NCBI RefSeq assembly: GCF_009831215.1
Contig: NZ_WUTW01000010.1
Span: 1-64,000 of the forward strand
DNA length: 64,000 bases
Reading direction: 5' to 3'
Source: Actinomadura rayongensis
GTDB lineage: Bacteria > Actinomycetota > Actinomycetes > Streptosporangiales > Streptosporangiaceae
In this document: piece after piece, positions 1-64,000 of the stretch
Layout: every line of letters begins with the position of its first letter
Numbering within the stretch: position 1 is the stretch's first letter
Notes under the pieces: model-generated
Seen by the model: only the letters and a program-made list of their open reading frames with translations
Told to the model about the DNA's origin: nothing
Databases searched by the model: none
Translations under genes and position numbers: made by a program

Positions 1-395
1 GGCGCGGCAGCGCGGGCAGCGCGGCGACGCGGACGGCGCGGCAGCGCGGCGACGCGGACGGCGCGGCAGCGCGGCGACGCGGACGGCGCGGCGACGCGGA
101 CGGCGCGGCAGCGCGGACGGCGCGGCAGCGCGGGCAGCGCGGCAGCGCGCACGGCGCGGGCGACGCGGCAACGCGGCAACGCGGCAACGCGGGCGACGCG
201 GACGGCGCGGCAGCGCGGGCAGCGCGGCAGCGCGGGCAGCGCGGCAGCGCGCACGGCGCGGGCGACGCGGCAACGCGGGCGACGCGGACGGCGCGGGCGA
301 CGCGGCAACGCGGGCGACGCGGGCAGCGCGGCAGCGCGGCAGCGCGGCAGCGCGGCAGCGCGGCAGCGCGCACGGCGCGGGCAGCGCGGGCGGCG
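1..395. repeat. GC-rich short tandem repeat array
   Basis: The left edge of the window is an array of 8-9 nt units built on gcgcggcag, acgcggacg and gcgcgggca, in irregular order. It continues beyond the left edge. Short frames across it are only low-complexity Arg/Ala/Gly strings. It resembles in style the arrays at 4621, 5361 and 9241 of this window, but the unit is different. Confidence 0.85.
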
Positions 396-936
396 CGACC
401 CGTAGGTTGGCGGCCGTCGGGCGACGACGCGTGTCCGACGTGCCGACGTCCGCGCGGCGTGCGGTCTCGTCCGGGGGGACGTCGAGTCCTTCTGTGGCGG
501 ACGGGCGTCGCGCGGTGCGCAGGGTCTGTTCGTGGGGGCGTCGGCGCGTCCGCCTTCTCGGCCTTCCGCCCGGTGTCGGCGGGCGGGCACGGCCGCTCGG
601 CGCGTGCTTGCCGCCCGCGTTCCTGGCGTCTGCGTCGTCGCCGAGGGCATCGCGGTCGAGGGTGTCGCGGCGCCGGGTGGGCGCGATCTTTCGCTTCGAG
701 GACGGACGGTTCGCGGGGAGGCAGGTTTCCGGCCGCGAACAGGCCTGAGGAGCGGATCGCCTGACGTTTCGCCGGGACGGCGGCGTCGTGGGCCGCGCGC
801 GGGGGCGTGCGGGCCGCCCGGCCGGACGGGCCGCTCGCCGGGGGCGGCGCGGTGAGCGGGCCGGGGGCCCGCAGGTGCGGTGCCGCGCTTGTGAGGGGGC
901 GGCCCGTGCCGGGTTTCGGCTGTCGTGCGGCGAGGG
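396..936. other. Intergenic stretch without a recognisable gene
   Basis: About 540 bases between the repeat array and the methyltransferase gene. Several open frames exist on the plus strand, but all give Arg/Gly/Ala-rich strings with no domain, no convincing ribosome binding site and mutual overlap, as expected by chance at this GC content. I see nothing functional in it. Confidence 0.5.
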
Positions 937-1515
937 TCAGGTGAAGCTGACGGTCTGGGAGGTCGGGGTGGCTGTCAGGTGGAGGCGGTTCAGGGGGCCA
1001 GCGGGGGTTGGGCGGGGGGATTTCTGGTGTTTGCCGCGGCGGGGGCGGACGGTGGTCTTGTCGGTGGTGGCGCCGCCGGTGGCCGTGCCTTTGGTCACGC
1101 TCAGGGCCAGTAGGGCACCGGGGTATTCGGGGCCTGTGTAGGGGACGACTATCCGGCCGCCTTCTTTGGTCTGTTCGATCCAGGCCGGGGGGATCTTGTG
1201 GGTGCCCGCAGGGGACACCACTCGGTCGAAGGGGGCCTGATCGGGGGCGCCTTTTTCGGCGTCGCCGGTGATTACGGTGATGCGGGCGGCCAGGGCGGGC
1301 GGCGGTGTCGGGGCCAGGTCCAGGGTGGGTTCGACCGTTGTCACTCGGGCTCCGGCCTCGGCCAGGCGGGTGGCTGTTTGGCCGGTGCCCGTGCCTATCT
1401 CCAGGACGGACATGCCCGGTTTCAGGTCCAGAGCGTCCAGCATTCGGCGCCAGACTCGGTCGGGGATGACGTCGCGGGTGTCCGCCTCAGTCGCTGGTTT
1501 GCTGTGCTTTCCCAC
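937..1515 (-). CDS. PCMT-like SAM-dependent methyltransferase
   Basis: 192 aa. Residues ~35-45 carry VLEIGTGTGQTA, the SAM-binding motif I of Rossmann methyltransferases, followed by an acidic motif II region (VTTVEP) and the RIVVPY segment typical of protein-L-isoaspartate O-methyltransferases. It could methylate a protein carboxyl group, but members of this short actinomycete branch often act on other substrates, so the substrate is open. Start is GTG at 1515, preceded by a GGAAAGGA ribosome site. The C-terminal 60 residues are basic and low in complexity. It stands alone, upstream of nothing obvious on its strand. Confidence 0.7.
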   Translation of the reverse strand: MGKHSKPATEADTRDVIPDRVWRRMLDALDLKPGMSVLEIGTGTGQTATRLAEAGARVTTVEPTLDLAPTPPPALAARITVITGDAEKGAPDQAPFDRVVSPAGTHKIPPAWIEQTKEGGRIVVPYTGPEYPGALLALSVTKGTATGGATTDKTTVRPRRGKHQKSPRPTPAGPLNRLHLTATPTSQTVSFT

Positions 1516-1646
1516 GTGACCGTCCTTTCCGTGCCGTTGGACGCGGCCAGCGTAGGACGGGCGTCGTTCGGGGACGAGTGGAAAAGCGAACTACCCCCTT
1601 ATTCCCATCTGGACCTTCTGTCGCTTGTTCCGGTGGTGGAAAGGCG

Positions 1647-1683
1647 AGCGCCCCCTGTCCGGGAGGGCGGACCAGGAGGCGCT
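1647..1683 (-). terminator. Candidate terminator after the first DUF397 gene
   Basis: An imperfect inverted repeat: left arm 1647-1660 (agcgccccctgtcc) pairs with right arm 1669-1683 (ggaccaggaggcgct). It sits 20 bases past the stop of the DUF397 gene on the minus strand. There is no T-tract, which is common for actinomycete terminators. Confidence 0.5.
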
Positions 1684-1703
1684 ACTTCGTCGGGGGTTCG
1701 GGG

Positions 1704-1880
1704 TCAGGCGCCCCGGATCGCCGCCGTGAGACGGCGGAAAGCGGGGCGGGGGACGTGGAGTTCCGGGCCTTCGGGGTTCTTGCTGTCGCGGATGGCGATC
1801 GCGGCGGGGGCGTTCGCCAGTTCGATGCAGTGGCCGCCGTTCTCGTCGCTGCGGGACGCCTTGCGCCAGTTGGCTTCCAT
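1704..1880 (-). CDS. DUF397 protein (first of a tandem pair)
   Basis: A 58-aa protein read directly from the minus strand: it begins MEANWRKASRSDENGGHC and ends RRLTAAIRGA. The WRKASRS...GG.CIELA pattern, the IRDSKNPEGP motif and the C-terminal F..L...IR segment define DUF397, a small family almost confined to actinomycetes. DUF397 proteins are normally encoded beside an XRE/DUF5753 regulator, as here, and take part in developmental or antibiotic regulation (for example the whiJ and abaA loci of Streptomyces). It is about 55% identical by eye to the DUF397 protein at 1914, so the pair looks like a tandem duplication. Confidence 0.85.
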   Translation of the reverse strand: MEANWRKASRSDENGGHCIELANAPAAIAIRDSKNPEGPELHVPRPAFRRLTAAIRGA

Positions 1881-1913
1881 CGGCCCTGCTCCTTTTGGTC
1901 CGGGGGTCGTTTG

Positions 1914-2099
1914 TCAGATACCCCGGACGGCGGTCGCGAAGCGGCGGAAGTCAGCGCGTGCGACGACGAGCTTCGGGCCTTCAGGGTCCTTGCTGTCCCG
2001 AACCGCGACCGTGTGGGGAACGTTCGCCAGTTCGATGCAGGCGCCGCCCCGGTCGTCGCTGCGGGATGCCTTGCGCCACCGGACGTTAGTCAGGTCCAC
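1914..2099 (-). CDS. DUF397 protein (second of a tandem pair)
   Basis: 61 aa with the same WRKASRSDD.GGACIELA and VRDSKDPEGPKL motifs as its neighbour. The start is a GTG at 2099 that overlaps the 3' end of the XRE/DUF5753 gene by 10 bases, so the two are almost surely translationally coupled. In known loci the XRE/DUF5753 protein and its DUF397 partner form a functional pair; the presence of two DUF397 genes behind one regulator is the only unusual point. Confidence 0.88.
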   Translation of the reverse strand: MDLTNVRWRKASRSDDRGGACIELANVPHTVAVRDSKDPEGPKLVVARADFRRFATAVRGI

Positions 2100-2875
2100 T
2101 TCTCCTCCAGCACCTTCTTCAGGAAGGCCCGCGAGTCCTCCAGGTTGAGGGCGCGGGTCGTGAGCGTCATAAACGCCTCGTTCGCCATCACCAGCTCGCC
2201 CGCCTTGGTCGAGGTGACGGCGTCGGCCGTCTTCTCCTCGTAGAGGACCTCGGTGCGGTCGAGCTGAGTCGCGATGTGGAACGAGCCGAACACGCCCCGG
2301 TAGTAGGCGATCGGGGCGATCTGAAGGTGAACCCTATCGTGGTGGGAGATCTCGATGAGGTGCTCGATCTGGGCGCGCATCACCTCGCGCGACCCGACCT
2401 GCCGGTAGAGGATGGTCTCGTCCAGGATGACGCAGACCAGCGGCGCGTCCTCGCGGTCGAGCATCCCCCGCCGGGCGAGGCGCGCCTGGATCAGGTCTTC
2501 CTTCCCGAGCAGGACCTTGGCGTAGTCCGCGGTCTGGAACGGGCCGTAGATGAGCTGCGACTCGTAGACGCGGAGCAGGGTCGCGGCCTGCTCGGCGTGC
2601 GAGAAGTCGATGAAGTACGCGGGGTAGCTCGCGTTGCGGACCATTTCGTCCCACTTCTTGATGATTTCGCCCTTCGCATCGAGCGCCTTGTCCGTGCGCT
2701 CGGAGAAGTCGCGGCGGCAGCGCGTCACGCCCGCTTCGACCTGACTCACGTAGCTTGCCGAGACCTGAAGCCTTTTGGCGAGCTGCGCGATGTTGAGGTC
2801 CGTCTCCTCCCGCTTCCCGCGGACGAAAGAGCCGTACGCCTTGAGCACGTGATTGGTCCTGCGGCGAGCCGCCAT
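2090..2875 (-). CDS. XRE-family regulator with DUF5753 (Scr1/WhiJ-like)
   Basis: 261 aa from the ATG at 2875, which has a strong AAGGAGGAAAG ribosome site; longer upstream frames lack one. Residues ~10-65 form an XRE helix-turn-helix (LAKRLQVSASYVSQVEAG). The rest is the DUF5753 domain, with the FQTADYA, VILDETILYR and LQIAPI segments of Scr1-type regulators. Such proteins bind DNA and pair with the DUF397 product encoded just downstream. An anti-sigma-like ATP-binding gene diverges from it, the usual three-gene arrangement in Streptomyces and relatives. Overlapping inverted repeats at 2896-2922, just before its start, are a likely site of autoregulation. Confidence 0.92.
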   Translation of the reverse strand: MAARRRTNHVLKAYGSFVRGKREETDLNIAQLAKRLQVSASYVSQVEAGVTRCRRDFSERTDKALDAKGEIIKKWDEMVRNASYPAYFIDFSHAEQAATLLRVYESQLIYGPFQTADYAKVLLGKEDLIQARLARRGMLDREDAPLVCVILDETILYRQVGSREVMRAQIEHLIEISHHDRVHLQIAPIAYYRGVFGSFHIATQLDRTEVLYEEKTADAVTSTKAGELVMANEAFMTLTTRALNLEDSRAFLKKVLEEKWT

Positions 2876-2895
2876 GTTCTTTCCTCCTTCGGCGC

Positions 2896-2922
2896 GGCGT
2901 AACCATCGTAAGTAATTACGCC
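2896..2922. promoter_or_regulatory. Candidate operator of the XRE/DUF5753 regulator
   Basis: Three copies of the half-site cgtaa/ttacg lie in 27 bases. The outer arms ggcgtaa (2896-2902) and ttacgcc (2916-2922) are a 7-bp inverted repeat, and an inner inverted repeat cgtaa-gtaa-ttacg spans 2907-2920. It lies 21 bases upstream of the regulator start, in the divergent intergenic region, as expected of an operator. The binding protein is inferred. Confidence 0.5.
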
Positions 2923-3039
2923 ATCCATGTCCGCGCCACCCGTTTGAGGCGCCAGACTTGGGTGGCACGGTACGCGAATCGGTGGCTAGATGGGACGCGA
3001 TCCGAAAAAAAACCCGCCGTCGCATCAAAGGCCGCAACG

Positions 3040-3465
3040 ATGATCACCGAGGAAAGATCGCCTGGACTCGATCCGCTTAACGACGTTTCCACTCTCACCA
3101 TACTGTCCACGGCCCGCGCCGTTCGTACCGCCCGCGAATATGTCGTGCGGTGGTTTACGGCACGCGGTTATGCGTCCTCCCTAATACAGGACGCCCGACT
3201 CGTCACCAGCGAATTGGTCACCAACGCCTACGTCCACGCGAACGGGCGGCAGAGGATCCACGTCCACCTGTACGACTCGGACGCCGGACCCGTCATCGAG
3301 GTGTGGGACTCCAGCTCGCAGCGGCCCGCACCCGGCGACCTCGCGGACACCGACGCCGAGAACGGACGCGGGCTCGCGACCGTCGCGGCCCTCGCCGCCG
3401 CGTGGGGCGTCAATCCGCTCGCGGGCGGCGGCAAGGCCGTCTACGCCGTCCTCGCGGTCCCCTAG
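3040..3465 (+). CDS. Anti-sigma-factor-type ATP-binding protein (HATPase_c_2)
   Basis: 141 aa from ATG 3040. It has the N-box TSELVTNAYVHA (residues ~55-66) and a G1 box ENGRGLATVAALA near residue 110 of GHKL ATPases, with no histidine-kinase dimerisation domain. This is the RsbW/SpoIIAB-like class common in actinomycetes, which bind and hold sigma or anti-anti-sigma factors, or phosphorylate the latter. It is divergent from the XRE/DUF5753 gene and so probably belongs to the same regulatory unit. A longer frame reaches back to 2944, but the region holds the inverted repeats and has no ribosome site. Confidence 0.85.
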   Translation: MITEERSPGLDPLNDVSTLTILSTARAVRTAREYVVRWFTARGYASSLIQDARLVTSELVTNAYVHANGRQRIHVHLYDSDAGPVIEVWDSSSQRPAPGDLADTDAENGRGLATVAALAAAWGVNPLAGGGKAVYAVLAVP

Positions 3466-3492
3466 GCGCCGCGCCGGTGCTCCCCCGGCGCC
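3465..3492 (+). terminator. Candidate terminator after the ATP-binding gene
   Basis: Inverted repeat with 7-bp arms ggcgccg (3465-3471) and cggcgcc (3486-3492), starting at the last base of the stop codon. A second small hairpin, ggccgg-aggt-ccggcc, follows at 3537-3552. The rest of 3466-3746 holds no recognisable gene. Confidence 0.45.
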
Positions 3493-3746
3493 TCTCTCGG
3501 CTCCTTCGGCCCGTCCCGTGAGGTGGGGACAGGACGGGCCGGAGGTCCGGCCGCCGCGCGCCCGGCGGCCGTCGTGAGCGCCCGTGTCCCCTCGTCCTCG
3601 GGCTCCCGGGCGCTCGTCCCACCCCTGCGGGCCGTGTCCGGAGCGGCCGATGCCGCTCGGCAGTCGGTCCGGTACGGCCCGCAGGCCCCGCCGTTCACCT
3701 CCACGTCCGTCGTACGGCCACCGAGCCGTCCAGCACTGGGAAAGTC

Positions 3747-4070
3747 ATGAGCGAAACCGAACACGAGCAGCCGACTCTCTACACGCCGTCGGAGGTGGCG
3801 CAGTTCTTCCGCGTCGATCCGAAGACCGTCACGCGGTGGGCGCGCATGGGAACGCTGCACCCGATCACGCTGCCGTCGGGGCACCGGCGGTACCCCGCCA
3901 CCGAGATCCACGAACTGCTCAAGCTCGGCACCGCCAAGCAGCCCGCCGACCCCCGCCCCGACGACGACCTCGTCCCCGGCCTGCGGGCCCTGGCCGTGCT
4001 CCAGGCCGTCGTCCGCGACTACTTCGACGGCGACCCGTCCGCCGTCATGAAGGCCCTCTCGCAGGGCTGA
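3747..4070 (+). CDS. BldC-like MerR-type DNA-binding protein
   Basis: 107 aa. The first ~60 residues closely follow BldC, the small developmental regulator of Streptomyces: LYTPSEVAQFFRVDPKTVTR, then SGHRRYPATEIHELL. BldC is about 68 aa and has one winged helix-turn-helix with no effector domain; this protein carries an extra ~40-residue acidic C-terminal part (LRALAVLQAVVRDYFDGD). I infer a DNA-binding role in development or stress. It is not clear whether it is the true BldC or a paralogue, so no symbol is given. A strong hairpin follows it. Confidence 0.85.
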   Translation: MSETEHEQPTLYTPSEVAQFFRVDPKTVTRWARMGTLHPITLPSGHRRYPATEIHELLKLGTAKQPADPRPDDDLVPGLRALAVLQAVVRDYFDGDPSAVMKALSQG

Positions 4071-4082
4071 TCCGCCGACCCC

Positions 4083-4118
4083 GGGCCGCGTCCGCCGCAC
4101 TCGCGGCGGGCGCGGCCC
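4083..4118 (+). terminator. Strong hairpin terminator after the BldC-like gene
   Basis: A 16-bp stem with a 4-nt loop: gggccgcgtccgccgc (4083-4098) and gcggcgggcgcggccc (4103-4118), with a single T-G wobble. It lies 13 bases beyond the stop codon. There is only a short pyrimidine run after it. Confidence 0.7.
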
Positions 4119-4229
4119 ACTTTCCTCCCCCGAGGGCAAGGCCGTCCGAACTGTCTGGACAGGACTCCCGGGAGCCCCGTGCGCATAACGTGTCCGTCAG
4201 ATCACCAAGAGTCACAAGGAGGGGAAGGG

Positions 4230-4625
4230 ATGCGCGTTCACCTCAGCGCCCTGCTGGCACTGCTGACCTGCGCCGGAATCGTCGCGGGCGCCCCACCCGG
4301 CTGGGCGACGGCGCAGGGCGGTCCGGCGGGCGTCCGCAGCTTCGAGGACTGCCCACAGGGGCGCATGTGCATCTGGTACGGCTCCGGCGGGACCGGCGCC
4401 CGGCTGTCCTTCGCGCGGCGAGCGCCGAACCTGGCCGCGCTCGAAGGGCATCTGAACGATCACGTGTTCTCGGCGTGGAACCGCACCCGCGTGCGGTGGT
4501 GCCTCTGGGAGCACGCCGACTTCCACGGCGAGAGGAGGGCCGCACAACACGAACCGCTCGCGGGGTCGCGAGGCGAGATCGACGCCGGTTTCGCGCGCAA
4601 GATCAGCTCATTGAAGCCCTGCTGA
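4230..4625 (+). CDS. Secreted peptidase inhibitor, family I36
   Basis: 131 aa from ATG 4230, chosen for the AGGAGGGG ribosome site at 4217-4224. An N-terminal signal peptide (ALLALLTCAGIVAGAPPGWA) precedes a beta/gamma-crystallin-like domain with paired cysteines: CPQGRMCIWY, then FSAWNRT and WCLWEHADFHG. This is the pattern of Streptomyces metalloprotease inhibitor SMPI and other I36 proteins, which are exported and thought to guard secreted or competing proteases. The inhibitory activity is inferred from the family. A tandem array of 21-bp units begins at its stop codon. Confidence 0.75.
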   Translation: MRVHLSALLALLTCAGIVAGAPPGWATAQGGPAGVRSFEDCPQGRMCIWYGSGGTGARLSFARRAPNLAALEGHLNDHVFSAWNRTRVRWCLWEHADFHGERRAAQHEPLAGSRGEIDAGFARKISSLKPC

Positions 4626-4766
4626 CCGCGCTCCCGGCGAAGCTGACCGCACTCCGGGCGGGCGGACCTCACTCCCGGCGAAGCTGACCGCTTTCCGGGC
4701 AGGGCTGACCGCACTCCCGGCGAAGCTGATCGCATTCCGGGCAGGGCTGACCGCGCTCCGGGCGGA
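4621..4766 (+). repeat. Seven 21-bp tandem units starting at the I36 stop codon
   Basis: Consensus gctgaccgcactcccggcgaa, with seven copies (one of 20 bp) that alternate between endings ggcgaa and ggcagg/ggcggg, so the higher-order period is 42 bp. The first copy contains the TGA stop of the inhibitor gene. The array fills nearly all the space up to the DUF4291 gene. Confidence 0.85.
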
Positions 4767-4807
4767 AATGCGTTGCTTTTCCGGGCTGCGGCGGGCACGG
4801 TCGGGCG

Positions 4808-5392
4808 GTGGAGCTGTTCGAGATTCGCGCTGACCATGACCGGGACTCGATCGTCGTCTACCAGGCGTACGGGCGGGCGATCGGGGCGCCGGCGGTCGCG
4901 GCCGGACGGTTCGTGCCGCCGTTCTCGCGGACCCGGATGACGTGGATCAAGCCGTCCTTCCTGTGGCTGATGGCGCGCAGCGGATGGGCGCGCAAGCCCG
5001 GGCAGGAAATGGTGCTCGGGGTGCGGATCAGCCGTGCGGGGTGGGAGAGCGCTTTGGACCGGGCGGTGCTGACCGGGCCCGATCGGTCGGTGTTCCGGGA
5101 CGCGACGGAATGGCGGGCCGCGTTCAAGCGGGCGACGGTGCACGTCCAGTGGGATCCCGAGCGGACGATCCACGGCGCTCCGTTGGACGCGCGCAGCATT
5201 CAGGTCGGGATCAGCCGCCATGTGATCGGCGAGTACGCCGACGAGTGGGTGCGCGAAATCAGGGATCTGACACCACTCGTCCGCAAGATCCACGGGCTGC
5301 TGCTGGACGGGCGCACGAGCCGCGCGAAGGCGCTCCTGCCCAAAGAACGGCTTTATCCCTACCGCGCGCCGCATCTGCGGCTGGATGCCTGA
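4808..5392 (+). CDS. DUF4291 family protein
   Basis: 194 aa. It shows the conserved DUF4291 signatures: IVVYQAYG near the N-terminus, AAGRFVPPFSRTRMTWIKPS (residues ~37-56), the FLWLMARSGWA.KPGQE block, VHVQWDPER and the C-terminal RSIQVGISR. The family is widespread, cytosolic and of unknown biochemical role. The start is a GTG at 4808. Its last codons, which encode YRAPHLRLDA, form the first unit of a 47/48-bp tandem array that continues for 300 bases after the stop. Confidence 0.88.
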   Translation: MELFEIRADHDRDSIVVYQAYGRAIGAPAVAAGRFVPPFSRTRMTWIKPSFLWLMARSGWARKPGQEMVLGVRISRAGWESALDRAVLTGPDRSVFRDATEWRAAFKRATVHVQWDPERTIHGAPLDARSIQVGISRHVIGEYADEWVREIRDLTPLVRKIHGLLLDGRTSRAKALLPKERLYPYRAPHLRLDA

Positions 5393-5692
5393 CCGGGCGC
5401 GATCCTCTACCGCGCGCGGCACCTGCGGCTGCATGCTTGGCCGGGGCCGATCCCCACCGCGCGCCGCATCTGCGGCTGGATGCCTGACCGGGCGCGATCC
5501 CCACCGCGCGCCGCACCTGCGGCTGGATGCCTGACCGGGCGCGATCCTCTACCGCGCGCGGCACCTGCGGCTGCATGCTTGGCCGGGGCCGATCCCCACC
5601 GCGCGCCGCATCTGCGGCTGGATGCCTGACTGGGCGCGATCCTCTACCGCGCGCGGCATCTGCGGCTGGATGCTTGACTGGGCGCGGGATCG
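5361..5692 (+). repeat. Seven 47/48-bp tandem copies of the DUF4291 gene end
   Basis: Units begin with accgcgcg at 5361, 5409, 5456, 5503, 5551, 5598 and 5646 (spacings 48, 47, 47, 48, 47, 48). Unit one is the coding end and stop codon of the DUF4291 gene. The block 5409-5550 is nearly repeated as 5551-5692, a 142-bp higher-order repeat. Many units carry the perfect inverted repeat gccgca-tc-tgcggc. It ends 12 bases before the response-regulator start, within whose leader lies a GGAGG ribosome site. Confidence 0.9.
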
Positions 5693-5704
5693 AGGAGGTC
5701 GGCG

Positions 5705-6370
5705 ATGATCAGAGTCGTGCTCGCGGACGATCAGGTGCTCGTCCGCGCCGGGTTCCGCGCGCTGCTGGACGCGCAGGACGGCGTCGAGGTCGTCGGGGAG
5801 GCCGGGACCGGGGACGAGGCGGTCGAGCTGGCCCGGCGGCTGCGGCCCGACGTGTTGCTGATGGACATCCGGATGCCGGGGCTGGACGGGCTGGAGGCCA
5901 CGCGGCGCATCACGGCCGATGCTTCGCTCGAAGGGGTGCGGATCGTCATCCTGACCACGTTCGAGCTGGACGAGTACGTGTTCGAGGCGCTGCGCGGCGG
6001 CGCGTCCGGGTTCCTCGTGAAGGACACCGAGCCCGTCGAGCTGGTCGCGGCGGTGCGGGCGGCGGCGCGCGGGGACGCGCTGCTGTCCCCCGGCGTCACG
6101 CGGCGGCTCATCGCCGAGTTCGCCGCGCGCGCCAAGGAGCCCGTCGTCGCGCCCCGGCTGAACGCGCTGACCGACCGGGAGCGCGAGGTGATGACGCTGG
6201 TCGGCGAGGGGCTGAGCAACGAGGAGATCGCGGCGCGGCTCGTCGTCAGCCCCGCGACCGCCAAGACGCACGTCAGCCGCACTATGATCAAACTCGGGGC
6301 GCGGGACCGCGCGCAGCTCGTCGTGTTCGCCTACGAGTCCGGGCTCGTCAAGCCCGGCTGGCTGCCCTGA
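5705..6370 (+). CDS. NarL/LuxR-family response regulator
   Basis: 221 aa with a receiver domain (acidic pocket D8/D9, phospho-acceptor D54 in LLMDIRMPG, conserved lysine in FLVKDTE near residue 104) and a C-terminal LuxR-type helix-turn-helix (LTDREREVMTLVGEGLSNEE, residues ~157-176). It should bind promoters after phosphorylation by a NarX-like sensor kinase. No such kinase gene is next to it, so it is an orphan in this window. ATG 5705 has a GGAGG ribosome site. It is followed by a second receiver protein on the same strand. Confidence 0.93.
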   Translation: MIRVVLADDQVLVRAGFRALLDAQDGVEVVGEAGTGDEAVELARRLRPDVLLMDIRMPGLDGLEATRRITADASLEGVRIVILTTFELDEYVFEALRGGASGFLVKDTEPVELVAAVRAAARGDALLSPGVTRRLIAEFAARAKEPVVAPRLNALTDREREVMTLVGEGLSNEEIAARLVVSPATAKTHVSRTMIKLGARDRAQLVVFAYESGLVKPGWLP

Positions 6371-6458
6371 CCCGGCCCCGCCGATGGGCTGTCGCCACCC
6401 GCACCGACGTGACAAGGTGGGTGGCCTGCGAGACGCCCCCGACCCGCGGAGGATGACG

Positions 6459-7049
6459 GTGCAGGCGAAATCCGCGAAGGTCCTGGCCGTGGACGACCGC
6501 GACGAGAACCTCGTCGCGCTGACGGCGGTGCTGGACGCCCTGCCGGTCGAGGTCGTGGCCGTGACGTCCGGGCAGGCCGCGCTGAAGGAGTTGCTGAACG
6601 ACGAGTTCGCGCTCATCCTGCTCGACGTGATCATGCCGGGGATGGACGGGTTCGAGACGGCGCAGCACATCAAGGGGCGCGCGCGGACGCGGGACGTCCC
6701 GATCATCTTCCTCACGGCCGCGGGCGATGCCGGGGACGACGCGTACCGGGGCTATGCCGCCGGGGCCGTGGACTATCTGACCAAGCCGTTCGATCCGTGG
6801 CTGCTGCGCGCCAAGGTGTCGGTGTTCGTGGATCTGCACCGGCGGGAGGCGGAGGTGCGGCGGCGGGCGGAGCTGCTGCGGCGCGCCCTTCCCTCCGACG
6901 AGAACGTTCCCGCCCTGCTGAATCGGCAGGTGGGTCAGGTGGAGGCCGCGGTGGCGCGGCTGCGGGCCAAGGACGCGGAGCTGCCGCTGTCGGACGTCGA
7001 GACGCGGCTGGACGAGCTGCGGACCACCGTCCGGGCCCTGCTGTCCTGA
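6459..7049 (+). CDS. Single-domain-type response regulator with helical tail
   Basis: 196 aa from GTG 6459, which sits 6 nt after GGAGG; an ATG at 6453 is in frame but directly abuts that site. A receiver domain (D12/D13, phospho-acceptor D56 in ILLDVIMPGMDG, lysine in DYLTKPFDP) is followed by an ~75-residue charged helical region without a known output domain. Such proteins act by protein contacts, often with histidine kinases or phosphatases. It is separated from the upstream NarL-type regulator by 88 bases and may share its transcript. Confidence 0.85.
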   Translation: MQAKSAKVLAVDDRDENLVALTAVLDALPVEVVAVTSGQAALKELLNDEFALILLDVIMPGMDGFETAQHIKGRARTRDVPIIFLTAAGDAGDDAYRGYAAGAVDYLTKPFDPWLLRAKVSVFVDLHRREAEVRRRAELLRRALPSDENVPALLNRQVGQVEAAVARLRAKDAELPLSDVETRLDELRTTVRALLS

Positions 7050-7076
7050 CGTTTTGTCACTCGGCTGCGGGTTCGC

Positions 7077-7161
7077 CGAACGTTCGCTGACCGGTTTGTG
7101 CAGGTCGCTACGGGTTTCTTTACCTTCTGGGGTTTGGTGCAAGTAAGTACTTGAGGGTAAC
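7077..7161 (+). promoter_or_regulatory. Operator-like inverted repeats upstream of the DUF6230 gene
   Basis: The palindrome cgaacgttcg lies at 7077-7086. Further down, caagta-ag-tacttg (7140-7153) is a perfect inverted repeat, and a third related half-site, taacttgc, follows at 7158-7165, so gcaagt and acttgc arms also pair around it. The cluster ends about 50 bases before the DUF6230 start and is a likely regulator-binding site. The protein that binds it is unknown. Confidence 0.45.
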
Positions 7162-7210
7162 TTGCGAGAGGTTCATCACTTTTCGCGCACTCTTGTACGG
7201 AGCGTTCCCC

Positions 7211-7804
7211 ATGTCCGAAACCCCCGCCGCGTCCCTCGGCCGGACCCGCTGGAAGCGGTTCGCCGCCCTCGCCGTCCCCGCCGCCGTCGGCGCGGGCGCG
7301 CTGATGTTCCTCACCGGGCAGGGCGCGGTCGCCTCCTCGTTCGCGGTGTCCGGCAGCAGCTTCAAGGTCCGCGCCGCGTCCCTGGAGGGCGACGGGTTCG
7401 TCCAGTACGGCGGGGCCGACGAGAGCAAGGACGGGCAGAAGCACCCCGTCCAGATCTCCGGGATCAAGCACGCCACGATCCGCGACATGTGCCAGTCCAT
7501 GAAGGTCGGGCCGTTCACGCTGCGGCTCACCGCCGGGACCGGCAAGGACCCCGTCGAGGCCACCGACCTCGTCCTCGACGTCGCGCAGCTCGACGCCAAC
7601 GCGTCCTTCCGCGACATCCAGATCGGGCGCGACGCCAGCACCCTCGACGCCGGGCCGTCCGGCGCGCGCGGCGCCACCGGCATGTTCGGGCAGCAGGCCT
7701 CGCACGTCACGCTCACCGACGTCAAGCAGGTCGCCTGGGCCACGACGGCCGGGACGTTCAAGCTCAACAACCTCAGCATGAAGCTCGGTGGGGAGTGTTT
7801 CTGA
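7211..7804 (+). CDS. DUF6230 family exported/membrane protein
   Basis: 197 aa from ATG 7211. A basic N-terminus (GRTRWKRF) and one hydrophobic segment (LAVPAAVGAGALMFLTGQGA, residues ~15-34) anchor or export it. The remainder has the DUF6230 features seen in actinomycetes: FAVSGSSFKV, a GIKHATIRDMCQS motif and a C-terminal TFKLNNLSMKLGGEC. These proteins were sometimes labelled cholesterol esterase without good evidence. It is always paired with a DUF6114 gene, which here begins 2 bases after its stop, so the two likely work together at the membrane. Confidence 0.82.
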   Translation: MSETPAASLGRTRWKRFAALAVPAAVGAGALMFLTGQGAVASSFAVSGSSFKVRAASLEGDGFVQYGGADESKDGQKHPVQISGIKHATIRDMCQSMKVGPFTLRLTAGTGKDPVEATDLVLDVAQLDANASFRDIQIGRDASTLDAGPSGARGATGMFGQQASHVTLTDVKQVAWATTAGTFKLNNLSMKLGGECF

Positions 7805-7806
7805 CC

Positions 7807-9210
7807 GTGGCCCATCAGACGCGTCCCGCGCCGCGCGGCTTCCGGCGCTGGCGGCGGACCCGGCCGTTCTGGGGCGGGCTGCTCGCCGTCCTCGCCGGAG
7901 CCGAGCTGATCGCCATCCCGCTCGCGCCGATGCCGCTCGTCGTCCACCAGGGCATGGCCGGGGTGGCGAGCTGGCTGATCGGCGCGCTGCTCGCCGTCGC
8001 CGGGGTGCTGCTGTGGACGCAGCCGCAGCAGCGGACGTTCTACGGCATCCTCGCAGTGCTGCTGTCGCTGGTGTCGTTCCTGACGTCCAACTTCGGCGGC
8101 TTCCTGATCGGGATGCTGCTCGGGCTGATCGGCGGCGCCCTCGGCTTCGCCTGGACCCCTACCGCCCCCAGCGGGACGGCCCCCGACAGCGACCCCGCCG
8201 AGCCCGAGGAGACCTCCCGCGACGGCGGTCCACGCGACGCGGACGCCGACGGGCCGTCCGGCACCCGGCCGTACCGCGCCGCGTCCGGCGACGCGTACCC
8301 GTACACGCGGGACGACGCTCCGTCCGTCGCAAGGCTGCATTTCGCGGCGCCTGCGGCTGGTGCTACGGGGGCGGAACAGCCCCCGCCCGCCCAGGGGGGC
8401 GACCCCACTTCTAGTGTCCAACGCGCGGGTGCCCCAACGCCAGGTCAGGCCACTTCTGTGGATAACCCGTCCGCCACGCCGCGCCATGGGCGGGTGCTCG
8501 CGTTCGCCGCGCCCGCGTTGCTGCCGGTGGTCGCGGGGCTGCACTTCGCTGCGCCGTCGCCGAGCGCGACGCCTACGCCCAGCGCGACTCCGAGTGCGAG
8601 CGCCGCAGCCTCGCCCAGTGCTGCGGCCTCGCCCAATGCTACGCCCGCGCCCAGCGGGACGCCCGCGCCGAGTGCGACGCCGTCGGCCACGCCCTCGGCG
8701 TGTCCGGTGAAGCCGTCCGGGACGGCGGAGGCTGAGACGCGGGCTTATCTGGACGCGTTGAAGAAGGCTCCGGCGTCGTGTGCGCCGGCTGCGAAGACGG
8801 CTACGGCCGCCGGGCCGTCCTTCGCGACGGACGCCACGACGCTCAAGGCCGGGTCGCTCACGATGACGGGCCTCAGCTATGACGGCGTCGCGTCGCTGAA
8901 CACGGCGTCCGGCACGGTGAAGGCGCTGAAGTTCAGCATGAGCAAGGCCGACCTGAAGAACGTGGACCAGCGGACGGCGCACGGCGGCACGACGTCCGTC
9001 CTGACCACGCCCGGTCTGACGTTCACCGGCGACGTCGTCATGTACACGACGAAGATGTCGGCCAAGGTCCTCGGGATCCCGCTGACCTTCACCCCGGCCA
9101 GCCCGCCGCCGCTCGTCCTGCCCGTCATGCAGATGACGGACGTGGTCTCCGAGCAGCCCGCCGTCCAGGCCGACACCACCGCCATCACCGGGCTCGCCCA
9201 GCGCGTCTGA
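7807..9210 (+). CDS. DUF6114 family membrane protein with long variable tail
   Basis: 467 aa from GTG 7807. Residues ~10-120 are the DUF6114 core with four hydrophobic helices (FWGGLLAVLAGAELIAIPLA to GFLIGMLLGLIGGALGF). A Pro/Ala/Ser/Thr linker (repeated ATPSATPS-type sequence, residues ~250-305) leads to a C-terminal domain (~residues 340-467; TLKAGSLTMTGLSYDGVASL) that resembles the outer domain of DUF6230 proteins by eye. It is coupled to the DUF6230 gene. Function is unknown; a cell-surface role is inferred. A tandem repeat array fills the space after its stop. Confidence 0.8.
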   Translation: MAHQTRPAPRGFRRWRRTRPFWGGLLAVLAGAELIAIPLAPMPLVVHQGMAGVASWLIGALLAVAGVLLWTQPQQRTFYGILAVLLSLVSFLTSNFGGFLIGMLLGLIGGALGFAWTPTAPSGTAPDSDPAEPEETSRDGGPRDADADGPSGTRPYRAASGDAYPYTRDDAPSVARLHFAAPAAGATGAEQPPPAQGGDPTSSVQRAGAPTPGQATSVDNPSATPRHGRVLAFAAPALLPVVAGLHFAAPSPSATPTPSATPSASAAASPSAAASPNATPAPSGTPAPSATPSATPSACPVKPSGTAEAETRAYLDALKKAPASCAPAAKTATAAGPSFATDATTLKAGSLTMTGLSYDGVASLNTASGTVKALKFSMSKADLKNVDQRTAHGGTTSVLTTPGLTFTGDVVMYTTKMSAKVLGIPLTFTPASPPPLVLPVMQMTDVVSEQPAVQADTTAITGLAQRV

Positions 9211-9240
9211 CCGCCGCGCGACGCCGTGCTCATCGGGCCG

Positions 9241-9633
9241 TGCCGCGTCACCCCGCCGCGTCACCCCGCCGCGTCACCCCGCCGCGTCACCCCGCCGCGC
9301 CACCCCGCCGCGTCACCCCGCCGCGCCACCCCGCCGCGTCACCTCGCACCGCGTCACCCCGCCGCGCCACCTCGCCGCGTCACCTTGCGCCGCGTCACCT
9401 CGGCGCGTCACCTCGCCGCGTCACCTTGCGCCGCGTCACCCCGCCGCGTCACCCCGCCGCGTCACCCCGCCACGCCACCCCGCCGCGCCACCTCGCACCG
9501 CGCCACCCCGCCGCGCCACCTCGCACCGCGCCACCCCGCCGCGCCACCTCGCGGCACGTCACCTCGCGCCGTCACCTCGCGGCACGTCACCTCGCGCCGT
9601 CACCTCGCGGCACGTGGCCTCGCGCCGCGTCAG
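9241..9633. repeat. 13-bp tandem repeat array between convergent genes
   Basis: About 28 copies of gccgcgtcacccc and variants (ctcg, ttgcg and gcacg changes; some units 16-18 bp) fill the gap between the DUF6114 stop and the stop of the Ser/Thr kinase on the other strand. The last units run into the kinase stop codon (tca at 9630). Because the unit contains no plus-strand stop, long spurious open frames pass through it. Confidence 0.9.
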
Positions 9634-11114
9634 GTCAGGGGCGTGGTGACGACCGTGTGCGGACGGGGCGCGCCCTCGTCGTGGTTCACGCGCTGGCGGA
9701 CGATGAAGGCGCCCGCCAGGACGGCGGCGACCGCGACGATGACGGCGATCGTCACGACGATCATGGTGCGGCGGCGTTCGCGGTCGTAGGACGGCGTGCG
9801 GTCGGGCCAGTGGGGATAGGACGACGAGCCGTCCCAGCCGCCCTGGTTGGACGGGTGGGGCTCCCACGCGTTCGGCTCCAGGAGCGTCCGCGCCTCCTGC
9901 TCGTTCGGGACGGGCGGGGGCGTCGGGGGCGGCGTCGGCTCGGGCGTCCAGGAGCGCGGGTCGGGGCGCGGGGCGCGCCGGTCCTGCGGCTGGTCGCGGG
10001 ACAGGCCCGCGCGGGACGGGCCCGGGTCCCGGGACTGGCCGGAGCGCGACGGGCCGACGTCGTGGGACGACGGGCCCGAGCGCGACGGGCCCGAATCGTG
10101 GGACGTGGGCCGGGCCGGGCCGGGGTCGCGGGACAGGGCGCGTCCGGATTCGCGGCGGGTCACCGGTTCGAGTTCGGACGAGTCCAGCACCGTCGACGCG
10201 GCCTTGTCGTCGGTGACGGTCTTCGCCGAGAAGCCCGACAGGTCGTCCAGGACGGTGTCCTCCACGACCGTGGAAGGCGGCGGGGGCGCCGGGGACGGCG
10301 CGGGCATGGACGCGACGCGGGTCAGCAGCGGACGCGCCTCGTCCGGGCTCATCCGATGACGGGGCTCACGCGCCAGCAGACCGTCCAGAACGGGCGCCAG
10401 CGGACCGGCGTTGCGTCCGCGCGGCACCGGCTCGGTCAGCGCGGCCTGCAACGACGACATCGCGTCGGAGCGCTCATAGGGCGAGTGCCCCTCCAGCGCG
10501 GCGTAGAGCGTCGCGCCGAGCGCCCACAGGTCGGAGGCGGGCACCGCGCGCTCCCCCGCCGCGCGCTCGGGCGGGATGTAGGCGGGCGAGCCCATGACCA
10601 GGCCGGTCTGGGTGAGCGTCGCGTCGCCCTCGACCTGCGCGATGCCGAAGTCGGTGAGGACGACGCGCCCGGTGTCGGTGATGAGGACGTTGCTCGGCTT
10701 CACGTCCCGGTGCAGGATGCCCTTCTCGTGCGCGGCGCGCAGCGCGGCGAGCATCTGCAGGCCGATCTCGGCGACGCGCCGGTGCTCCAGCGGCCCCAGC
10801 TCCAGCAGGTCCTGCAAAGACCGCGCGCGGACCAGCTCCATGACGATCCACGGCCGGTCCCGCGCCTCGACGACGTCGTGGACGGTCACCACGCCCGGAT
10901 GGTTGAGCCGCGCCGACGCGCGCGCCTCCCGGAACGTCCGCTCGTAGAGGACGCCGCGTTCGGCCGCGCTGAGCCCGGGCGGCAGCACGACCTCCTTGAT
11001 CGCGACCTCGCGGTCGAGCGTGAGGTCGTAGGCGCGCCACACCGTGCCCATCCCGCCCCGGCCCACCACCGCGTCGAGGCGGTAGCGACCGCCGAGGAGA
11101 CGATCCTGTGTCAT
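9630..11114 (-). CDS. Membrane Ser/Thr protein kinase 1 (PknB-type, short outer part)
   Basis: 494 aa from ATG 11114. Kinase domain residues ~10-270 contain the glycine loop GRGGMGTVW (18-26), catalytic K40, HRDVKPSN, the DFG motif in LTDFGIAQ and the activation-loop GSPAYIPPE. A long Pro/Ser/Arg-rich linker includes several copies of a PSRSG/SRDPGP-like peptide. One transmembrane helix (TMIVVTIAVIVAVAAVLAGA) is near residue 460, leaving only ~20 outer residues, so this kinase lacks an extracellular sensor. It is one of three tandem paralogues. Substrates cannot be predicted. Confidence 0.93.
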   Translation of the reverse strand: MTQDRLLGGRYRLDAVVGRGGMGTVWRAYDLTLDREVAIKEVVLPPGLSAAERGVLYERTFREARASARLNHPGVVTVHDVVEARDRPWIVMELVRARSLQDLLELGPLEHRRVAEIGLQMLAALRAAHEKGILHRDVKPSNVLITDTGRVVLTDFGIAQVEGDATLTQTGLVMGSPAYIPPERAAGERAVPASDLWALGATLYAALEGHSPYERSDAMSSLQAALTEPVPRGRNAGPLAPVLDGLLAREPRHRMSPDEARPLLTRVASMPAPSPAPPPPSTVVEDTVLDDLSGFSAKTVTDDKAASTVLDSSELEPVTRRESGRALSRDPGPARPTSHDSGPSRSGPSSHDVGPSRSGQSRDPGPSRAGLSRDQPQDRRAPRPDPRSWTPEPTPPPTPPPVPNEQEARTLLEPNAWEPHPSNQGGWDGSSSYPHWPDRTPSYDRERRRTMIVVTIAVIVAVAAVLAGAFIVRQRVNHDEGAPRPHTVVTTPLT

Positions 11115-11318
11115 GTTCCGCCCGGTCTCCCCGTCGCCCGCCGTTTTCTCCGGCCGAGGGCGCGCGGGAACGCCTCGCCGTCCTGCCGTCTGTCGCTCAG
11201 TCGGACGCGTCCGCGCGTCCCACGGTTTCATTGCACGCCCTGCGGGGGCGTACGTCCACGTTATTGTTCACGGTTCGCGGGGTCGGTCTCCACTGGCCGG
11301 AGCGAAACATACACCCCG

Positions 11319-12881
11319 TCACGGACGGAAGCCGTGCAGGGAGCGCAGCAGCAGCGGGCGCCGCGACGACGACCGCACCGGATAGGCGACCATCACCGCG
11401 TAGTGCCGTCCGTTCGCCTCGACGCCCCGGGTGACGGCCCGCATCGCGCCGTTCATCCACGTGTACTCCAGGTCGGCGGCCTGACCGCCGTTCGCCCAGG
11501 TCAGCGAGACGTGCCGGTAGCCGGGGAGGCGGCCGTTGGTCCGCGCCTCGACCTCGAAATTCTGCCAGTGGGTGTAGGGGTCGCCGGTCCACGGCGTCTC
11601 GTCCACGAGGACGTACGCCTTGGTGACCGGATCGGTCCAGGAGCGGCGGTACGGCGGGTCGTCCTTGACCGTCCAGCCGACGGGCACCGGGAGCCGGTAG
11701 CCGTTGTTGGACGCGAGCCGCATCCCCGCCGGGACCTGCGGTTGCGCGACGGGCGTGGTCGCGGGCGCGGTCGGCGGACCGGTCGTGCCGGTGGTGGACG
11801 GGCCTCCGGCGCGCGGCGGCGCCGTATTGTCCTTCTTCGGCCACAGCGCGTAGGCCAGAACGCCCGCCAGGACGGCCGTGACCGCGATGCCCGCCAGCAC
11901 CGGGACGAGCGGCGACCGGCGGCGCGGCGGGGGCGGCGGCAGCGGGACGTCCCACGTCCGCGACGGCACGGGTACCGGGACCGGAACGGGCGCGGGCGTC
12001 GGCCCGGCGTCCAGCGCGGTCCCGCCGGGCGAAGGCGGCGGCGCGTACGGGAGCGGCGCGGTCGCCTGGCCCGCCGCGACGGCGGCGAGCGCGGCGTCGG
12101 CGGCGTCGGCCGTCAGCCGCCGGACGGGGTCGGCGTCCAGCAGCCCGAACAGCACCGGCGCCAGCGCGCCCGCGTTGCGCGGCGGGTCCGGCGGCTGGGT
12201 CATGACGGCGGCGAGGACGGCCATCGCGTCCGTCCGGTGGTGCGGCGGTCGGCCCTCCACGGCGGCGTAGAGCGTCGCGCCGAGCGCCCACAGGTCGGAG
12301 GCGGGCAGCGCCTTCTCGCCGCGCACCCGCTCCGGCGACATGTACGCGGGCGACCCCATGATCAGCCCGGTGCGGGTGAGGGTCGCGTCCCCGGCGAGCT
12401 GCGCGATGCCGAAGTCGGTGAGGACCGCGCGCCCGTCCCGGGTCAGCAGGACGTTCGCGGGCTTCACGTCCCGGTGCAGGATCCCGATCGCGTGCGCGGC
12501 GCGCAGGGCCGCGACGAGCTGGCGCCCGATCCCGGCGGCGCGGTCGGGCGCGAGCGGGCCGTCCTCGTCGATGACCTCCTGGAGCGAGCGCGCGTCGACC
12601 AGCTCCATGACGATCCACGGCCGGTCGTCGGCGTCCACCACGTCGTGGACGGTCACCACGCCCGGATGGTTGAGCCGCGCGGACGCCCGCGCCTCGCGCA
12701 GCGTCCGCCGGTGCCGCTCGCGGCGCTCCGCGTCGTCCAGGGACGGGTGCAGCTGCACCTCCTTGACGGCGACCTCGCGGTCCAGGGTCTCGTCGTGCGC
12801 GCGCCAGACCGTCCCCATGCCGCCGTGGCCGACGACCGAGACCAGCCGGTACCGCCCGGCGAGAACGGTGTCCTCGGACAT
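11319..12881 (-). CDS. Membrane Ser/Thr protein kinase 2 with outer domain
   Basis: 520 aa. The kinase domain has GHGGMGTVW, VAVKEV, HRDVKPAN, LTDFGIAQL and GSPAYMSPE. A Pro-rich linker precedes one membrane helix (LVPVLAGIAVTAVLAGVLAY, about residue 325), followed by a ~170-residue outer domain beginning YRLPVPVGWTVKDDPPYRRS. That domain is similar in layout to the one of kinase 3 (both start with a GYxxxxPxGW motif) and probably senses an envelope signal. A 204-base gap before kinase 1 suggests a separate promoter there, though I could not name one. Confidence 0.93.
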   Translation of the reverse strand: MSEDTVLAGRYRLVSVVGHGGMGTVWRAHDETLDREVAVKEVQLHPSLDDAERRERHRRTLREARASARLNHPGVVTVHDVVDADDRPWIVMELVDARSLQEVIDEDGPLAPDRAAGIGRQLVAALRAAHAIGILHRDVKPANVLLTRDGRAVLTDFGIAQLAGDATLTRTGLIMGSPAYMSPERVRGEKALPASDLWALGATLYAAVEGRPPHHRTDAMAVLAAVMTQPPDPPRNAGALAPVLFGLLDADPVRRLTADAADAALAAVAAGQATAPLPYAPPPSPGGTALDAGPTPAPVPVPVPVPSRTWDVPLPPPPPRRRSPLVPVLAGIAVTAVLAGVLAYALWPKKDNTAPPRAGGPSTTGTTGPPTAPATTPVAQPQVPAGMRLASNNGYRLPVPVGWTVKDDPPYRRSWTDPVTKAYVLVDETPWTGDPYTHWQNFEVEARTNGRLPGYRHVSLTWANGGQAADLEYTWMNGAMRAVTRGVEANGRHYAVMVAYPVRSSSRRPLLLRSLHGFRP

Positions 12882-12909
12882 GAACGATCCTGCTCTCTCG
12901 TGCGACGGC

Positions 12910-14529
12910 TCAGCGGGCGGGGGTGAAGAACGCGAAGACCGGTTCCAGCGCGGCGATCCGTCCGGACCAGCCGGAGTCGGGGAGCGTCACGAGGATCGCG
13001 TAGCCGTGCCCGTTCGCGACGAACCCCCGGTTCAGGACGTGCGCGCGGCCCCAGCCGAGCGTGTGCGTGAACTCCCAGTCCGCCGACTTCGCGCCGTCGC
13101 CGGTGTCGGGGACGGGCGGGTGGTCCCCGGTCGGCTCGATGCGGACGCGCTCGTAGCCCCGGAAGCCCCGGCCGCCGTTCTCCTGCCGCCGCCAGTCCGC
13201 CAGGGCGCTGGCGCCGGGGCTGGAGGTCTGCGCGATCTGGATGTAGCTGTGGCCGTCGGGCCCGTAGAAGTAGTCGCCGTACTGGCGGTGCTTGGGGCCC
13301 GTCCAGCCGTCGGGGATCGCGACGGTGTAGCCCGTCCGGTCGCTGTAGCGGTGGAAGCCCGCCGGAATGCCGGGCGTGCCGGTCGACACCGGGCGTGTCG
13401 TCAGCGGCGACGACGGCGGTGCCGCCTTGCGCTGCGTCGGCGCCCCGGACGGTTTCCCCGACGGCTTGTCGTGCCGCGTGCTCGCGTACACGATGCTCGC
13501 GACCGCGATGAGCACGACGAGCGCGATCACCCCGATGAGCAGCGCGTTGCGGCCGGGCGCGGGCAGGCCGGCGCGCCCCGCCGGGGACGTCCCGGCCGGG
13601 CCGGGGTCGGGCACCGGCACGCCGACGCGCGTCCGGTCGGCGGGCGGTTCGGGCACCTCGACGGTCAGCGTGCGCTGGTCGTCCACGGTCTCCTGGCGGA
13701 CGATCTCGTCCAGCAGCGCGCCCGCCTGGATCGCGTCCATCCGCTGGTCGGGGTTCTTGCGCAGCAGCCCCTCGATCACCGGGGTGAGGCGCCCGGCGCG
13801 CGACGGCGGCTCGGGCTCCTCGGTGATGACCGCGACCAGCGCCGCCATCGGCTCGTTGCGCTCGAACGGCGACCGGCCGTGCAGCATCGCGTACAGCGTG
13901 ACGCCGAGCGACCACAGGTCGGACGCGGGCCCGGCGGTGCGGCCCCGGGCGCGCTCGGGCGCGATGTAGGCGGGCGAGCCCATGACCAGGCCGGTCTGGG
14001 TGAGGGTGGCGTCGCCCGCCGCCGTCGCGATGCCGAAGTCGGTGAGGACGGCGCGCTCGCCGCGTCCGGTGGAGCCGGTGACGAGCACGTTGCTCGGCTT
14101 GACGTCGCGGTGCAGGACGCCCGCGTCGTGCGCGGCGTGCAGCGCGGCGAGCATCTGCCGGCCGATGTCGGCGGCGCGCCGGACGTCCAGCGGCCCGTCC
14201 TGCTTGATGACCTGGTCGAGGGAGCGGGCGTGGATCAGCTCCATCACGATCCAGGGACGGCCGTCCTCCTCCACGACGTCGTAGACGGTGACGACGCCGG
14301 GATGGCCGAGGCGCGCGGCGGCGCGGGCCTCGCGGAACGTCCGCTTGTACTGCACGGCGCGTTCCTCGTCGGTGAGCCCGTGCGGGAGGATGACCTCCTT
14401 GACGGCGACGTCCCGGCCGAGGACCTCGTCGTGCGCCTTCCAGACCGCCCCCATGCCGCCGCGTCCGACATGGTTCACCAGTCGGTAGCGACGGGCGAGC
14501 AGACGCTCGCCGGTGGTGTCATTCGGCAT
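12910..14529 (-). CDS. Membrane Ser/Thr protein kinase 3 with outer domain
   Basis: 539 aa if translation starts at ATG 14529, which gives an N-terminus comparable with the two paralogues; ATG 14541 and GTG 14559 are in frame and cannot be excluded. Kinase motifs: GRGGMGAVW, VAVKEV, HRDVKPSN, LTDFGIATA, GSPAYIAPE. A membrane helix (LLIGVIALVVLIAVASIVYA) lies near residue 345 and the outer part (~180 aa) begins GYTVAIPDGWTGPKHRQYGD, matching kinase 2. A small insertion (TGSTGRGER) lies just before the DFG motif. The gene is 28 bases upstream of kinase 2 and likely co-transcribed with it. Confidence 0.93.
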   Translation of the reverse strand: MPNDTTGERLLARRYRLVNHVGRGGMGAVWKAHDEVLGRDVAVKEVILPHGLTDEERAVQYKRTFREARAAARLGHPGVVTVYDVVEEDGRPWIVMELIHARSLDQVIKQDGPLDVRRAADIGRQMLAALHAAHDAGVLHRDVKPSNVLVTGSTGRGERAVLTDFGIATAAGDATLTQTGLVMGSPAYIAPERARGRTAGPASDLWSLGVTLYAMLHGRSPFERNEPMAALVAVITEEPEPPSRAGRLTPVIEGLLRKNPDQRMDAIQAGALLDEIVRQETVDDQRTLTVEVPEPPADRTRVGVPVPDPGPAGTSPAGRAGLPAPGRNALLIGVIALVVLIAVASIVYASTRHDKPSGKPSGAPTQRKAAPPSSPLTTRPVSTGTPGIPAGFHRYSDRTGYTVAIPDGWTGPKHRQYGDYFYGPDGHSYIQIAQTSSPGASALADWRRQENGGRGFRGYERVRIEPTGDHPPVPDTGDGAKSADWEFTHTLGWGRAHVLNRGFVANGHGYAILVTLPDSGWSGRIAALEPVFAFFTPAR

Positions 14530-14652
14530 ATCCGCGACCATATCGACTTTTGATGACACTCTTGGACCCGCCCCGCACGCCGTTACCCCCTACCCGTTGG
14601 GACGCCCGGAACCGCGCGCAGGTTCGCCGGCGCCGCCCTTGAATGAAGCACG

Positions 14653-17600
14653 ATGGACGTGACACCCGGTACAAAGAAGACGACACGGCAGAGCCACGAC
14701 GGGGGGCGCATGGCGACGAACGGTCTGCGCGGCGAAGGCAGGAGCCTGATCGAGGCGTCGCCGACCATCTTCTTCTGGTTCACCCGGCTGTCCGGTGTCC
14801 TCTCGCTGCTGTCGTGGGTCTCCTACGGTCTCATCATCGAGCTCACCGACATCTGGGCTTTGCGATGGATCGGTTATCTCGGATGGTTCCCGAGCGTTCC
14901 GGTCGGTCTGCTGTGGATCCTGCTGTCGATGGGCGTGCGGCGGCGCAAGAAGGCGGCGTGGCGGCTGCTCGTCGCCGTGTTCGGGTTCTACTCGGCGCTG
15001 AGCGCGGTCGGGCTCGTCCGGGCCGTGTTCGGCGCCAAGCAGCCCGAACCGTACGGACTCGCCGTCACCGCCGTCGTGTACGGGGCCGCGCTGTGCCTCG
15101 TCATCGCCTCGCGCGGCCAGTTCACCACGCTTCCGGACCGGCGCAACCGGCGGCTCGCCGTCATCGTCTTCACCGGGCTGCTCATCGTGACGCTCGGGAT
15201 CGGGACGCTCCTGGTCACGCTGTTCGACCGCGACCACAGCGGCGGATTCTGGACGCACCCGCTCTACGCGGTCGCGCAGACCGTCCTCGGCCCGCGCGTC
15301 ACCGGCAAGCCCATCGACGTGGACGTCCCGCTCTGGGTGGACGCGATCCTGTGGCTGCTCGGCACCGGGCTGCTCGTCGTGACGTTCTGGGCGCTGTTCC
15401 GGCCCGGCCGCCGTGACGCCGTCCTCAGCGCGGAAGAGGAGATCGCCGCCCGGACGCTGCTCGCCGAGTACGGCGACCAGGACTCGCTGGGCTACTTCGC
15501 GCTGCGCCGCGACAAGGACGTCATCGTCGCGCCGAACGGCAAGGCCGCGATCGCCTACCGCGTCGAGGGGTCGGTGTCGCTGGCCAGCGGCGACCCGCTC
15601 GGCGACCCCGAGTCCTGGGACCAGGCGATCGAGGCGTGGCTCGGCGAGTGCCGCGCCCACGCCTGGATCCCCGGCGCCGTCAGCGTCGGCGAGCGCGCCG
15701 CCCGCGCGTACCGGCGGCACGGCTTCGACGCGCTCGAACTCGGCGACGAGGCCATCATCGACCTGTCGGAGTTCAGCCTGGACGGGCGGGAGATGCGCCA
15801 GGTCCGGCAGGCCGTCCGGCGCGTCGAGCGGGCCGGGTACACCGTGCGGATCCGGCGGCACTCGCAGATCCCGCGCTGGGAGATGGCCGAGCTGATCCGC
15901 AGCGCGAACGCCTGGCGCGGCGAGGAGACCGAGCGCGGGTTCTCGATGGCGCTCGGCCGGCTCGGCGACCCGACCGACGGGCGCTGCGTCATGGTCGAGG
16001 CGTTCGACGCGTCCGGACGGCTCCGGGGGCTGCTCAGCTTCGTCCCGTGGGGGCGCACCGGGCTCTCGCTGGACCTCATGCGCCGCGACCGCGCCGCCGA
16101 GAACGGCCTCAACGAGTACATGGTCGCCAAGCTCGCCGAGAAGGCCGCGTCCGTCGGCGCGCAGCAGCTCTCGCTGAACTTCGCCATGCTGCGGTCGGCG
16201 TTCGAGCGCGGGTCGCAGATCGGCGCGGGGCCGGTCGCGCGGCTGTACTACAAGCTGCTGTCGTTCGCGTCGCGGTTCTACCAGCTCGAATCGCTGTACC
16301 TCGCCAACGCCAAGTACCTGCCGCTGTGGCGGCCCCGGTTCATCTGCTACCGGCAGAGCCGCCACCTCGTCCGGCTCGGCGTCGCCTACGCCCGCGCCGA
16401 GGGGTTCCTGCCGAGCCTCAGCCGGCCCCGGCTGGACCGTGCCGCGCACGCCGCGCCGTCCGACGACCTCGTGGCGCGCATCCAGAAGATCGACGCGGAC
16501 GCCGACGCGCGGCGCGCGCCCCGGCGGCGGCTGTCGGAGCAGGAGCGCGTCCGGTACGCCAAGCTCGACCGGATCCGCGCGGCCGGGATGGAGCCGTATC
16601 CGCTCGGCTTCGACCGGACCGACTACGCCGCCGGGATCCGCGCGCGGTTCCCGGCGCTGCCGCCCGACACGCGCACCGGGGAGACCGTGTCGGTCGCCGG
16701 ACGGGTCGTGCTGGCCCGCGAGCACGGGCAGCTGATCTTCGTGACGCTGCGGGACGAGACCGACGACCTCCAGGTCATGCTGACCGCCGACGCCACCGGC
16801 GCGGACGCGCTCGCCGCGTGGAAGGAGCTGATCGACCTCGGCGACCAGGTCGGCGTGACGGGCGAGGTCGTCACGTCCCGCAAGGGCGAGCTGTCGGTGC
16901 TCGCCGCGACCTGGAAGCTCACCGCCAAGTGCCTGCGTCCGCTGCCCGGCAAGAGCAGCGGCCTCACCGACCCCGAGGCCCGCGTCCGGCAGCGGTACGT
17001 CGACTTCATCGTCAACGGCGACGCGCGCGCGATGCTGCGGATGCGCGGGGACGCGATCGGGGCCGTCCGGGACGTGCTGCGCGAGCGGTCCTACCTGGAG
17101 GTCGAGACGCCGATGCTCCAGCCCGTCCACGGCGGAGCGGCGGCGCGGCCGTTCACCACCCGCATCAACGCCTACAACATGCAGCTCTACCTGCGGATCG
17201 CGCCCGAGCTGTACCTGAAGCGGCTGCTCGTCGGCGGGATCGGCAAGGTGTACGAGCTGAACCGCAACTTCCGCAACGAGGGCGTGTCGCACAAGCACAA
17301 CCCCGAGTTCACGATGCTGGAGGCGTACGAGCCGTACGGGAACTACGACACGATGGCGACGCTCACCCGCGACCTCGTGCTGGCCGCGTCCCGGGCCGCG
17401 CTCGGGACGACCGTCCTGCGGCGCGGGGACCGCGAGGTCGACCTCGCCGCGCCCTGGGGCGAGATCACCGTGTACGGGTCGGTGTCGGACGCGCTCGGCG
17501 AGGAGATCACGCCGGACACGTCGCTCGCGGACGTCCGGCGGTTCGCCGAGGCGCGCGACGTCAACGTCGACCCGGCGTGGGGGCAGGGGCGGATCGTCCA

Positions 17601-17997
17601 GGAGCTGTACGAGGCTCTGGTGGAGCACACGCTGGCGGCGCCGACGTTCGTCCGGGACTTCCCGGCGGAGACGTCGCCGCTGACGCGCCCGCACCGCGAC
17701 GACGCGCGCCTCGCCGAGAAGTGGGACCTCATCGTGTTCGGGCTCGAACTCGGCACCGCCTACTCCGAGCTGATCGACCCGGTGCTCCAGCGGCGGCGGC
17801 TCACCGAGCAGTCGCTCGCGGCGGCGGGCGGCGACCCCGAGGCGATGGAGCTGGACGAGGACTTCCTGCGCGCCCTGGAGTACGCCATGCCGCCCGCCGG
17901 GGGCATGGGCATGGGCATCGACCGGCTGCTCATCACGCTGACGGGCCGCTCAATCCGGGAGACGGTGCCGTTCCCGCTCGTCCGGCCCGGCCAGTGA
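14653..17997 (+). CDS. lysX: LysX: lysyl-tRNA synthetase fused to lysylphosphatidylglycerol synthase
   Basis: 1114 aa. Residues ~30-250 form six or more membrane helices; ~255-590 are the MprF/DUF2156 transferase domain that moves lysine from lysyl-tRNA to phosphatidylglycerol; ~670-760 are an OB-fold; the rest is a class II lysyl-tRNA synthetase with motif 2 (RNFRNEGVSHKHNPEF, ~870) and motif 3 (GMGMGIDRLL, ~1086). The product, lysyl-PG, lowers the membrane's negative charge and gives resistance to cationic peptides, as shown for LysX of Mycobacterium tuberculosis. ATG 14653 is used; ATG 14710, after a run of six G, is an alternative. The gene is alone on its strand. Confidence 0.96.
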   Translation: MDVTPGTKKTTRQSHDGGRMATNGLRGEGRSLIEASPTIFFWFTRLSGVLSLLSWVSYGLIIELTDIWALRWIGYLGWFPSVPVGLLWILLSMGVRRRKKAAWRLLVAVFGFYSALSAVGLVRAVFGAKQPEPYGLAVTAVVYGAALCLVIASRGQFTTLPDRRNRRLAVIVFTGLLIVTLGIGTLLVTLFDRDHSGGFWTHPLYAVAQTVLGPRVTGKPIDVDVPLWVDAILWLLGTGLLVVTFWALFRPGRRDAVLSAEEEIAARTLLAEYGDQDSLGYFALRRDKDVIVAPNGKAAIAYRVEGSVSLASGDPLGDPESWDQAIEAWLGECRAHAWIPGAVSVGERAARAYRRHGFDALELGDEAIIDLSEFSLDGREMRQVRQAVRRVERAGYTVRIRRHSQIPRWEMAELIRSANAWRGEETERGFSMALGRLGDPTDGRCVMVEAFDASGRLRGLLSFVPWGRTGLSLDLMRRDRAAENGLNEYMVAKLAEKAASVGAQQLSLNFAMLRSAFERGSQIGAGPVARLYYKLLSFASRFYQLESLYLANAKYLPLWRPRFICYRQSRHLVRLGVAYARAEGFLPSLSRPRLDRAAHAAPSDDLVARIQKIDADADARRAPRRRLSEQERVRYAKLDRIRAAGMEPYPLGFDRTDYAAGIRARFPALPPDTRTGETVSVAGRVVLAREHGQLIFVTLRDETDDLQVMLTADATGADALAAWKELIDLGDQVGVTGEVVTSRKGELSVLAATWKLTAKCLRPLPGKSSGLTDPEARVRQRYVDFIVNGDARAMLRMRGDAIGAVRDVLRERSYLEVETPMLQPVHGGAAARPFTTRINAYNMQLYLRIAPELYLKRLLVGGIGKVYELNRNFRNEGVSHKHNPEFTMLEAYEPYGNYDTMATLTRDLVLAASRAALGTTVLRRGDREVDLAAPWGEITVYGSVSDALGEEITPDTSLADVRRFAEARDVNVDPAWGQGRIVQELYEALVEHTLAAPTFVRDFPAETSPLTRPHRDDARLAEKWDLIVFGLELGTAYSELIDPVLQRRRLTEQSLAAAGGDPEAMELDEDFLRALEYAMPPAGGMGMGIDRLLITLTGRSIRETVPFPLVRPGQ

Positions 17998-18031
17998 CCA
18001 CCGCGCGTCCGGCCCGGTCGGTGAGCGCAGG

Positions 18032-18775
18032 TCAGAGCGTCTCTTCTACGGCGGGGGCGACGGGGAACTCGTGCCCGCAGGCCGGGCACTCGGTGTCGCC
18101 GAACAGGTGGCGGACGTGCTCGGCGAGGGCGGTGTGGCCCCGCTCGGCGAAGGCCGTGTGGAGGCGGGCGCCGAGGCCGTCCAGCGCGGCCGGGTCGGCG
18201 GGACGCAGCGGGGCGCGCGGGGTCGTCCGGCCGCGCACGTAGTCGCCGTCGCTCGCGAAGTAGCCGAGGCCGTCGTAGTCGAGGACGACGAACAGCGGCG
18301 TCTCGCAGTCCGGGCAGACCGCCTCGAACTCCTGCCCGGCGAGGCGGTCGAGGTGCTCGCTCCAGAACGGGACGCCCTCGAACGCCAGCAGCGCCCGGAG
18401 CAGGTAGACCGTGTCGTCGGGGCCGTCCGCGACGGCCAGCGCCTCGGTCGTGAGGGCGTGCAGCGTGTCCCGGTCGGCCACGCCGTCGTCCGACTCGACC
18501 GCGATGGCGGCGGCGAGGGCGAGGACCATGACCCGGTCGGCGGGATCCCAGGCCGCCGCGGCCTCGGTGAGCCGGGGCAGCGCGGCGAAGCTCGCCGAGT
18601 ACACCGTGCCCTGGTGGCACAGGCGGGACCACAGCTCGTCCCAGACGTCGGCGGTGCCGTCGGGGACGAGCGCGTCCAGCAGGGCCGGGACGTCCTCCGC
18701 CGTGCCGTAGGCGTGCTCCAGGTTCGGCCAGTCGGGTTCTTCCACGCGCCGGACGTTACCCGGCGCCGCCGACAC
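18032..18775 (-). CDS. Conserved hypothetical protein with two CxxC pairs
   Basis: 247 aa. I do not recognise a named family. The N-terminal ~150 residues are alpha-helical and repeat-like (ALVPDGTADVWDELWSRLCH, then FAALPRLTEAAA), suggestive of HEAT-like helices. Two CPxC motifs, CPDC near residue 160 and CPAC near 230, could bind zinc. Homologous proteins occur in many actinomycetes without a known role. The GTG at 18775 overlaps the end of the upstream SDR gene by 20 bases; GTG 18745 is an alternative start that avoids this. Confidence 0.65.
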   Translation of the reverse strand: MSAAPGNVRRVEEPDWPNLEHAYGTAEDVPALLDALVPDGTADVWDELWSRLCHQGTVYSASFAALPRLTEAAAAWDPADRVMVLALAAAIAVESDDGVADRDTLHALTTEALAVADGPDDTVYLLRALLAFEGVPFWSEHLDRLAGQEFEAVCPDCETPLFVVLDYDGLGYFASDGDYVRGRTTPRAPLRPADPAALDGLGARLHTAFAERGHTALAEHVRHLFGDTECPACGHEFPVAPAVEETL

Positions 18776-19646
18776 TCCGCTCGGCGGCGGCGCCGCCCGC
18801 GCCGACCAGGCGGGTGTTGGCGCCCGCGGCCAGCCAGCGGTCCTCGAACTCGGCCAGGCGGCGCCGCGCGAACCGCGTCACGACCGTCGGGACGACCGCG
18901 CGGGCGGCCTGGAGCGCGGGCAGCCACGCCTGGCCGTACACGTGCGGGCTGCGCCGGACGATCCCGCGCGCCAGCCGCTCGGCGGTCGGCTCCAGCGGGT
19001 AGGTGCGGTTGGCGGGGAACGGCAGGGACGCGCGCATGTCGCGGAGCGCGGCGTCCTGGTCGGCGCCGCGCACCATGTCGGTGTCGGTCCAGCTCAGGTA
19101 GCCGATGCCGACCGTCACGCCGTGCGGGGCCAGCTCGGCGCGCAGGGAGTGCGCGAACGCCTCGACGCCGGCCTTGCTCGCGCAGTAGGCGGCCATCATC
19201 GGCGCGGCGCACAGCGCGGCGAGCGACGCCACCTGGAAGAAGTGGCCCTTCGTCTCGCGCAGCGCGGGGACGAACGCGCGGGCGGTCGTCACGCTGCCGA
19301 GCAGGTTGACCTCGACGACGCGGGCGAACGTCGCGGCGTCGGAGTACTGGACGGGGCCGCCGGTCGCGATGCCCGCGTTGGCGACGACCAGGTCGATCCG
19401 GCCGAAGCGCGCGGCGACCTCCGCCGCCGTCGCGTGCATGGCGGCGTCGTCGGTGACGTCGACGGTCCAGTGGGCGGCGTCCGGGCCGCAGCTCTGCGCG
19501 GCGGCGGCCAGTTCCTCGGGCTCCAGGCCGAGCAGCGCGACGCGGGCGCCCCGCCGGGCGAGCGACCTGGCCAGCAGCAGGCCGAGACCGCGTGCCGCTC
19601 CCGTTACCACCGCCACCTGGCCGGAAAGGTCTCCGTTTCGGGTCAT
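18756..19646 (-). CDS. Short-chain dehydrogenase/reductase
   Basis: 296 aa from ATG 19646. Classical SDR features: cofactor motif TGAARGLG (residues ~15-22), NAG (VVANAGIA), the active-site serine region (VASLAAL) and YCASK with catalytic Tyr/Lys near residue 155. An oxidoreductase acting on an alcohol or ketone with NAD(P)H. The C-terminal ~60 residues (RSPHVYGQAWLPALQAARAV) are longer than in the smallest SDRs and match actinomycete SDRs annotated only as oxidoreductases. It lies downstream of a MerR gene with an operator-like inverted repeat between them, so MerR control is likely. Confidence 0.88.
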   Translation of the reverse strand: MTRNGDLSGQVAVVTGAARGLGLLLARSLARRGARVALLGLEPEELAAAAQSCGPDAAHWTVDVTDDAAMHATAAEVAARFGRIDLVVANAGIATGGPVQYSDAATFARVVEVNLLGSVTTARAFVPALRETKGHFFQVASLAALCAAPMMAAYCASKAGVEAFAHSLRAELAPHGVTVGIGYLSWTDTDMVRGADQDAALRDMRASLPFPANRTYPLEPTAERLARGIVRRSPHVYGQAWLPALQAARAVVPTVVTRFARRRLAEFEDRWLAAGANTRLVGAGGAAAERSVGGAG

Positions 19647-19684
19647 CTCGGGTGCACCTGCCCTGCGTCTACGTCTCGATCCCA

Positions 19685-19699
19685 GCTCCAACTGGGAGC
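19685..19699 (-). promoter_or_regulatory. MerR-type operator before the SDR gene
   Basis: A perfect inverted repeat, gctcc-aactg-ggagc, lies in the 75-base gap between the MerR gene and the SDR gene, about 40 bases upstream of the SDR start. MerR regulators bind dyads placed within promoters, so this is the best candidate site for the product of the neighbouring MerR gene. Confidence 0.5.
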
Positions 19700-19721
19700 G
19701 TAGACCACGGGCTGCGTGCTG

Positions 19722-20468
19722 TCAGCCCCCGGGCGGCGGGGTGCCGAGCCGCGCTCGCAGCTCGGCTGCCTCCCGGGTGATCCGGCGGTCCATCGCGCGG
19801 CCGAAGTGCTCGTCGGCGACCGTCCGGGCCACCGGGCGCAGCCGGTCCACGACGGCCGCGAGGCGTTCCAGCTCGGCGTGCGTCGGGGGTTCCGGCAGGC
19901 GGTCGACCAGGTGGGTCCGGACGAGCTGCACGAACCCGAACGCCATCCGGTCGTAGGCGGCCTCCAGCTCCCACGAGATCGCGAGGATGGACCGCAGCGG
20001 GATCCCGGCGCGGACCAGCTCGGCCGTCGCGTCGAGCAGGCGGCGGCTCGTGTGCAGGACGCGGTCGCCGTCCAGGACCAGGTAGCCGAGTTCGACGGCC
20101 TCGCGCAGCGTCTCGTCGGTGATCTGCTCGCCGAACAGCTCCGCCAGCTCGGCCGGGGAGATCTCGGTGGGGGTCTGCTCGGCCCAGGGGGCGGACGTCC
20201 ACTCGTAGCCGAGCAGTTCGGTCACGTCCCGGCCCTGGCCCGCCGCCGCGAACAGCTCCTCGATGCCGTCCAGGCGGTGGCCGCGCTCGACCAGCTCGCC
20301 GATCAGCCGCAGCCGGTCCAGGTGCGCCGTCGAGTACCACGCGGTGCGGCCCCGGCGCACCGGCGGGGGCAGCAGCCGCCGCTCCTGGTAGTAGCGCAGC
20401 GTCCGGACCGGCACGCCCGCCGCGGCGGCCAGCTCCTCCACCCGGTACTCGGCCCGTGTCTCGTCCAT
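19722..20468 (-). CDS. MerR-family transcriptional regulator
   Basis: 248 aa from ATG 20468. The N-terminal winged helix-turn-helix is typical (YRVEELAAAAGVPVRTLRYY, residues ~8-27, then RRLLPPPVRRGRTAWYS). The C-terminal ~150 residues are helical with no cysteine or other obvious metal site, and similar to actinomycete MerR proteins whose effector is unknown. The next gene on the same strand is the SDR at 18756, and an inverted repeat separates them, so this is likely a local activator-repressor of that gene. Confidence 0.9.
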   Translation of the reverse strand: MDETRAEYRVEELAAAAGVPVRTLRYYQERRLLPPPVRRGRTAWYSTAHLDRLRLIGELVERGHRLDGIEELFAAAGQGRDVTELLGYEWTSAPWAEQTPTEISPAELAELFGEQITDETLREAVELGYLVLDGDRVLHTSRRLLDATAELVRAGIPLRSILAISWELEAAYDRMAFGFVQLVRTHLVDRLPEPPTHAELERLAAVVDRLRPVARTVADEHFGRAMDRRITREAAELRARLGTPPPGG

Positions 20469-20500
20469 GCCCGGGAGGATACGGGCACCCTTCCCCGAGG

Positions 20501-23500
20501 TCAGTCGACGCTGGCGCGGTAGGTCTCGACGGCGAAGCGCAGGCGCGCCTCGACCAGGCCGTCCTCGCTCGGCGGGCAGGACAGCTCGCGGCGCGCGCGC
20601 TCGACCAGCGCGTCGTCGTCGGCGCCGGGGTCCTCGGCGGCGAGCTGCGCGACCAGCGCCAGCAGCTCGGGACGCTTGTAGGTCACGATCGACCGGCCGT
20701 GCCGCTCGGACTCGTCCGGACGCTCGGGCTCGGGGCCGGGCTCGTCGGCCAGCGACCGCACCTTCGCGAACCGGTTGCGCAGCATCGTGTAGAGCGTCGT
20801 GGTCGGGGTGACGAGGTCGCGCAGCGCGGGCGGCAGCGCGTCCGGCGACGGGGACCGCTCGGGCGGCGGCAGCGGCGGGCCCGCCTCGCCGAGCAGCACC
20901 ACGCGCGGCGCGAGCCAGAGCAGGAACAGCGCCTCGGCGCCCGCGCCGTGCTCGCCGTCGACGAGGACGACGTCGAAGGAGTCCGGGCCGGGCGGCAGGA
21001 CGTCGGGGACCTGCCAGAGCGGCACGATCCACGCCGGGACGACCCCGGGCCGGTCGCTCCACGCCTGCCACGCGCGGGCGGCGGTCAGCTCGGCGGCGAG
21101 CGCGCGGTGCCGGTCGGCGGCCTCGGCGGCGTCCGCGCGCAGCGTCTCCGGCGACGGCGCGGCGGGCGCGGGGCCGGGGAGCGCGGCGGCGCGCCACGCC
21201 TCGTCCCAGCTCGCGACCCGGTCCGTCCAGTCCGCGCCGCCGGCGCGGAGCCGGTCGGCCAGCTCGGCGTGGACGAACTCGACGCGCTCCAGCAGCTCGT
21301 CCCGGCGGAGCTGCGCGGCGCGCCGGTGCCGGGCCTCGGCGAGCGCGGCCAGCGCGCGTCCGTACGCGGCGGCGTCGCGGGCGTCGATCGCGGCGCGCGC
21401 GGCGGTCAGCTCGGGCGGGTCGCTGCGCGAGACGGGGATGGAGTCGCGCAGCGCGGCGAGGTCGCCCGCCGCCCGCTCGATGCCCTGGCCGAGCAGGACG
21501 TGCTCCAGCCCCGCCGAGTAGCCGTACCACTGGAGCGGATGGGTGATCGGGATCGGCAGCCCGACGGCGGCGATCAGCTCGACCGACTCTTCCACCGCCG
21601 GCTTCACCGACCGCACCCGCTCCAGCCGCAGATGGGCGCGGCGGAACCGCGCGACGCGCTCGGGCAGCGGGACGTCGGCGGGGAACGACACGCCCGCGTC
21701 CTCCCACGCCGCCTGGAGTTCCCGGCAGGTCAGCAGGACCATGACGTGGGTGTGCAGGGCGTCCAGGCGGTCGACGGTGACGACGGCCTCGCCGTCCACG
21801 AAGCAGCCCGCGAGCAGTTCCGTCGGGCGGTGGACGGGCACCCGCAGCACCCCGCGCCGGGGCGCGACGCCCGCCGCGATCTGGCCGCGCAGCTCGCGGG
21901 CGTCGGCGGCGAGCAGGCGCAGCGGCGGGTCGCCGGGGGGCAGCTCGATCAGCCGTCCGGCGATCGTCTCCAGCGCCGCCGCGGCCTCCTCGGCGCGGTC
22001 GGTCAGCTCCTCCACCCGCGACCAGACGCCCGGACGGCGCCGGGCCAGCAGGTCGGTGAACGCGCGGACGGTCGGGTCGGTGTGCTTCCACCCCGCCGGA
22101 TGCCCGGTCAGGCCGAGGTCGCGCAGCGCCGCGTTGACGACCATCGCGCGCGCGTCGAGCTGGGCGAGGACGCTCGTGTCGCAGCGGCGCAGCGCGGCGG
22201 ACACCTCGGTGTCGGCGGCGCCCGCGCGCTCGGCGGCGGCGGCCTCCGCCTCGATGAGCGTCCGGACGTAGGGGGCGCTCGGCAGCGTGCCCGGGTCGAC
22301 GTCGCGGTGCCCGGTGCGGTCGGGGCCCCGGTCGGCGAGCAGCCGGACCAGCTCGGCGGCCTCGGGCGCGCTGATCGGCGGCGTCTCCGGCAGCCCCGGA
22401 CGCGGCGGGATCCAGGACGGGACGGCGGCGGGCTCGTCCCCGGCCTCCACCCGGTCGAGGCGTTGGCGCAGGTCGGCGGCCTCGTGTTCGGCGTCGGCGA
22501 CGCGGGCGGCCAGCTCGTCCACGCGGCGGCGTTGCTCGGCCGGGTCGGCGCCCGCCGCGCGGCCCCGGATCGCCTCGGCGACCAGGCCGGACGTCGTCGG
22601 CAGCGCGCACAGCTCGGCGATGCCGGGCGCGAGGGCGGCGTGCAGGCGGGCGGCGGACGCGGCGTCGGCGGTGACGGCGAGGACCCGGCTCCCCCGGCCG
22701 AGCAGTTCGGCGACGAGCCGGGGCGTGTCGGTCTCCTCGGCGCTGAGCAGCGGGGACGGCGCGTCGGCGGCGAGCAGCGCGCCGAACCCGGCGGGCAGCC
22801 AGGGCTGGGCGATGATCTCGTCGTAGTAGGCGGCGACGGCGGCGCGTCCGGGCGGGCGGACGACCAGCGCCGGGGCCAGCCGCAGCCGCGCCGCCGGGAC
22901 GGACCCTTGGTGCTCGGGCGCCCAGTCCTCGCGGAACGCGATGTCCTCGTCGGCGAACGCGACGCCGCTCCATTTGCGCAGGACGTCCGAGACCGACGCG
23001 TTCAGCCCGAACCCGCGTCCGTTCTCGACGGCGTCGCGGACCCACGCGGTGCGGTCGGGGGTGAAGCCCGGCACGCCGTCGAGCAGTTCGCGGTCGCGCA
23101 GGCCGGTGGCGCCGGACAGCACGACGTCGACGCGCTCGGACCGCTCGTCCACCACGATCCGGACGGGCGTCGCCAGCAGGTGGTCGCGGACGGCGCCGCG
23201 CGTGAACAGCCCGGTCGCGAGCACGACCTCGTCGCCGCGCACGGCGGCGAGGTCGCGCAGGGTGCGGTACCAGTGCCGCAGCGCCAGCCACCCGTCGAAC
23301 TCCTCGATGACGGCGGGCGGGCTGAGCGGGATCATCGGGACGCTGAACAGGACGTCGCCGGGGCCCGCGTCGGTCTCGACGTAGACGTCCCCGGGCAGCT
23401 CGGCCAGCCAGTGGACGCGCTCGTAGGCGGCGAGGTCCCGCGCCGGGCCGCGGCGGGCGCGCGCGAGGTCCCGCAGGAACCGCAGCAGCGGTCCCCGATC

Positions 23501-23524
23501 GGCCCCCGGCCCCTCCTCAGGCAC
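20501..23524 (-). CDS. Degenerate SF1-helicase-like protein
   Basis: 1007 aa from GTG 23524, which has a GGGAAGGGAG ribosome site; the frame extends to 23659 without a better one. Its architecture matches the actinomycete Dna2/NAM7-like SF1 helicases of ~1000 aa: an N-terminal domain, then a motor split by a long helical insert (~residues 350-810). The key motifs are missing. Where GPPGTGKT is expected before ELLGRGSRVLAVTADAASA the sequence reads SAEETDTP, and Walker B reads DVVLVDGEHG in place of DEAS. The later region VVLLGEAGPPLPP echoes motif III (GDxxQLPP). It is therefore unlikely to hydrolyse ATP. Role unknown; it stands alone. Confidence 0.65.
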   Translation of the reverse strand: MPEEGPGADRGPLLRFLRDLARARRGPARDLAAYERVHWLAELPGDVYVETDAGPGDVLFSVPMIPLSPPAVIEEFDGWLALRHWYRTLRDLAAVRGDEVVLATGLFTRGAVRDHLLATPVRIVVDERSERVDVVLSGATGLRDRELLDGVPGFTPDRTAWVRDAVENGRGFGLNASVSDVLRKWSGVAFADEDIAFREDWAPEHQGSVPAARLRLAPALVVRPPGRAAVAAYYDEIIAQPWLPAGFGALLAADAPSPLLSAEETDTPRLVAELLGRGSRVLAVTADAASAARLHAALAPGIAELCALPTTSGLVAEAIRGRAAGADPAEQRRRVDELAARVADAEHEAADLRQRLDRVEAGDEPAAVPSWIPPRPGLPETPPISAPEAAELVRLLADRGPDRTGHRDVDPGTLPSAPYVRTLIEAEAAAAERAGAADTEVSAALRRCDTSVLAQLDARAMVVNAALRDLGLTGHPAGWKHTDPTVRAFTDLLARRRPGVWSRVEELTDRAEEAAAALETIAGRLIELPPGDPPLRLLAADARELRGQIAAGVAPRRGVLRVPVHRPTELLAGCFVDGEAVVTVDRLDALHTHVMVLLTCRELQAAWEDAGVSFPADVPLPERVARFRRAHLRLERVRSVKPAVEESVELIAAVGLPIPITHPLQWYGYSAGLEHVLLGQGIERAAGDLAALRDSIPVSRSDPPELTAARAAIDARDAAAYGRALAALAEARHRRAAQLRRDELLERVEFVHAELADRLRAGGADWTDRVASWDEAWRAAALPGPAPAAPSPETLRADAAEAADRHRALAAELTAARAWQAWSDRPGVVPAWIVPLWQVPDVLPPGPDSFDVVLVDGEHGAGAEALFLLWLAPRVVLLGEAGPPLPPPERSPSPDALPPALRDLVTPTTTLYTMLRNRFAKVRSLADEPGPEPERPDESERHGRSIVTYKRPELLALVAQLAAEDPGADDDALVERARRELSCPPSEDGLVEARLRFAVETYRASVD

Positions 23525-23697
23525 CGCGGCTCCCTTCCCCCTGCACGTCGCTGAGCCCGATCTAACACCCTGCGCCGACGGCTTCCAAGAGACGAAGAAT
23601 GATCTTGCTGCACGGGACAGGGAGCCGTCGGCGTCCTGTGGCGCGCGACACTGGCGCACCGGACGGGCTCATGCTATGCGACCGCGAACCCCGCAGG

Positions 23698-24360
23698 TCA
23701 GGCGCGGGCGAGCAGAGATGAGAGGGTGGTCAGGTCGTCCAGGACGTAGGTCGCCTCGGCGAGCGCCGGATCGCCGGACTGGATGTGCCCCCACGGCCCC
23801 CGGCGCAGGAACGCCGCCTGCATCCCGAAGGCCAGGGCGGGCAGCACGTCGTTGTCGACCCGGTCGCCGACGTACAGGATGCGCTCCGCCGGGACGTCCG
23901 CCAGCCGCGCGCAGCGGGCGAAGAACTCCGGGTCGGGCTTCTCGACGCCCCACGCGGCGGAGATGCCGACGACGTCGGCGGGCAGGTCCAGCGCGGCGAT
24001 CTGCTCGACGGCGGCGAACGGCTGGTTGCCCGCGATCCCCACGAAGAGGCCCTGGGCACGCAGCGCGGCGAGGCAGGCGCGGGCGTCGGGGTACAGGTCG
24101 GACGCGCCGAAGCCGTTCGGGACGCCCGCCTCCGCTCTGAGTTTCTCCTCGCGGTCCAGGTCGAAGCCGGGACGGAAGTGGCGGAACGCGTCCATCGCGG
24201 TGCCGCCCGTCGCGAGGAACGCGCCGAGCCGGGTGAGGAAGGTGTGGCGCGGGACGTCCAGCCAGTCGGCCCAGCGGCCGTAGATCTCGTTCTCGCTGAT
24301 CAGCGTCTCGCCGACGTCGAAGAAGACCGCTTCGACCGGCGCGGGGGGCGACGGCGTCAC
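23698..24360 (-). CDS. HAD-superfamily hydrolase
   Basis: 220 aa from GTG 24360, overlapping the upstream MBL-fold gene by 4 bases (GTGA). HAD motif I is FFDVGETL, motif II IAGNQ near residue 115, motif III the lysine in WGVEKPDP, and motif IV YVGDRVDNDVLPA. In motif I the second Asp of DxD is replaced by Gly, a variant seen in many class IA members; phosphatase activity is therefore uncertain. The substrate is not predictable. It forms a two-gene operon with the MBL-fold protein. Confidence 0.85.
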   Translation of the reverse strand: MTPSPPAPVEAVFFDVGETLISENEIYGRWADWLDVPRHTFLTRLGAFLATGGTAMDAFRHFRPGFDLDREEKLRAEAGVPNGFGASDLYPDARACLAALRAQGLFVGIAGNQPFAAVEQIAALDLPADVVGISAAWGVEKPDPEFFARCARLADVPAERILYVGDRVDNDVLPALAFGMQAAFLRRGPWGHIQSGDPALAEATYVLDDLTTLSSLLARA

Positions 24361-25010
24361 GGCAGGTCGACCGACTCCCCGGGCGCGAGGCGGCGGAAGT
24401 CGCCGCCGACGTCCTCGCCGGCCTTGCCGACGTGCATGGTGACGACCGGGAGGCCGTTCTCGTTCAGCAGCCCGTCGTGGATGGCGAACGCGCGGGCCGG
24501 ACGGATCGCCCGGACGTACTCGTACATCTCCGGAACCTTCATCCACGGCGCGTTGGCGGGCAGGCACAGCGTCGGGACGGGCTCGTCCGGGACGGTCAGC
24601 GCGTCGCCGGGGTGGAACACCTCGCCGTCCACCAGGAAGCCCGTGTTCGGGATCGGCGGTACGTCCGGGTGCAGGATCTCGTGGTCGCGCCCGTAGACGT
24701 GGACGTCGAAGCCCGCGACCGTCACCGCGTCGCCGTGCCCGACCTCGTGGACGCGCTTGCCCGCGTCGGCGATCTGCGCGGCCACGGCGCGGGACGCCCA
24801 CACTTCGAGGCGCGGGTCGTCGGCGAGGGCCTGCCGGACGCGTTCGGGGACGAAGTGGTCGAAGTGCTCGTGCGTGAGCAGGATCGCGTCCGCTCCGTCG
24901 AGGATGCCCGGTTCATCGCTGAAGGCGCCCGGGTCGATGACGATGGCCCGTCCGTCCTTCTCCAGCCGCACGCACGCGTGGCCGAACTTGGTGAGACGCA
25001 TGATCGCCAT
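24357..25010 (-). CDS. MBL-fold metallohydrolase (UlaG-like)
   Basis: 217 aa. It has the metallo-beta-lactamase-fold zinc motif LLTHEHFDHF (residues ~44-53), a VIDPGAF segment and later metal ligands in FHPGDALTV and FAIHDGLLN. The size and the MRLTKFGHACVRLE start are typical of L-ascorbate-6-phosphate lactonase-like (UlaG) hydrolases, a group with diverse small substrates. ATG 25001 is an alternative to ATG 25010. Its stop overlaps the HAD hydrolase start, so the two are translationally coupled. Confidence 0.88.
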   Translation of the reverse strand: MAIMRLTKFGHACVRLEKDGRAIVIDPGAFSDEPGILDGADAILLTHEHFDHFVPERVRQALADDPRLEVWASRAVAAQIADAGKRVHEVGHGDAVTVAGFDVHVYGRDHEILHPDVPPIPNTGFLVDGEVFHPGDALTVPDEPVPTLCLPANAPWMKVPEMYEYVRAIRPARAFAIHDGLLNENGLPVVTMHVGKAGEDVGGDFRRLAPGESVDLP

Positions 25011-25032
25011 TCTTTCACGCGGGCCCGCGAGG

Positions 25033-25149
25033 TCAGCGGGCGGCGAGCACGACGAGCAGGACCGCGACGGCGAGCGCGAGCAGCGTCAGGGCGCAGAACG
25101 CGGCGACGACCGCGCAGCCCAGCCAGCGGGGACGGTCGTCGGAGGTCAC
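25033..25149 (-). CDS. Small single-helix membrane protein
   Basis: A 38-aa frame from GTG 25149 to TGA 25033: VTSDDRPRWLGC, then one long hydrophobic helix (AVVAAFCALTLLALAVAVLL) and LAAR at the end. The orientation with acidic-basic N-terminus and hydrophobic remainder is typical of small actinomycete membrane proteins. No ribosome site is obvious, and it ends 23 bases before the MBL-fold gene. Function unknown; the call rests on frame and composition only. Confidence 0.4.
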   Translation of the reverse strand: MTSDDRPRWLGCAVVAAFCALTLLALAVAVLLVVLAAR

Positions 25150-25167
25150 GGCCGTAGCCTGCCAGAC

Positions 25168-25199
25168 GCCGCCGGGGCCGGAGTCCCGGCCCCGGCGGC
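25168..25199 (-). terminator. Perfect 14-bp hairpin after the IscA-like gene
   Basis: The arms at 25168-25181 (gccgccggggccgg) and 25186-25199 (ccggccccggcggc) are perfectly complementary with a 4-base loop, agtc. It lies 6 bases past the stop of the IscA-like gene. No T-run follows, as usual for actinomycetes. Confidence 0.75.
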
Positions 25200-25204
25200 G
25201 TGCG

Positions 25205-25498
25205 TCAGACGGGCTCGGTGCCGTCGGCGATGGTGAACGCCACGTCCCCCTGCGGGTCCACCTGCGCGTCGAGCGTCTTGTCGTTGAGCAGGACCGCCAC
25301 CTCGGGGTCCAGGTAGACCTTCGCGCCCTCGGCCTCGACGACCTCGTCGCCCGCCTCGGGCGCGGGCGCCACCGACAGGCGCAGGGCGTCGGAGCCGTTG
25401 AGGCCGGACTCGATGCGGATGCCGGTGTCCGGCGGCAGTTGCGGGTCCGCGGTGACGGTCCGGATGACCTGGACGGCTCCGGTGGTGAGCGTCAGCAT
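25205..25498 (-). CDS. IscA/HesB-like protein lacking all cysteines
   Basis: 97 aa from ATG 25498, with an AAGGGAG ribosome site. The fold pattern of A-type Fe-S carriers is recognisable: LTTGAVQVIRTV, then GIRIESGLNGSDALRLSVA, a VYLDPEVAVLL strand-turn and a final strand. The three cysteines that bind iron or clusters in IscA (one mid-protein and the C-terminal CGC) are all absent; the protein contains no cysteine. Related HesB-like proteins of actinomycetes share this. It cannot work as a classical Fe-S scaffold; its real role is unknown. Confidence 0.75.
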   Translation of the reverse strand: MLTLTTGAVQVIRTVTADPQLPPDTGIRIESGLNGSDALRLSVAPAPEAGDEVVEAEGAKVYLDPEVAVLLNDKTLDAQVDPQGDVAFTIADGTEPV

Positions 25499-25559
25499 GT
25501 GGGCAGGCTCCCTTGAAAGGCTCATCGGACCTGACCCACCCTCCCCGGGCCTCCCGGCA

Positions 25560-26516
25560 CTAAACACCCGGCGCGAGAGCCCGCGCCGCCTCGGCCGGGC
25601 CGAGCCCGCCGCCGGGGACGATCGCGAGCACCGGCGTCGTCAGCCCGTTGTCGGTGTACTCGCGGACGCGGGCGCGGCAGTCCGCCGGGGAGCCGTGGAT
25701 CACGAGGTCGTCGACCACCTCGTCCGGGATCGCCGCGAGCGCGGCCTGCCGGTCGCCCGCCGCCCACGCCGCGTTCATCGGCGCCAGCGCCTCGCCCCGG
25801 CCCAGCCACTCGTGGAACGCCTTGTAGACCGGGACGGTCATGTACGCGGCGATCATCCAGCGGCCGATCGCGCGGGCCTCGGCGGCGTCCTCGGTCGGGC
25901 AGACGAACAGCCGCGCGACCAGCTCGGGCTCGTCGCCGAGCGCGGCGCGGACGGTCACGACGTCCTTGGGGGCGAGCCAGTTGGTGATCGCGGCGTCGGC
26001 CTCGCGGGCGGCGAGCCGCAGCATCCCCGGGCGCAGCGCGGCCAGCGCGATCGGCGGCGGGGCGGCGGGCGCGGTCTCCAGCCGGAAGCCCTTCACCGCG
26101 AACGTCTCGTACTCCTCTTTGACCTTCTCACCGGCCAGCGCGCGGCGCAGGAACCGCAGGGTGTCGCGGGTGCGCTTGTACGGGTCCTCGAACGGAACAC
26201 TGTTCCAGGACTGGACGATCGTGGGCGACGACGTGCCGATGCCGAGGACGAACCGTCCCGGCGCGAGGTCGGCGAGCGTCGCGGCCTGCTGGGCGAGCAG
26301 CGCCGGGCCGCGCGTGTAGACGGGCACGATCGCGGTCGCGAGCCGCAGCGTCGGCGCCCACTGCGAGGCGAGGGCGAGCGGGGTGAACGCGTCGGTGCCG
26401 TTGGTCTCGGCCGTCCACGCGTCGGTGTAGCCGAGGGCGGGCAGCTCGTCCACGAGCGCCCGGTGCTCGGCGAGCGGGAGCCCGGTGAGCGGAATCGTCA
26501 GTCCCCAGCGCGACAT
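25560..26516 (-). CDS. LLM-class (F420-dependent-type) oxidoreductase
   Basis: 318 aa from ATG 26516, 9 bases after AAGGAG. Luciferase-like monooxygenase fold: MSRWGLTIPL start, ALGYTDAWTAE, LRLATAIVPVYTR, the cofactor-region LGIGTSSP and C-terminal VIHGSPADCRARVREY. Actinomycete proteins of this class usually use reduced F420 or FMN to reduce or oxidise small molecules. The gene is 17 bases downstream of an SDR and certainly shares its transcript, which suggests a common oxidoreductive pathway. The substrate is not known. Confidence 0.9.
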   Translation of the reverse strand: MSRWGLTIPLTGLPLAEHRALVDELPALGYTDAWTAETNGTDAFTPLALASQWAPTLRLATAIVPVYTRGPALLAQQAATLADLAPGRFVLGIGTSSPTIVQSWNSVPFEDPYKRTRDTLRFLRRALAGEKVKEEYETFAVKGFRLETAPAAPPPIALAALRPGMLRLAAREADAAITNWLAPKDVVTVRAALGDEPELVARLFVCPTEDAAEARAIGRWMIAAYMTVPVYKAFHEWLGRGEALAPMNAAWAAGDRQAALAAIPDEVVDDLVIHGSPADCRARVREYTDNGLTTPVLAIVPGGGLGPAEAARALAPGV

Positions 26517-26533
26517 GGTCACGGTCTCCTTCT

Positions 26534-27301
26534 TCAGGCGATGGCGGGACGGACAAGCGAGCCGCCGTCCACGACGATGGTCTGGCCGGTCGTCCAGGCG
26601 GCGGCGTCGCCCGCGAGGAACACGACGGCGTTCGCGATGTCCTCGGGCTCGCCGAGGCGGCCGAGCGGGAGCGCCTTGCCGAGCGCGTCCTCGTTCTCCT
26701 CCCACAGCGCGCGGGCCAGCGCCGTCTTGACGAGGCCGGGCGCGATGCCGTTCACGCGGACCTTCGGGCCGAGCTCCATCGCGAACTGCCGGGTCAGGTG
26801 GATGACGGCGGCCTTGGTGGCGTTGTAGTACCCGATGCCGTGCTCGGTGACCATGCCGCCGACGGACGCGATGTTGACGATCGCGCCGCCCCGTTCCCGC
26901 ATCGAGCGGTCCCAGGCGAGCTGCGTCCACTCGACGATCGCGAACTGGTTGACCTGGACGGTCTTGGCGGCGGCTGCGGCGTCGATCTCGACCAGCGGGC
27001 CGTAGTGCGGGCTCGTGCCGGCGTTGTTGACGAGGACGTCCAGGCTCCCGAACTCGGCGACGGCGGCGTCCACGCACGCGGCGGCCTGCTCGGCGTCGCC
27101 GACGTGCGCGGCCTTGGCGAGCACGCCCGCGCCGGGGTGGGCGGCGCGGATCTCTGCGGCGACGGCGTCCAGCGCGTCCTGGCGGCGCGAGGACAGGACG
27201 ACGTTCGCGCCCTCGGCGGCCAGCGCCAGCGCGGTCGCCCGCCCGATGCCCCGGGACGCGCCCGTGACGAGGGCGGTCTTCCCTTCGAGTCCTGTCCGCA
27301 T
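26534..27301 (-). CDS. Classical SDR oxidoreductase
   Basis: 255 aa. Cofactor motif TGASRGIGRA (residues ~14-23), SSRR after the second strand (an NADPH-type arginine pair), NNAGT, IVNIASVGG and the catalytic YYNATK near residue 160; C-terminal GQTIVVDGGS as in FabG-like SDRs. It heads a two-gene operon with the LLM oxidoreductase. A perfect palindrome, actgacgcgtcagt, lies 51 bases upstream of its start and shares half-sites with the one before the YhgE operon. Confidence 0.92.
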   Translation of the reverse strand: MRTGLEGKTALVTGASRGIGRATALALAAEGANVVLSSRRQDALDAVAAEIRAAHPGAGVLAKAAHVGDAEQAAACVDAAVAEFGSLDVLVNNAGTSPHYGPLVEIDAAAAAKTVQVNQFAIVEWTQLAWDRSMRERGGAIVNIASVGGMVTEHGIGYYNATKAAVIHLTRQFAMELGPKVRVNGIAPGLVKTALARALWEENEDALGKALPLGRLGEPEDIANAVVFLAGDAAAWTTGQTIVVDGGSLVRPAIA

Positions 27302-27351
27302 GGCGTCTCCCCTGTCCCGTGTGGCCGGATCCGTCCCACTGTAGCGAAGTG

Positions 27352-27365
27352 ACTGACGCGTCAGT
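27352..27365 (-). promoter_or_regulatory. Palindromic operator upstream of the SDR-LLM operon
   Basis: The 14-bp perfect palindrome actgacgcgtcagt (half-sites actgac and gtcagt with a 2-nt centre) lies about 50 bases upstream of the SDR start and overlaps the LysR stop codon. The same half-sites with the same spacing occur at 31050-31063. TetR-family proteins often bind dyads of this form. Confidence 0.6.
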
Positions 27366-28251
27366 TAGGTCGGAGCACGAACGTCCGGAACGCCTCGGCC
27401 GCCGCCGGACGGCTGCGCGTCCTCGCCCAGATGAGGCCGATCGTCCGGACGGCGCCCGCGTCGGCGAGCGCGAGATGCCGGACGCCGTGCTCGCCCTCCT
27501 CGACCGGCGGGACGACCGCGACGCCGAGCCCTGCGGCGACCAGGCCCCGGACCGTCGCCGTCTCCTCGCCCTCGAACGCCACGCGCGGGTGGATTCCGGC
27601 CGCGTCGGCGAGCGCGTCCACGATCCGCCGCACGCCGGTGCCGGGGCGGAAGGCGACGAACGGCTCGTCGGCGACGTCTTTCAGGTGCGCCTGCTCGCGG
27701 CCCGCCAGCCGGTGGCCCTCGGGGACGGCGAGCAGCAGCCGTTCCGTCACGAGCGGACGCCATTCCAGCGCGGGGTCGTCCGGGCGCGGGCTCGTGATGC
27801 CGAGGTCCGCGCGGCCCTCGGCGACGGCGGCGCCGACGCGTCCGGCCGGGTCCTGGGCGAGCCGGAACGTCACGCCCGGGTGGCGGGCGCGGAACCGGCG
27901 GATGAGGTCCGGCACGAACGACGGCCCCTGGGTGTGCAGGAACGCCAGCGCCACCTCGCCGCGCTCGGGGTCGGCGGCCTGGTCGAGCGCGCGGCGGGCG
28001 GCGTCCTCCTCGGCGACGAGGCGGCGGGCGTGCGCGGCGAAGACCGTCCCGTAGGCGTTGAGGACGAGCCGGCGGCCGATCCGGTCGAACAGCGGGACGC
28101 CGAGATCGTCCTCCAGGCGGGCGAGCGCGCGCGACAACCCGGGCTGCGAGACGCGCAGCTCGGCGGCGGCGTTCGTCACATGCCCGAGGTCGGCGACGGC
28201 GAGGAACCACCGCACGGTGCGCAGGTCCACGGCTTCATTCCTGTCCCGCAT
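27361..28251 (-). CDS. LysR-family transcriptional regulator
   Basis: 296 aa. The N-terminal helix-turn-helix is standard for LysR (VDLRTVRWFLAVADLGHVTN, then LRVSQPGLSRALARLEDDLG). The remainder is a periplasmic-binding-protein-like effector domain (GVTFRLAQDP, ADLGITSPRP). Start could be ATG 28251 or GTG 28230. It diverges from the MFS gene at 28310 with a 58-base gap, the classical arrangement where a LysR protein controls its neighbour; the transporter is thus its likely target. Confidence 0.93.
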   Translation of the reverse strand: MRDRNEAVDLRTVRWFLAVADLGHVTNAAAELRVSQPGLSRALARLEDDLGVPLFDRIGRRLVLNAYGTVFAAHARRLVAEEDAARRALDQAADPERGEVALAFLHTQGPSFVPDLIRRFRARHPGVTFRLAQDPAGRVGAAVAEGRADLGITSPRPDDPALEWRPLVTERLLLAVPEGHRLAGREQAHLKDVADEPFVAFRPGTGVRRIVDALADAAGIHPRVAFEGEETATVRGLVAAGLGVAVVPPVEEGEHGVRHLALADAGAVRTIGLIWARTRSRPAAAEAFRTFVLRPN

Positions 28252-28309
28252 CGGTTCCGGCTAATCACGACATTGGACGCATAACGGGTCGTCGGCGGAG
28301 GGTGGGGGC

Positions 28310-29578
28310 ATGGTCATCCCCGACACCCGGCACCGCACGGGCTCCCCCGGCCTGCGGCGGATCAACCTGGCGCTGTTCGCCGCGGGCCTCACCACCTTCA
28401 TGTCGCTGTACTGCACGCAGGCGCTTCTGCCCGAGCTGTCGGGCGCGTTCGCCGTCCCGCCCGCGCGGGCCAGCCTGCTCGTGTCGCTGGCGACGGGCGC
28501 GGTGGCGCTCGCGGTCGTGCCGGTCAGCTCGCTGTCGGAGCGGTTCGGGCGGACGCGCGTCATGATCGTCTCGTCGCTCGCCTCGGCCGCGGTCGGCCTG
28601 CTGCTGCCGCTCTGCACGACGTTCGGGACGCTCGCCGCCGCCCGCGCTCTCCAGGGCGTCGCGCTCGCCGGAGTCCCGGCCGTCGCGATGGCCTACCTCG
28701 CCGACGAGGTCCACGGCCTGTCGCTCGGCGCGGCGATGGGGCGGTACGTCGCCGGGACCGGGATCGGCGGCGTGCTCGGGCGGCTCGTGCCGAGCACCGT
28801 GAGCGATGTCGCGGGCTGGCGGTGGGGGCTCGCCGCGACGGGGCTCGTCGCTTCGGCGTTCACGCTCGCGTTCTGGGCGCTGCTGCCGCCGTCCCGGCAC
28901 TTCCGCCCGGCGCCGGTGGACCACCGCGCGCTGCTGCGTCACCTGCGCGACCCCGGGCTGCGGCGTTTGTATCTCATCGCTTTGACGGCGATGGCCGGGT
29001 TCGTCACCGTGTTCAACTTCCTCACGTACCGGCTGCTGGACGCGCCGTTCGGGCTGCCGCAGTCCGTCGTCGGGCTGATCGCGGTGACCAACCTCGCGGG
29101 CTCGGCGGCGTCCGCGCGGGCCGGGACGCTCGCCGACCGGATCGGGCGCCGCGCCGTCCTGCCCGGCGCGTGCGGGGTGGCGGCGTGCGGGCTCGCGCTG
29201 ACGTTCCCCGCGTCGCTGCCGCTCGTCGCTGTCGGCCTGCTCGTGTTCACGTGCGGGTTCTTCGCGACGCACGCGGTGGCGAGCGGCTGGGTCGGGGCGC
29301 GGGCCGCGACGGGACGCGCGCAGGCGTCCGCGCTCTACCTCTGCGCCTACTACCTCGGCAGCAGCATCGGCGGGACGGCGGGCGGCCTCGCCTACGAGCG
29401 GGCGCACTGGACGGGCACGGCGCTCTATGTGCTCGTCCTGTTCGGGGTGGCGTGCCTCGCCGCCGCGACGGTGGACGAGCGCGTCATTTCCGGCGGACAA
29501 ACCACTAAGGGAGCGGATTTGGCGCCTTCCGGGCAGCGAACGGAGTCCAATGCCGGACACGGTGGGCATGCCGCATGA
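28310..29578 (+). CDS. MFS transporter (DHA1/YnfM-like)
   Basis: 422 aa with twelve hydrophobic segments and an intracellular loop motif A (SLSERFGRTRVM, residues ~85-96), repeated in the second half (TLADRIGRRAVL). The first part, LYCTQALLPELS, matches the YnfM/CynX-like family of inner-membrane drug or metabolite exporters. A ribosome site GGAGGGTGGGGGC precedes ATG 28310. Divergent LysR gene upstream, TetR gene 40 bases downstream on the same strand. Substrate unknown. Confidence 0.9.
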   Translation: MVIPDTRHRTGSPGLRRINLALFAAGLTTFMSLYCTQALLPELSGAFAVPPARASLLVSLATGAVALAVVPVSSLSERFGRTRVMIVSSLASAAVGLLLPLCTTFGTLAAARALQGVALAGVPAVAMAYLADEVHGLSLGAAMGRYVAGTGIGGVLGRLVPSTVSDVAGWRWGLAATGLVASAFTLAFWALLPPSRHFRPAPVDHRALLRHLRDPGLRRLYLIALTAMAGFVTVFNFLTYRLLDAPFGLPQSVVGLIAVTNLAGSAASARAGTLADRIGRRAVLPGACGVAACGLALTFPASLPLVAVGLLVFTCGFFATHAVASGWVGARAATGRAQASALYLCAYYLGSSIGGTAGGLAYERAHWTGTALYVLVLFGVACLAAATVDERVISGGQTTKGADLAPSGQRTESNAGHGGHAA

Positions 29579-29618
29579 GACGATCCCGGCGAAGGCAGGA
29601 ACGAGCGACGGAGCGACG

Positions 29619-30266
29619 ATGCCCGAGCACCCGCCCGCCGACCGGCCGTCCCCCGACGTGGAACGGCTCCCGTCCGGACGGCACCGGCTGCCGCGCGCCT
29701 TCGTCGCCGACCACCAGCGGCGCCGCATCCTCGCCGCCGTCGTCGCCGTCGTCGGCGTCCACGGGTTCGGGCACCTGACCGTCGACGCGATCATCACGCG
29801 GGCGGGCGTCTCGCGCGCCACGTTCTACGCGCACTTCCGCAACAAGGACGACGTGTTCCTGCGCGCCTGCGACGACCTCGCCGCCCGGACCGCGCGCCGC
29901 GTCGCCGCCGCCCGCCGCGACCAGCCGGACGCCCTGCGCCGCATGGCCGCCGGCCTCGGCGCGCTGCTGTCCCACCTCGCCGCCGACCCGCCCGCCGCGC
30001 GCACCTGGATGGTCGAGTCGATGGCGGCGGGCCCCGAGGCCGCCGCCCGCCGCGACGCCGCGCTCGGCGCCCTCGCCCGCCTCGTCGCCGCCGACCTGCG
30101 CGACCTCGACCCGCACCACCCCGACCCCGACCTCACCGCCGAGACGATCACCGGCGGCGTCTACCAGGTCCTCGCGACCCGCATCCGCCGCGGCGAGACC
30201 ACCGCCCTCCCCGACCTCCTCCCCCGCCTCATGACAATTTCAATCCCGGCCTGCTGCGCTCGCTAA
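29619..30266 (+). CDS. TetR-family regulator with altered C-terminus
   Basis: 215 aa from ATG 29619, which has CGGAG 5 bases upstream; earlier ATGs at 29550 and 29568 have no such site. The TetR helix-turn-helix is clear: RRILAAVVAVVGVHGFGHLT, ITRAGVSRATFYAHFRNKDD. The ligand-binding domain ends PDLLPRLMT and then reads ISIPACCAR across a change in base composition, so the original C-terminus may have been replaced by an inserted noncoding sequence. It follows the MFS gene and probably shares its transcript. Its targets may include the actgac-type operators found here, which is inference. Confidence 0.88.
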   Translation: MPEHPPADRPSPDVERLPSGRHRLPRAFVADHQRRRILAAVVAVVGVHGFGHLTVDAIITRAGVSRATFYAHFRNKDDVFLRACDDLAARTARRVAAARRDQPDALRRMAAGLGALLSHLAADPPAARTWMVESMAAGPEAAARRDAALGALARLVAADLRDLDPHHPDPDLTAETITGGVYQVLATRIRRGETTALPDLLPRLMTISIPACCAR

Positions 30267-30600
30267 AGCTCGCTCCGCAACCGGTCTTGGGCGAGTGCTG
30301 CATCGCTTCGCGATCTTCCCGCCCGGGGACTCGCCTCCGGCGTCGTCCCCGGGCGCTCAGGTAACGCACTCGCGTGACGGCTGAGCACTCCGCGCCGTCA
30401 TTCGGGCACGTCACGGAAGCTGCTCGCCTGCGGGTCAGCGCCGCAGACCCGGTCGGCGTCCGGCGCGGCGCCGACGGTCCTCGGCGCGACCTGGCCGCCC
30501 TTGGCACGACCTGATCAACCTCGGCATCAACCTCGGCGCGGCTTGGCCGCCCTCGGGGCGACCTGACCGTGCTCGGCGGCGTGATCGGCGGGCGGGCGCT
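30240..30600. other. Noncoding stretch with hairpin and imperfect repeats
   Basis: From 30236 on, base composition departs from the flanking coding pattern. A small hairpin atcgc-ttc-gcgat lies near 30302-30314 and a strong one at 30321-30354. From about 30478 to 30575 an imperfect ~46-bp direct repeat is present (ctcggcgcgacctggccgcc-type). I see no gene. It may be a dispersed repetitive element, which a genome search would show. Confidence 0.4.
30321..30354 (+). terminator. Hairpin terminator after the TetR gene
   Basis: Perfect 10-bp arms, gcccggggac (30321-30330) and gtccccgggc (30345-30354), around a 14-base loop. It lies 55 bases beyond the TetR stop codon and may also serve as a bidirectional barrier before the DoxX-like gene. 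Confidence 0.55.
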
Positions 30601-30602
30601 CG

Positions 30603-30974
30603 TCAGCGGGCGGAGCGGGCGGCCTTCAGGGCCCAGGCGATCAGCGGAGCTTGGAGGGGGAGGCGGGCGTAGGCGCCGGCGCGGAGCGGGAGGGGCTTGG
30701 TGCGCCAGTCGCGGGCCATCTTCACGTTCGCCGGGAAGACGGCCGCCATGAGCGCGGCGGTCGCGTAGCCGCCCAGGCGGCGGGTGCGGGGCACGGCGAG
30801 GGCCGCCGCGCAGGCCAGTTCCGCGACGCCGCTGGCGTAGGTCCAGGCGCGCGGCGAGCCGGGCAGGCCGCGCGGGATCAGCGCGTCGTAGGGGCGCGGG
30901 ACGGCCAGGTGCAGGGTGCCCGTCGTGGCGAGGACGCCGGCGAGGGACAGGGCGGCGCGGGGCGAGTCGGTCAT
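30603..30974 (-). CDS. DoxX-like small membrane protein
   Basis: 123 aa from ATG 30974 with four hydrophobic segments: LSLAGVLATTGTLHLAV, a second at AWTYASGVAELACAAALAV, a third at LGGYATAALMAAVFPANV and a last at LQAPLIAWALKAA. The PANVKMARDW segment is characteristic of short DoxX-like/DUF membrane proteins in actinomycetes. No enzymatic function is established. It diverges from the ABC/YhgE operon. Confidence 0.7.
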   Translation of the reverse strand: MTDSPRAALSLAGVLATTGTLHLAVPRPYDALIPRGLPGSPRAWTYASGVAELACAAALAVPRTRRLGGYATAALMAAVFPANVKMARDWRTKPLPLRAGAYARLPLQAPLIAWALKAARSAR

Positions 30975-31045
30975 GGCGGGAGTCTGCACCATCGGTGCCG
31001 CGTGGTGGACGTCACGGTCCGGTCTGGTGGATTGCGGGGTATTTT

Positions 31046-31067
31046 TTGTACTGACCAGTCAGTTCAA
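31046..31067 (+). promoter_or_regulatory. TetR-type operator before the ABC/YhgE operon
   Basis: ttgtactgac-ca-gtcagttcaa is a 22-bp near-perfect palindrome (9 of 10 arm positions match), with a perfect core actgac-ca-gtcagt at 31050-31063. It ends 18 bases before the first gene. The operon's third gene is a TetR regulator, the obvious candidate to bind here. The core matches the palindrome at 27352. Confidence 0.7.
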
Positions 31068-31084
31068 AAAGAGGGAGGCGCGAG

Positions 31085-31777
31085 GTGGCCGAGGAACGGG
31101 CGGGTGCTGCCCGCGCCGCCGCCGTCGAAACCGACGGGCTCACGTTGCGCGGACCGCGTGGGCCCGTGTATCGGGACGTCACGCTGCGCGTTCCGGCGGG
31201 CGGGCTCGTCGCGCTCGCCGGGATCGCGGGCTCGGGACGGACCGCGTTGCTGCTCACCCTCGGCGGGCGGATGCGGCCCTCGTCCGGGACGGCCGTCATC
31301 GGCGGGCACCCGCTGCCGCGCGGGATGCGCGCCGTCCAGCGGATCGCCGCGCTCGGCGTCGTCACCGGCGTGACCGACCTGGAGCCCGCGCTGACCGTCG
31401 GCGAGCACGTCGGCGAGGCGCTGGACCTGCACGAGGGGCTGTTCGGGCGGTGGCGGCACCGGGACCGGCGGATCGGCGCGGCGCTGGACCGCGTCGGCCT
31501 GGACGTCCCGCTCCGCACCCGCGCGGACGAGCTGGCGCCCGACGACGCCCGGCTGCTCGGCGCCGCGCTCGCGCTCGTCGGCGACCCCGGGCTCCTGCTG
31601 CTGGACGACGTGGACGAAGGGCTGCCGCCCGTCCGGCAGCGCGCCCTGTGGGAGCGGCTGCGCGCCCTCGCCGGGGACGTCACGATCATCGCGGCCTGCC
31701 ACGATCCCGGCCCCGCCGACGGGCTCGCGCAGGTCGTCGAACTGCCCGACCCGCGTCCCGTGGAGGCGTCGCGATGA
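31085..31777 (+). CDS. Degenerate ABC ATPase partner of a YhgE/Pip protein
   Basis: 230 aa from GTG 31085 with a GGGAGG site upstream. The nucleotide-binding-domain outline is present, but motifs are altered: Walker A reads GIAGSGRTAL with Arg in place of the catalytic Lys, the LSGGQ signature is replaced by LAPDD, and Walker B is LLLLDDVDEG where LLLLDEP is usual. The switch His is retained (ACHDPG). ATP binding or hydrolysis must be weak or lost. It overlaps the YhgE/Pip gene by 4 bases (ATGA), so they are made together. Confidence 0.8.
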   Translation: MAEERAGAARAAAVETDGLTLRGPRGPVYRDVTLRVPAGGLVALAGIAGSGRTALLLTLGGRMRPSSGTAVIGGHPLPRGMRAVQRIAALGVVTGVTDLEPALTVGEHVGEALDLHEGLFGRWRHRDRRIGAALDRVGLDVPLRTRADELAPDDARLLGAALALVGDPGLLLLDDVDEGLPPVRQRALWERLRALAGDVTIIAACHDPGPADGLAQVVELPDPRPVEASR

Positions 31778-33795
31778 GGCTCCCCGCCCTGGCCGCCGGC
31801 GCGCTGGAACTGCGCCGCTTCGGCCGCCACAAGCTCACGATGGCCGCGCTCGCCTCGCTCCTGCTGCTCCCGCTGCTCTACGCCGGGCTGTATCTGTGGT
31901 CGTTCTGGGATCCGTACTCGCGGCTCAGCCATGTCCCGGTCGCGCTGGTCAACGACGACCGTCCGGCCGGGCGCGTCCACGCGGGCGCCGACCTGGCGGA
32001 CGAGCTGAAGGACCGGCACGTCTTCGCCTGGAAGTCCGTGGACGCCGCGACGGCCCGCGACGGGCTCGCGCACGGCCGGTACTACATGGTGCTGACGATC
32101 CCGTCCGACTTCAGCGCGCGGATCAACGGGCCGTCCGGCGACGGCATCCCGTCCCCGGCCGGGCTGCGGCTGGACCTGGACGACTCCAACAACTACGTCG
32201 TCGGGACGCTCGCCCAGTCGGCGTTCAAGGAGATCAGCGCGGCGGCGGGCGCCAAGGCCACCCGCACCTACCTCGACCAGATCTTCCTGTCCTTCGGGAC
32301 GCTGCACGACAAGCTCGACGAAGCCGCACGCGGGGCCGACAAGCTCGCCGACGGCTCCGGCAAGGCGCACGACGGCGCGGGCAAGCTCGCGGCGGGGCTG
32401 AAGACGGCCCAGGACGGCAGCGCGCAGCTCACGTCCGGGCTGAGCGAACTCCAGGACGGCACGCGCCAGGTCGCGGCGGGCACCGGAAAGCTCGCCGCGT
32501 TCGTGGACCGGACGAGCGACACGATCGTCCCGCTGCTGCGCGAGCACGCCCCCGAGATCCGCGACGCGGCGCTGCTCGTCGCCCGGGGCGCCGACGCGCT
32601 CGCCGCCAACGCGGGCGCGCTGCCGCAGCAGACGCACGAGGCCGTCCGGCAGGCCGAGCAGGCGCGGGCAGAGCTGCGCGCCGCGCTCGCGGCCCGCCCT
32701 GACCTCCCGGCGGACGTCCGCGACGATCTGCTGCGCGCGTCCGACCGGGTCGTCGCGCTCGCCCGGCAGGTGGACGGCTACGTCCGCGCCCACACCGCCG
32801 ACCTGCGCGCCCTCGCCGACGACGCGCGCACCATCGCGCAGCAGGCGCGGAAGGTCGCGGCGGCGGCGCCCGGCCTCGCCGCCAAGGTCCAGAGCGCCCG
32901 CAACGACGTCGACCGCCTCAACGCGGGCGCCCACCGGATCGACTCCGGCACGGGTCGGCTCGTGGCCGGATCCGCGCAGCTCACCGGCGGTCTCGGTACG
33001 CTGTCGGGCGGCGCGGTGACGCTCGGCACGGCGCTCGCGCAGATCGCCGACGGGAACCGCTCGCTGGCGTCCGGGCTGGACGACGGCGTGCGGCAGGTCC
33101 CCGACTACGGCGCGGGCGAGCGGGCCGGACGCGCCGACATGATGAGCGACCCCGTCCGCCTGATCAGCGTGAAGGAGAACCCGGCGCCCAACTACGGGAC
33201 GGGCTTCGCCCCGTTCTTCATCCCGCTCGCCCTCTGGGTCGGCGCCATGTTCGTCTACATGATGCTGCGCCCGCTCGGCGCCCGCGCCCTGGCGAGCACC
33301 GCCCCGGCTTGGCGCGTCGCGCTCGCGGGCTGGCTGCCGGGCGCGGCGGTCGGCGCGGGCCAGGTGCTCGTGCTGCTCGGCGTGCTGCACTTCGCGCTCG
33401 GGCTCGACGCCGTCCGCTGGCCCGGCCTGATCGCGTTCCTCGTGCTCGCGGCGGCGGCGTTCCAGGCGATCGTCCAGTGGGCGAACGCGCGGTTCGGGCC
33501 GGTCGGCCGGGTGATCGCGCTCGCGCTGCTGATGCTCCAGCTCACCTCGGCGGCCGGGACGTACCCGATCGAGACCAGTCCCGGCTTCTTCGGCGCGATC
33601 CGTCCGTTCCTGCCCATGTCGTGGGTCGTGGACGGCGTCCGGCGGCTGGTCAGCGGCGGCGACCTGACCCCCGTGTGGCAGGGTGGTGCGGTGCTGGCCG
33701 CGTTCCTCGCGGGCGCGCTCGCGCTCACCGCGCTCGCCGCCCGGCGCGGCCGGGTCTGGACGATGGCGCGCCTGCATCCGGCACTGCGACTGTGA
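31774..33795 (+). CDS. YhgE/Pip-family membrane protein
   Basis: 673 aa from ATG 31774 (GGAGG site). One N-terminal helix (ALASLLLLPLLYAGLYLWSF), then ~430 outer residues with long coiled-coil stretches containing repeated ADGSGKAHDGAGKLAAGL and QLTSGLSELQDGT-type motifs, then five C-terminal membrane helices from about residue 480. This is the layout of YhgE/phage-infection-protein (Pip) members, related to ABC-2 permeases. Relatives in Firmicutes serve as phage receptors or envelope-export partners. Together with the degenerate ATPase it may form a membrane complex that extrudes lipids or drugs; that is inference. Confidence 0.9.
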   Translation: MRLPALAAGALELRRFGRHKLTMAALASLLLLPLLYAGLYLWSFWDPYSRLSHVPVALVNDDRPAGRVHAGADLADELKDRHVFAWKSVDAATARDGLAHGRYYMVLTIPSDFSARINGPSGDGIPSPAGLRLDLDDSNNYVVGTLAQSAFKEISAAAGAKATRTYLDQIFLSFGTLHDKLDEAARGADKLADGSGKAHDGAGKLAAGLKTAQDGSAQLTSGLSELQDGTRQVAAGTGKLAAFVDRTSDTIVPLLREHAPEIRDAALLVARGADALAANAGALPQQTHEAVRQAEQARAELRAALAARPDLPADVRDDLLRASDRVVALARQVDGYVRAHTADLRALADDARTIAQQARKVAAAAPGLAAKVQSARNDVDRLNAGAHRIDSGTGRLVAGSAQLTGGLGTLSGGAVTLGTALAQIADGNRSLASGLDDGVRQVPDYGAGERAGRADMMSDPVRLISVKENPAPNYGTGFAPFFIPLALWVGAMFVYMMLRPLGARALASTAPAWRVALAGWLPGAAVGAGQVLVLLGVLHFALGLDAVRWPGLIAFLVLAAAAFQAIVQWANARFGPVGRVIALALLMLQLTSAAGTYPIETSPGFFGAIRPFLPMSWVVDGVRRLVSGGDLTPVWQGGAVLAAFLAGALALTALAARRGRVWTMARLHPALRL

Positions 33796-33829
33796 CGGCG
33801 ACTGTGACTGCGCCTGTGAGGGAGGACCG

Positions 33830-34411
33830 GTGAGCCGGGGCACGACGCGCGAGCGGCTGTTCACCGCCGCGATCGACCTGATCGCCGAACGCGGGTTCGC
33901 CGCGACGACCGTCGACCGGATCGCCGAGCGCGCCGGAGTCGCCAAGGGCACCGTCTACTACAACTTCGGCAGCAAGTCCGCGCTGTTCGACGCACTGCTG
34001 GACTTCGGCATCACCCGGTTCGCGCAACGCCTGCGGGACGCGGCGGCGGGCCTGCCCCCGGACGCGGCCCTGGACGCCGTCGTCCGCGAGGAGCTGGCGT
34101 TCCTCGCCGAGCACGAGGCGTTCGCGCGGCTCCTCATCGCGGAGACGTGGCGGCAGGGCGGCGGCGACTGGCAGCACGCCGCGCTGATGATCCGCGAGCG
34201 GGTCGTCGGCGCCGTCGCGGACGTGCTGCGCGCGGCCGTCGACGCGGGCCTGCTGCGCGCCGACCTGGACGTGCCGACGGCGGCGTCGGCGGTGTTCGGG
34301 ATGGTGCTCGTCGTCGGGCTGGACTGGCGGGCGCTCCAGCCGGACCGGCCGCGCGCCGAGGTCGAGGCGACCCTGCTGGACCTGCTGCGCGGACGCCTCG
34401 CCGCCGTCTAG
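33830..34411 (+). CDS. TetR-family regulator of the YhgE operon
   Basis: 193 aa from GTG 33830, with GGAGG 4 bases upstream. TetR helix-turn-helix: [20 protein letters not shown], then [20 protein letters not shown]. The C-terminal ligand domain is standard in length. It lies 34 bases after the YhgE/Pip gene and most likely represses the operon through the palindrome at 31046-31067. Its stop overlaps by 4 bases the stop of the convergent ABC ATPase gene. A short gactgtgac-type repeat lies in the gap before it. Confidence 0.92.
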
Positions 34412-35169
34412 AGGACGTGGTCGAGGAACGCCCGCGTCCGCGCCTGCTCGGGGTCGGCGAGCAGCCGCGCGGGCGGGCCGGACTCCACGACGCGGCCCTC
34501 GTCCAGGAACACGACCCGGTCGGCGGCCTCGCGCGCGAACCCCATCTCGTGGGTGACGACGACCATCGTCATGCCCGTCCCGGCGAGGTCGCGCATGACG
34601 CCGAGCACCTCGCCGACCAGCTCGGGGTCCAGCGCGCTCGTCGGCTCGTCGAACAGCATGACGGCCGGTTCCATCGCGAGCGCGCGGGCGATCGCGATGC
34701 GCTGCTGCTGCCCGCCGGAGAGCTGCCGGGGGTAGGAGCCCTCGCGTCCGGCGAGGCCGACGCGCGCGACGAGCGCCCGCGCGCGTTCCTCGGCGTCCGC
34801 CCGGCGCAGCCGCCGCACCGCGACCGGCGCCTCCACCAGGTTCTCCAGGACGGTCAGGTGCGGGAACAGGTTGAAGTTCTGGAACACCATCCCGATCCCG
34901 GCGCGCTGCCGGGCGACCTGGCGCGGCTTCAGCTCGTGCAGCGCGTCCCCGTGCCGCCGGTGGCCGATCAGCTCGCCGCCGACGTGGACCGTCCCGGCCG
35001 CGATCGGCTGGAGGTGGTTGACGCACCGCAAAAGGGTCGACTTGCCCGAGCCGGACGGCCCGATGAGGCAGACGACCTCACCCGCCGCCACCTCCAGGTC
35101 CACGCCGCGCAGCACGTGCGTCGCGCCGTAGTAGGCGTGCAGGGCGCGGATCGAGACTCCGGCGCTCAT
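34408..35169 (-). CDS. Amino-acid ABC transporter ATPase (GlnQ/HisP-like)
   Basis: 253 aa. Fully conserved motifs: Walker [10 protein letters not shown] (residues ~37-45), Q-loop [15 protein letters not shown], signature LSGGQQQR, Walker [13 protein letters not shown] and switch [14 protein letters not shown]. These place it with polar amino-acid importers. It is the last gene of the 34408-43035 operon, has its own GGAGG site and should pair with the permease upstream and the binding protein at 42103. It converges on the TetR gene with a 4-base overlap. Confidence 0.95.
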
Positions 35170-36061
35170 GGGGCGTCCTCCGTCGCGGGCGGCGCTCGTC
35201 CGAGCCGCGCCCGTAGTGCCGTTCCAGCGCGAACTGGCCCACCGACAGCAGGGACGCGACGACGAGGTACCACAGCGTCGCGACCAGCAGCAGCGGGATG
35301 ATCAGGAAGTTGCGGCCGTAGATCAGCTCGGCCGAGTACAGGACGTCCCCGACGCCGATCACGCTGACCAGCGTCGTGGACTTCAGCAGGCTGACGATCT
35401 GGTTCCCGGCGTTCGGCAGGATCGTCCGCATCGCCTGCGGCAGGACGATCCGGCGCAGCGTCCGGAACCGGCTCAGGCCGAGCGCCTGCGCCGCCTGCGT
35501 CTGGCCCGCGTCCACGCCGAGGATCCCGCCGCGCACGATCTCCGCCGCCAGCGCCGCCTCGTGGACGGTCAGCCCGATGATCGCGGCGGTGGTCGCGCCG
35601 ATGAGGTCCTTCGCGTCCACCTGCACGAACGTCGGCCCCCACGGGATGCCGAGGCCGAGCTTCGGGTACAGCGCGCCGATGTTGAACCACACGAGGAGCT
35701 GCACGAGCAGCGGCGTGGACCGGAACAGCCAGATGTAGCCGAGCGCCGCGCCGCGCAGCACGGCGTTCCCCGACATGCGGCAGATCGCGAGGACGGTGCC
35801 GAGCAGGAAGCCGAGAACGAACGTCAGGCCCGTCAGCCACAGCGTCATGTACAGACCGCGGACGATGGACTTGCTCGTGAAGTAGGCGCCGACGACGTCC
35901 CACTGCATCGCGTCGTTCGTCGCCAGCGACTGCACGGCGAACACGGCGAGGAACGCCACGACGGCGGCCGACGCCCACTGGCCGGTGCGGCGGACGGGCA
36001 CGACGCGCGGCGGCGGCTCGTCCTTCACCGGGGCCTCCAGCGGCAGCAGCGATTCCGACAC
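35078..36061 (-). CDS. Amino-acid ABC transporter permease, possible 3' frameshift
   Basis: 327 aa as read. HisM/GlnP-type permease with about six membrane helices; the cytosolic EAA loop is [20 protein letters not shown] (residues ~225-244). Only one permease gene is present, so it probably acts as a homodimer. After [10 protein letters not shown] the reading frame turns into an Arg-rich tail that runs 92 bases into the ATPase gene. In another frame the same DNA reads [10 protein letters not shown] and stops at 35166, giving the usual ATGA overlap, so a single-base indel (biological or sequencing) is likely near 35180-35215. Its start follows the biotin carboxylase stop by 3 bases. Confidence 0.85.
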
Positions 36062-36064
36062 GGC

Positions 36065-38035
36065 TCAGTCCGCCGGTTCCAGCACGACGAGCACCTGGTC
36101 GGCGGCCACCACGTCGCCGAGCGCGCAGCGGATCTCGCCGACCGTCCCGGCCGTGGCGGCGAGGACGCGGTTCTCGGTCTTCATCGCCTCCACCACCGCG
36201 ACCGTCTGCCCGCTCTCGACCGTGTCGCCGACCGCGACGGGCAGCGCGACGACCGTGCCCGGCATCGGGGCGGCGACGGCTCCGGCCGCGTCGTCCCCCG
36301 CGCCGTCCACGGCCGCGCCGGGCGCGAGCCGGACGCGGACGCCGCCGACCGCCAGCTCCACCGCGTCCGGCGCGTGCAGCCCGGCCCACGGGACCGCGCC
36401 GATCCGGCCGTGGAACAGGTCGCCGTCGGACGTGACCGTGACGCGGTGGCGGTCGCCCGCCACGGCCACGTCGACCGCGACGTCGGGCCCGGCGGCCCGG
36501 ACGCCGGTCAGCACGGCCTCCAGCCGCCGGGGGCCGTCCCGGCTGACGACGCGGCCGAGCGGCGCCGCCGGGTCGAGGAAGGAGCGGTCGAGCGGGCCGA
36601 CCGCGCCGCCCCACGGCGACCGCGCCGCGCCCGTGAGCCGCCGCACCTCGATCGCCGCCGCGCACGCGGCGGCGGCCGGGACGGGGTCCGCGCCGGCGCG
36701 CGCGGCCAGGAACTCCCCGACGACCTCGGTGTCGAGCGCGCCGGACCGCACGCGCGGCTCGGCGAGCAGGTCGGCGAGGAAGCCGAGGTTGGTGGTGAGG
36801 CCGAGGACGGCCGTGCCGCGCGCCGCGTCCGCGAGGCGCGTCAGCGCGGCGGCGCGGTCCGGGCCGTGCGCGACGAGCTTGGCGATCATCGGGTCGTAGA
36901 AGGACGGGACCGCGCCGCGCTCGTCGAACGCCGCGTCCACGCGCACGCCGGACGGCCACCGCACGACCTCGGCCGTCCCCGGCGCGGGCCGGAAGTCGGC
37001 ATCCGGGTCCTCGGCGTAGACGCGGGCCTCCACGGCGTGACCGTGCCGGCGGATCTCGTCCTGGCGCAGCGGCAGCGGCTCCCCGGCGGCGACGCGGAGC
37101 TGCCATTCGACCAGGTCCACGCCGGTGACGGCCTCGGTGACCGGGTGCTCGACCTGGAGGCGGGTGTTGGCCTCGATGAAGTAGAACCGGTCGTCGGCGT
37201 CGAGCAGGAACTCGAACGTCCCCGCGTTGACGTAGCCGACGGCCCGCGCGCCGCGCACCGCCGCGTCCAGCAGTTCCGCGCGGACGGTCTCGGGCAGCCG
37301 CGCCGCCGGGGCCTCCTCCACGATCTTCTGGTGGCGGCGCTGGAGCGAGCACTCGCGCTCGAAGAGGTGGACGACGGCGCCGTGCTCGTCCCCGAACACC
37401 TGCACCTCGACGTGGCGCGGACGCGGGACGTACCGCTCGGCGAGCAGCCGTCCGTCGCCGAACGCGGCCCGGGCGAGCCGGACGGCGCCCGCGACGGCCG
37501 CGTCCAGGTCGGCGTCGCGCTCCACGATCACCATGCCCTTGCCGCCGCCGCCCGCGACGGGCTTGAGGATGACGGGGTAGCCGATCGCGGCGACGGCGGC
37601 GCGCAGCTCGTCGGCCGACTCCGACGCGTCGGGCGTCCCGGGCAGGACGGGCACGCCGGACGCCGCCATCAGCGCCCGCGCCCCCGCCTTGTCGCCGAGC
37701 GCCGCGATCGTCTCCGGGCGCGGCCCGATCCACGTCAGGCCCGCACCGGTCACGGCCGCCGCGAACTCGGCGCTCTCGGACAGGAAGCCGTAGCCGGGGT
37801 GGACGGCGTCGCAGCCCGTCGCCGCCGCCGCGTCCAGCAGCGCGTCGATCCGCAGGTAGCTGCCGGCGGCGGGCGCCGGGCCGATCTCGACCGTCTCGGC
37901 GGCGCCGTCCAGGTGCGCCGCGCCCCGGTCGGCCGCCGAGTGGACGGCGACGAACTCGACGCCGAGCGCGCGGCAGGTGCGGGCGACGCGGCGGGCGATC
38001 TCGCCCCGGTTGGCGATGAGGATCCGTTTCAGCAT
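36065..38035 (-). CDS. Acyl-CoA carboxylase alpha subunit (biotin carboxylase-BCCP)
   Basis: 656 aa. N-terminal biotin carboxylase (MLKRILIANRGEIARRVART start, HPGYGFLSE, ATP-grasp loop GGGGKGM near residue 163, EANTRLQVEHPVTE) and a C-terminal biotin carrier domain with VEAMKTE around residue 618, where the lysine is biotinylated; the usual Met after the lysine is Thr. The size fits the alpha subunits of methylcrotonyl-, propionyl- or other acyl-CoA carboxylases. It activates bicarbonate onto biotin for the carboxyltransferase encoded 4 bases upstream. No Leu-catabolism genes flank it; the neighbours are transport genes and an oxoamine synthase. Confidence 0.95.
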   Translation of the reverse strand: MLKRILIANRGEIARRVARTCRALGVEFVAVHSAADRGAAHLDGAAETVEIGPAPAAGSYLRIDALLDAAAATGCDAVHPGYGFLSESAEFAAAVTGAGLTWIGPRPETIAALGDKAGARALMAASGVPVLPGTPDASESADELRAAVAAIGYPVILKPVAGGGGKGMVIVERDADLDAAVAGAVRLARAAFGDGRLLAERYVPRPRHVEVQVFGDEHGAVVHLFERECSLQRRHQKIVEEAPAARLPETVRAELLDAAVRGARAVGYVNAGTFEFLLDADDRFYFIEANTRLQVEHPVTEAVTGVDLVEWQLRVAAGEPLPLRQDEIRRHGHAVEARVYAEDPDADFRPAPGTAEVVRWPSGVRVDAAFDERGAVPSFYDPMIAKLVAHGPDRAAALTRLADAARGTAVLGLTTNLGFLADLLAEPRVRSGALDTEVVGEFLAARAGADPVPAAAACAAAIEVRRLTGAARSPWGGAVGPLDRSFLDPAAPLGRVVSRDGPRRLEAVLTGVRAAGPDVAVDVAVAGDRHRVTVTSDGDLFHGRIGAVPWAGLHAPDAVELAVGGVRVRLAPGAAVDGAGDDAAGAVAAPMPGTVVALPVAVGDTVESGQTVAVVEAMKTENRVLAATAGTVGEIRCALGDVVAADQVLVVLEPAD

Positions 38036-38039
38036 GGCG

Positions 38040-39644
38040 TCACATCCGGAAGACGCCGAAGCGCGTCGCGCGCTTCGGGGCGGTGGCGGCGAGGGCGAGG
38101 GACAGCGACAGCCACTCGCGGGTCTCGGACGGGTCGATCACCGCGTCCACCCAGAGCCGGGCGGCGACGTACAGGGGGCGTCCCTGCCGCTCGTAGTCCT
38201 CGCGGATGGGGCGCTTGAACTCCTCTTCCTCGGCCGGATCGACCGCTTTGCCCTGCTTCTCCAGTTGCTCGGCGCGGATCAGCGCCATCACGGTCGCGGC
38301 CTGCTCGCCGCCGATCACCGAGGTCTTCGCGTTCGGCCACATCGCCATGAGCTGCGGGCCGATCGACCGGCCGCACATCGCGAGGTTGCCCGCGCCGTAG
38401 CTGCCGCCGATGAGCACGCTGAACTTCGGGACCCGGACGGTCGACGCGGCGTTCACCATCTTCGCGCCGTGCTTGGCGATGCCGCCCGCCTCGTACTCGG
38501 CGCCGACCATGAACCCGTTGATGTTGTGGAGGAACAGCAGCGGGATGTCGCGCTGGGCGCACAGCTCGATGAAGTTCGCGGCCTTCTGCGCGCTCTCGGA
38601 GAACAGGACGCCGTCGTTGATGAGCACGCCGACCGGGAAGCCGCCGATGTGGCCCGTTCCGCAGACGATCGTCGTGCCGTACCCGGCGCGGTACTCGGTG
38701 ATCTCGCTGCCGTCCAGCAGCCGGGCCAGGATCTCCCGCGCCGGGATCGGCTCGCGCGGGTTCGCGCTGATGATGCCCGCGATCTCGCGCGGGTCGTGCC
38801 GGGGCGGACGCGGCGTGCGCGGCGGCACGGCCAGCGCGCCCTGCCCGCGCCGGGCGGTGATCTCCCGGACGAGCGCGAGCGCGTGGTCGTCGTCGGCGGC
38901 CAGATGGTCGGCGACGCCGCTGGTGCGGGTGTGCAGGTCCGCGCCGCCGAGCGTCTCGGCGTCCACGGTGACGCCGGTGGCGGCCTTGACGAGCTGCGGC
39001 CCGCCGAGGAACACCGACCCGGTGCCGCGCACCATGACCGTCTCGTCGCTCATCGCCGGGATGTACGCGCCGCCCGCCGTGCACGACCCCATGACGGCCG
39101 CGATCTGCGGCAGCCCGAGCGCGGACATCTCCGCGATGTTGCGGAAGATGCGCCCGAAATGATGGGCGTCGGGGAAGATGTCCTCCTGCATCGGCAGGAA
39201 GACGCCGCCCGAGTCGACCAGCGAGATGCTGGGCAGGCCGTTTTCGCGCGCGATCTCCTGGGTGCGCAGGTGCTTGCGGACGGTCAGCGGATAGTACGTC
39301 CCGCCCTTGACCGTGGCGTCGTTGGCGAACACCGCGACCGGCTGCCCCGCGACGACGCCGATGCCCGTCACCAGGCCCGACGACGGGACGGGCTGGTCGT
39401 ACACCTCGTGCGCGGCGAGCTGCCCGATCTCCAGGAACGGCGTCCCCGGATCCAGCAGCCGCGCGATCCGCTCGCGCGCCGTCAGCTTGCCGCGCGCCGC
39501 GTGCTTCTCCCGCGCCTTGGCGCCGCCCCCGGCGACCGCCGCCGCCCGCGCCGCCGCGATGGGCGCGCGCAGTTCGTCGTAGGCGGCGGCGTTGCGCAGG
39601 AACTCGGAACCGGACGGGTTGACGCGGGAACGCAACAACGTCAT
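38040..39644 (-). CDS. Acyl-CoA carboxylase beta subunit (methylcrotonyl-CoA type)
   Basis: 534 aa from ATG 39644, overlapping the MFS stop (ATGA). Carboxyltransferase of the MccB group: GKLTARERIARLLDPGTPFL, VANDATVKGGTYYP-like segment (VFANDATVKGGTYYPLTVRK), VDSGGVFLPMQ, MGSCTAGGAYIPAMSDE and the C-terminal INGFMVGAEYEAGGIAKHGA and SYGAGNLAMCGR. It moves CO2 from biotin to a short branched or unsaturated acyl-CoA. The exact substrate cannot be read; 3-methylcrotonyl-CoA is the family's best known. In this operon it may supply an acyl-CoA for the oxoamine synthase. Confidence 0.95.
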   Translation of the reverse strand: MTLLRSRVNPSGSEFLRNAAAYDELRAPIAAARAAAVAGGGAKAREKHAARGKLTARERIARLLDPGTPFLEIGQLAAHEVYDQPVPSSGLVTGIGVVAGQPVAVFANDATVKGGTYYPLTVRKHLRTQEIARENGLPSISLVDSGGVFLPMQEDIFPDAHHFGRIFRNIAEMSALGLPQIAAVMGSCTAGGAYIPAMSDETVMVRGTGSVFLGGPQLVKAATGVTVDAETLGGADLHTRTSGVADHLAADDDHALALVREITARRGQGALAVPPRTPRPPRHDPREIAGIISANPREPIPAREILARLLDGSEITEYRAGYGTTIVCGTGHIGGFPVGVLINDGVLFSESAQKAANFIELCAQRDIPLLFLHNINGFMVGAEYEAGGIAKHGAKMVNAASTVRVPKFSVLIGGSYGAGNLAMCGRSIGPQLMAMWPNAKTSVIGGEQAATVMALIRAEQLEKQGKAVDPAEEEEFKRPIREDYERQGRPLYVAARLWVDAVIDPSETREWLSLSLALAATAPKRATRFGVFRM

Positions 39645-40864
39645 CGCGAAGCCCCCTTCGAGAGCGTGGTGCCGCGCACCAGGAACCAGGCGAGCGCGCT
39701 CAGCGCGGCGGCCGTCGCCGACCACGCCAGTTCCGCGCGCAGCGGGGTCGCGGCCAGCGCCGCCAGCCCCGCCGTGGACTGCTGGACGAACCCGCACAGC
39801 GCGATGGCGTACGCGCCGTGCGCGGGGTCGGCGCTCGCGGCGGCGGCCATGCTGGTGGGGAAGAGCACCGCCTGCCCGAACGTCGTGACGCAGTAGAGCG
39901 CGATGAACGCGGTGAGGGCCGTGACGCGTCCGGCGTCCAGGGACCACAGCACGACCATCGCCAGGCCCGAGGCCGTCATGACGAGCGCGCCCGTCCGCAT
40001 CAGGCGGCCCGCGCCGAACCGCGCGACCGTCCGGTTGACGGTCAGCGCGCCCGCGAAGTAGGCGGGGGCGAGCAGCAGGCCGATGCCGCCGTACGCGTCC
40101 GCCGCGAGCCCGAAGTGCTGCTGGAACACGAACGGCGCGACCTCCTGGAGGACGACGACCGTCGCGAACCCGAGCCCGCCCGCGTACGTCGGCAGCGCGA
40201 ACCCGGGCGTGCGCAGGAGCCGCAGCCCGACGCGGAACACGTTGCCCGCCTCCCCCGCCGGGCGCGCCGGGCCGAGCGGCAGCGCGAACGACGTCGCGAT
40301 GGCCGCCGCGCCGACGACGGCGAGCACCACGAAGCCGAGCCGCCAGTCGGCGTACCGGGTGAGCAGGCCGCCGGTGAACTGGCCGCCGCCGAGCGCGGTG
40401 ATGAACGCGATCGACAGCACCGACAGCCGCCGCGCGAGCTGGTCGCCGGAGCCGAGGTCGCGGACGGCGATCCGCGCGATGATCGCGCTGCCGCCCGCGC
40501 CGATGCCCTGGAGGGCGCGCAGGACGAGCAGCAGCGCGGGCGACGTCGTCACGGCCAGCGCAATGCAGCACGCGACGAACAGGCCGAGCGACGCCAGCAG
40601 CGGGCCGCGCCGTCCGTAGCGGTCGGCGGCGCGGCCCCACGGGACGACGGGCGCGGCGGCGCCGATGACGAACACCGAGATCGACGCCCCGGCGAAGCCG
40701 CGCGACACGTCGAGCTCGCGCATGACGGCGGGCAGCGCCGGGAGGTAGATCGTCGTCGCCATCTGGGCCATGAAGACGACCAGGCACGACCAGAGCAGCA
40801 CGCGCCGCGCGTCGGTCCGCTCTGCCGCGGGGCGTTCCGCGACGGCCTCAGCCACGTTCGTCAC
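39641..40864 (-). CDS. MFS exporter (DHA1 family)
   Basis: 407 aa from GTG 40864, overlapping the oxoamine synthase gene by 17 bases; GTG 40855 is an alternative. Twelve hydrophobic helices and motif A (RAADRYGRRGPLL, about residue 65), with YLPALPAVMRELDVS at the N-terminus, typical of bicyclomycin/chloramphenicol-type exporters. Within the operon it most plausibly exports the product of the pathway. The gene is flanked by enzymes on both sides. Confidence 0.92.
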   Translation of the reverse strand: MTNVAEAVAERPAAERTDARRVLLWSCLVVFMAQMATTIYLPALPAVMRELDVSRGFAGASISVFVIGAAAPVVPWGRAADRYGRRGPLLASLGLFVACCIALAVTTSPALLLVLRALQGIGAGGSAIIARIAVRDLGSGDQLARRLSVLSIAFITALGGGQFTGGLLTRYADWRLGFVVLAVVGAAAIATSFALPLGPARPAGEAGNVFRVGLRLLRTPGFALPTYAGGLGFATVVVLQEVAPFVFQQHFGLAADAYGGIGLLLAPAYFAGALTVNRTVARFGAGRLMRTGALVMTASGLAMVVLWSLDAGRVTALTAFIALYCVTTFGQAVLFPTSMAAAASADPAHGAYAIALCGFVQQSTAGLAALAATPLRAELAWSATAAALSALAWFLVRGTTLSKGASR

Positions 40865-42062
40865 CGCGCAGCGCGTTGAGGCGCGCGCCGAAGCGCTCGA
40901 TGTCGGCGTCGTCCAGGTTGGCGCGGAGCATGATCCGCAGCCCGGCCCGGCCGCGCGCGATGACGGGGAAGAACAGCGCGGACGTGTAGAAGCCGTCGGC
41001 GAGCAGGTCCCGCGCGATGCGGACGGTCGCCGCCTCGTCGCCGATGTCGACGAACCGGATCGGCAGGCCGTCGCCCGCGCTCGCCGTCGGGACGAGCCCG
41101 TCGAACAGGTCCACCTTCTCCTGGAGGCGCTGCTGGAGTTTCTCCAGCTCGGACGTGCGGTGCAGCGCGGCGGACGCCAGGATCGCGCCGAGCCCGGCGG
41201 TGTTGATCCGCTGCGACCAGGTGAGCGGGCCGCCGTAGCGCAGCGCGAGGTCCCGGCGCTTCGCCGAACCGCGCGGGCCGAGGAAGATCGCGCCGCCGGA
41301 CGCCCCGAAGCCCTTGTTCAGCGACGTGATGAGCAGTGTGCGGTCGTTGATGCCGTCCATTTCCTCCAGGACGAGCCCGCGCCCGTTCTTGCCGAGCGTG
41401 GAAATGCCGTGGGCCTCGTCGAAGAACAGGAACAGGCCGTACTTCTCCTGGAGCGCGAGCAGTTCCTTCACGGGCGCGCGCCCGCCCGTGCTGTAGACGC
41501 CGTCCGCGACGAACGCGACCTTCTTGTGCTTGCGGCAGAGGTCTTCGAGCGCGTCCACGTCGTTGTGGCGGATCGTCACGACCTCGGCCTCGTCGGCCAC
41601 GCTCGGCTTCATCGCGTTGAGGCAGAAATGCGCGTTCTTGTCGAACACCATCAGCGGCGGAACGTCCTCGGTGAACGCGCCGGACGCCACCAGCGGGAGC
41701 GCCGACCACGCCGCCGCCGCGCACGACGCCAGCGTCACCGCCTCGACGTCGAACAGCTCCGACAGCGCGTCCTCGGCGCGTTTCAGGATGCCGAAGTGCA
41801 GGCGCATCCGGGAGATCGAGGTGTTCAGGGAGCGGTTGTCGAGCACCGCCTCGGCGGCGGCCCGGATCAGGTCCTCGTGGGAGTCCAGCCCGAGATAGGA
41901 GTAGGACGACATGTTGACGAACTCGTGGCCGCCCGGCTCGGTCAGGTGGCGGCCGTCGCCGAGGTTGCCGGCGACGATGCCCGCCGTTCCCGCCGCCGTC
42001 GTGACGTCCCAGAAATCGTTGCTGACGCGGATCGTCTTCTTGGTGTTCATGTAGGTGTGCAC
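40848..42062 (-). CDS. PLP-dependent alpha-oxoamine synthase family enzyme
   Basis: 404 aa from GTG 42062, 5 bases after GGAGG. Fold-type I enzyme of the BioF/KBL/CqsA group: MSSYSYLGL near residue 52, the PLP-ring Asp and substrate motif FFDEAHGIS (~residue 212), and the Schiff-base lysine in SLNKGFGASGG (~residue 250). Family members join an amino acid to an acyl-CoA, releasing CO2 and CoA, to give an aminoketone. It does not sit beside biotin or threonine genes, so bioF and kbl are unlikely. The operon supplies an amino-acid importer, a carboxylase that makes acyl-CoA and an exporter. Confidence 0.88.
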   Translation of the reverse strand: MHTYMNTKKTIRVSNDFWDVTTAAGTAGIVAGNLGDGRHLTEPGGHEFVNMSSYSYLGLDSHEDLIRAAAEAVLDNRSLNTSISRMRLHFGILKRAEDALSELFDVEAVTLASCAAAAWSALPLVASGAFTEDVPPLMVFDKNAHFCLNAMKPSVADEAEVVTIRHNDVDALEDLCRKHKKVAFVADGVYSTGGRAPVKELLALQEKYGLFLFFDEAHGISTLGKNGRGLVLEEMDGINDRTLLITSLNKGFGASGGAIFLGPRGSAKRRDLALRYGGPLTWSQRINTAGLGAILASAALHRTSELEKLQQRLQEKVDLFDGLVPTASAGDGLPIRFVDIGDEAATVRIARDLLADGFYTSALFFPVIARGRAGLRIMLRANLDDADIERFGARLNALRGDERG

Positions 42063-42102
42063 GGTCGCCTCCGGTGGTGGATCCGGATGTTTCGCGGTGT
42101 CG

Positions 42103-43035
42103 TCAGTCCAGGCCGGGCGGGTTGAGCTGGGAGGTGCTCACCGCGCCCGTCTGCAGGCCCCACGCCTGGAGGATCCGCGCGTAGGTGCCGTCGTCGATGA
42201 GCTTCTGCACGGCCTTCTGCAGGACGGGCCCGAGCGCGTCGCCCTTCTTCAGCACGAACCCGACGTGCTCGGAGTTGAGCGTCCCCTTGAACGCGAGCTT
42301 GGCGGGCTGCTGCTTGGCGTCGTACTGCGCGCGGATCGCGCTGCGCAGGTAGAGGTCGATGCGCTTCTGGTCGAGCGCGAGCGTGAAGGACGCCTGGTCG
42401 GGATAGGTCGAGATCTTCCACGGCTGTCTGCCGAGCTTCGCGCAGTCGCCCTCGTGGCTTTGGAGGACGCCGATGAAGCTCGTCCCGGTGAACGTCCCGA
42501 CCTTCCGGCCGCACAGGTCGGTGAGCTGGGTGACGGCCGGCTGGTTCGTCGCCGGATTGGCGAGGAAGCCGAAGCCGTCGTTGTAGTAGGTGACGAAGTC
42601 GTAGGTCTTCAGCCGGTCCTTGGTGACGCCGAAATTGCCCTGCGCGACGCGGAACTTGCCGGTCTGGACGCCGACCAGGAGCGAGTCCCACTTGGTCGTG
42701 GTGGGCGCGGCGCGGACGCCGAGCACTTTCGCCACCGCGTCGCGGAGGTCGATCTCGATGCCGATCTGGGTCTTGTTGTCGGGGGCGAGGAAGGTGAACG
42801 GCGCGCCGACCGTGGAAATGCCGGTCGTGATCGTTCCAGCGGAACGGACGTCGGCGGGGAGCTGCGCGTTGAGCGCGTCGTCCTTGGCGACCTTCGCGAC
42901 CACGGCGGCGGCCGTGGTGCTTCCCGCGACGGCCTCCTTGTCGGTGGCGGAGGACGGGTCGTCGGTGCCGCACGCGGCAAGGGCCGGGGGCAGCAGGAGC
43001 GCCGCCGCGGCGAGGGCGCCGAAACGAAGTCGCAT
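42103..43035 (-). CDS. Amino-acid ABC transporter substrate-binding lipoprotein
   Basis: 310 aa. Lipoprotein signal with lipobox LAAC (Cys22), then a family-3 solute-binding domain: FTFLAPDNKTQIGIEIDLRD, WDSLLVGVQTGKFRVA, KVGTFTGTSF and a C-terminal LIDDGTYARILQAWGL. The ligand is likely an amino acid or a close derivative. It is the first gene of the operon and 40 bases upstream of the oxoamine synthase. A good promoter lies 37 bases upstream of the start. The ABC permease and ATPase it needs are the last two genes of the same operon, 6 kb away. Confidence 0.92.
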   Translation of the reverse strand: MRLRFGALAAAALLLPPALAACGTDDPSSATDKEAVAGSTTAAAVVAKVAKDDALNAQLPADVRSAGTITTGISTVGAPFTFLAPDNKTQIGIEIDLRDAVAKVLGVRAAPTTTKWDSLLVGVQTGKFRVAQGNFGVTKDRLKTYDFVTYYNDGFGFLANPATNQPAVTQLTDLCGRKVGTFTGTSFIGVLQSHEGDCAKLGRQPWKISTYPDQASFTLALDQKRIDLYLRSAIRAQYDAKQQPAKLAFKGTLNSEHVGFVLKKGDALGPVLQKAVQKLIDDGTYARILQAWGLQTGAVSTSQLNPPGLD

Positions 43036-43071
43036 GGTTTTCCCATCACGGTCGGAAGATCATCCGCCAGG

Positions 43072-43100
43072 AGAGTACGTGCGTTCCCGAGCTTGGTCAA
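43072..43100 (-). promoter_or_regulatory. Promoter of the oxoamine synthase operon
   Basis: On the minus strand TTGACC (43100-43095) and TACTCT (43077-43072) are separated by exactly 17 bases, a good match to a housekeeping sigma promoter. The expected start point lies ~30 bases before the ATG at 43035. Confidence 0.55.
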
Positions 43101-43164
43101 GTTTTCCTATCTACAAACCATGAAATGGGCTTCCACCTGCGCCGACGTCCTCCCGGACGGCTGC

Positions 43165-43180
43165 ATGACCACTAGGTCAT
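43165..43180. promoter_or_regulatory. Inverted repeat upstream of the operon, possible MarR operator
   Basis: atgacc-acta-ggtcat is a perfect 6-bp dyad with a 4-base centre, 65 bases upstream of the -35 element of the operon promoter and within the intergenic region downstream of the MarR gene. It is a candidate binding site for the MarR-family product. The remainder of 43036-43356 holds no gene. Confidence 0.4.
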
Positions 43181-43356
43181 TCCTGGGCCGTAACAGAATT
43201 GCGGGTGAATGCCAAGCCCTTCCGGTGGCACATTCCCGCTACCGCGAACGTCGTTTTAGAACGGTCCAAAAGGGCGGCGCCGTCGCCCGCCGGCGGCCGG
43301 ACGTGCCCTTTCGGCGGGCGCGGGCGGTGGGCCGCCCGCGCATCGCCGGGGCGGGG

Positions 43357-43803
43357 TCACGGCGCGGGGCGCGTCGCGTCGATCACGTCGGGGAGGGCGG
43401 CGTTCAGCGCGTCGGCCCAGTCCCGCAGCGACGGCGCGAGGGCGGGCGGGGTCGCGGCGGCGAGCGCGGCGGCGGCCGGTCCCGCGTGCGCGGCCAGCCG
43501 GTCCAGCGCGCCGGGGACGGGCTCGACCAGCACGCGCCGCCGGTCGCCGGGGTCGCGGGTGCGGCGGGCCAGCCCGGCGGCCTCCAGCCGGTCGATCACG
43601 GCGGTGATCGCGCCGCCCGTCGAGACGCCGACCGCCCGCGCGAGCTGCCCCGGCGTGCGCGGCCCGTCCAGGCCGAGCAGGACGGCGCACTGCGCGTCCA
43701 CCACGCCGAGCCCCGCGCGCGCCGCGACGGACTGGAACAGCCGGACGGTCAGTGTCGCCGTGCGCAGCAGCGTCCGGGCCAGGTCGTCGTCCGCCGCTTC
43801 CAA
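43357..43803 (-). CDS. MarR-family transcriptional regulator
   Basis: 148 aa if translation begins at TTG 43803, which sits right behind a long GGAGGAGGGG ribosome site; the frame runs on upstream through the terminator-like region without another site. The winged helix-turn-helix is typical of MarR: AVLLGLDGPRTPGQLARAVG, then STGGAITAVIDRLEAAGLAR and the wing RDPGDRRRVLVEP. MarR proteins respond to small phenolic or drug-like ligands. It lies upstream of, and in line with, the oxoamine synthase operon and is its likely regulator. Confidence 0.88.
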   Translation of the reverse strand: MEAADDDLARTLLRTATLTVRLFQSVAARAGLGVVDAQCAVLLGLDGPRTPGQLARAVGVSTGGAITAVIDRLEAAGLARRTRDPGDRRRVLVEPVPGALDRLAAHAGPAAAALAAATPPALAPSLRDWADALNAALPDVIDATRPAP

Positions 43804-44135
43804 CGCCCCTCCTCCGCTCGCTGGCCCGCAGCGTATCCCGGCGCGGGGCGGTGGACGCGGCTGCTCCGGACGACCGATACGATGGATTTGGTTAGGACCG
43901 CTAAACAACGGCGCCGGCCCCTGCGGCCCCGGATCCCACAAGGACCCGGGGCCTTGCTGTTTTCCGGGCGTCCGGCCCGGCACGAAAACCGTCCGGACTG
44001 CGGTGGTGTGACCGGAGAGCGAACGCCGGGCCAACCCTGACCGAACAAGCGGGGGAATCGGTCCGCCGCCGTCCCGCCGCTCACTAGCCTGCGAGAACAC
44101 GGGCCGGACGGCGGCCCCGGCGCAGGGAACGGTGC
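43804..44135. other. Intergenic region between MarR and sulfotransferase genes
   Basis: This 332-base gap separates divergent genes and should hold both promoters. A near-palindrome aaggacccggggcctt lies around 43940-43955, and a T-rich stretch (ttgctgttttccggg) follows. I see no gene. No promoter could be assigned with confidence. Confidence 0.4.
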
Positions 44136-45245
44136 GTGTCCGCGAAGGTCATCCTGCACATCGGCCAGCAGAAGTCGGGGACGACGCATCTCCAGCGGAT
44201 CCTCGGGCACTGCTCGGACGGGCTCGCCGACGCCGGGATCCTGTTCCCCGCGTCGCTGCGCGAGGCCCTGCCGGACACGATCGAGAACCACGAGCGCGCC
44301 ACCTACGGACTGCTCGGCACCGAGTACCCGTGGGTGACGGCCGAGCGCGCCGCCGAGGAACGGCCCCGCTGGGACGCGCTGGCCGAGAAGGTCCGCGCCT
44401 GGCCCGGCACGGCGCTGATCTCCGCCGAGGCGCTGTCGGTGATCCGTACGGACGCGATCCGGACGCTCGTCACCGAGTTCGACGCCGACACGGTCGAGGT
44501 CGTCGTGACCACGCGTCCGCTCGGCCGGTCGCTGCCGTCGCTGTGGCAGCAGCACGTCCGCAACGGGCGCGTCAGCGCGCTCGGCGCGTTCTTCGCCTGG
44601 CTGGCGCGGCAGCGCGAGGCCGGGGCGAAGGCCGTCGAGGAGGAGCAGGACCTGCACCTGTGGCGGTCGTTCGCCCTCGGCCGGCTCGTGCGGCGCTGGG
44701 CGTCGGTCGTCGGTCCGGAGCGGGTGACGGTCGTCGTCAACCCCGGCCGTCCGCACGACCTGCTGTGGGAGCGGTTCCGCGTCGCGATCGGCGCGGACGG
44801 CGTCACCGTCGCCGACGAGGTCCACGCCGCCCGGACGCACGAGAGCCTCACGCTGCCGCAGGCGCAGGTCATGGTCCGGCTGAACGAGGCGTTCGAGACG
44901 GCGGGCTGGGACACCTACGCGGCGCGGGCCGTCCGGGAGGCGATCGTGCTGCGCGGGACGGTGCCGGGGCCGCGGCCGGGCGTCCCGGAGTCGGCGTGGC
45001 GGCTGGTCGAGTCGTGGACGGAGGAGGACCTCGCCGACCTGCGCGCGACCGGCGCGCGGATCATCGGCGACGTCGCCGAGCTGCGGTTCAGCCCCGAACG
45101 CGACCTGCACGGCCCGATCACGCACGAGCAGATCGCCGAGGCCGCCGCCGCCGCGCTGCTCGCCGTCGCCGACCGCGACCGGTTCGCGCCGCCGGTGCCC
45201 GAGGTGCCCGCGCAGCGCCGCCGCGTCCTGCGGGTGCGCCGGTGA
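44136..45245 (+). CDS. Sulfotransferase-like protein
   Basis: 369 aa from GTG 44136. The 5'-PAPS phosphate-binding loop is at the very start: ILHIGQQKSGTTHLQ (residues ~6-20), with a possible 3'-phosphate motif in TTRPLGRSLPSLWQQH (~residue 128). Actinomycete proteins of this kind transfer sulfate from PAPS to sugars, lipids or other small molecules. No PAPS synthesis genes are near. The next gene, with a 4-base overlap, encodes a sulfatase, so addition and removal of sulfate may be linked. Confidence 0.8.
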   Translation: MSAKVILHIGQQKSGTTHLQRILGHCSDGLADAGILFPASLREALPDTIENHERATYGLLGTEYPWVTAERAAEERPRWDALAEKVRAWPGTALISAEALSVIRTDAIRTLVTEFDADTVEVVVTTRPLGRSLPSLWQQHVRNGRVSALGAFFAWLARQREAGAKAVEEEQDLHLWRSFALGRLVRRWASVVGPERVTVVVNPGRPHDLLWERFRVAIGADGVTVADEVHAARTHESLTLPQAQVMVRLNEAFETAGWDTYAARAVREAIVLRGTVPGPRPGVPESAWRLVESWTEEDLADLRATGARIIGDVAELRFSPERDLHGPITHEQIAEAAAAALLAVADRDRFAPPVPEVPAQRRRVLRVRR

Positions 45246-46753
45246 GGCGTCTCGGCGCCGTCCTGCTCGGCCTCGTCCTGCTCGCGTCGGGCTGCGCGGC
45301 CGGACCGGGCACCGCCGAGCCCGCCAAGCCGCGCAAAAAGCCGAACTTCATCTTCGTCCTGGCCGACGACCTGGACGACACGCTCATGCCGTACATGCCG
45401 AAGACGGCACGGGACATCACCGCGCAGGGCGTGACGCTGAACCGCTACTACGTCAACCTGTCGTGGTGCTGCCCGTCGCGGGCGTCCACGCTGCGCGGCC
45501 AGTACGCGCACAACACCGGCGTGTGGAGCAACAACCCGCCGAACGGCGGCTTCGTGGAGTTCTACAAGCGCGGCGAGGAGAAGGACACGCTCGCCACGTG
45601 GCTGGCGAAGGCGGGCTACCGCAGCGGGCTGTTCGGCAAGTACCTGAACGGCTATCCCGAGCAGGTGCCGTCGCTGCCGCTCACGCGCGTCCCGCCGGGC
45701 TGGGACACGTGGGTGGCGCCGGTGGCCGGGCACCCGTTCCAGGGGTTCGACTACACGCTCAACGTGAACGGGTCGCTCGTGCACCGGCGGCCGTCCCCGA
45801 AGACGTACCTGACGGACGTGCTGTCGCAGTACGCGCGGCAGTTCGTCACCGCGGCGGACAAGCGGCCGTTCTTCGCCTACATCGCGCCCGTCACGCCGCA
45901 TCCCCCGGCCGTCCCTGCGCCGCGCCACGCGAAGCTGTACCCGGGGCTGAAGGCGCCGCGCACGCCCGCCTACGACGCGCCGCCTGCGGGCAAGCCGACC
46001 GAGGTGCGGCGGCTGCCGCCGCTCACGTCCGGCGAGGAGCGCCGGTGGGACACGCTGTTCCGGCACCGCGCCCAGTCGATGCGGGCCATCGACGACATGG
46101 TGGACGCTCTGGTCACCGCGCTGCGCTCCGCCGGGCGGCTGGACGACACCTACATCGTCGTCACGTCCGACAACGGCTTCCACATCGGCGACTACCGGAT
46201 GCCGCCCGGCAAGAACACCGGGTACGAAGGTGACATCCGGGTGCCGTTCGTGGTGCGCGGGCCGGGCGTGCCTGCGGGCCGCACGGTGTCGGCGCTGGCC
46301 GGGAACACCGACATCGCGCCGACGCTGCTCGACCTCGCCGGGGCGCGGCGTCCGCCGATCGTGGACGGGCGCTCGCTGCGTCCTCTGCTGTCCGGACGGC
46401 GCCCGTCCGGCTGGCGGTCGGCGTTCCTGCTGGAGCACGGGACGGCGCGCGGGACCCATCCGTCCGCCCGCTACGACTTGCCGGGAAAGCCGCCGGATTC
46501 GTACACGTCCAAGACGCGCACGCAGTTCTATCTGCCGGTCTTCACGGGCCTGCGCACCGATCGCTACCTCTATCTGGACTACGCGACGGGCGAGCGGGAG
46601 CTGTACGACATGGAGCGCGACCCGTACCAGCTCCACAACCTCGCCGCCGCCGACCCGGCCGAGGTGGAACGGCTCACGACGTGGATCGGGCGGCTGAGCG
46701 ACTGCGCCGCCGCGTCCTGCCGGACCGCCGAGGCCCGTCCGCCCGAGCGCTGA
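45242..46753 (+). CDS. Secreted lipoprotein sulfatase
   Basis: 503 aa from GTG 45242, overlapping the sulfotransferase stop. Lipoprotein signal with Cys18 (VLLASGC). Type I sulfatase fold: FIFVLADDLDD metal site, the formylglycine motif CCPSR (Cys76 to be oxidised) followed by ASTLRG, GLFGKYLNGY, and DNGFHIGDYRMPPGKNTGYE near residue 310. It needs a formylglycine-generating enzyme, not found in the window. It is expected on the outer face of the membrane, cleaving a sulfate ester (or, in some relatives, a phosphate ester). Confidence 0.92.
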   Translation: MRRLGAVLLGLVLLASGCAAGPGTAEPAKPRKKPNFIFVLADDLDDTLMPYMPKTARDITAQGVTLNRYYVNLSWCCPSRASTLRGQYAHNTGVWSNNPPNGGFVEFYKRGEEKDTLATWLAKAGYRSGLFGKYLNGYPEQVPSLPLTRVPPGWDTWVAPVAGHPFQGFDYTLNVNGSLVHRRPSPKTYLTDVLSQYARQFVTAADKRPFFAYIAPVTPHPPAVPAPRHAKLYPGLKAPRTPAYDAPPAGKPTEVRRLPPLTSGEERRWDTLFRHRAQSMRAIDDMVDALVTALRSAGRLDDTYIVVTSDNGFHIGDYRMPPGKNTGYEGDIRVPFVVRGPGVPAGRTVSALAGNTDIAPTLLDLAGARRPPIVDGRSLRPLLSGRRPSGWRSAFLLEHGTARGTHPSARYDLPGKPPDSYTSKTRTQFYLPVFTGLRTDRYLYLDYATGERELYDMERDPYQLHNLAAADPAEVERLTTWIGRLSDCAAASCRTAEARPPER

Positions 46754-46823
46754 GCTGGGCTTTGTTTGACCGGCGGGTGTCGCGGCATACCGGGGGCGTT
46801 CGCGACCCTAGGAGGGACCAGCC

Positions 46824-47282
46824 ATGACCGTCCATCTGTGGCCTCGCCGCGGCGAGGCCGAGCCCGCGCACCCCGGCGACACCGTCGTGGCACCGCCCGC
46901 GCAGCGCCGTCCGTGGCGGCGCGGGGCGCACGCCCGCACCGTCCCCGTGCCCGGCGGGGACACGCCCCCGCCGCCCGTCGTGGAGCGTCCGCGCCGTCGC
47001 TGGCGGCGGCACGGCTCCAACCCGGTGAGCATGGCGATCTCCGCCGCCGGCTGGGCCGCCGCGCTCATCCTGCTGCTCGGGATGCTGCTCGTGTGGTCGG
47101 ACGCCAACCCCGGCAACGTCCTCGTGGACCGGACGCTGGACGTGGGCCGCTGGCTCGCCACGCCCTTCCACGACCTGTTCACCCGGCGCGACCCCGACGA
47201 GCAGCTCTACATCAACTGGGGCATCGCCGCCGTCGCGTACTACGCGGTGAGCCGGATCGTCGCCTGGCTGGTGCGCTTCTAG
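46824..47282 (+). CDS. Small membrane protein upstream of NACHT gene
   Basis: 152 aa from ATG 46824, with an AGGAGG site. A ~75-residue Pro/Arg-rich cytosolic N-terminus is followed by a hydrophobic helix (ISAAGWAAALILLLGMLLVW) and a second (INWGIAAVAYYAVSRIVAWL), separated by a loop with DLFTRRDPDEQ. I recognise the type as a common actinomycete membrane protein of unknown function. It precedes the NACHT gene by 71 bases on the same strand, and both are membrane proteins, so a link is possible. Confidence 0.75.
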   Translation: MTVHLWPRRGEAEPAHPGDTVVAPPAQRRPWRRGAHARTVPVPGGDTPPPPVVERPRRRWRRHGSNPVSMAISAAGWAAALILLLGMLLVWSDANPGNVLVDRTLDVGRWLATPFHDLFTRRDPDEQLYINWGIAAVAYYAVSRIVAWLVRF

Positions 47283-47353
47283 CCGCTTCCGCAACCGGCC
47301 ATCCCGGCCTGATCCGTCCGCTTCCGGACGGCTCGTCGGGCAGAGTCGGAGCC

Positions 47354-50300
47354 ATGGTGAACTGGCGGGCCGTCGTGCTGCTGCTCGGCGCAGCGGGGAC
47401 GGCGCTCGCGGTCGCCGTGGCGAGCAACCAGGTGCTCAACGACCGGAAGCTCGACTGGAACTGGGCGTACCTGGCGTTCCTGTTCACGACGATGCTGTCG
47501 GTGTTCTCGCTCCACGCGGCGACGCCCGGCGGCGGGACGGACCGGGCGCCGTCCGTCCGCTGGGGCCGCCGCTGGACGTACCGGCGGCAGGTGCGGCACT
47601 CGGTCGCCGACATGGAGACGATCGGGATCATGACGCAGGGCGAGTACGTCCTGCGGATGAAGCAGGTCTACGTGGACGTGGCGCTGCGGCCCCGGCCCGT
47701 CCAGGAGACCGAACGCGACCCCGGCGTCGGCGCGGCACCCCCCGGCCCGGGCCGACGCGGCCCTCTGTCGTCGTTCCTGGACGACAACCGTGTCTTCGCA
47801 GTGATCGGCAGCCCCGGGTCGGGCAAGACGACCCTCGTCCGTCACGTCGCGTTGGCTCTATGCCGACCGTGGTCGTGGCATCGCCGCCGCCTGCCCGTGC
47901 TGCTCTACCTGCGCGACCACGCGGACGCGATCCTTTCCGGCACCGACCTGGCCGACCTGGCCGTGTCCGTCCCGTGGCTGCGCGGCCGAATCCCGGCGTC
48001 ATGGCTGGCGCGGCGCCTCGACGCGGGCCGCTGCCTCGTCCTGCTGGACGGCCTGGACGAGGTCGCCGACGACGCCGACCGCCGCCGCGTCGTCACCTGG
48101 GTGCGCGCACAGATCGCCCGGCATCCGCGCAGCACGTTCGTGGTGACATCGCGTCCGCACGGATACACGTCCAACCGCATTCCCACCGCGGACGTCCTCC
48201 AGGTGCAGCGGTTCAGCCCCGCGCAGATCAGCGAGTTCCTGCACGGCTGGTATCGCGCGATCGAACACCGCGCCCGCCAGGGCTCCGCGCGCCACATTGC
48301 CGAGGTGGCCGACGAGCGGGCCGCCGACCTCCTCGGCCGCATCCGTGAGCAGGTGGCGCTCTACGACCTCGCGGCGAACCCGCTGCTCCTGACGATGATC
48401 GCGAACGTCCACCGGTACCGGGGGCAGTTGCCGGGCAGCCGCGCGGCGCTGTACGCGGAGATGTGCGACGTCCTGCTGAACCGGCGCCAGGAGGACAAGA
48501 ACCTGAACGACCGCCTCGGACTCACCGGCCCGCAGAAGACCGTGATCGTGCAGCGGCTGGCGACGCACATGATGACGCAGCGGACCCGCGACGTCTCCAG
48601 CGCCGAGGCGTGCGACGCCATCGAGACCCCGCTGGCCGAGGTCAGCGGCGACATCCCGCCCATGACCTTCCTGCGCGAGGTCGCCCGGACCGGGCTGGTC
48701 GTGGAACGCGAACACGACCGCTACGGGTTCGTCCATCTGACCTTGCAGGAGTTCCTCGCCGCGGCCCACATCCGTCAAAACCCGGATCTGCTTCACCTGC
48801 TCACCCAGAACGTGAGCAAGGCGTGGTGGCGGGAAACGGCATTGCTCTGGGCGGCCGACGCTGACGCCAGCCCGCTCGTCGCGGCATGCCTCGACGCCAA
48901 CACGGTGACGGCCCTGGTGCTCGCACTCGACTGCGCCGGCGAGGCCCGCCAGTTGCGGCCCGACCTCCGGCAGCGGGTCGATCGGATGTTGTCCTCGCCG
49001 TCGCCCGACGACGTTCTCCCTACGTCGATCGTCGAAGGGATCCGGCTCTCGCTCGAACTCCGCAGAGTGGTCTGGCTTGATGAGCACGCGGGAACCACCG
49101 TGTCCGCCCGCCCGATTTCCGGGCGGGTCTGGATGGTGCCGCCCCGCCCCGACCTACCGGGCATCCACGTGTTCGCGATGGGCGTCAGGGCGGAGGAAGT
49201 ACGGGAGTTCGTCACGTGGGTGAACACGACGCTGGACGACGGCTTCGTCTACCGGCTTCCCACACCGGACGAAATCCGCCGCATCGACCTTTCCCCGAAC
49301 CTTGACGTCTGCACGGTCTGGACCGCCGACGAGACACGACTCCTTCTGCATTGCCCCGGCGATACGCCGTGGCCCTACCTTCCCACCCCAGTCCAGGTGG
49401 CGCAATTCACAAGACGGTGCCTCGCCCATTTTGAGCCACTTTTACAGCTCCTCCTCGGCGCGCGGGACGACGATGAACTGACCGACCTTCTGACCTATGC
49501 CTACGTCACCGGGGCGGACCAGGGGAGCCCGCTCACGAGCCGTGCGGCGCGCGCCCTTCTTCTCATCGACAACGCCGGCGCCGCAGAACTCCGCGATACA
49601 CGGGACTCGTGGTTCGACGCCGCGACATCGCTCCTTTCGTCCTGCGGCGTCTCGCCGGTGTACCCCGCCGATCCGGAGAACGTGGTCCACACGCTGTCGA
49701 GCCTGGTGCCGAGTGGATCCACAGGTCCGGACGGCGGCCTGCAATCGTTGCTCGCCAACGCGCGCTCCGCCGATCCGGAACTGACCGCAGCACTCTCCGA
49801 CCCCATTCCGTTACCAGGCATCGGGATGAGGCCGGCCGGCCGAGAGCATCACACCTCGCCGCTGCCGTACGAGCACCACCGCCGGATGACGCTTTTCTGC
49901 AGAGCAGAGAAATTCGGCACTATAATCGGGCGGGATTATATGGCCTCCATTCCCGCCTTGACGATCACGAGCCGAATATTCATCGCCTCATGGCTTCAAG
50001 CGCATCCCGACCGGAACGTGCCGTGGTCCACGCCGGACCCCGTTCATTCCTTCGACCACGAATTCCAAGAATTCCTCGGCTTGGCACTGCCGCCGGCCGA
50101 GGACCCCGCGCAGATCCTCACCGATCTCGACGTGCGCGTACGGGCCTCCGAGCCGGGAGCCACGCTGATCGGCCACGCCCTGCGGCTGGCGAGAGAGCTG
50201 CTGTCGGCCGAACACGTGGACCCGGAGCGGATGGTGGAGGCGGCGGCGTGCGTGTTCGCCTTCGCGCTGTCGGAACCGGGCGGACCCGCGCAGAACCTCG

Positions 50301-50395
50301 CGCGCCAGGTGTTGTACTCGCTGGTCTCGTTCACGGGGCCGCCGAACGAGCAGCCGGAGCGGAATCAGGTCGTGCTTTTGGTTCGGGAAGGCTGA
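47354..50395 (+). CDS. Membrane-anchored NACHT-domain NTPase (NLR-like)
   Basis: 1013 aa from ATG 47354. Two N-terminal helices (AVVLLLGAAGTALAVAVAS and LAFLFTTMLSVFSL) anchor it. NACHT domain: Walker A GSPGSGKTTL (~residue 151), Walker B CLVLLDGLDEV (~226), sensor VVTSRPHGY and a helical arm ending FVHLTLQEFLAAAHI. A helical linker follows, then a stretch with EVREFVTWVN...VYRLPTPDE (~615-640) resembling part of a formylglycine-enzyme (SUMF1) fold. Bacterial NACHT proteins act as phage or stress sensors, but many actinomycete members are uncharacterised. The 3' third has clearly lower GC, suggesting transfer. Confidence 0.88.
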   Translation: MVNWRAVVLLLGAAGTALAVAVASNQVLNDRKLDWNWAYLAFLFTTMLSVFSLHAATPGGGTDRAPSVRWGRRWTYRRQVRHSVADMETIGIMTQGEYVLRMKQVYVDVALRPRPVQETERDPGVGAAPPGPGRRGPLSSFLDDNRVFAVIGSPGSGKTTLVRHVALALCRPWSWHRRRLPVLLYLRDHADAILSGTDLADLAVSVPWLRGRIPASWLARRLDAGRCLVLLDGLDEVADDADRRRVVTWVRAQIARHPRSTFVVTSRPHGYTSNRIPTADVLQVQRFSPAQISEFLHGWYRAIEHRARQGSARHIAEVADERAADLLGRIREQVALYDLAANPLLLTMIANVHRYRGQLPGSRAALYAEMCDVLLNRRQEDKNLNDRLGLTGPQKTVIVQRLATHMMTQRTRDVSSAEACDAIETPLAEVSGDIPPMTFLREVARTGLVVEREHDRYGFVHLTLQEFLAAAHIRQNPDLLHLLTQNVSKAWWRETALLWAADADASPLVAACLDANTVTALVLALDCAGEARQLRPDLRQRVDRMLSSPSPDDVLPTSIVEGIRLSLELRRVVWLDEHAGTTVSARPISGRVWMVPPRPDLPGIHVFAMGVRAEEVREFVTWVNTTLDDGFVYRLPTPDEIRRIDLSPNLDVCTVWTADETRLLLHCPGDTPWPYLPTPVQVAQFTRRCLAHFEPLLQLLLGARDDDELTDLLTYAYVTGADQGSPLTSRAARALLLIDNAGAAELRDTRDSWFDAATSLLSSCGVSPVYPADPENVVHTLSSLVPSGSTGPDGGLQSLLANARSADPELTAALSDPIPLPGIGMRPAGREHHTSPLPYEHHRRMTLFCRAEKFGTIIGRDYMASIPALTITSRIFIASWLQAHPDRNVPWSTPDPVHSFDHEFQEFLGLALPPAEDPAQILTDLDVRVRASEPGATLIGHALRLARELLSAEHVDPERMVEAAACVFAFALSEPGGPAQNLARQVLYSLVSFTGPPNEQPERNQVVLLVREG

Positions 50396-50474
50396 AGGGG
50401 ACGTTCCAGGCGATCACTGGTCGGATGGGCGGGATTCACTCGGGGGCCACGTTCGGCTTCTAGCGTCGCCGATC

Positions 50475-51863
50475 ATGAAGCTGAGGAAGAGCATGTCCGT
50501 GGTGGCCGTGGCCGCTGCGTTCGGCGCCGTGGGCGTCGCCCCGGCTAACGCCGCCACGGCCGGGAAGGTCACGGTTCGGCGGGACGGGCCGGTGCGCGTT
50601 GTGCCGTTCACCGTTCGGGACGGCGGTGAGGCGCTGGTGAGCCTTACCGCCGCCGCGCCGGGTGTGTCGTGGGGGCGGAAGGGGGCCGAGTCCGCCGTCG
50701 TCGCCGTCGATGTGGACGGGAAGCACGTCACCGATCTCGTTGTGCCGTCCGCTGTGCCGACGGCTCGGAGCTTTGCGCTCGGTTCGCTCAAGCGCGGGCA
50801 TCATGTGCTCGGGCTTCGGTTCTCGGCCAAGGCAAGTGCCCCGGCGGCGCGGTCGGTCGTGTTGAGCCGTCCGGCTGTTGCTACGCCGCGCGCCGACCAG
50901 ACGGCGCTGCGGTACGCGCCGGTCGTGGTCGGGCGCACGCTGGCCGCGCTCGGTGACCCGTATCAGAACGCGCGTACCGACACCCCGCTCATCGGGTGGC
51001 ATGAGGAGCTGCCTGCCGCTACGCCTGGGCATCGGGTGTTTGAGTATTCGGTCGTGTGGAGCAATGAGGACGGCGGTACCGACACCCCGGCGCTGATGGC
51101 GCGTTGGGGGCGGAGTACCGACATCGAGTGGGTTTATCGGGTCGAGGTGGATGCTCATGGCGAGCGTGTTCCTGGGTCGGATGTGTACCAGGCCGCCAAC
51201 CACCAGACGCTGCATTTCACCGGCACGTATGAAGGCGATCATCCGCTCATTCAGACCTGCACCTCGAACAACAACATGTGCGACCAGGTCACGAAGCCGG
51301 CGCCGCTGCGGTTCTTCCTGGACACGACGCAGACGCGTCCGGCCGACCGCGCCCGTGAGGTCCTCATGGACCGCAACGCGTGGACGTATCCGGTGATGGC
51401 GCAGGAGATGCTGCGCGAGAACAAGATCGAGAACCCGTCCGACCCGGCGACGCCGCTGGTCGGCGACCAGCGCACCTACCTCTACATCGAGATCAAGAAG
51501 CAGACCGGCGCGGCGACCGGGACCGGTTCGGTGCCCGGGGTGTCGGTGGGCGTGCGGTTGAAGGGCGACCCGAAGACGCTGTACCGCTCCGACCACGCCG
51601 TCCCGTCGTGGTCGATCGAGCGCGACGTGCCCGCCGCGACGACGGTCGAGCTGCCCGCCGGAACCAAGCTCACCGACGTCGCGTCCGTCGAGGCGATCCG
51701 GCAGCCGATCGGCGCCGGCGACAACGGCGCGCCCGCCACGGTGACGGCGATCAACCGGGCGTTCTTCCTCGGCGCGGACTACCTTCCGCAGGCGTCCACG
51801 CTGACGTGGAAGGGCGAGGTGACGCTGACGGCCGACCGGCCCACCGCCGTCCTCACGGGCTGA
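50475..51863 (+). CDS. Secreted protein of unknown function
   Basis: 462 aa. A clear signal peptide (MKLRKSMSVVAVAAAFGAVG, cleavage after ANA near residue 27) and no membrane anchor. The mature protein looks mainly beta-stranded, with recurring motifs such as GRTLAALGDPYQNARTDTPL, YSVVWSNEDGGTDTPALMAR and FTGTYEGDHPLIQTCTSNN. I do not recognise a family; similar Streptomyces proteins are annotated hypothetical. The cysteine pair at about residue 262-272 may form a disulfide. It stands between the NACHT gene and a convergent regulator. Confidence 0.75.
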   Translation: MKLRKSMSVVAVAAAFGAVGVAPANAATAGKVTVRRDGPVRVVPFTVRDGGEALVSLTAAAPGVSWGRKGAESAVVAVDVDGKHVTDLVVPSAVPTARSFALGSLKRGHHVLGLRFSAKASAPAARSVVLSRPAVATPRADQTALRYAPVVVGRTLAALGDPYQNARTDTPLIGWHEELPAATPGHRVFEYSVVWSNEDGGTDTPALMARWGRSTDIEWVYRVEVDAHGERVPGSDVYQAANHQTLHFTGTYEGDHPLIQTCTSNNNMCDQVTKPAPLRFFLDTTQTRPADRAREVLMDRNAWTYPVMAQEMLRENKIENPSDPATPLVGDQRTYLYIEIKKQTGAATGTGSVPGVSVGVRLKGDPKTLYRSDHAVPSWSIERDVPAATTVELPAGTKLTDVASVEAIRQPIGAGDNGAPATVTAINRAFFLGADYLPQASTLTWKGEVTLTADRPTAVLTG

Positions 51864-51877
51864 TCCAACGCGGCGGC

Positions 51878-52480
51878 CTAGGGGACGCGGCGCTTCGGGC
51901 GCGCGCGGGTGTGGATGCGCTCCCCCTGCGGCCCGAAGATGCTCAGCAGTTCGACCGGCCTGTCGTCCGCGCTCGTGAACGCGTGCGGGACGCGCGTGTC
52001 GAACTCGGCCGCCTCCCCGGCCGCCAGCGTCAGGTCGTGCTCACCGAGCAGCAACCGAAGCCTCCCGGACAGGACGTACAGCCACTCGTAACCCTCGTGG
52101 CTGCGCTGGTCGGAGGGGTCGCACCGCCGCCCGCCCGGCATGATGTGCTTGAACGCGCGCAGCCCGCCGCCGAGGCCCCGGGTGAGCGGGACGAACGTCA
52201 TGCCGTCGCGCTCGAACGGGCGCGCGTGGATGCGCGGATCGCCGGTGGGCGGGGCGCCGACCAGCTCGTCCAACGGCACCTGGTGGACGCGCGCGAGGGG
52301 CAGCAGCAGTTCCAGCGTCGGGCGCCGTCCGCCCGACTCCAGCCGGGACAGCGTGCTGACCGAGATGCCCGTGTCCTCCGCCAGCTCGGCCAGGGTCGCG
52401 CCCCGCTCCCGGCGCAGGGCGCGCAGGCGCGGCCCCACCGAGGTCAGGACGCCGTCCAGTTCGTCGCTCATGCCTCCCAT
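51878..52480 (-). CDS. XRE-cupin transcriptional regulator
   Basis: 200 aa from ATG 52480, which has GGAG 7 bases upstream; ATG 52471 is crowded by its own GGAGG. N-terminal XRE helix-turn-helix (LRALRRERGATLAELAEDTG, then SVSTLSRLESG) and a C-terminal cupin barrel (HEGYEWLYVLSGRLRLLLGE, then AAEFDTRVPHAF). This two-domain layout senses small ligands. It diverges from the flavoprotein gene at 52548, and a perfect dyad between them is probably its operator. Confidence 0.93.
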   Translation of the reverse strand: MGGMSDELDGVLTSVGPRLRALRRERGATLAELAEDTGISVSTLSRLESGGRRPTLELLLPLARVHQVPLDELVGAPPTGDPRIHARPFERDGMTFVPLTRGLGGGLRAFKHIMPGGRRCDPSDQRSHEGYEWLYVLSGRLRLLLGEHDLTLAAGEAAEFDTRVPHAFTSADDRPVELLSIFGPQGERIHTRARPKRRVP

Positions 52481-52498
52481 GTTGCCACTCCGGCAACA
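52480..52498. promoter_or_regulatory. Operator between XRE-cupin and flavoprotein genes
   Basis: tgttgcc-actcc-ggcaaca is a perfect dyad with 7-bp arms and a 5-base centre. It begins at the regulator's start codon and lies 50 bases upstream of the flavoprotein. A second small dyad, ctttg-tc-caaag, follows at 52501-52512. The position suits control of both divergent genes by the XRE-cupin protein. Confidence 0.6.
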
Positions 52499-52547
52499 AA
52501 CTTTGTCCAAAGCGCCTCCATCGCCGATGCTGCGTGCCAGGAGGTGC

Positions 52548-53483
52548 ATGGACATGTACGACGCGATCGTGATCGGCGGCGGCGCCGCCGGGCTGGCCGG
52601 GGCCGTGACGCTCGCCCGCGCGCGGCGCCGGGTGCTGGTGGTCGACGCGGGCGAACCCCGCAACGCCCCGGCCGAGGGCGTCCACGGCTACCTGGGCCGC
52701 GACGGGGTGTCCCCGGCGCGGCTGCTCGCCGACGGGCGCGCCGAGCTGACCTCGTACGGCGGAGAGATCACCGCCGGGGAGGTCGTGGACGCCCGCCGCG
52801 AGGCCGACGGCTTCACCGTCGCGACCCGGGACGGTGAAGTCCGCCGGGCCCGGCGCCTGCTCGTCACCACCGGGCTGACCGACGAGCTGCCCCCGATCCC
52901 CGGCCTCGCCGAGCGCTGGGGACGGACGGTGCTGCACTGCCCCTACTGCCACGGCTGGGAGGTCCGCGACGAGCCCGTCGGCATCCTCGCGACGGGTCCG
53001 CTCGCGTTCGCGCTGCACCAGGCGTCCCTGTGGCGGCAGTGGACGGACACACTCACCCTCTTCCTCCACACCGCCGGGGAACCGGGCGACGACGACCGCG
53101 CCCGCCTGGCCGCGCGCGGCGTCGCGATCGTACGGGGCGAGGTGACCGCGCTGGCGGACGACGGCGTCCACGTGGACGGCCGCGTCGTCCCGGTCCGCGC
53201 GGTGGTCGCCGGGACGCGCCTCACCGCGCGCGCCGGGTTCCTCGCGTCCCTCGGCCTCAAGCCGGAGGCGCAGGAGATGATGGGCCACGTCGTCGGCGAG
53301 CGCGTCCCGTCCGACCCGATGACCGGCGTGACGGCGGTGCCGGGCGTGTGGGCGGCGGGCAACGTCACGAGCCTGATGGACCAGGTCGTCGCGGCGGCGG
53401 CCGGTGGGGTGCGGGCGGCCGGCGCGCTGAACTACGACCTCGTCGAGGACGACACGCGCCGCGCACTGGAGCAAGAGGCCTGA
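52548..53483 (+). CDS. Thioredoxin-reductase-like FAD/NAD(P) oxidoreductase
   Basis: 311 aa from ATG 52548 (AGGAGG nearby); ATG 52554 is an alternative with better spacing. FAD motif VIGGGAAGLAGAV (residues ~8-20), redox pair CPYCHGWE near residue 130, and the C-terminal FAD motif VWAAGNVT. The NADPH half is weak: the expected GxGxxA reads ATGPLAFA. Proteins with CPYCHG act in small-molecule disulfide or thiol chemistry, including some natural-product dithiol oxidases. It is divergent from an XRE-cupin regulator, which likely controls it. Confidence 0.88.
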   Translation: MDMYDAIVIGGGAAGLAGAVTLARARRRVLVVDAGEPRNAPAEGVHGYLGRDGVSPARLLADGRAELTSYGGEITAGEVVDARREADGFTVATRDGEVRRARRLLVTTGLTDELPPIPGLAERWGRTVLHCPYCHGWEVRDEPVGILATGPLAFALHQASLWRQWTDTLTLFLHTAGEPGDDDRARLAARGVAIVRGEVTALADDGVHVDGRVVPVRAVVAGTRLTARAGFLASLGLKPEAQEMMGHVVGERVPSDPMTGVTAVPGVWAAGNVTSLMDQVVAAAAGGVRAAGALNYDLVEDDTRRALEQEA

Positions 53484-53546
53484 CGGGCGCGCCCGGACGG
53501 GACGGGGCGGCGCTAGAGTTCGGGTGGATCCGGATTGAGGAGCCCC

Positions 53547-54386
53547 ATGAGCTATCCCCCCGTCCCGCCCGGGCATCCCGGATACGGCCCGCCCGGCTAC
53601 CCGCCCGCTCCCCCGCAGGGCTACCCCCCGCCGCAGCAGCCGTACCCCCAGCAGTACCCGCCGCAGTACGCGCCGCCCCCGCAGCAATACGCTCCCCCAC
53701 CGCAACAGCAGGGCTACCCGCCACAGCAGCAGGGCTATCCGCAGCAGGGGTACGCGCCCCAGCAGCAGCCCCAGCCGCAGACCGCGGGCGATCTGTACGG
53801 GTCGCCGCTGCTCGTCTACGACCAGCCGCAGGGGTTCTTCTCCGTCGAGGCGAACTACACGATCTGGACGCCGCAGGGGCAGCCCGCCGCGTACGTCCGC
53901 GAGCAGGGCGTCGGCGGCGCGAAGAAGGTGTTCCGCGCCATCAACCAGGGCACGCAGAACCGCGCCGAGCGGCGGCTGACGATCGTCCGCCCCGACGGCG
54001 CCCTGTACTTCCAGTTCTACAAGCCCTACGGGATGATGGGCACGCCGAAGATGCACATCCTCGGCGCCCAGAACCAGGTCCTCGGCTACCTGCGCAAGCG
54101 CGCGATGCGCGGCTGGGAGATCCTCGACCCGCACGAACGCCAGCTCGGCTACTACGAGCTGTACAGCGGCCGGATCAAGGACTACCAGGAGCGCGACGCG
54201 GCCCTGTTCAAGCGGGCCTCCCGCGACTTCGGCGACCTGCTCGGCCAGATGTTCACCGGGTCGGACCGCTACGTCCTCCAGCAGCACTACCAGCTCCCCG
54301 AGCCGTTCAAGACGCTCGTCCTGGCGTGCCCGCTGGCGTTCGACACGGCCCTGTCCCAGAACCGGAGCCTCGGCGGGCTGCTCTGA
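53547..54386 (+). CDS. Phospholipid scramblase/LURP-one-related protein
   Basis: 279 aa from ATG 53547 (GAGGAG site). The first ~85 residues are a Pro/Gln/Tyr/Gly-rich tail with repeats of YPP, QQGYPPQ and QYAPPPQ type. The remaining ~195 residues form a beta-barrel domain: [54 protein letters not shown] and [10 protein letters not shown]. This is the pattern of scramblase-related (LOR) proteins found in actinomycetes. The proline-rich arm suggests protein-protein contact. Biochemical role unknown. Confidence 0.78.
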
Positions 54387-54391
54387 GGCCC

Positions 54392-54407
54392 CGTCCGGGA
54401 CCGGACG
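54392..54407 (+). terminator. Short hairpin after the scramblase-like gene
   Basis: cgtccgg-ga-ccggacg has perfect 7-bp arms and begins 6 bases beyond the stop codon. The 2-base loop is tight, so the functional stem is probably 6 bp. Confidence 0.4.
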
Positions 54408-54476
54408 AACCGGATGCGCGGCCCGTCCCGCCCCCTTAGGTTGATCACCGGAGGACCCGACGGGAAAGGGGCCGCG

Positions 54477-55283
54477 ATGCCGGACACCGAGGACGCGCGG
54501 GCGCCGCGCGAGCTGGACGTCAGCCGGGCCACGGCGGCGCGCATGTACGACTACTACCTGGGCGGCAAGGACAACTTCGCCGCCGACCGGGAGGCCGCCG
54601 AGGCGGTGCTGTCGGCCGCGCCCGAGGTGCGGCCGATCGCCGTCGAGAACCGGCGGTTCCTGCAGCGCGCCGTCCGGTACCTGGCGCGCGAGGCCGGGAT
54701 CCGGCAGTTCCTCGACCTCGGGACCGGGCTGCCGACGCAGGGCAACGTCCACGAGATCGCGCAGGCCGAGGCGCCGGACGCGCGGGTCGTGTACGTCGAC
54801 AGCGACCCGATCGTGCTCGTCCACGCGCGGGCGCTGCTCGCCGGGACGGGGACGACCGCCGTGCTCACCGCCGACCTGCGCGACCCCGAAACGGTCCTCG
54901 GCGACCCGCAGGTCCGGTCGCTGATCGACTTCGACGAGCCGGTCGCGGTGCTGCTCGCGGCGGTGCTGCACTTCGTCCCGGACGTGGACGAGCCGCACCG
55001 CCTCGTCCGGCAGTACGTCGGCGCGACGGCGCCCGGCAGCCACCTGCTCGTCTCGCACGTCACCGGCGACACGCGGCCGGCGTCGGCGGGCGGCGCGGAG
55101 AAGGCGTACCGGAACACCGCGAACCCGGCGACGCTGCGGTCCCTGCCGGACATCGAGCGGTTCTTCGACGGGCTGGAGTTGGTCGAGCCTGGCGTCGTCC
55201 CGGTCCCGGAGTGGCGGCCGGACGCGGGCACGGTGCCCGCCGAGAACATCTGGATGTACGGCGGCGTGGCCCGCAAGCCCTGA
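54477..55283 (+). CDS. DUF574/SAM-dependent methyltransferase
   Basis: 268 aa from ATG 54477 with AAAGGGG upstream; the frame reaches 54414. The first block SRATAARMYDYYLGGKDNFA (residues ~16-35) is the hallmark of the DUF574 S-adenosylmethionine methyltransferases that are abundant in actinomycetes. SAM motif QFLDLGTGLPTQGNVHE lies near residue 79, DSDPIV near 107 and HFVPD near 160. The substrate of the family is not known. It converges with the DUF3068 gene, whose stop codon is immediately adjacent (TGATCA). Confidence 0.92.
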   Translation: MPDTEDARAPRELDVSRATAARMYDYYLGGKDNFAADREAAEAVLSAAPEVRPIAVENRRFLQRAVRYLAREAGIRQFLDLGTGLPTQGNVHEIAQAEAPDARVVYVDSDPIVLVHARALLAGTGTTAVLTADLRDPETVLGDPQVRSLIDFDEPVAVLLAAVLHFVPDVDEPHRLVRQYVGATAPGSHLLVSHVTGDTRPASAGGAEKAYRNTANPATLRSLPDIERFFDGLELVEPGVVPVPEWRPDAGTVPAENIWMYGGVARKP

Positions 55284-56399
55284 TCAGGCGTGGAACCGCC
55301 CGTCCGGGCTGCGGACGGGCGGCGGGTCGGCCGCGACGTCGCGGAACCGGCCGTCGGACGCCCGGACGGGCACCGCGTCCTCGTCCTCCGGCGGCCCGGA
55401 CGCGGTGCGCGCGTCGCCGAACTTGCCGTCCGCGCGGCGCGGCGCGGGCGGTTCCTGCGGCCCGCGCGCGCCGCCCGCGAGGCCGACGGCCGTCCCGGCG
55501 AGCAGCGCCGTCAGCCCGCCGAACAGCAGCGTGACCGGCCCGAAGCCCTGCACCAGGCCGATCCGGAACGCCTCGGAGCCGGACATGTCCGCCAGCGCCT
55601 TCTGCGACGCGGGCGTGGTCAGCAGGTCGGCCTGCGCGACGACCATCGTGCCCCGGCCGTCCGGGGTGGAGACCGTGCTGCGGATGTTCTGCCGCGTCTT
55701 GATCGGGATGCCGGTGCGCGGGTCCACCCACTGGGTGATCGCGGCGGTGAAGTAACGGTCGACCTTCTGCGCGGGCTCGGTCTTCGCCATCCCGAGCATG
55801 TCCGCCGGGACCTTGAGGTCCAGCGCCTGCGACTTGGTCAGCGGGACCTGCTGGACGAACCGGTACGTCTCGATCCCGGAGATCTTCTCGGTGCCGTCGA
55901 ACCGGACCGGGACGATCTGCCGCGTCGTCATGTCGAAGAACGGGTAGTCGCGCTTGTGGACGTCCGCGATCGGGAACAGCACCCCGTACCCGGACATCTT
56001 CACGCTCGTGTCGCCCGCGACCTGGACGCCGCAGCAGTTGACCAGCGCGCCCGTCTTCCGGTTGAACGCGATGCGGAAGCCCTGGAGGTCGATCTGCTGG
56101 TCGCGCTGGGCGTCGCGGATGTCGGTGGAGGAGTCCCAGACGGCGATGCGGTCGTCCCCGCCGTTGGCGCGCACGTCGCCGCGGATGATGTTGGTCGCGA
56201 CGAGCGTGACGTTCTTGCGCGCCTTGAACGCCGCCATGTCGAAGTACTCGGCGTTGCGGGCCTCCAGCACCGTCTTCTGGTACCGGTTCAGCGGGGCGGC
56301 GACCACCTTGTCGGCGACGTAGAACCGGACGAGCGGCGCCAGCGTCATGCAGAACGCCCCGAGCGTCACGAGGATCGTGCCCAGCGTGCGCCGCATCAT
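55284..56399 (-). CDS. DUF3068 (PorA-family) membrane protein
   Basis: 371 aa. An N-terminal helix (LGTILVTLGAFCMTLAPLVR), ~270 outer residues with the DUF3068 motifs (VAAPLNRYQKTV, GYGVLFPIADVHKRDYPFFD, YFTAAITQWVDPRTGIPI) and a second helix near residue 285 (GFGPVTLLFGGLTALLAGTA). The C-terminal 75 residues, cytosolic, contain three copies of a short ADGKFGDAR/SDGRFRDVA/PDGRFHA motif, an unusual repeat. Start is the first or second ATG of an ATGATG pair. The role in the actinomycete envelope is unknown. Confidence 0.85.
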   Translation of the reverse strand: MMRRTLGTILVTLGAFCMTLAPLVRFYVADKVVAAPLNRYQKTVLEARNAEYFDMAAFKARKNVTLVATNIIRGDVRANGGDDRIAVWDSSTDIRDAQRDQQIDLQGFRIAFNRKTGALVNCCGVQVAGDTSVKMSGYGVLFPIADVHKRDYPFFDMTTRQIVPVRFDGTEKISGIETYRFVQQVPLTKSQALDLKVPADMLGMAKTEPAQKVDRYFTAAITQWVDPRTGIPIKTRQNIRSTVSTPDGRGTMVVAQADLLTTPASQKALADMSGSEAFRIGLVQGFGPVTLLFGGLTALLAGTAVGLAGGARGPQEPPAPRRADGKFGDARTASGPPEDEDAVPVRASDGRFRDVAADPPPVRSPDGRFHA

Positions 56400-56488
56400 C
56401 TCCCCCAGGTCGCCGTTCCGGCGGGCTCCGCACCGGCGTCGTCGCAGTACCCTACCTGACCGGTTTCTCTACCTTAGGGGTCCTTCTG

Positions 56489-57868
56489 GTGATCAGCCGT
56501 CTCCCCCGGCGGTGGCTCGGGCTGGGGGCCGTGCTGGCGGCGACGTTCATGGATCTGGTGGACGTGTCGGTCGTCAACGTCGCGCTGCCCGCCGTCCAGC
56601 GGGACCTCGGGGCGAGCGCGGCGGCCGGGCAGTGGACGGTGTCGGCCTACGCCCTCGCCTACGCGCTGCTGCTGATCACCGGCGGGCGGCTCGGGGACAT
56701 CGCGGGACGCCGCCGCGTCTTCCTGGTCGGCGTCGCGGGGTTCACGGTCGCGTCGGCGCTGGCGGGCGCCGCTCCCGGCGCGGGCCTGCTCATCGCGGCG
56801 CGGGCCGCGCAGGGCGCGTGCGCGGGGCTGATGGTGCCGCAGGCGCTCGCGTCGATCACCGCGCGGTTCCCGCCCGGACGGGACCGGACGCTCGCCTTCA
56901 CCCTCTACGGCGTCCTGCTCGGCGCCGCGCAGACCGGCGGGCCGCTGCTCGGCGGGCTGCTCGCCGACCACGGCGGCTGGCGGCTGATCTTCCTGATCAA
57001 CCTGCCGGTGGGCGTGGCCGCCTTCGTCGCCGCCGCGCGCTGGATGGACGACTCCCGGGCCCGTCCGGCGCCCCGGCTGGATCCTATGGGCGTCGCGCTG
57101 GCCGGGGCGGCGTCGGTACTGGCGACGTTCCCGCTGATCGAGGGCCGGGCGCGCGGCTGGCCGTGGTGGTCCGTCGCACTACTCCCGGCCGCCGCCGTGC
57201 TCGCCGTCGCGTTCGCCCTGCACCAGCGGCGCGCGGCGGACCCGCTGGTGCCGCCCGCGCTGCTGCGGCTCCGCTCGTTCGCGGCCGGACAGGCCCTGAC
57301 GCTCGCGCTGTTCACCGGCGTCGCGGCCTGCTTCATCACGCTGACCTGGCGGCTGCAGCTCGGCCTCGGCTGGTCCCCGACGCGGGTCGCGCTGACCGGC
57401 CTGGCCTGGCCCGCCGGGACGGCCTGCACCGCACAGCTCACCCACCGACTCGGCCCACGCCGCGCCCGACGTTTCGTAGGCGCCGGCACTCTCCTGCTAG
57501 CGGCCGGCGCAGCCGGCCTAGCCGTAGCGGCGGCCGGGACGGCGACGATCGCCAGCCTCGTCCCATGGCTGGCCTGCTGCGGCATCGGGACGGGCCTAGC
57601 TTTGCCCGTCCTCTCCAACGCAGTGATCGCCGACGTCCCCGCCCACAGCGCGGGCGCCGCCTCCGGCGTCTTCAACTCGGTGACACAGTTCGGCGGCGTA
57701 CTGGGCGTGGCCGCCGCCGGAATCGCCTACTTCGGCGGCTCCGCACCCCGCGCCCTGACCGTCGCGGCAGCCTGCTTCACACTCGCCGCCGTCCTGTCCC
57801 CCGCCCTCCCCCGCACGCTCAACAACCCCACCGCACGCGGCCCCCGCACACCCACCACGTCCCGCTAA
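56489..57868 (+). CDS. MFS drug exporter (DHA2/EmrB-QacA type)
   Basis: 459 aa from GTG 56489. Thirteen to fourteen hydrophobic helices; the first carries the DHA2 motif FMDLVDVSVVNVALPAVQRD (residues ~20-39), motif A is GGRLGDIAGRRRVF and motif C lies in LLGAAQTGGPLLGG. Such proteins export antibiotics or dyes using the proton gradient. The last third (from ~57430) uses rare codons (CTA, GTA, GCA) noticeably more often than the first part, hinting at recombination. Divergent from the DUF3068 gene. Confidence 0.9.
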   Translation: MISRLPRRWLGLGAVLAATFMDLVDVSVVNVALPAVQRDLGASAAAGQWTVSAYALAYALLLITGGRLGDIAGRRRVFLVGVAGFTVASALAGAAPGAGLLIAARAAQGACAGLMVPQALASITARFPPGRDRTLAFTLYGVLLGAAQTGGPLLGGLLADHGGWRLIFLINLPVGVAAFVAAARWMDDSRARPAPRLDPMGVALAGAASVLATFPLIEGRARGWPWWSVALLPAAAVLAVAFALHQRRAADPLVPPALLRLRSFAAGQALTLALFTGVAACFITLTWRLQLGLGWSPTRVALTGLAWPAGTACTAQLTHRLGPRRARRFVGAGTLLLAAGAAGLAVAAAGTATIASLVPWLACCGIGTGLALPVLSNAVIADVPAHSAGAASGVFNSVTQFGGVLGVAAAGIAYFGGSAPRALTVAAACFTLAAVLSPALPRTLNNPTARGPRTPTTSR

Positions 57869-58091
57869 CCAGCCGCAACCGTCCCCCGCGCACACCAACC
57901 ACCCACCCGGCGCGCGGCGGCGCGGTGGGGGCGGTCTATGGGGGCGCGCGGGGGCGGGGGTGCTGGACGTGGTGGGTTACGCGTCAGTACGGTGCGCTGC
58001 ACGTTCAGTGCGGCGTGCTGTGCGGCGGTGCGGGGCGCCGAGCGCGGGGATGGTGCGCTACTGGCCAGTACAGGGACCGGTGGGAGGGGAT

Positions 58092-58901
58092 GTGACGGCT
58101 GGCACGCGGGTCACGGTCGTCGTGCCCACGCGGGACTCGGGCCGGACGATCGCGCGGTGCCTGGCCTCGGTGCGGGAGCAGACGGCGCCCGTCGAGCTGA
58201 TCGTCGTTGATAACGCGTCCGGGGACGGGACGCCGCAGATCGCGGCGGGGTACGCCGATCGGGTGCTGGACGGCGGGCCCGAGCGCAGTGCGCAGCGCAA
58301 CCGCGGGTGGCGGGCCGGGAGCGGCGAGATCGTCGCGTTCGTCGACTCGGACATGGTTTTGGAGCCTGCCGTGATCGAGCAGGCCGTCGCGCTGTTCGAC
58401 GCGGATCCCGGGCTCGGCGCGCTGGTGATTCCCGAGCTGTCCTTTGGGCGGGGGGTGTTCGCGGCGTGCCGGGCCGCCGAGAAGCGCAGCTATCTCGGGG
58501 ACGCTTCGGTGGAGGCCGCGCGGATCTTTCGGCGGAGCGTCCTGCGGGCGACCGGCGGCTATGACGAGGACCTCAGCGCCTTCGAGGACTGGGATCTGGC
58601 GGACCGGGCCGCCGCGTCCGGGGCGCGGATCGGACGCGTCGAAGCGAGGGTCTGGCACGACGAGGGACGGATCACGCTGCGCGCCGCCTACCGCAAGCGC
58701 CGCTACTACGGGCGCTGGCTGCCGGTGTACCGGGGCCGGGCGACGGCGCGCAGGCTCGGCCGGTCCCGGGCCGCGCTGCGGCTCGCGCTGCGCGCCCCGT
58801 GGTGCCTGCCGGGGCTGGCGCTGTTGAAGGCCGCCGAGGCGGCGGGGCTGGTCGCGGGCGCCCGCGACCCCGCGCGGCCCTCGGATACCCTGCGCGGGTG
58901 A
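58092..58901 (+). CDS. Family 2 glycosyltransferase
   Basis: 269 aa from GTG 58092, with GGGAGGGG upstream; ATG 58050 is another possibility. GT-A fold: VTVVVPTRDSGRTIARCLAS, ELIVVDNASGDGT, QRNRGWRAGSGEIVAFVDSD with the metal-binding DxD (DSD) near residue 92, and the acceptor motif ED in SAFEDWDLADRA. It should move a sugar from a nucleotide or lipid donor to an envelope glycan at the inner membrane face. It overlaps the acyltransferase gene by 4 bases (GTGA). Confidence 0.92.
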   Translation: MTAGTRVTVVVPTRDSGRTIARCLASVREQTAPVELIVVDNASGDGTPQIAAGYADRVLDGGPERSAQRNRGWRAGSGEIVAFVDSDMVLEPAVIEQAVALFDADPGLGALVIPELSFGRGVFAACRAAEKRSYLGDASVEAARIFRRSVLRATGGYDEDLSAFEDWDLADRAAASGARIGRVEARVWHDEGRITLRAAYRKRRYYGRWLPVYRGRATARRLGRSRAALRLALRAPWCLPGLALLKAAEAAGLVAGARDPARPSDTLRG

Positions 58902-60292
58902 CCGCACCGTCCGTCCCCGGAACGGCCGCCGACCGCCGGCTGCCGAAGATCTCCGGGCACCACGCCGCGCTGGACGGTGTCCGGGCGCTCGCGGCCCTGC
59001 TGGTGCTGCTGTTCCACGTCGCGGCGAGCGGCGGCTACCTCTCCGGCGGCGGGGGCGCCTTCACCGCGCTGCTGTCGCGCGGCGAGATCGGCGTGCCGAT
59101 CTTCTTCGTCCTGTCCGGGCTGCTGCTGTACCGGCCGTGGGCCGCCGCCGCGCTCGGCCTGCGGACGGCGCCGGGGACGGGCGGCTACCTCGCCAAGCGC
59201 GCCCTGCGGCTGCTGCCCGCCTACTGGCTGCTGGTCGTCGTCGCGACGCTCCTGTACTTCCGGGACCGGCTCGGGGACGTCGCGTCCTGGCTCAAGCTGC
59301 TCACGCTCACCTACTCCTACGACCGGACGCCGTGGTGGGGCGACTACCTCGGCCCCAAGGGCATGGGGCAGATCTGGAGCCTGACGGTCGAGGCCGCGTT
59401 CTACGTCGCGCTGCCGCTGCTCGCGTTCGTCCTCGGCCGGTGGGCGCGGCGCGGGACGGACGTGGACCGCCGCGCCCGCCGTCTCCTGTCCGGGACGGGC
59501 GCGCTCGCGGCCGTGTCCTTCCTCTATGTCATCGCGATCCACCAGTCGGCCGACCGCGCGTTCTACGGGAACTGGCTGCCGCGCTACCTGGCGTGGTTCG
59601 CCGCCGGGATGGCGCTCGCGGTCGTCACCGTGTGGGCGCACGCCGAGCGCGGCCCGGACGGCCCGGTCCGCCGCCTGTGCCGGACGGTCGGCGCGTCCTG
59701 GGGCCTGTGCTGGACGGTCGCCGCCCTCTGCTACGGCCTCGCCGCCACCCGGATCACCGGCGTCTCCCGCCTCTACGAGGTCAACGTGTGGACGTCGGAG
59801 ATCGAGCTTCTCCTCTACGGGGCGGTCGCGCTGTTCCTCGTCGCGCCGGTCGCGCTGGCCCCCGCCGGGCAGCCGATGATCGCTGGCCTGCTCGGCAACC
59901 GCGTCATGGCGTTCCTCGGCAGGATCTCCTACGGGCTGTTCCTGTGGCAGTTCGTCGTCATCTACGTCTGGTGGAAGATCGCCGGGCACGCGCCGTTCAG
60001 CGGGGTCCTCGTGCTCGACTTCCCGGTGTGCGCGCTGCTGACGGTCGGCGCGGCGGCGGCGAGCCACTACCTGCTGGAGGAGCCCGTCCGGCGGCTCGGA
60101 TCGCGGTCCGGACCGGCGCCGTCGCCGCTGCCCGGCCGGGTGGCGGGCGGACGGTTCGCCGCGTCCGTGCCGCCGCCCGCGACAGGCGGGATCTTCACCG
60201 ACCCGCCGCCCGAGCCCGAGCTCGAACCGGGCATCTTCGCCGGCCCCGAGCCGGGCGACGAGGCCGCGCCCGGCGGCATCCACTGGAGCTGA
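58898..60292 (+). CDS. Membrane acyltransferase 3 family protein
   Basis: 464 aa from GTG 58898, coupled to the GT2 gene. Ten or so membrane helices with the family signatures: LDGVRALAALLVLLFHVAAS (catalytic His in FHVA, residue ~42), FFVLSGLLLYRP and FLGRISYGLFLWQF; the core ends at HYLLEEPVRR. It transfers acetyl or other acyl groups to extracytoplasmic sugars. The last ~60 residues form a Pro/Gly-rich tail (FTDPPPEPELEPGIFAGPEP) that lies opposite the coding end of the AftD-like gene on the other strand. Confidence 0.9.
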   Translation: MTAPSVPGTAADRRLPKISGHHAALDGVRALAALLVLLFHVAASGGYLSGGGGAFTALLSRGEIGVPIFFVLSGLLLYRPWAAAALGLRTAPGTGGYLAKRALRLLPAYWLLVVVATLLYFRDRLGDVASWLKLLTLTYSYDRTPWWGDYLGPKGMGQIWSLTVEAAFYVALPLLAFVLGRWARRGTDVDRRARRLLSGTGALAAVSFLYVIAIHQSADRAFYGNWLPRYLAWFAAGMALAVVTVWAHAERGPDGPVRRLCRTVGASWGLCWTVAALCYGLAATRITGVSRLYEVNVWTSEIELLLYGAVALFLVAPVALAPAGQPMIAGLLGNRVMAFLGRISYGLFLWQFVVIYVWWKIAGHAPFSGVLVLDFPVCALLTVGAAAASHYLLEEPVRRLGSRSGPAPSPLPGRVAGGRFAASVPPPATGGIFTDPPPEPELEPGIFAGPEPGDEAAPGGIHWS

Positions 60293-63200
60293 CCGCCCTC
60301 GGCGAGCCAGGTGTCCGGGTCGTGCGGCGCGGCCAGCAGCACGGCGAGCCGCGCGACGGCGGCGAGCGCGAGCAGCTGCGGCAGGACGTCCCGCAGGAGC
60401 GTGTCGGACCCGGTGACCCCCTGCTCGTCCAGCCAGAACCCGGCCGCCGTGCAGACGCCCGCCGCCACCAGCGCCGCCGCGAACGTGTACGGCGACCGGA
60501 TCCGGCGGGCCAGCGCGGACGTCCGGCGTTCGGACAGGTCGGCGGCCACCCCGGCGGCGAGCGCCACGGCGAGCCCGACCGGCCCGGCGACGTAGAACCC
60601 GATCGCGGCGGCCAGCGCGACCGCCCCCGCCCGCGCCGCGCCGCCGGGCGTCCCGGGCGCGACGACGGGCGCCGACCGCGCCGCGCGCAGCCCGCCGCGC
60701 GGCCAGAAGCCGACGAGCAGCAGCAGGATCAGCAGGTCCAGCCCGACGAACAGGGACAGCCGGTAGAGGCCGTCCGGCGTGTAGGTGAGCGTGACCGACC
60801 CGGACGTGCCCGCAGGGACGGCGAACGCCTGCCGCCACCCGTCCAGCCGCACCGGCTGGAGTTCGCGGCCCCCCACGGTGGCCTTCCAGCCCGTGTTGTA
60901 GTTCTCGTTGACCACGAGGTACGACGCGCGGGGCGACTTCACGTCCATGACCCGCTTGCCCTTGCCCCACGACGTGATGTGGACGTCCTGCATCGCCACG
61001 GGCTTGGCCGCCGCGAGCGCGCCGCCCGGATCCACGAGCAGCGAGTCCACCCGGTAGGAGCCGCCCGCCGCGAGGTCGTTCGGCCCGGCCTTCAGCGCGG
61101 CGGCGCGGCAGCCCTCGAACCGGACGGCGCGGCCCGCGAGCACGTCCCCGACCGTCCCCACGGCCCGCGTCGGGACGGTCTTCCCGTTCACCTGGACCGA
61201 CGGCCCGGCCCCGCAGCGGGTCGTGAACGACCGGAACCCGAACGTCGTGAGCGGCGCCACCCCCGGGATCTTCAGCTCCGAGACCTGGACCGGCCCCTGC
61301 GCCGGGGCGAACCGCACGGTCAGCCGGTCGGTGCGGAGCGGGTCGAACCGCAGCGTGCCGTTCGCGTCCACCAGCCCCTCGCGGGACTGGCCGTTCGCGC
61401 CGGTGACCGTCACCCGCAGCGACGGCCGCGCGCCCGGCGGACGGTCGACGGTGATCTCCCCGACCTTGCGCGCGCCCTTCCAGGACACCGTGAGCGACGG
61501 GTCGCGGTCGTCGCCGGACGGCAGCCACGTCGTGCGCGGGTCGCCGTCGAACGCGCTGCGCGGCAGGCTCGCCGGAGCCTTCGTCCACACGGAACTGGCC
61601 GTGACGCGGGTCGTCGCGCCCGTCCCGGCGATGCGGTCGATCAGCGACGCGGCGGTGAGCACGGCCGCGCCGGTGATCTTCGCGGTGCCGCCGGTGGCGG
61701 TGACGCGGCGGCGCAGCGTCGCGCCGTCCTCGTCGCCGCGCGCCAGCGCCGGGGAGCAGACCCAGCGCTCGGAGCCGTTCATGCACGGCGCGACGGGCTG
61801 CTGCGCGCGCTGCATGATCTGCGCGCCCGCGACCTGCGGCAGCGCGAGGTAGCGCGTGGCGGTGAGTCCCGGCAGCGACAGTTCGGAGATCCCGACGCGC
61901 GACGCCGCCGGAGACTGCGGGACGGCCTGCAGCGCCAGCACCCGCACCCGGATCCAGCGCGTCGTGCCCTGCGGCGCCCGGAGTTCCTGCGGCCCGCCCG
62001 TCGCCCGGACGGCCTGCGCCGCCGTCCCGCGCTCGGTCTCGACCGCCACCCGCGCCGGCGCCGGGCCGAGGAAGGCGTTCTGCGCGAACGTCGCCTGGAG
62101 GCCGCCGGGGTCGACCGGGGCGGTGAAGTCCACGCGGATCCACTGCCCGGCCGCACCCGTCCAGCCGCCGGAGATCCACTGGGTGGCGGGGTCGCCGTCG
62201 AGCGCGGCGAACGGCAGCGCGGACGGGTCGTCGAACCCGCTCAGCGCGTCGGGGTCGGACGCCGACGACGACGCCGTGACGTCCGCGATCCCGGTGTAGG
62301 CGGCGGTCGTGCGGTACTTCTCCCAGCCCGGCTCGTCCGGGTCGGTGCCGATTCCGGCCGTGCCGCGCGGCTGCTGGCGCGCCGTCAGCGTCGGCGAGAT
62401 GCCGGTGCGCAGGCGGCCCCGGTCGCGTTCGCGCCAGCGCAGCGCGTCCGAGACGACCTCGGTGGCCTTCGTCGCGGGCGCGTCGTCGTTCAGCAGCATC
62501 GGACGGCCCTTGAGCGCGCCGTCGTCGGCGAGCCCGAGCAGCGCCTCGGGCGCGCCGCGCACGCGGATCGGGTCGGCGGCGTCCACCAGGCCCGCGACCT
62601 GGTCGGCGCCCGCGACCTCGTAGACCTCGACGGGCGCGTACCGCTGGTCGAAGGACCCGGCGGCCTCGTCCCCGCCCGCCCCGGCGGGCCAGTCGCCGAA
62701 CGCCGTGACGCGGCGGATCCCGGGCGAGGAGTCGAGCGTCTCGTGGACGCGGCCGGGCCAGGCGCCGTGCAGGTCCGCGCGCGTCAGGTCGTTGCGGACG
62801 AGCACGTACCGCACGCCCATCCGCGCCAGCACCTCGGTGAGCCCCGCCGAGCCGTGGCCGGCCGCGACGCGCTGGTCCAGGGCGTCCACCATCCGCGCGA
62901 AGCCCGGCGACCCCTGCGGGACGAGCTGCCGCGCGCCCCACCGCGTCTGCAGCAGGGGCTGGACGATGTCGTCCATCGGCCGGCCCCAGGTGTAGTCGCC
63001 GAACGCCGCGCCGGGCACCGCGAGGACGGCCTGCTCGCCGCCGTGCGCGTTCAGCCAGGACGCCGCCTGCTCCCAGTACTTCGGCACGCCCTCGAAGTCG
63101 CCGCGTCCGGCGAGCCCGCCGGTGATCGCGGGCGCCGCGACGGCCGTGACCGCCACCGTCGTGATCGCGAGCATCCGCAGCCGCGAGCGCGGGCGGCGGA

Positions 63201-64000
63201 CGGTCACGAGCAGGTGGACGAGCCCGAGCGCCAGCGGCAGCCGCACCAGCCCGTCGAACTTGTAGAGGTTGCGCAGCGGCGACAGCGGGCCGTTGAGCAG
63301 GTCGCGCAGCGGCGCGGCGAGCGGGCCCTCGATCGCGCTGCCGTGCCCGGCCCCGATGATCACGACGCCGGACAGGACGACGAGCAGCAGGAACGTCCGG
63401 TCCGGCAGGTCGCGGCGGGACAGGCCCGCGACGCCGAGCGCGGCGAGCACGACCGTCACGACCGTGAGGACGACGCCGGTCGACAGCGCGTGCGCGACCG
63501 GCAGCGACGAGGCGTCCACGTAGTTGCCCCAGCGCTCGGCGCCGCGCAGCACGTTGACCAGGCTCGTCGGGGCCGTGGTCGTGTCGGCGCGTTCGGTGTA
63601 GCCGAGCCAGGAGAAGCCGTAGCGGCCCGTCAGGACGAGCGGGACGAGCCACCACGCCACCGCGCAGCCCGCCGCGCCGAGCCACCAGCCGAGGAGGCGG
63701 AACCGGGCCGTCCCGCGCGGGCGCGTGAGGAGATAGAGGACGGGCACCGCGAGCACCGCCACCGTCGCGGCCCCGTTGATGCCCCCGCACAGCGCCACCG
63801 CGACGCCGGACCGGGCCGCCGCCGGGACCCGTCCGGTCTCGCCGCGCGCCGCGCCGACCAGCGGGACGAGGATCCACGGCAGCATCGCCAGCGGCAGGTA
63901 CTCCCAGGACGCCTGGCCCAGCGCGGACAGCTCGTGCGGGCCGAGCGCGTACGCCATCCCGCCCGCCAGGCGGCTGATCGGGCCGCCGATGCCGAGCCGT
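60067..64000 (-). CDS. AftD-like alpha-(1->3)-arabinofuranosyltransferase (5' end off window)
   Basis: About 1311 residues are visible and the frame is open to the right edge, so the N-terminus is missing. Membrane GT-C protein: the first visible part (SRLAGGMAYALGP, GASAS-like ASWEYLPLAMLPWILVPLV, CGGINGAATVAVLAV) matches mycobacterial AftD (DUF3367). A large outer part contains two carbohydrate-binding-like modules (DPATQWISGGW, DPRTTWLPSGDD), and a C-terminal set of helices ends near ALAAVARLAVLLAAP. AftD caps arabinan of arabinogalactan and lipoarabinomannan. The last ~75 residues are Gly/Ser/Pro-rich and lie on 226 bp also coding for the acyltransferase. Confidence 0.9.
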   Translation of the reverse strand, partial: RLGIGGPISRLAGGMAYALGPHELSALGQASWEYLPLAMLPWILVPLVGAARGETGRVPAAARSGVAVALCGGINGAATVAVLAVPVLYLLTRPRGTARFRLLGWWLGAAGCAVAWWLVPLVLTGRYGFSWLGYTERADTTTAPTSLVNVLRGAERWGNYVDASSLPVAHALSTGVVLTVVTVVLAALGVAGLSRRDLPDRTFLLLVVLSGVVIIGAGHGSAIEGPLAAPLRDLLNGPLSPLRNLYKFDGLVRLPLALGLVHLLVTVRRPRSRLRMLAITTVAVTAVAAPAITGGLAGRGDFEGVPKYWEQAASWLNAHGGEQAVLAVPGAAFGDYTWGRPMDDIVQPLLQTRWGARQLVPQGSPGFARMVDALDQRVAAGHGSAGLTEVLARMGVRYVLVRNDLTRADLHGAWPGRVHETLDSSPGIRRVTAFGDWPAGAGGDEAAGSFDQRYAPVEVYEVAGADQVAGLVDAADPIRVRGAPEALLGLADDGALKGRPMLLNDDAPATKATEVVSDALRWRERDRGRLRTGISPTLTARQQPRGTAGIGTDPDEPGWEKYRTTAAYTGIADVTASSSASDPDALSGFDDPSALPFAALDGDPATQWISGGWTGAAGQWIRVDFTAPVDPGGLQATFAQNAFLGPAPARVAVETERGTAAQAVRATGGPQELRAPQGTTRWIRVRVLALQAVPQSPAASRVGISELSLPGLTATRYLALPQVAGAQIMQRAQQPVAPCMNGSERWVCSPALARGDEDGATLRRRVTATGGTAKITGAAVLTAASLIDRIAGTGATTRVTASSVWTKAPASLPRSAFDGDPRTTWLPSGDDRDPSLTVSWKGARKVGEITVDRPPGARPSLRVTVTGANGQSREGLVDANGTLRFDPLRTDRLTVRFAPAQGPVQVSELKIPGVAPLTTFGFRSFTTRCGAGPSVQVNGKTVPTRAVGTVGDVLAGRAVRFEGCRAAALKAGPNDLAAGGSYRVDSLLVDPGGALAAAKPVAMQDVHITSWGKGKRVMDVKSPRASYLVVNENYNTGWKATVGGRELQPVRLDGWRQAFAVPAGTSGSVTLTYTPDGLYRLSLFVGLDLLILLLLVGFWPRGGLRAARSAPVVAPGTPGGAARAGAVALAAAIGFYVAGPVGLAVALAAGVAADLSERRTSALARRIRSPYTFAAALVAAGVCTAAGFWLDEQGVTGSDTLLRDVLPQLLALAAVARLAVLLAAPHDPDTWLAEGGQLQWMPPGAASSPGSGPAKMPGSSSGSGGGSVKIPPVAGGGTDAANRPPATRPGSGDGAGPDRDPSRRTGSSSR

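Follow-up and report, generated by a model that had tools for sequence, protein, structure and literature searches.

Ketomemicin biosynthesis (ktm) is NRPS independent and uses KtmB, an alpha-oxoamine synthase (AOS) of the same broad family as the enzyme considered here; its acyl donor carries a free carboxylate. According to the accessible portion of the source, ktm clusters encode an aldolase, a dehydratase, an amidinotransferase, and a dehydrogenase (PMC11943689). A second biosynthetic relative is Alb29 of albogrisin biosynthesis (PDB 8xha), which uses L-Glu with several acyl-CoAs in the available text of two reports (PMC11906848 and PMC10230504). BioF, KBL, ALAS, and CqsA-type enzymes have the same PLP alpha-oxoamine synthase fold and presumably the same chemistry. 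The MccAB carboxylase of leucine catabolism shares its sequence lineage and domain layout with the carboxyltransferase (CT) and biotin carboxylase (BC) described below.

The window, a 64,000-nucleotide stretch of Actinomadura rayongensis DNA, contains an operon in which an AOS is combined with a carboxylase, a major facilitator superfamily (MFS) transporter, and an ABC importer. Open reading frames and family scans agree with the original prediction of seven minus-strand genes and of their families (Table 1). Its claim of tight packing holds for five junctions, where genes overlap (AOS-MFS by 17 bases, MFS-CT by 4, and permease-ATPase by 92) or are separated by 4 (CT-BC) or 3 (BC-permease) bases, but not for the 40-base gap between the binding protein and AOS genes. 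The predicted promoter is present, and its TTGAC and TACTCT elements are retained upstream of the binding protein gene in two relatives (L058 and L005), both with a spacer of 18 as counted on the alignment. The MarR-family gene expected upstream was also found and has a counterpart at the same place in both.

Table 1. Features of the operon and its upstream region in the window
Feature	Position	Strand	Basis
Promoter TTGACC-17-TACTCT	43072..43100	-	Sequence position (located 43100-43072)
Amino-acid-type solute-binding lipoprotein, SBP_bac_3	42103..43035	-	Pfam, 76 bits
AOS, NF005697 (PRK07505) family	40848..42062	-	531 bits, cut-off 342
MFS transporter, Bcr/CflA-like, presumed exporter	39641..40864	-	MFS_1, 118.7 bits
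CT, MCC-type beta subunit, own clade	38040..39644	-	PaMccB 3u9r, 675.7 bits
BC with biotinyl domain, Lys619 in EAMKTE	36065..38035	-	Pfam, motif position
ABC amino-acid permease	35078..36061	-	BPD_transp_1, 83.4 bits (residues 84-282 of 298 scanned)
ABC ATPase, polar amino-acid importer type	34408..35169	-	ABC_tran, 119.1 bits
Upstream MarR-family regulator (start codon provisional)	43357..43845	-	MarR_2, 39.1 bits

Of 36 genomes from the same genus, 3 carried the complete seven-gene operon, one being that of the window; the same genes stood in the same order in G011 (L058) and G003 (L005 and L059). More widely conserved was a four-gene core (AOS, MFS, CT, and BC), hereafter the cassette, which we found in actinomycetes, Chromobacterium, Burkholderiaceae, and on one Pantoea plasmid. 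Counting one locus with partial genes (L139), CT and BC adjoin such an AOS in 32/37 loci and the MFS gene is present in 36/37; because the former association spans two phyla, the arrangement is not due to chance. These 37 loci do not equal 37 species, as L025 and L026 share a species name and so do L017 and L018. Unless marked as read from the translation, neighbors were called by tblastn and family scans, since simple ORF calling picks wrong frames in high-GC DNA. Homologues on Sinorhizobium and Rhodococcus plasmids were not of the cassette type by annotation, and the record of a Kocuria plasmid carries no annotation.

AOS and CT diverge in step and are co-inherited. Their pairwise distances correlated at 0.97 across 22 loci (0/2,000 permutations; L018, L021, L025, L049, and L058 omitted from the loci with a CT). 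Across 11 genomes, excluding L021, whose CT is interrupted, AOS and CT correlated at 0.96 (partial correlation, 0.97; 0/2,000), and AOS and the other MCC correlated at 0.68. The ABC genes of the operon are absent elsewhere, AOS and carboxylase stay together, and this rare gene set is passed on as one block both in soil actinomycetes and in proteobacteria unrelated to them.

No general association was seen for the importer, which adjoins the cassette in only 3/37 loci, all Actinomadura; L013 has a related importer ∼4 kb upstream. It is therefore an Actinomadura addition outside the widely conserved unit. Its presence in the Actinomadura operon would fit a catabolic role, in which an amino acid or aminoketone is taken up and AOS and carboxylase help to degrade it, as would a beta-keto acid cleavage enzyme encoded near five Chromobacterium cassettes and an MFS protein whose direction of transport is presumed. 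We consider this reading highly improbable. The linked gene across loci is that for the putative exporter and not the importer, the available text of PMC11906848 calls AOS catalysis irreversible and decarboxylative, and the relatives Alb29 and KtmB are biosynthetic according to the parts of the literature consulted.

The gene content also separates the cassette from ketomemicin clusters, which have neither carboxylase nor MFS gene and carry other enzymes instead; ktm has an ATP-grasp ligase, found in 9/37 cassette loci. On this basis, the window was rejected as a ktmA-F gene set.

The AOS exceeds the curated cut-off of NF005697 and falls below those of all BioF, KBL, ALAS, and CqsA-type models, with 137.6 bits to BioF (cut-off, 426) and 102.1 and 96.6 bits to two KBL models (cut-offs, 460 and 493). 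By these cut-offs it lies outside KBL and BioF. The motif positions are occupied by Lys250, Asp215, His218, His145, and Arg376, the roles of which we presume, and the active site of oxoamine synthases lies at the dimer interface. The nearest solved structure is that of Alb29 (428.6 bits), which has the motif EPDFFP where the cassette AOSs compared have S(P/A)(I/L/V)FFP. In the best tree, Alb29 falls outside 28 close AOSs, with weak support (67/90), and a group at 43 to 47% that includes Salinispora loci also branches outside them; of the 25 loci at 43 to 47%, 17 are omitted from this 39-row tree, as are L018, L049, L054, and the six loci found later. When AOS residues that might mark a dicarboxylic donor were sought, three positions emerged (222, 290, and 368), all of them uncharged, and no diagnostic residue was identified.

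The CT sequence belongs to the gamma-carboxylating MCC/GCC lineage and not to the alpha-carboxylating PCC/ACC lineage. It aligns to PaMccB, its best-scoring comparison, from residue 1, and so includes the N-terminal extension that, in the accessible text of PMC4673880, marks the MCC/GCC lineage and is absent from PCC beta. The same text gives a three-residue insertion and a Phe at a pocket site as guides to MCC versus GCC. The insertion is present in 25/25 cassette CTs, and the pocket site, equated with MCC Phe191 by our alignment, is bulky throughout (Leu in 13, Phe in 11, including the window CT, and Ile in 1). The set comprised the window and 24 of 30 other loci, with six further loci outside it; L021 and L049 belonged to the eight sequences dropped for being shorter than 500 residues.

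These features, together with the closeness to PaMccB, could indicate a true 3-methylcrotonyl-CoA carboxylase fed by leucine, with the AOS using 3-methylglutaconyl-CoA in an otherwise identical cassette. Tyr422 and Ser187 of PaMCC are called substrate recognizing in the title of a cited study; Ser187 is kept in 23/25 cassette CTs, but Leu or Phe replaces Tyr422 in 25/25, whereas 13/13 MCC CTs have Tyr. Fourteen other positions are changed as well, and in the tree all 25 CTs of the cassette group together (100/100), apart from the 13 MCC CTs. As originally noted, leucine degradation genes do not accompany the operon: no homologue of HMG-CoA lyase or liu-type acyl-CoA dehydrogenase was detected at an E value of 1e-10 in 36 cassette loci and the window. 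All 12 whole genomes checked encode another MCC-type CT elsewhere; in the window's genome, this second pair (on C14) adjoins an HMG-CoA lyase gene (378 bits; cut-off, 246) and an acyl-CoA dehydrogenase gene whose type no model assigns. Cassette neighbors instead include 3-hydroxybutyryl-CoA dehydrogenase and thiolase. We therefore place the carboxylase outside leucine catabolic MccAB and regard a leucine-derived donor as unlikely.

Such acyl-CoA genes, namely, 3-hydroxybutyryl-CoA dehydrogenase, thiolase, FadAB, or KAS III, are found in 17/37 loci: the dehydrogenase in 11 (3 of which also have KAS III), thiolase in 5, and FadB with FadA in 1. The Pantoea FadAB genes are oriented divergently to the cassette and may be unrelated to it. 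Genes that would build crotonyl-CoA are absent beside the cassette in the other 20 loci, including the window. The Chromobacterium thiolase exceeds the 3-oxoadipyl-CoA thiolase cut-off; therefore, another acyl chain is possible. The L006 dehydrogenase scores as a 3-hydroxybutyryl-CoA dehydrogenase (419 bits; cut-off, 319), which, with the lineage of the CT, argues against a carboxylase making malonyl- or methylmalonyl-CoA for conversion by the AOS to 4-amino-3-oxo acids and by the dehydrogenase to statine-like acids. That scheme is very unlikely, even though the 3HCDH family includes carnitine dehydrogenase, active on a 4-amino-3-oxo acid, to which there were weak matches (74 and 66 bits).

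Loci lacking CT and BC carry possible substitutes: a divergent acyl-CoA dehydrogenase in three and a 2-methylfumaryl-CoA-isomerase-like (Mct-like) CoA transferase in one (402 bits, below the cut-off of 725). The dehydrogenase matches glutaryl-CoA dehydrogenase weakly (51.6 bits; cut-off, 470) and is outscored in the PDB by other acyl-CoA dehydrogenases. Together, the neighbors and substitute modules suggest an unsaturated dicarboxylic acyl-CoA, most simply glutaconyl-CoA, as the putative donor, in place of short acyl-CoAs in general. A secreted aminoketone is still the best prediction for the operon product.

We propose, with a probability of roughly 0.5, that the cassette is a small NRPS-independent pathway that joins a gamma-carboxylated 2-enoyl-CoA to an amino acid to give a secreted alpha-aminoketone. 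The simplest short 2-enoyl-CoA substrate would be crotonyl-CoA made from acetyl-CoA. The MCC-type carboxylase would carboxylate its gamma carbon, yielding a glutaconyl-type dicarboxylic acyl-CoA, and the AOS would condense this with the amino acid, whose carboxylate would be lost. The predicted product is an amino-enone acid, R-CH(NH2)-CO-CH=CH-CH2-COOH or a tautomer, or its dipeptide, which the MFS protein (127.6 bits to TIGR00710, below the cut-off of 200.9) would send out of the cell. The ABC importer of the Actinomadura form probably supplies the amino acid. A dipeptide is probably made from the product by an amino-acid ligase in the carboxylase-free forms, as well as in Amycolatopsis and in some Kitasatospora. 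We know of no oxoamine synthase assigned glutaconyl-CoA as donor, and the proposal names a concrete predicted donor for the whole family of clusters. It also defines a minimal four-gene pathway to the predicted aminoketone, with a leucine catabolism-type carboxylase recruited into a mobile biosynthetic cassette common to two phyla.

More tentatively, these loci may represent a new NRPS-independent natural product class of Actinomycetota and Pseudomonadota, in which AOSs act on glutaconyl-type donors from three interchangeable modules to make amino-enone acids. If so, the MCC-derived carboxylase, the acyl-CoA dehydrogenase, and the Mct-like CoA transferase would be the donor modules, and the products would be electrophilic, vinylogous relatives of ketomethylene pseudodipeptides.

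As originally suggested, we recognized no cluster of such composition in the literature searched. The Pantoea antibiotic PNP-3 was rejected as the product, judged by description and not by sequence, because the available text has antiSMASH assigning its 8.5-kb cluster of strain 3581 to a phosphonate/NRPS region and because reports of PNP-3 are confined to Pantoea, whereas the cassette occurs in two phyla. Salinispora L035 encodes a more distant AOS relative, and the six genes scanned there include those for an HpcH/HpaI aldolase, an OCD-type dehydrogenase, and a MaoC dehydratase, whereas neither an amidinotransferase nor an ATP-grasp protein was detected among them; Salinispora-type loci are therefore only candidate ktm clusters. 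The L035 MaoC protein matches Mesaconyl-CoA hydratase (73.7 bits), which again suggests dicarboxylic acyl-CoA chemistry and tilts slightly toward the proposed donor.

The seven genes of the original prediction were found where they had been placed on the minus strand, and a family scan returned the families claimed for them: SBP_bac_3 (solute-binding lipoprotein), Aminotran_1_2 (alpha-oxoamine synthase, AOS), MFS_1, Carboxyl_trans (carboxyltransferase, CT), biotin carboxylase plus biotinyl domain (BC), BPD_transp_1 (permease), and ABC_tran (ATPase), with the claimed MarR gene upstream. The junctions in this order measure 40, -17, -4, 4, 3, and -92 bases. The promoter motifs TTGAC and TACTCT are kept in two further Actinomadura loci, with a spacer of 18 in both versus 17 in the window. 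The solute-binding protein sequence did not indicate a clear ligand. The permease/ATPase overlap recurs in the other Actinomadura cassette loci, L058 and L005 (A. atramentaria).

Coordinates of features in the window and in loci compared with it
Feature	Location	Coordinates	Basis
Promoter	Window	43100-43072	
Permease/ATPase overlap (92 bases)	Window	35078-35169	
Sulfotransferase-like ORF, then sulfatase-like lipoprotein frame, beside the operon	Window	44136-46753	Read from translation
Thiolase-like and acyl-CoA-synthetase-like ORFs	L005	4659-7415	Read from translation
Third carboxylase pair of the window genome	L077	G000:C11:4178-7736	
AOS with partial MFS, CT, and BC genes	L139	G546:C1:3918000-3936000	

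The synthase falls outside BioF and KBL, scoring far below both cut-offs; it is also far under those for ALAS, serine palmitoyltransferase, and alpha-hydroxyketone autoinducer synthase. It reaches 531 bits (cut-off, 342) in NF005697, a family labelled hypothetical protein, and has a single other match in its own genome at E 1e-5 (29% identical). The nearest solved relatives are four chains at 426 to 429 bits, including 8XHA, the albogrisin synthase Alb29, for which the portions consulted of two papers give L-glutamate as the amino-acid substrate (PMC11906848, PMC10230504). The best AOS tree sets 28 close AOSs apart from 11 others, including Alb29 and a group at 43 to 47% identity, with support of only 67/90. 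On a Rhodococcus sp. AQ5-07 plasmid (NZ_CP046102.1; L080), one of two class I/II aminotransferase-fold genes matches the AOS and clusters with Alb29 (100/100); this gene cluster also holds a 2OG-Fe dioxygenase, a PGM1-related peptide ligase, an acyl-CoA dehydrogenase, and an NRPS.

The synthase is rare. Counting the window's own genome, it occurs at E 1e-60 in 3 of the 36 genomes from its genus and in 3 of 59 overall, and across 396 Actinomycetota genomes the only matches at E 1e-90 are the window and one 44% relative. At E 1e-140 it was detected in 7 of 70 genomes from the genus of a Kitasatospora genome (G451), 9 of 61 from the family of a Chromobacterium genome (G453), and 2 of 299 from that of a Paraburkholderia genome (G457). 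Scanning genome contigs yielded 53 AOS loci, 28 at 58 to 86% identity and 25 at 43 to 47%. The window, L058, and a Pantoea agglomerans plasmid brought the former to 31 close-kind loci, and six later additions (L132, L133, L136, L137, L139, and L140) to 37. Plasmid records matching at E 1e-60 numbered 122, mostly rhizobial; on Sinorhizobium plasmids (L081 and L082), relatives at 47% identity lie downstream of SDR and response-regulator genes and, in L081, of an acetolactate synthase as well.

The expected conservation held for the carboxylase, with CT and BC beside the AOS in 32 of the 37 loci, but not for the ABC importer, which adjoins the cassette only in three Actinomadura loci; in Amycolatopsis L013, a related importer (ATPase, 67%; permease, 50%; binding protein, 33%) lies ~4 kb upstream. 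An MFS gene, of two or more kinds, is near the AOS in 36/37 loci. Five loci have no CT/BC beside the AOS: L010, L022, and L027 (acyl-CoA dehydrogenase, AOS, amino-acid ligase, and MFS), L132 (AOS, ligase, MFS, and CoA transferase), and L054, an AOS fragment. Among cassette loci, the CT is interrupted in L021 and most frames are in L049. L139, from the Chromobacterium family, combines a full-length AOS match with its partial genes in a stretch containing no N, reflecting either decay or an assembly fault. In five other loci of that family (L011, L017, L018, L028, and L140), a beta-keto acid cleavage enzyme, a hydrolase, and a PcaF-like thiolase precede the cassette (families scanned in L011). 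Among the literature matches listed for AOS relatives and this combination, judged mostly by title or abstract start, we recognized no description of a carboxylase-AOS cluster, and one may exist elsewhere; the matches were papers on ketomemicin or oxoamine-synthase engineering, papers citing Alb29, and many with no relation to the subject.

The window CT is of the 3-methylcrotonyl-CoA carboxylase (MCC) type (3u9r, 675.7 bits). Its genome encodes a second MCC-type pair on contig C14, adjoined by an HMG-CoA lyase (378 bits; cut-off, 246) followed by an acyl-CoA dehydrogenase left unassigned by the models, and a third, GCC-like pair without the three-residue insertion. At E 1e-10, neither the window nor 36 cassette loci contain homologues of the C14 lyase or dehydrogenase. 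Each of the 11 further whole genomes searched carries a second MCC-type CT (56 to 60% identity), and the Pantoea plasmid, searched beside them, has one CT. Phylogenetically, the 25 cassette CTs form one group (100/100) that takes in none of the 13 MCC CTs or 8 GCC-like CTs and whose origin may or may not lie inside the MCC group; 14 positions are invariant within cassette CTs and within MCC CTs yet differ between the two. Going by the title of a study cited in PMC4673880, Tyr422 and Ser187 reportedly recognize the substrate in P. aeruginosa MCC; all 25 cassette CTs have Leu or Phe at the former site, and 23 keep Ser187. By the guide in PMC4673880, the window CT is a small-pocket member of the gamma-carboxylating lineage. 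Together with the replacement of Tyr422, this placement suggests some short enoyl-CoA, but not 3-methylcrotonyl-CoA, as the substrate of the cassette CT.

Over 22 loci, the distances of AOS and CT show a correlation of 0.97. In a set of 11 genomes that includes the window's, they correlate at 0.96, whereas AOS versus the other MCC gives 0.68 and cassette CT versus the other MCC 0.53, and the partial AOS-CT correlation of 0.97 was reached by 0 of 2000 permutations. Within this set, the cassette CT of the window most resembles those of Chromobacterium, Paraburkholderia, and Trinickia (77 to 78%, versus 55 to 75% for actinomycetes), unlike its other MCC, which is closer to actinomycetes (77 to 83% versus 71 to 72%). 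Judging by these correlations and affinities, the cassette has moved between phyla as one unit.

A 3-hydroxybutyryl-CoA dehydrogenase lies beside the cassette in 11/37 loci (419 bits against a cut-off of 319 in L006, the sole one scanned by NCBIfam), a thiolase in 5/37, and KAS III in 3 of the 11 dehydrogenase loci, while Pantoea has FadB (hydratase and dehydrogenase domains) plus FadA. Such neighbours could make acetoacetyl-CoA, 3-hydroxybutyryl-CoA, and crotonyl-CoA, and the carboxylase would then convert crotonyl-CoA to glutaconyl-CoA. The ORFs tabulated for L005, which in A. atramentaria alone lie upstream of both the cassette and its MarR gene, could be relevant to the acyl donor. The three carboxylase-free loci L010, L022, and L027, whose AOSs cluster with Amycolatopsis AOSs (97/98), have a divergent acyl-CoA dehydrogenase; that of L010, the one scanned, best matches glutaryl-CoA dehydrogenase in NCBIfam at 51.6 bits, far below the cut-off of 470, and other acyl-CoA dehydrogenases rank above that enzyme in PDB. 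The L132 transferase is most like 2-methylfumaryl-CoA isomerase (402 bits, below the cut-off of 725; 8apq, 380 bits). The carboxylase, dehydrogenase, and CoA transferase modules are each interpretable as a way of making an unsaturated dicarboxylic monothioester. Alongside a more distant AOS in Salinispora (L035) are an HpcH/HpaI aldolase and a MaoC protein that matches Mesaconyl-CoA hydratase. Counting against such a donor, 20/37 loci have none of the crotonyl-CoA-route neighbours, and the thiolase of Chromobacterium scores above the cut-off for 3-oxoadipyl-CoA thiolase.

Were glutaconyl-CoA the donor, the AOS would yield an amino-enone acid. An ATP-grasp ligase in 9/37 loci, with an L-amino-acid-ligase C-terminal domain in all three scanned (L008, L014, and L132), implies a dipeptide form of the product, which, by analogy with the signal DPO, could cyclize to a pyrazinone.
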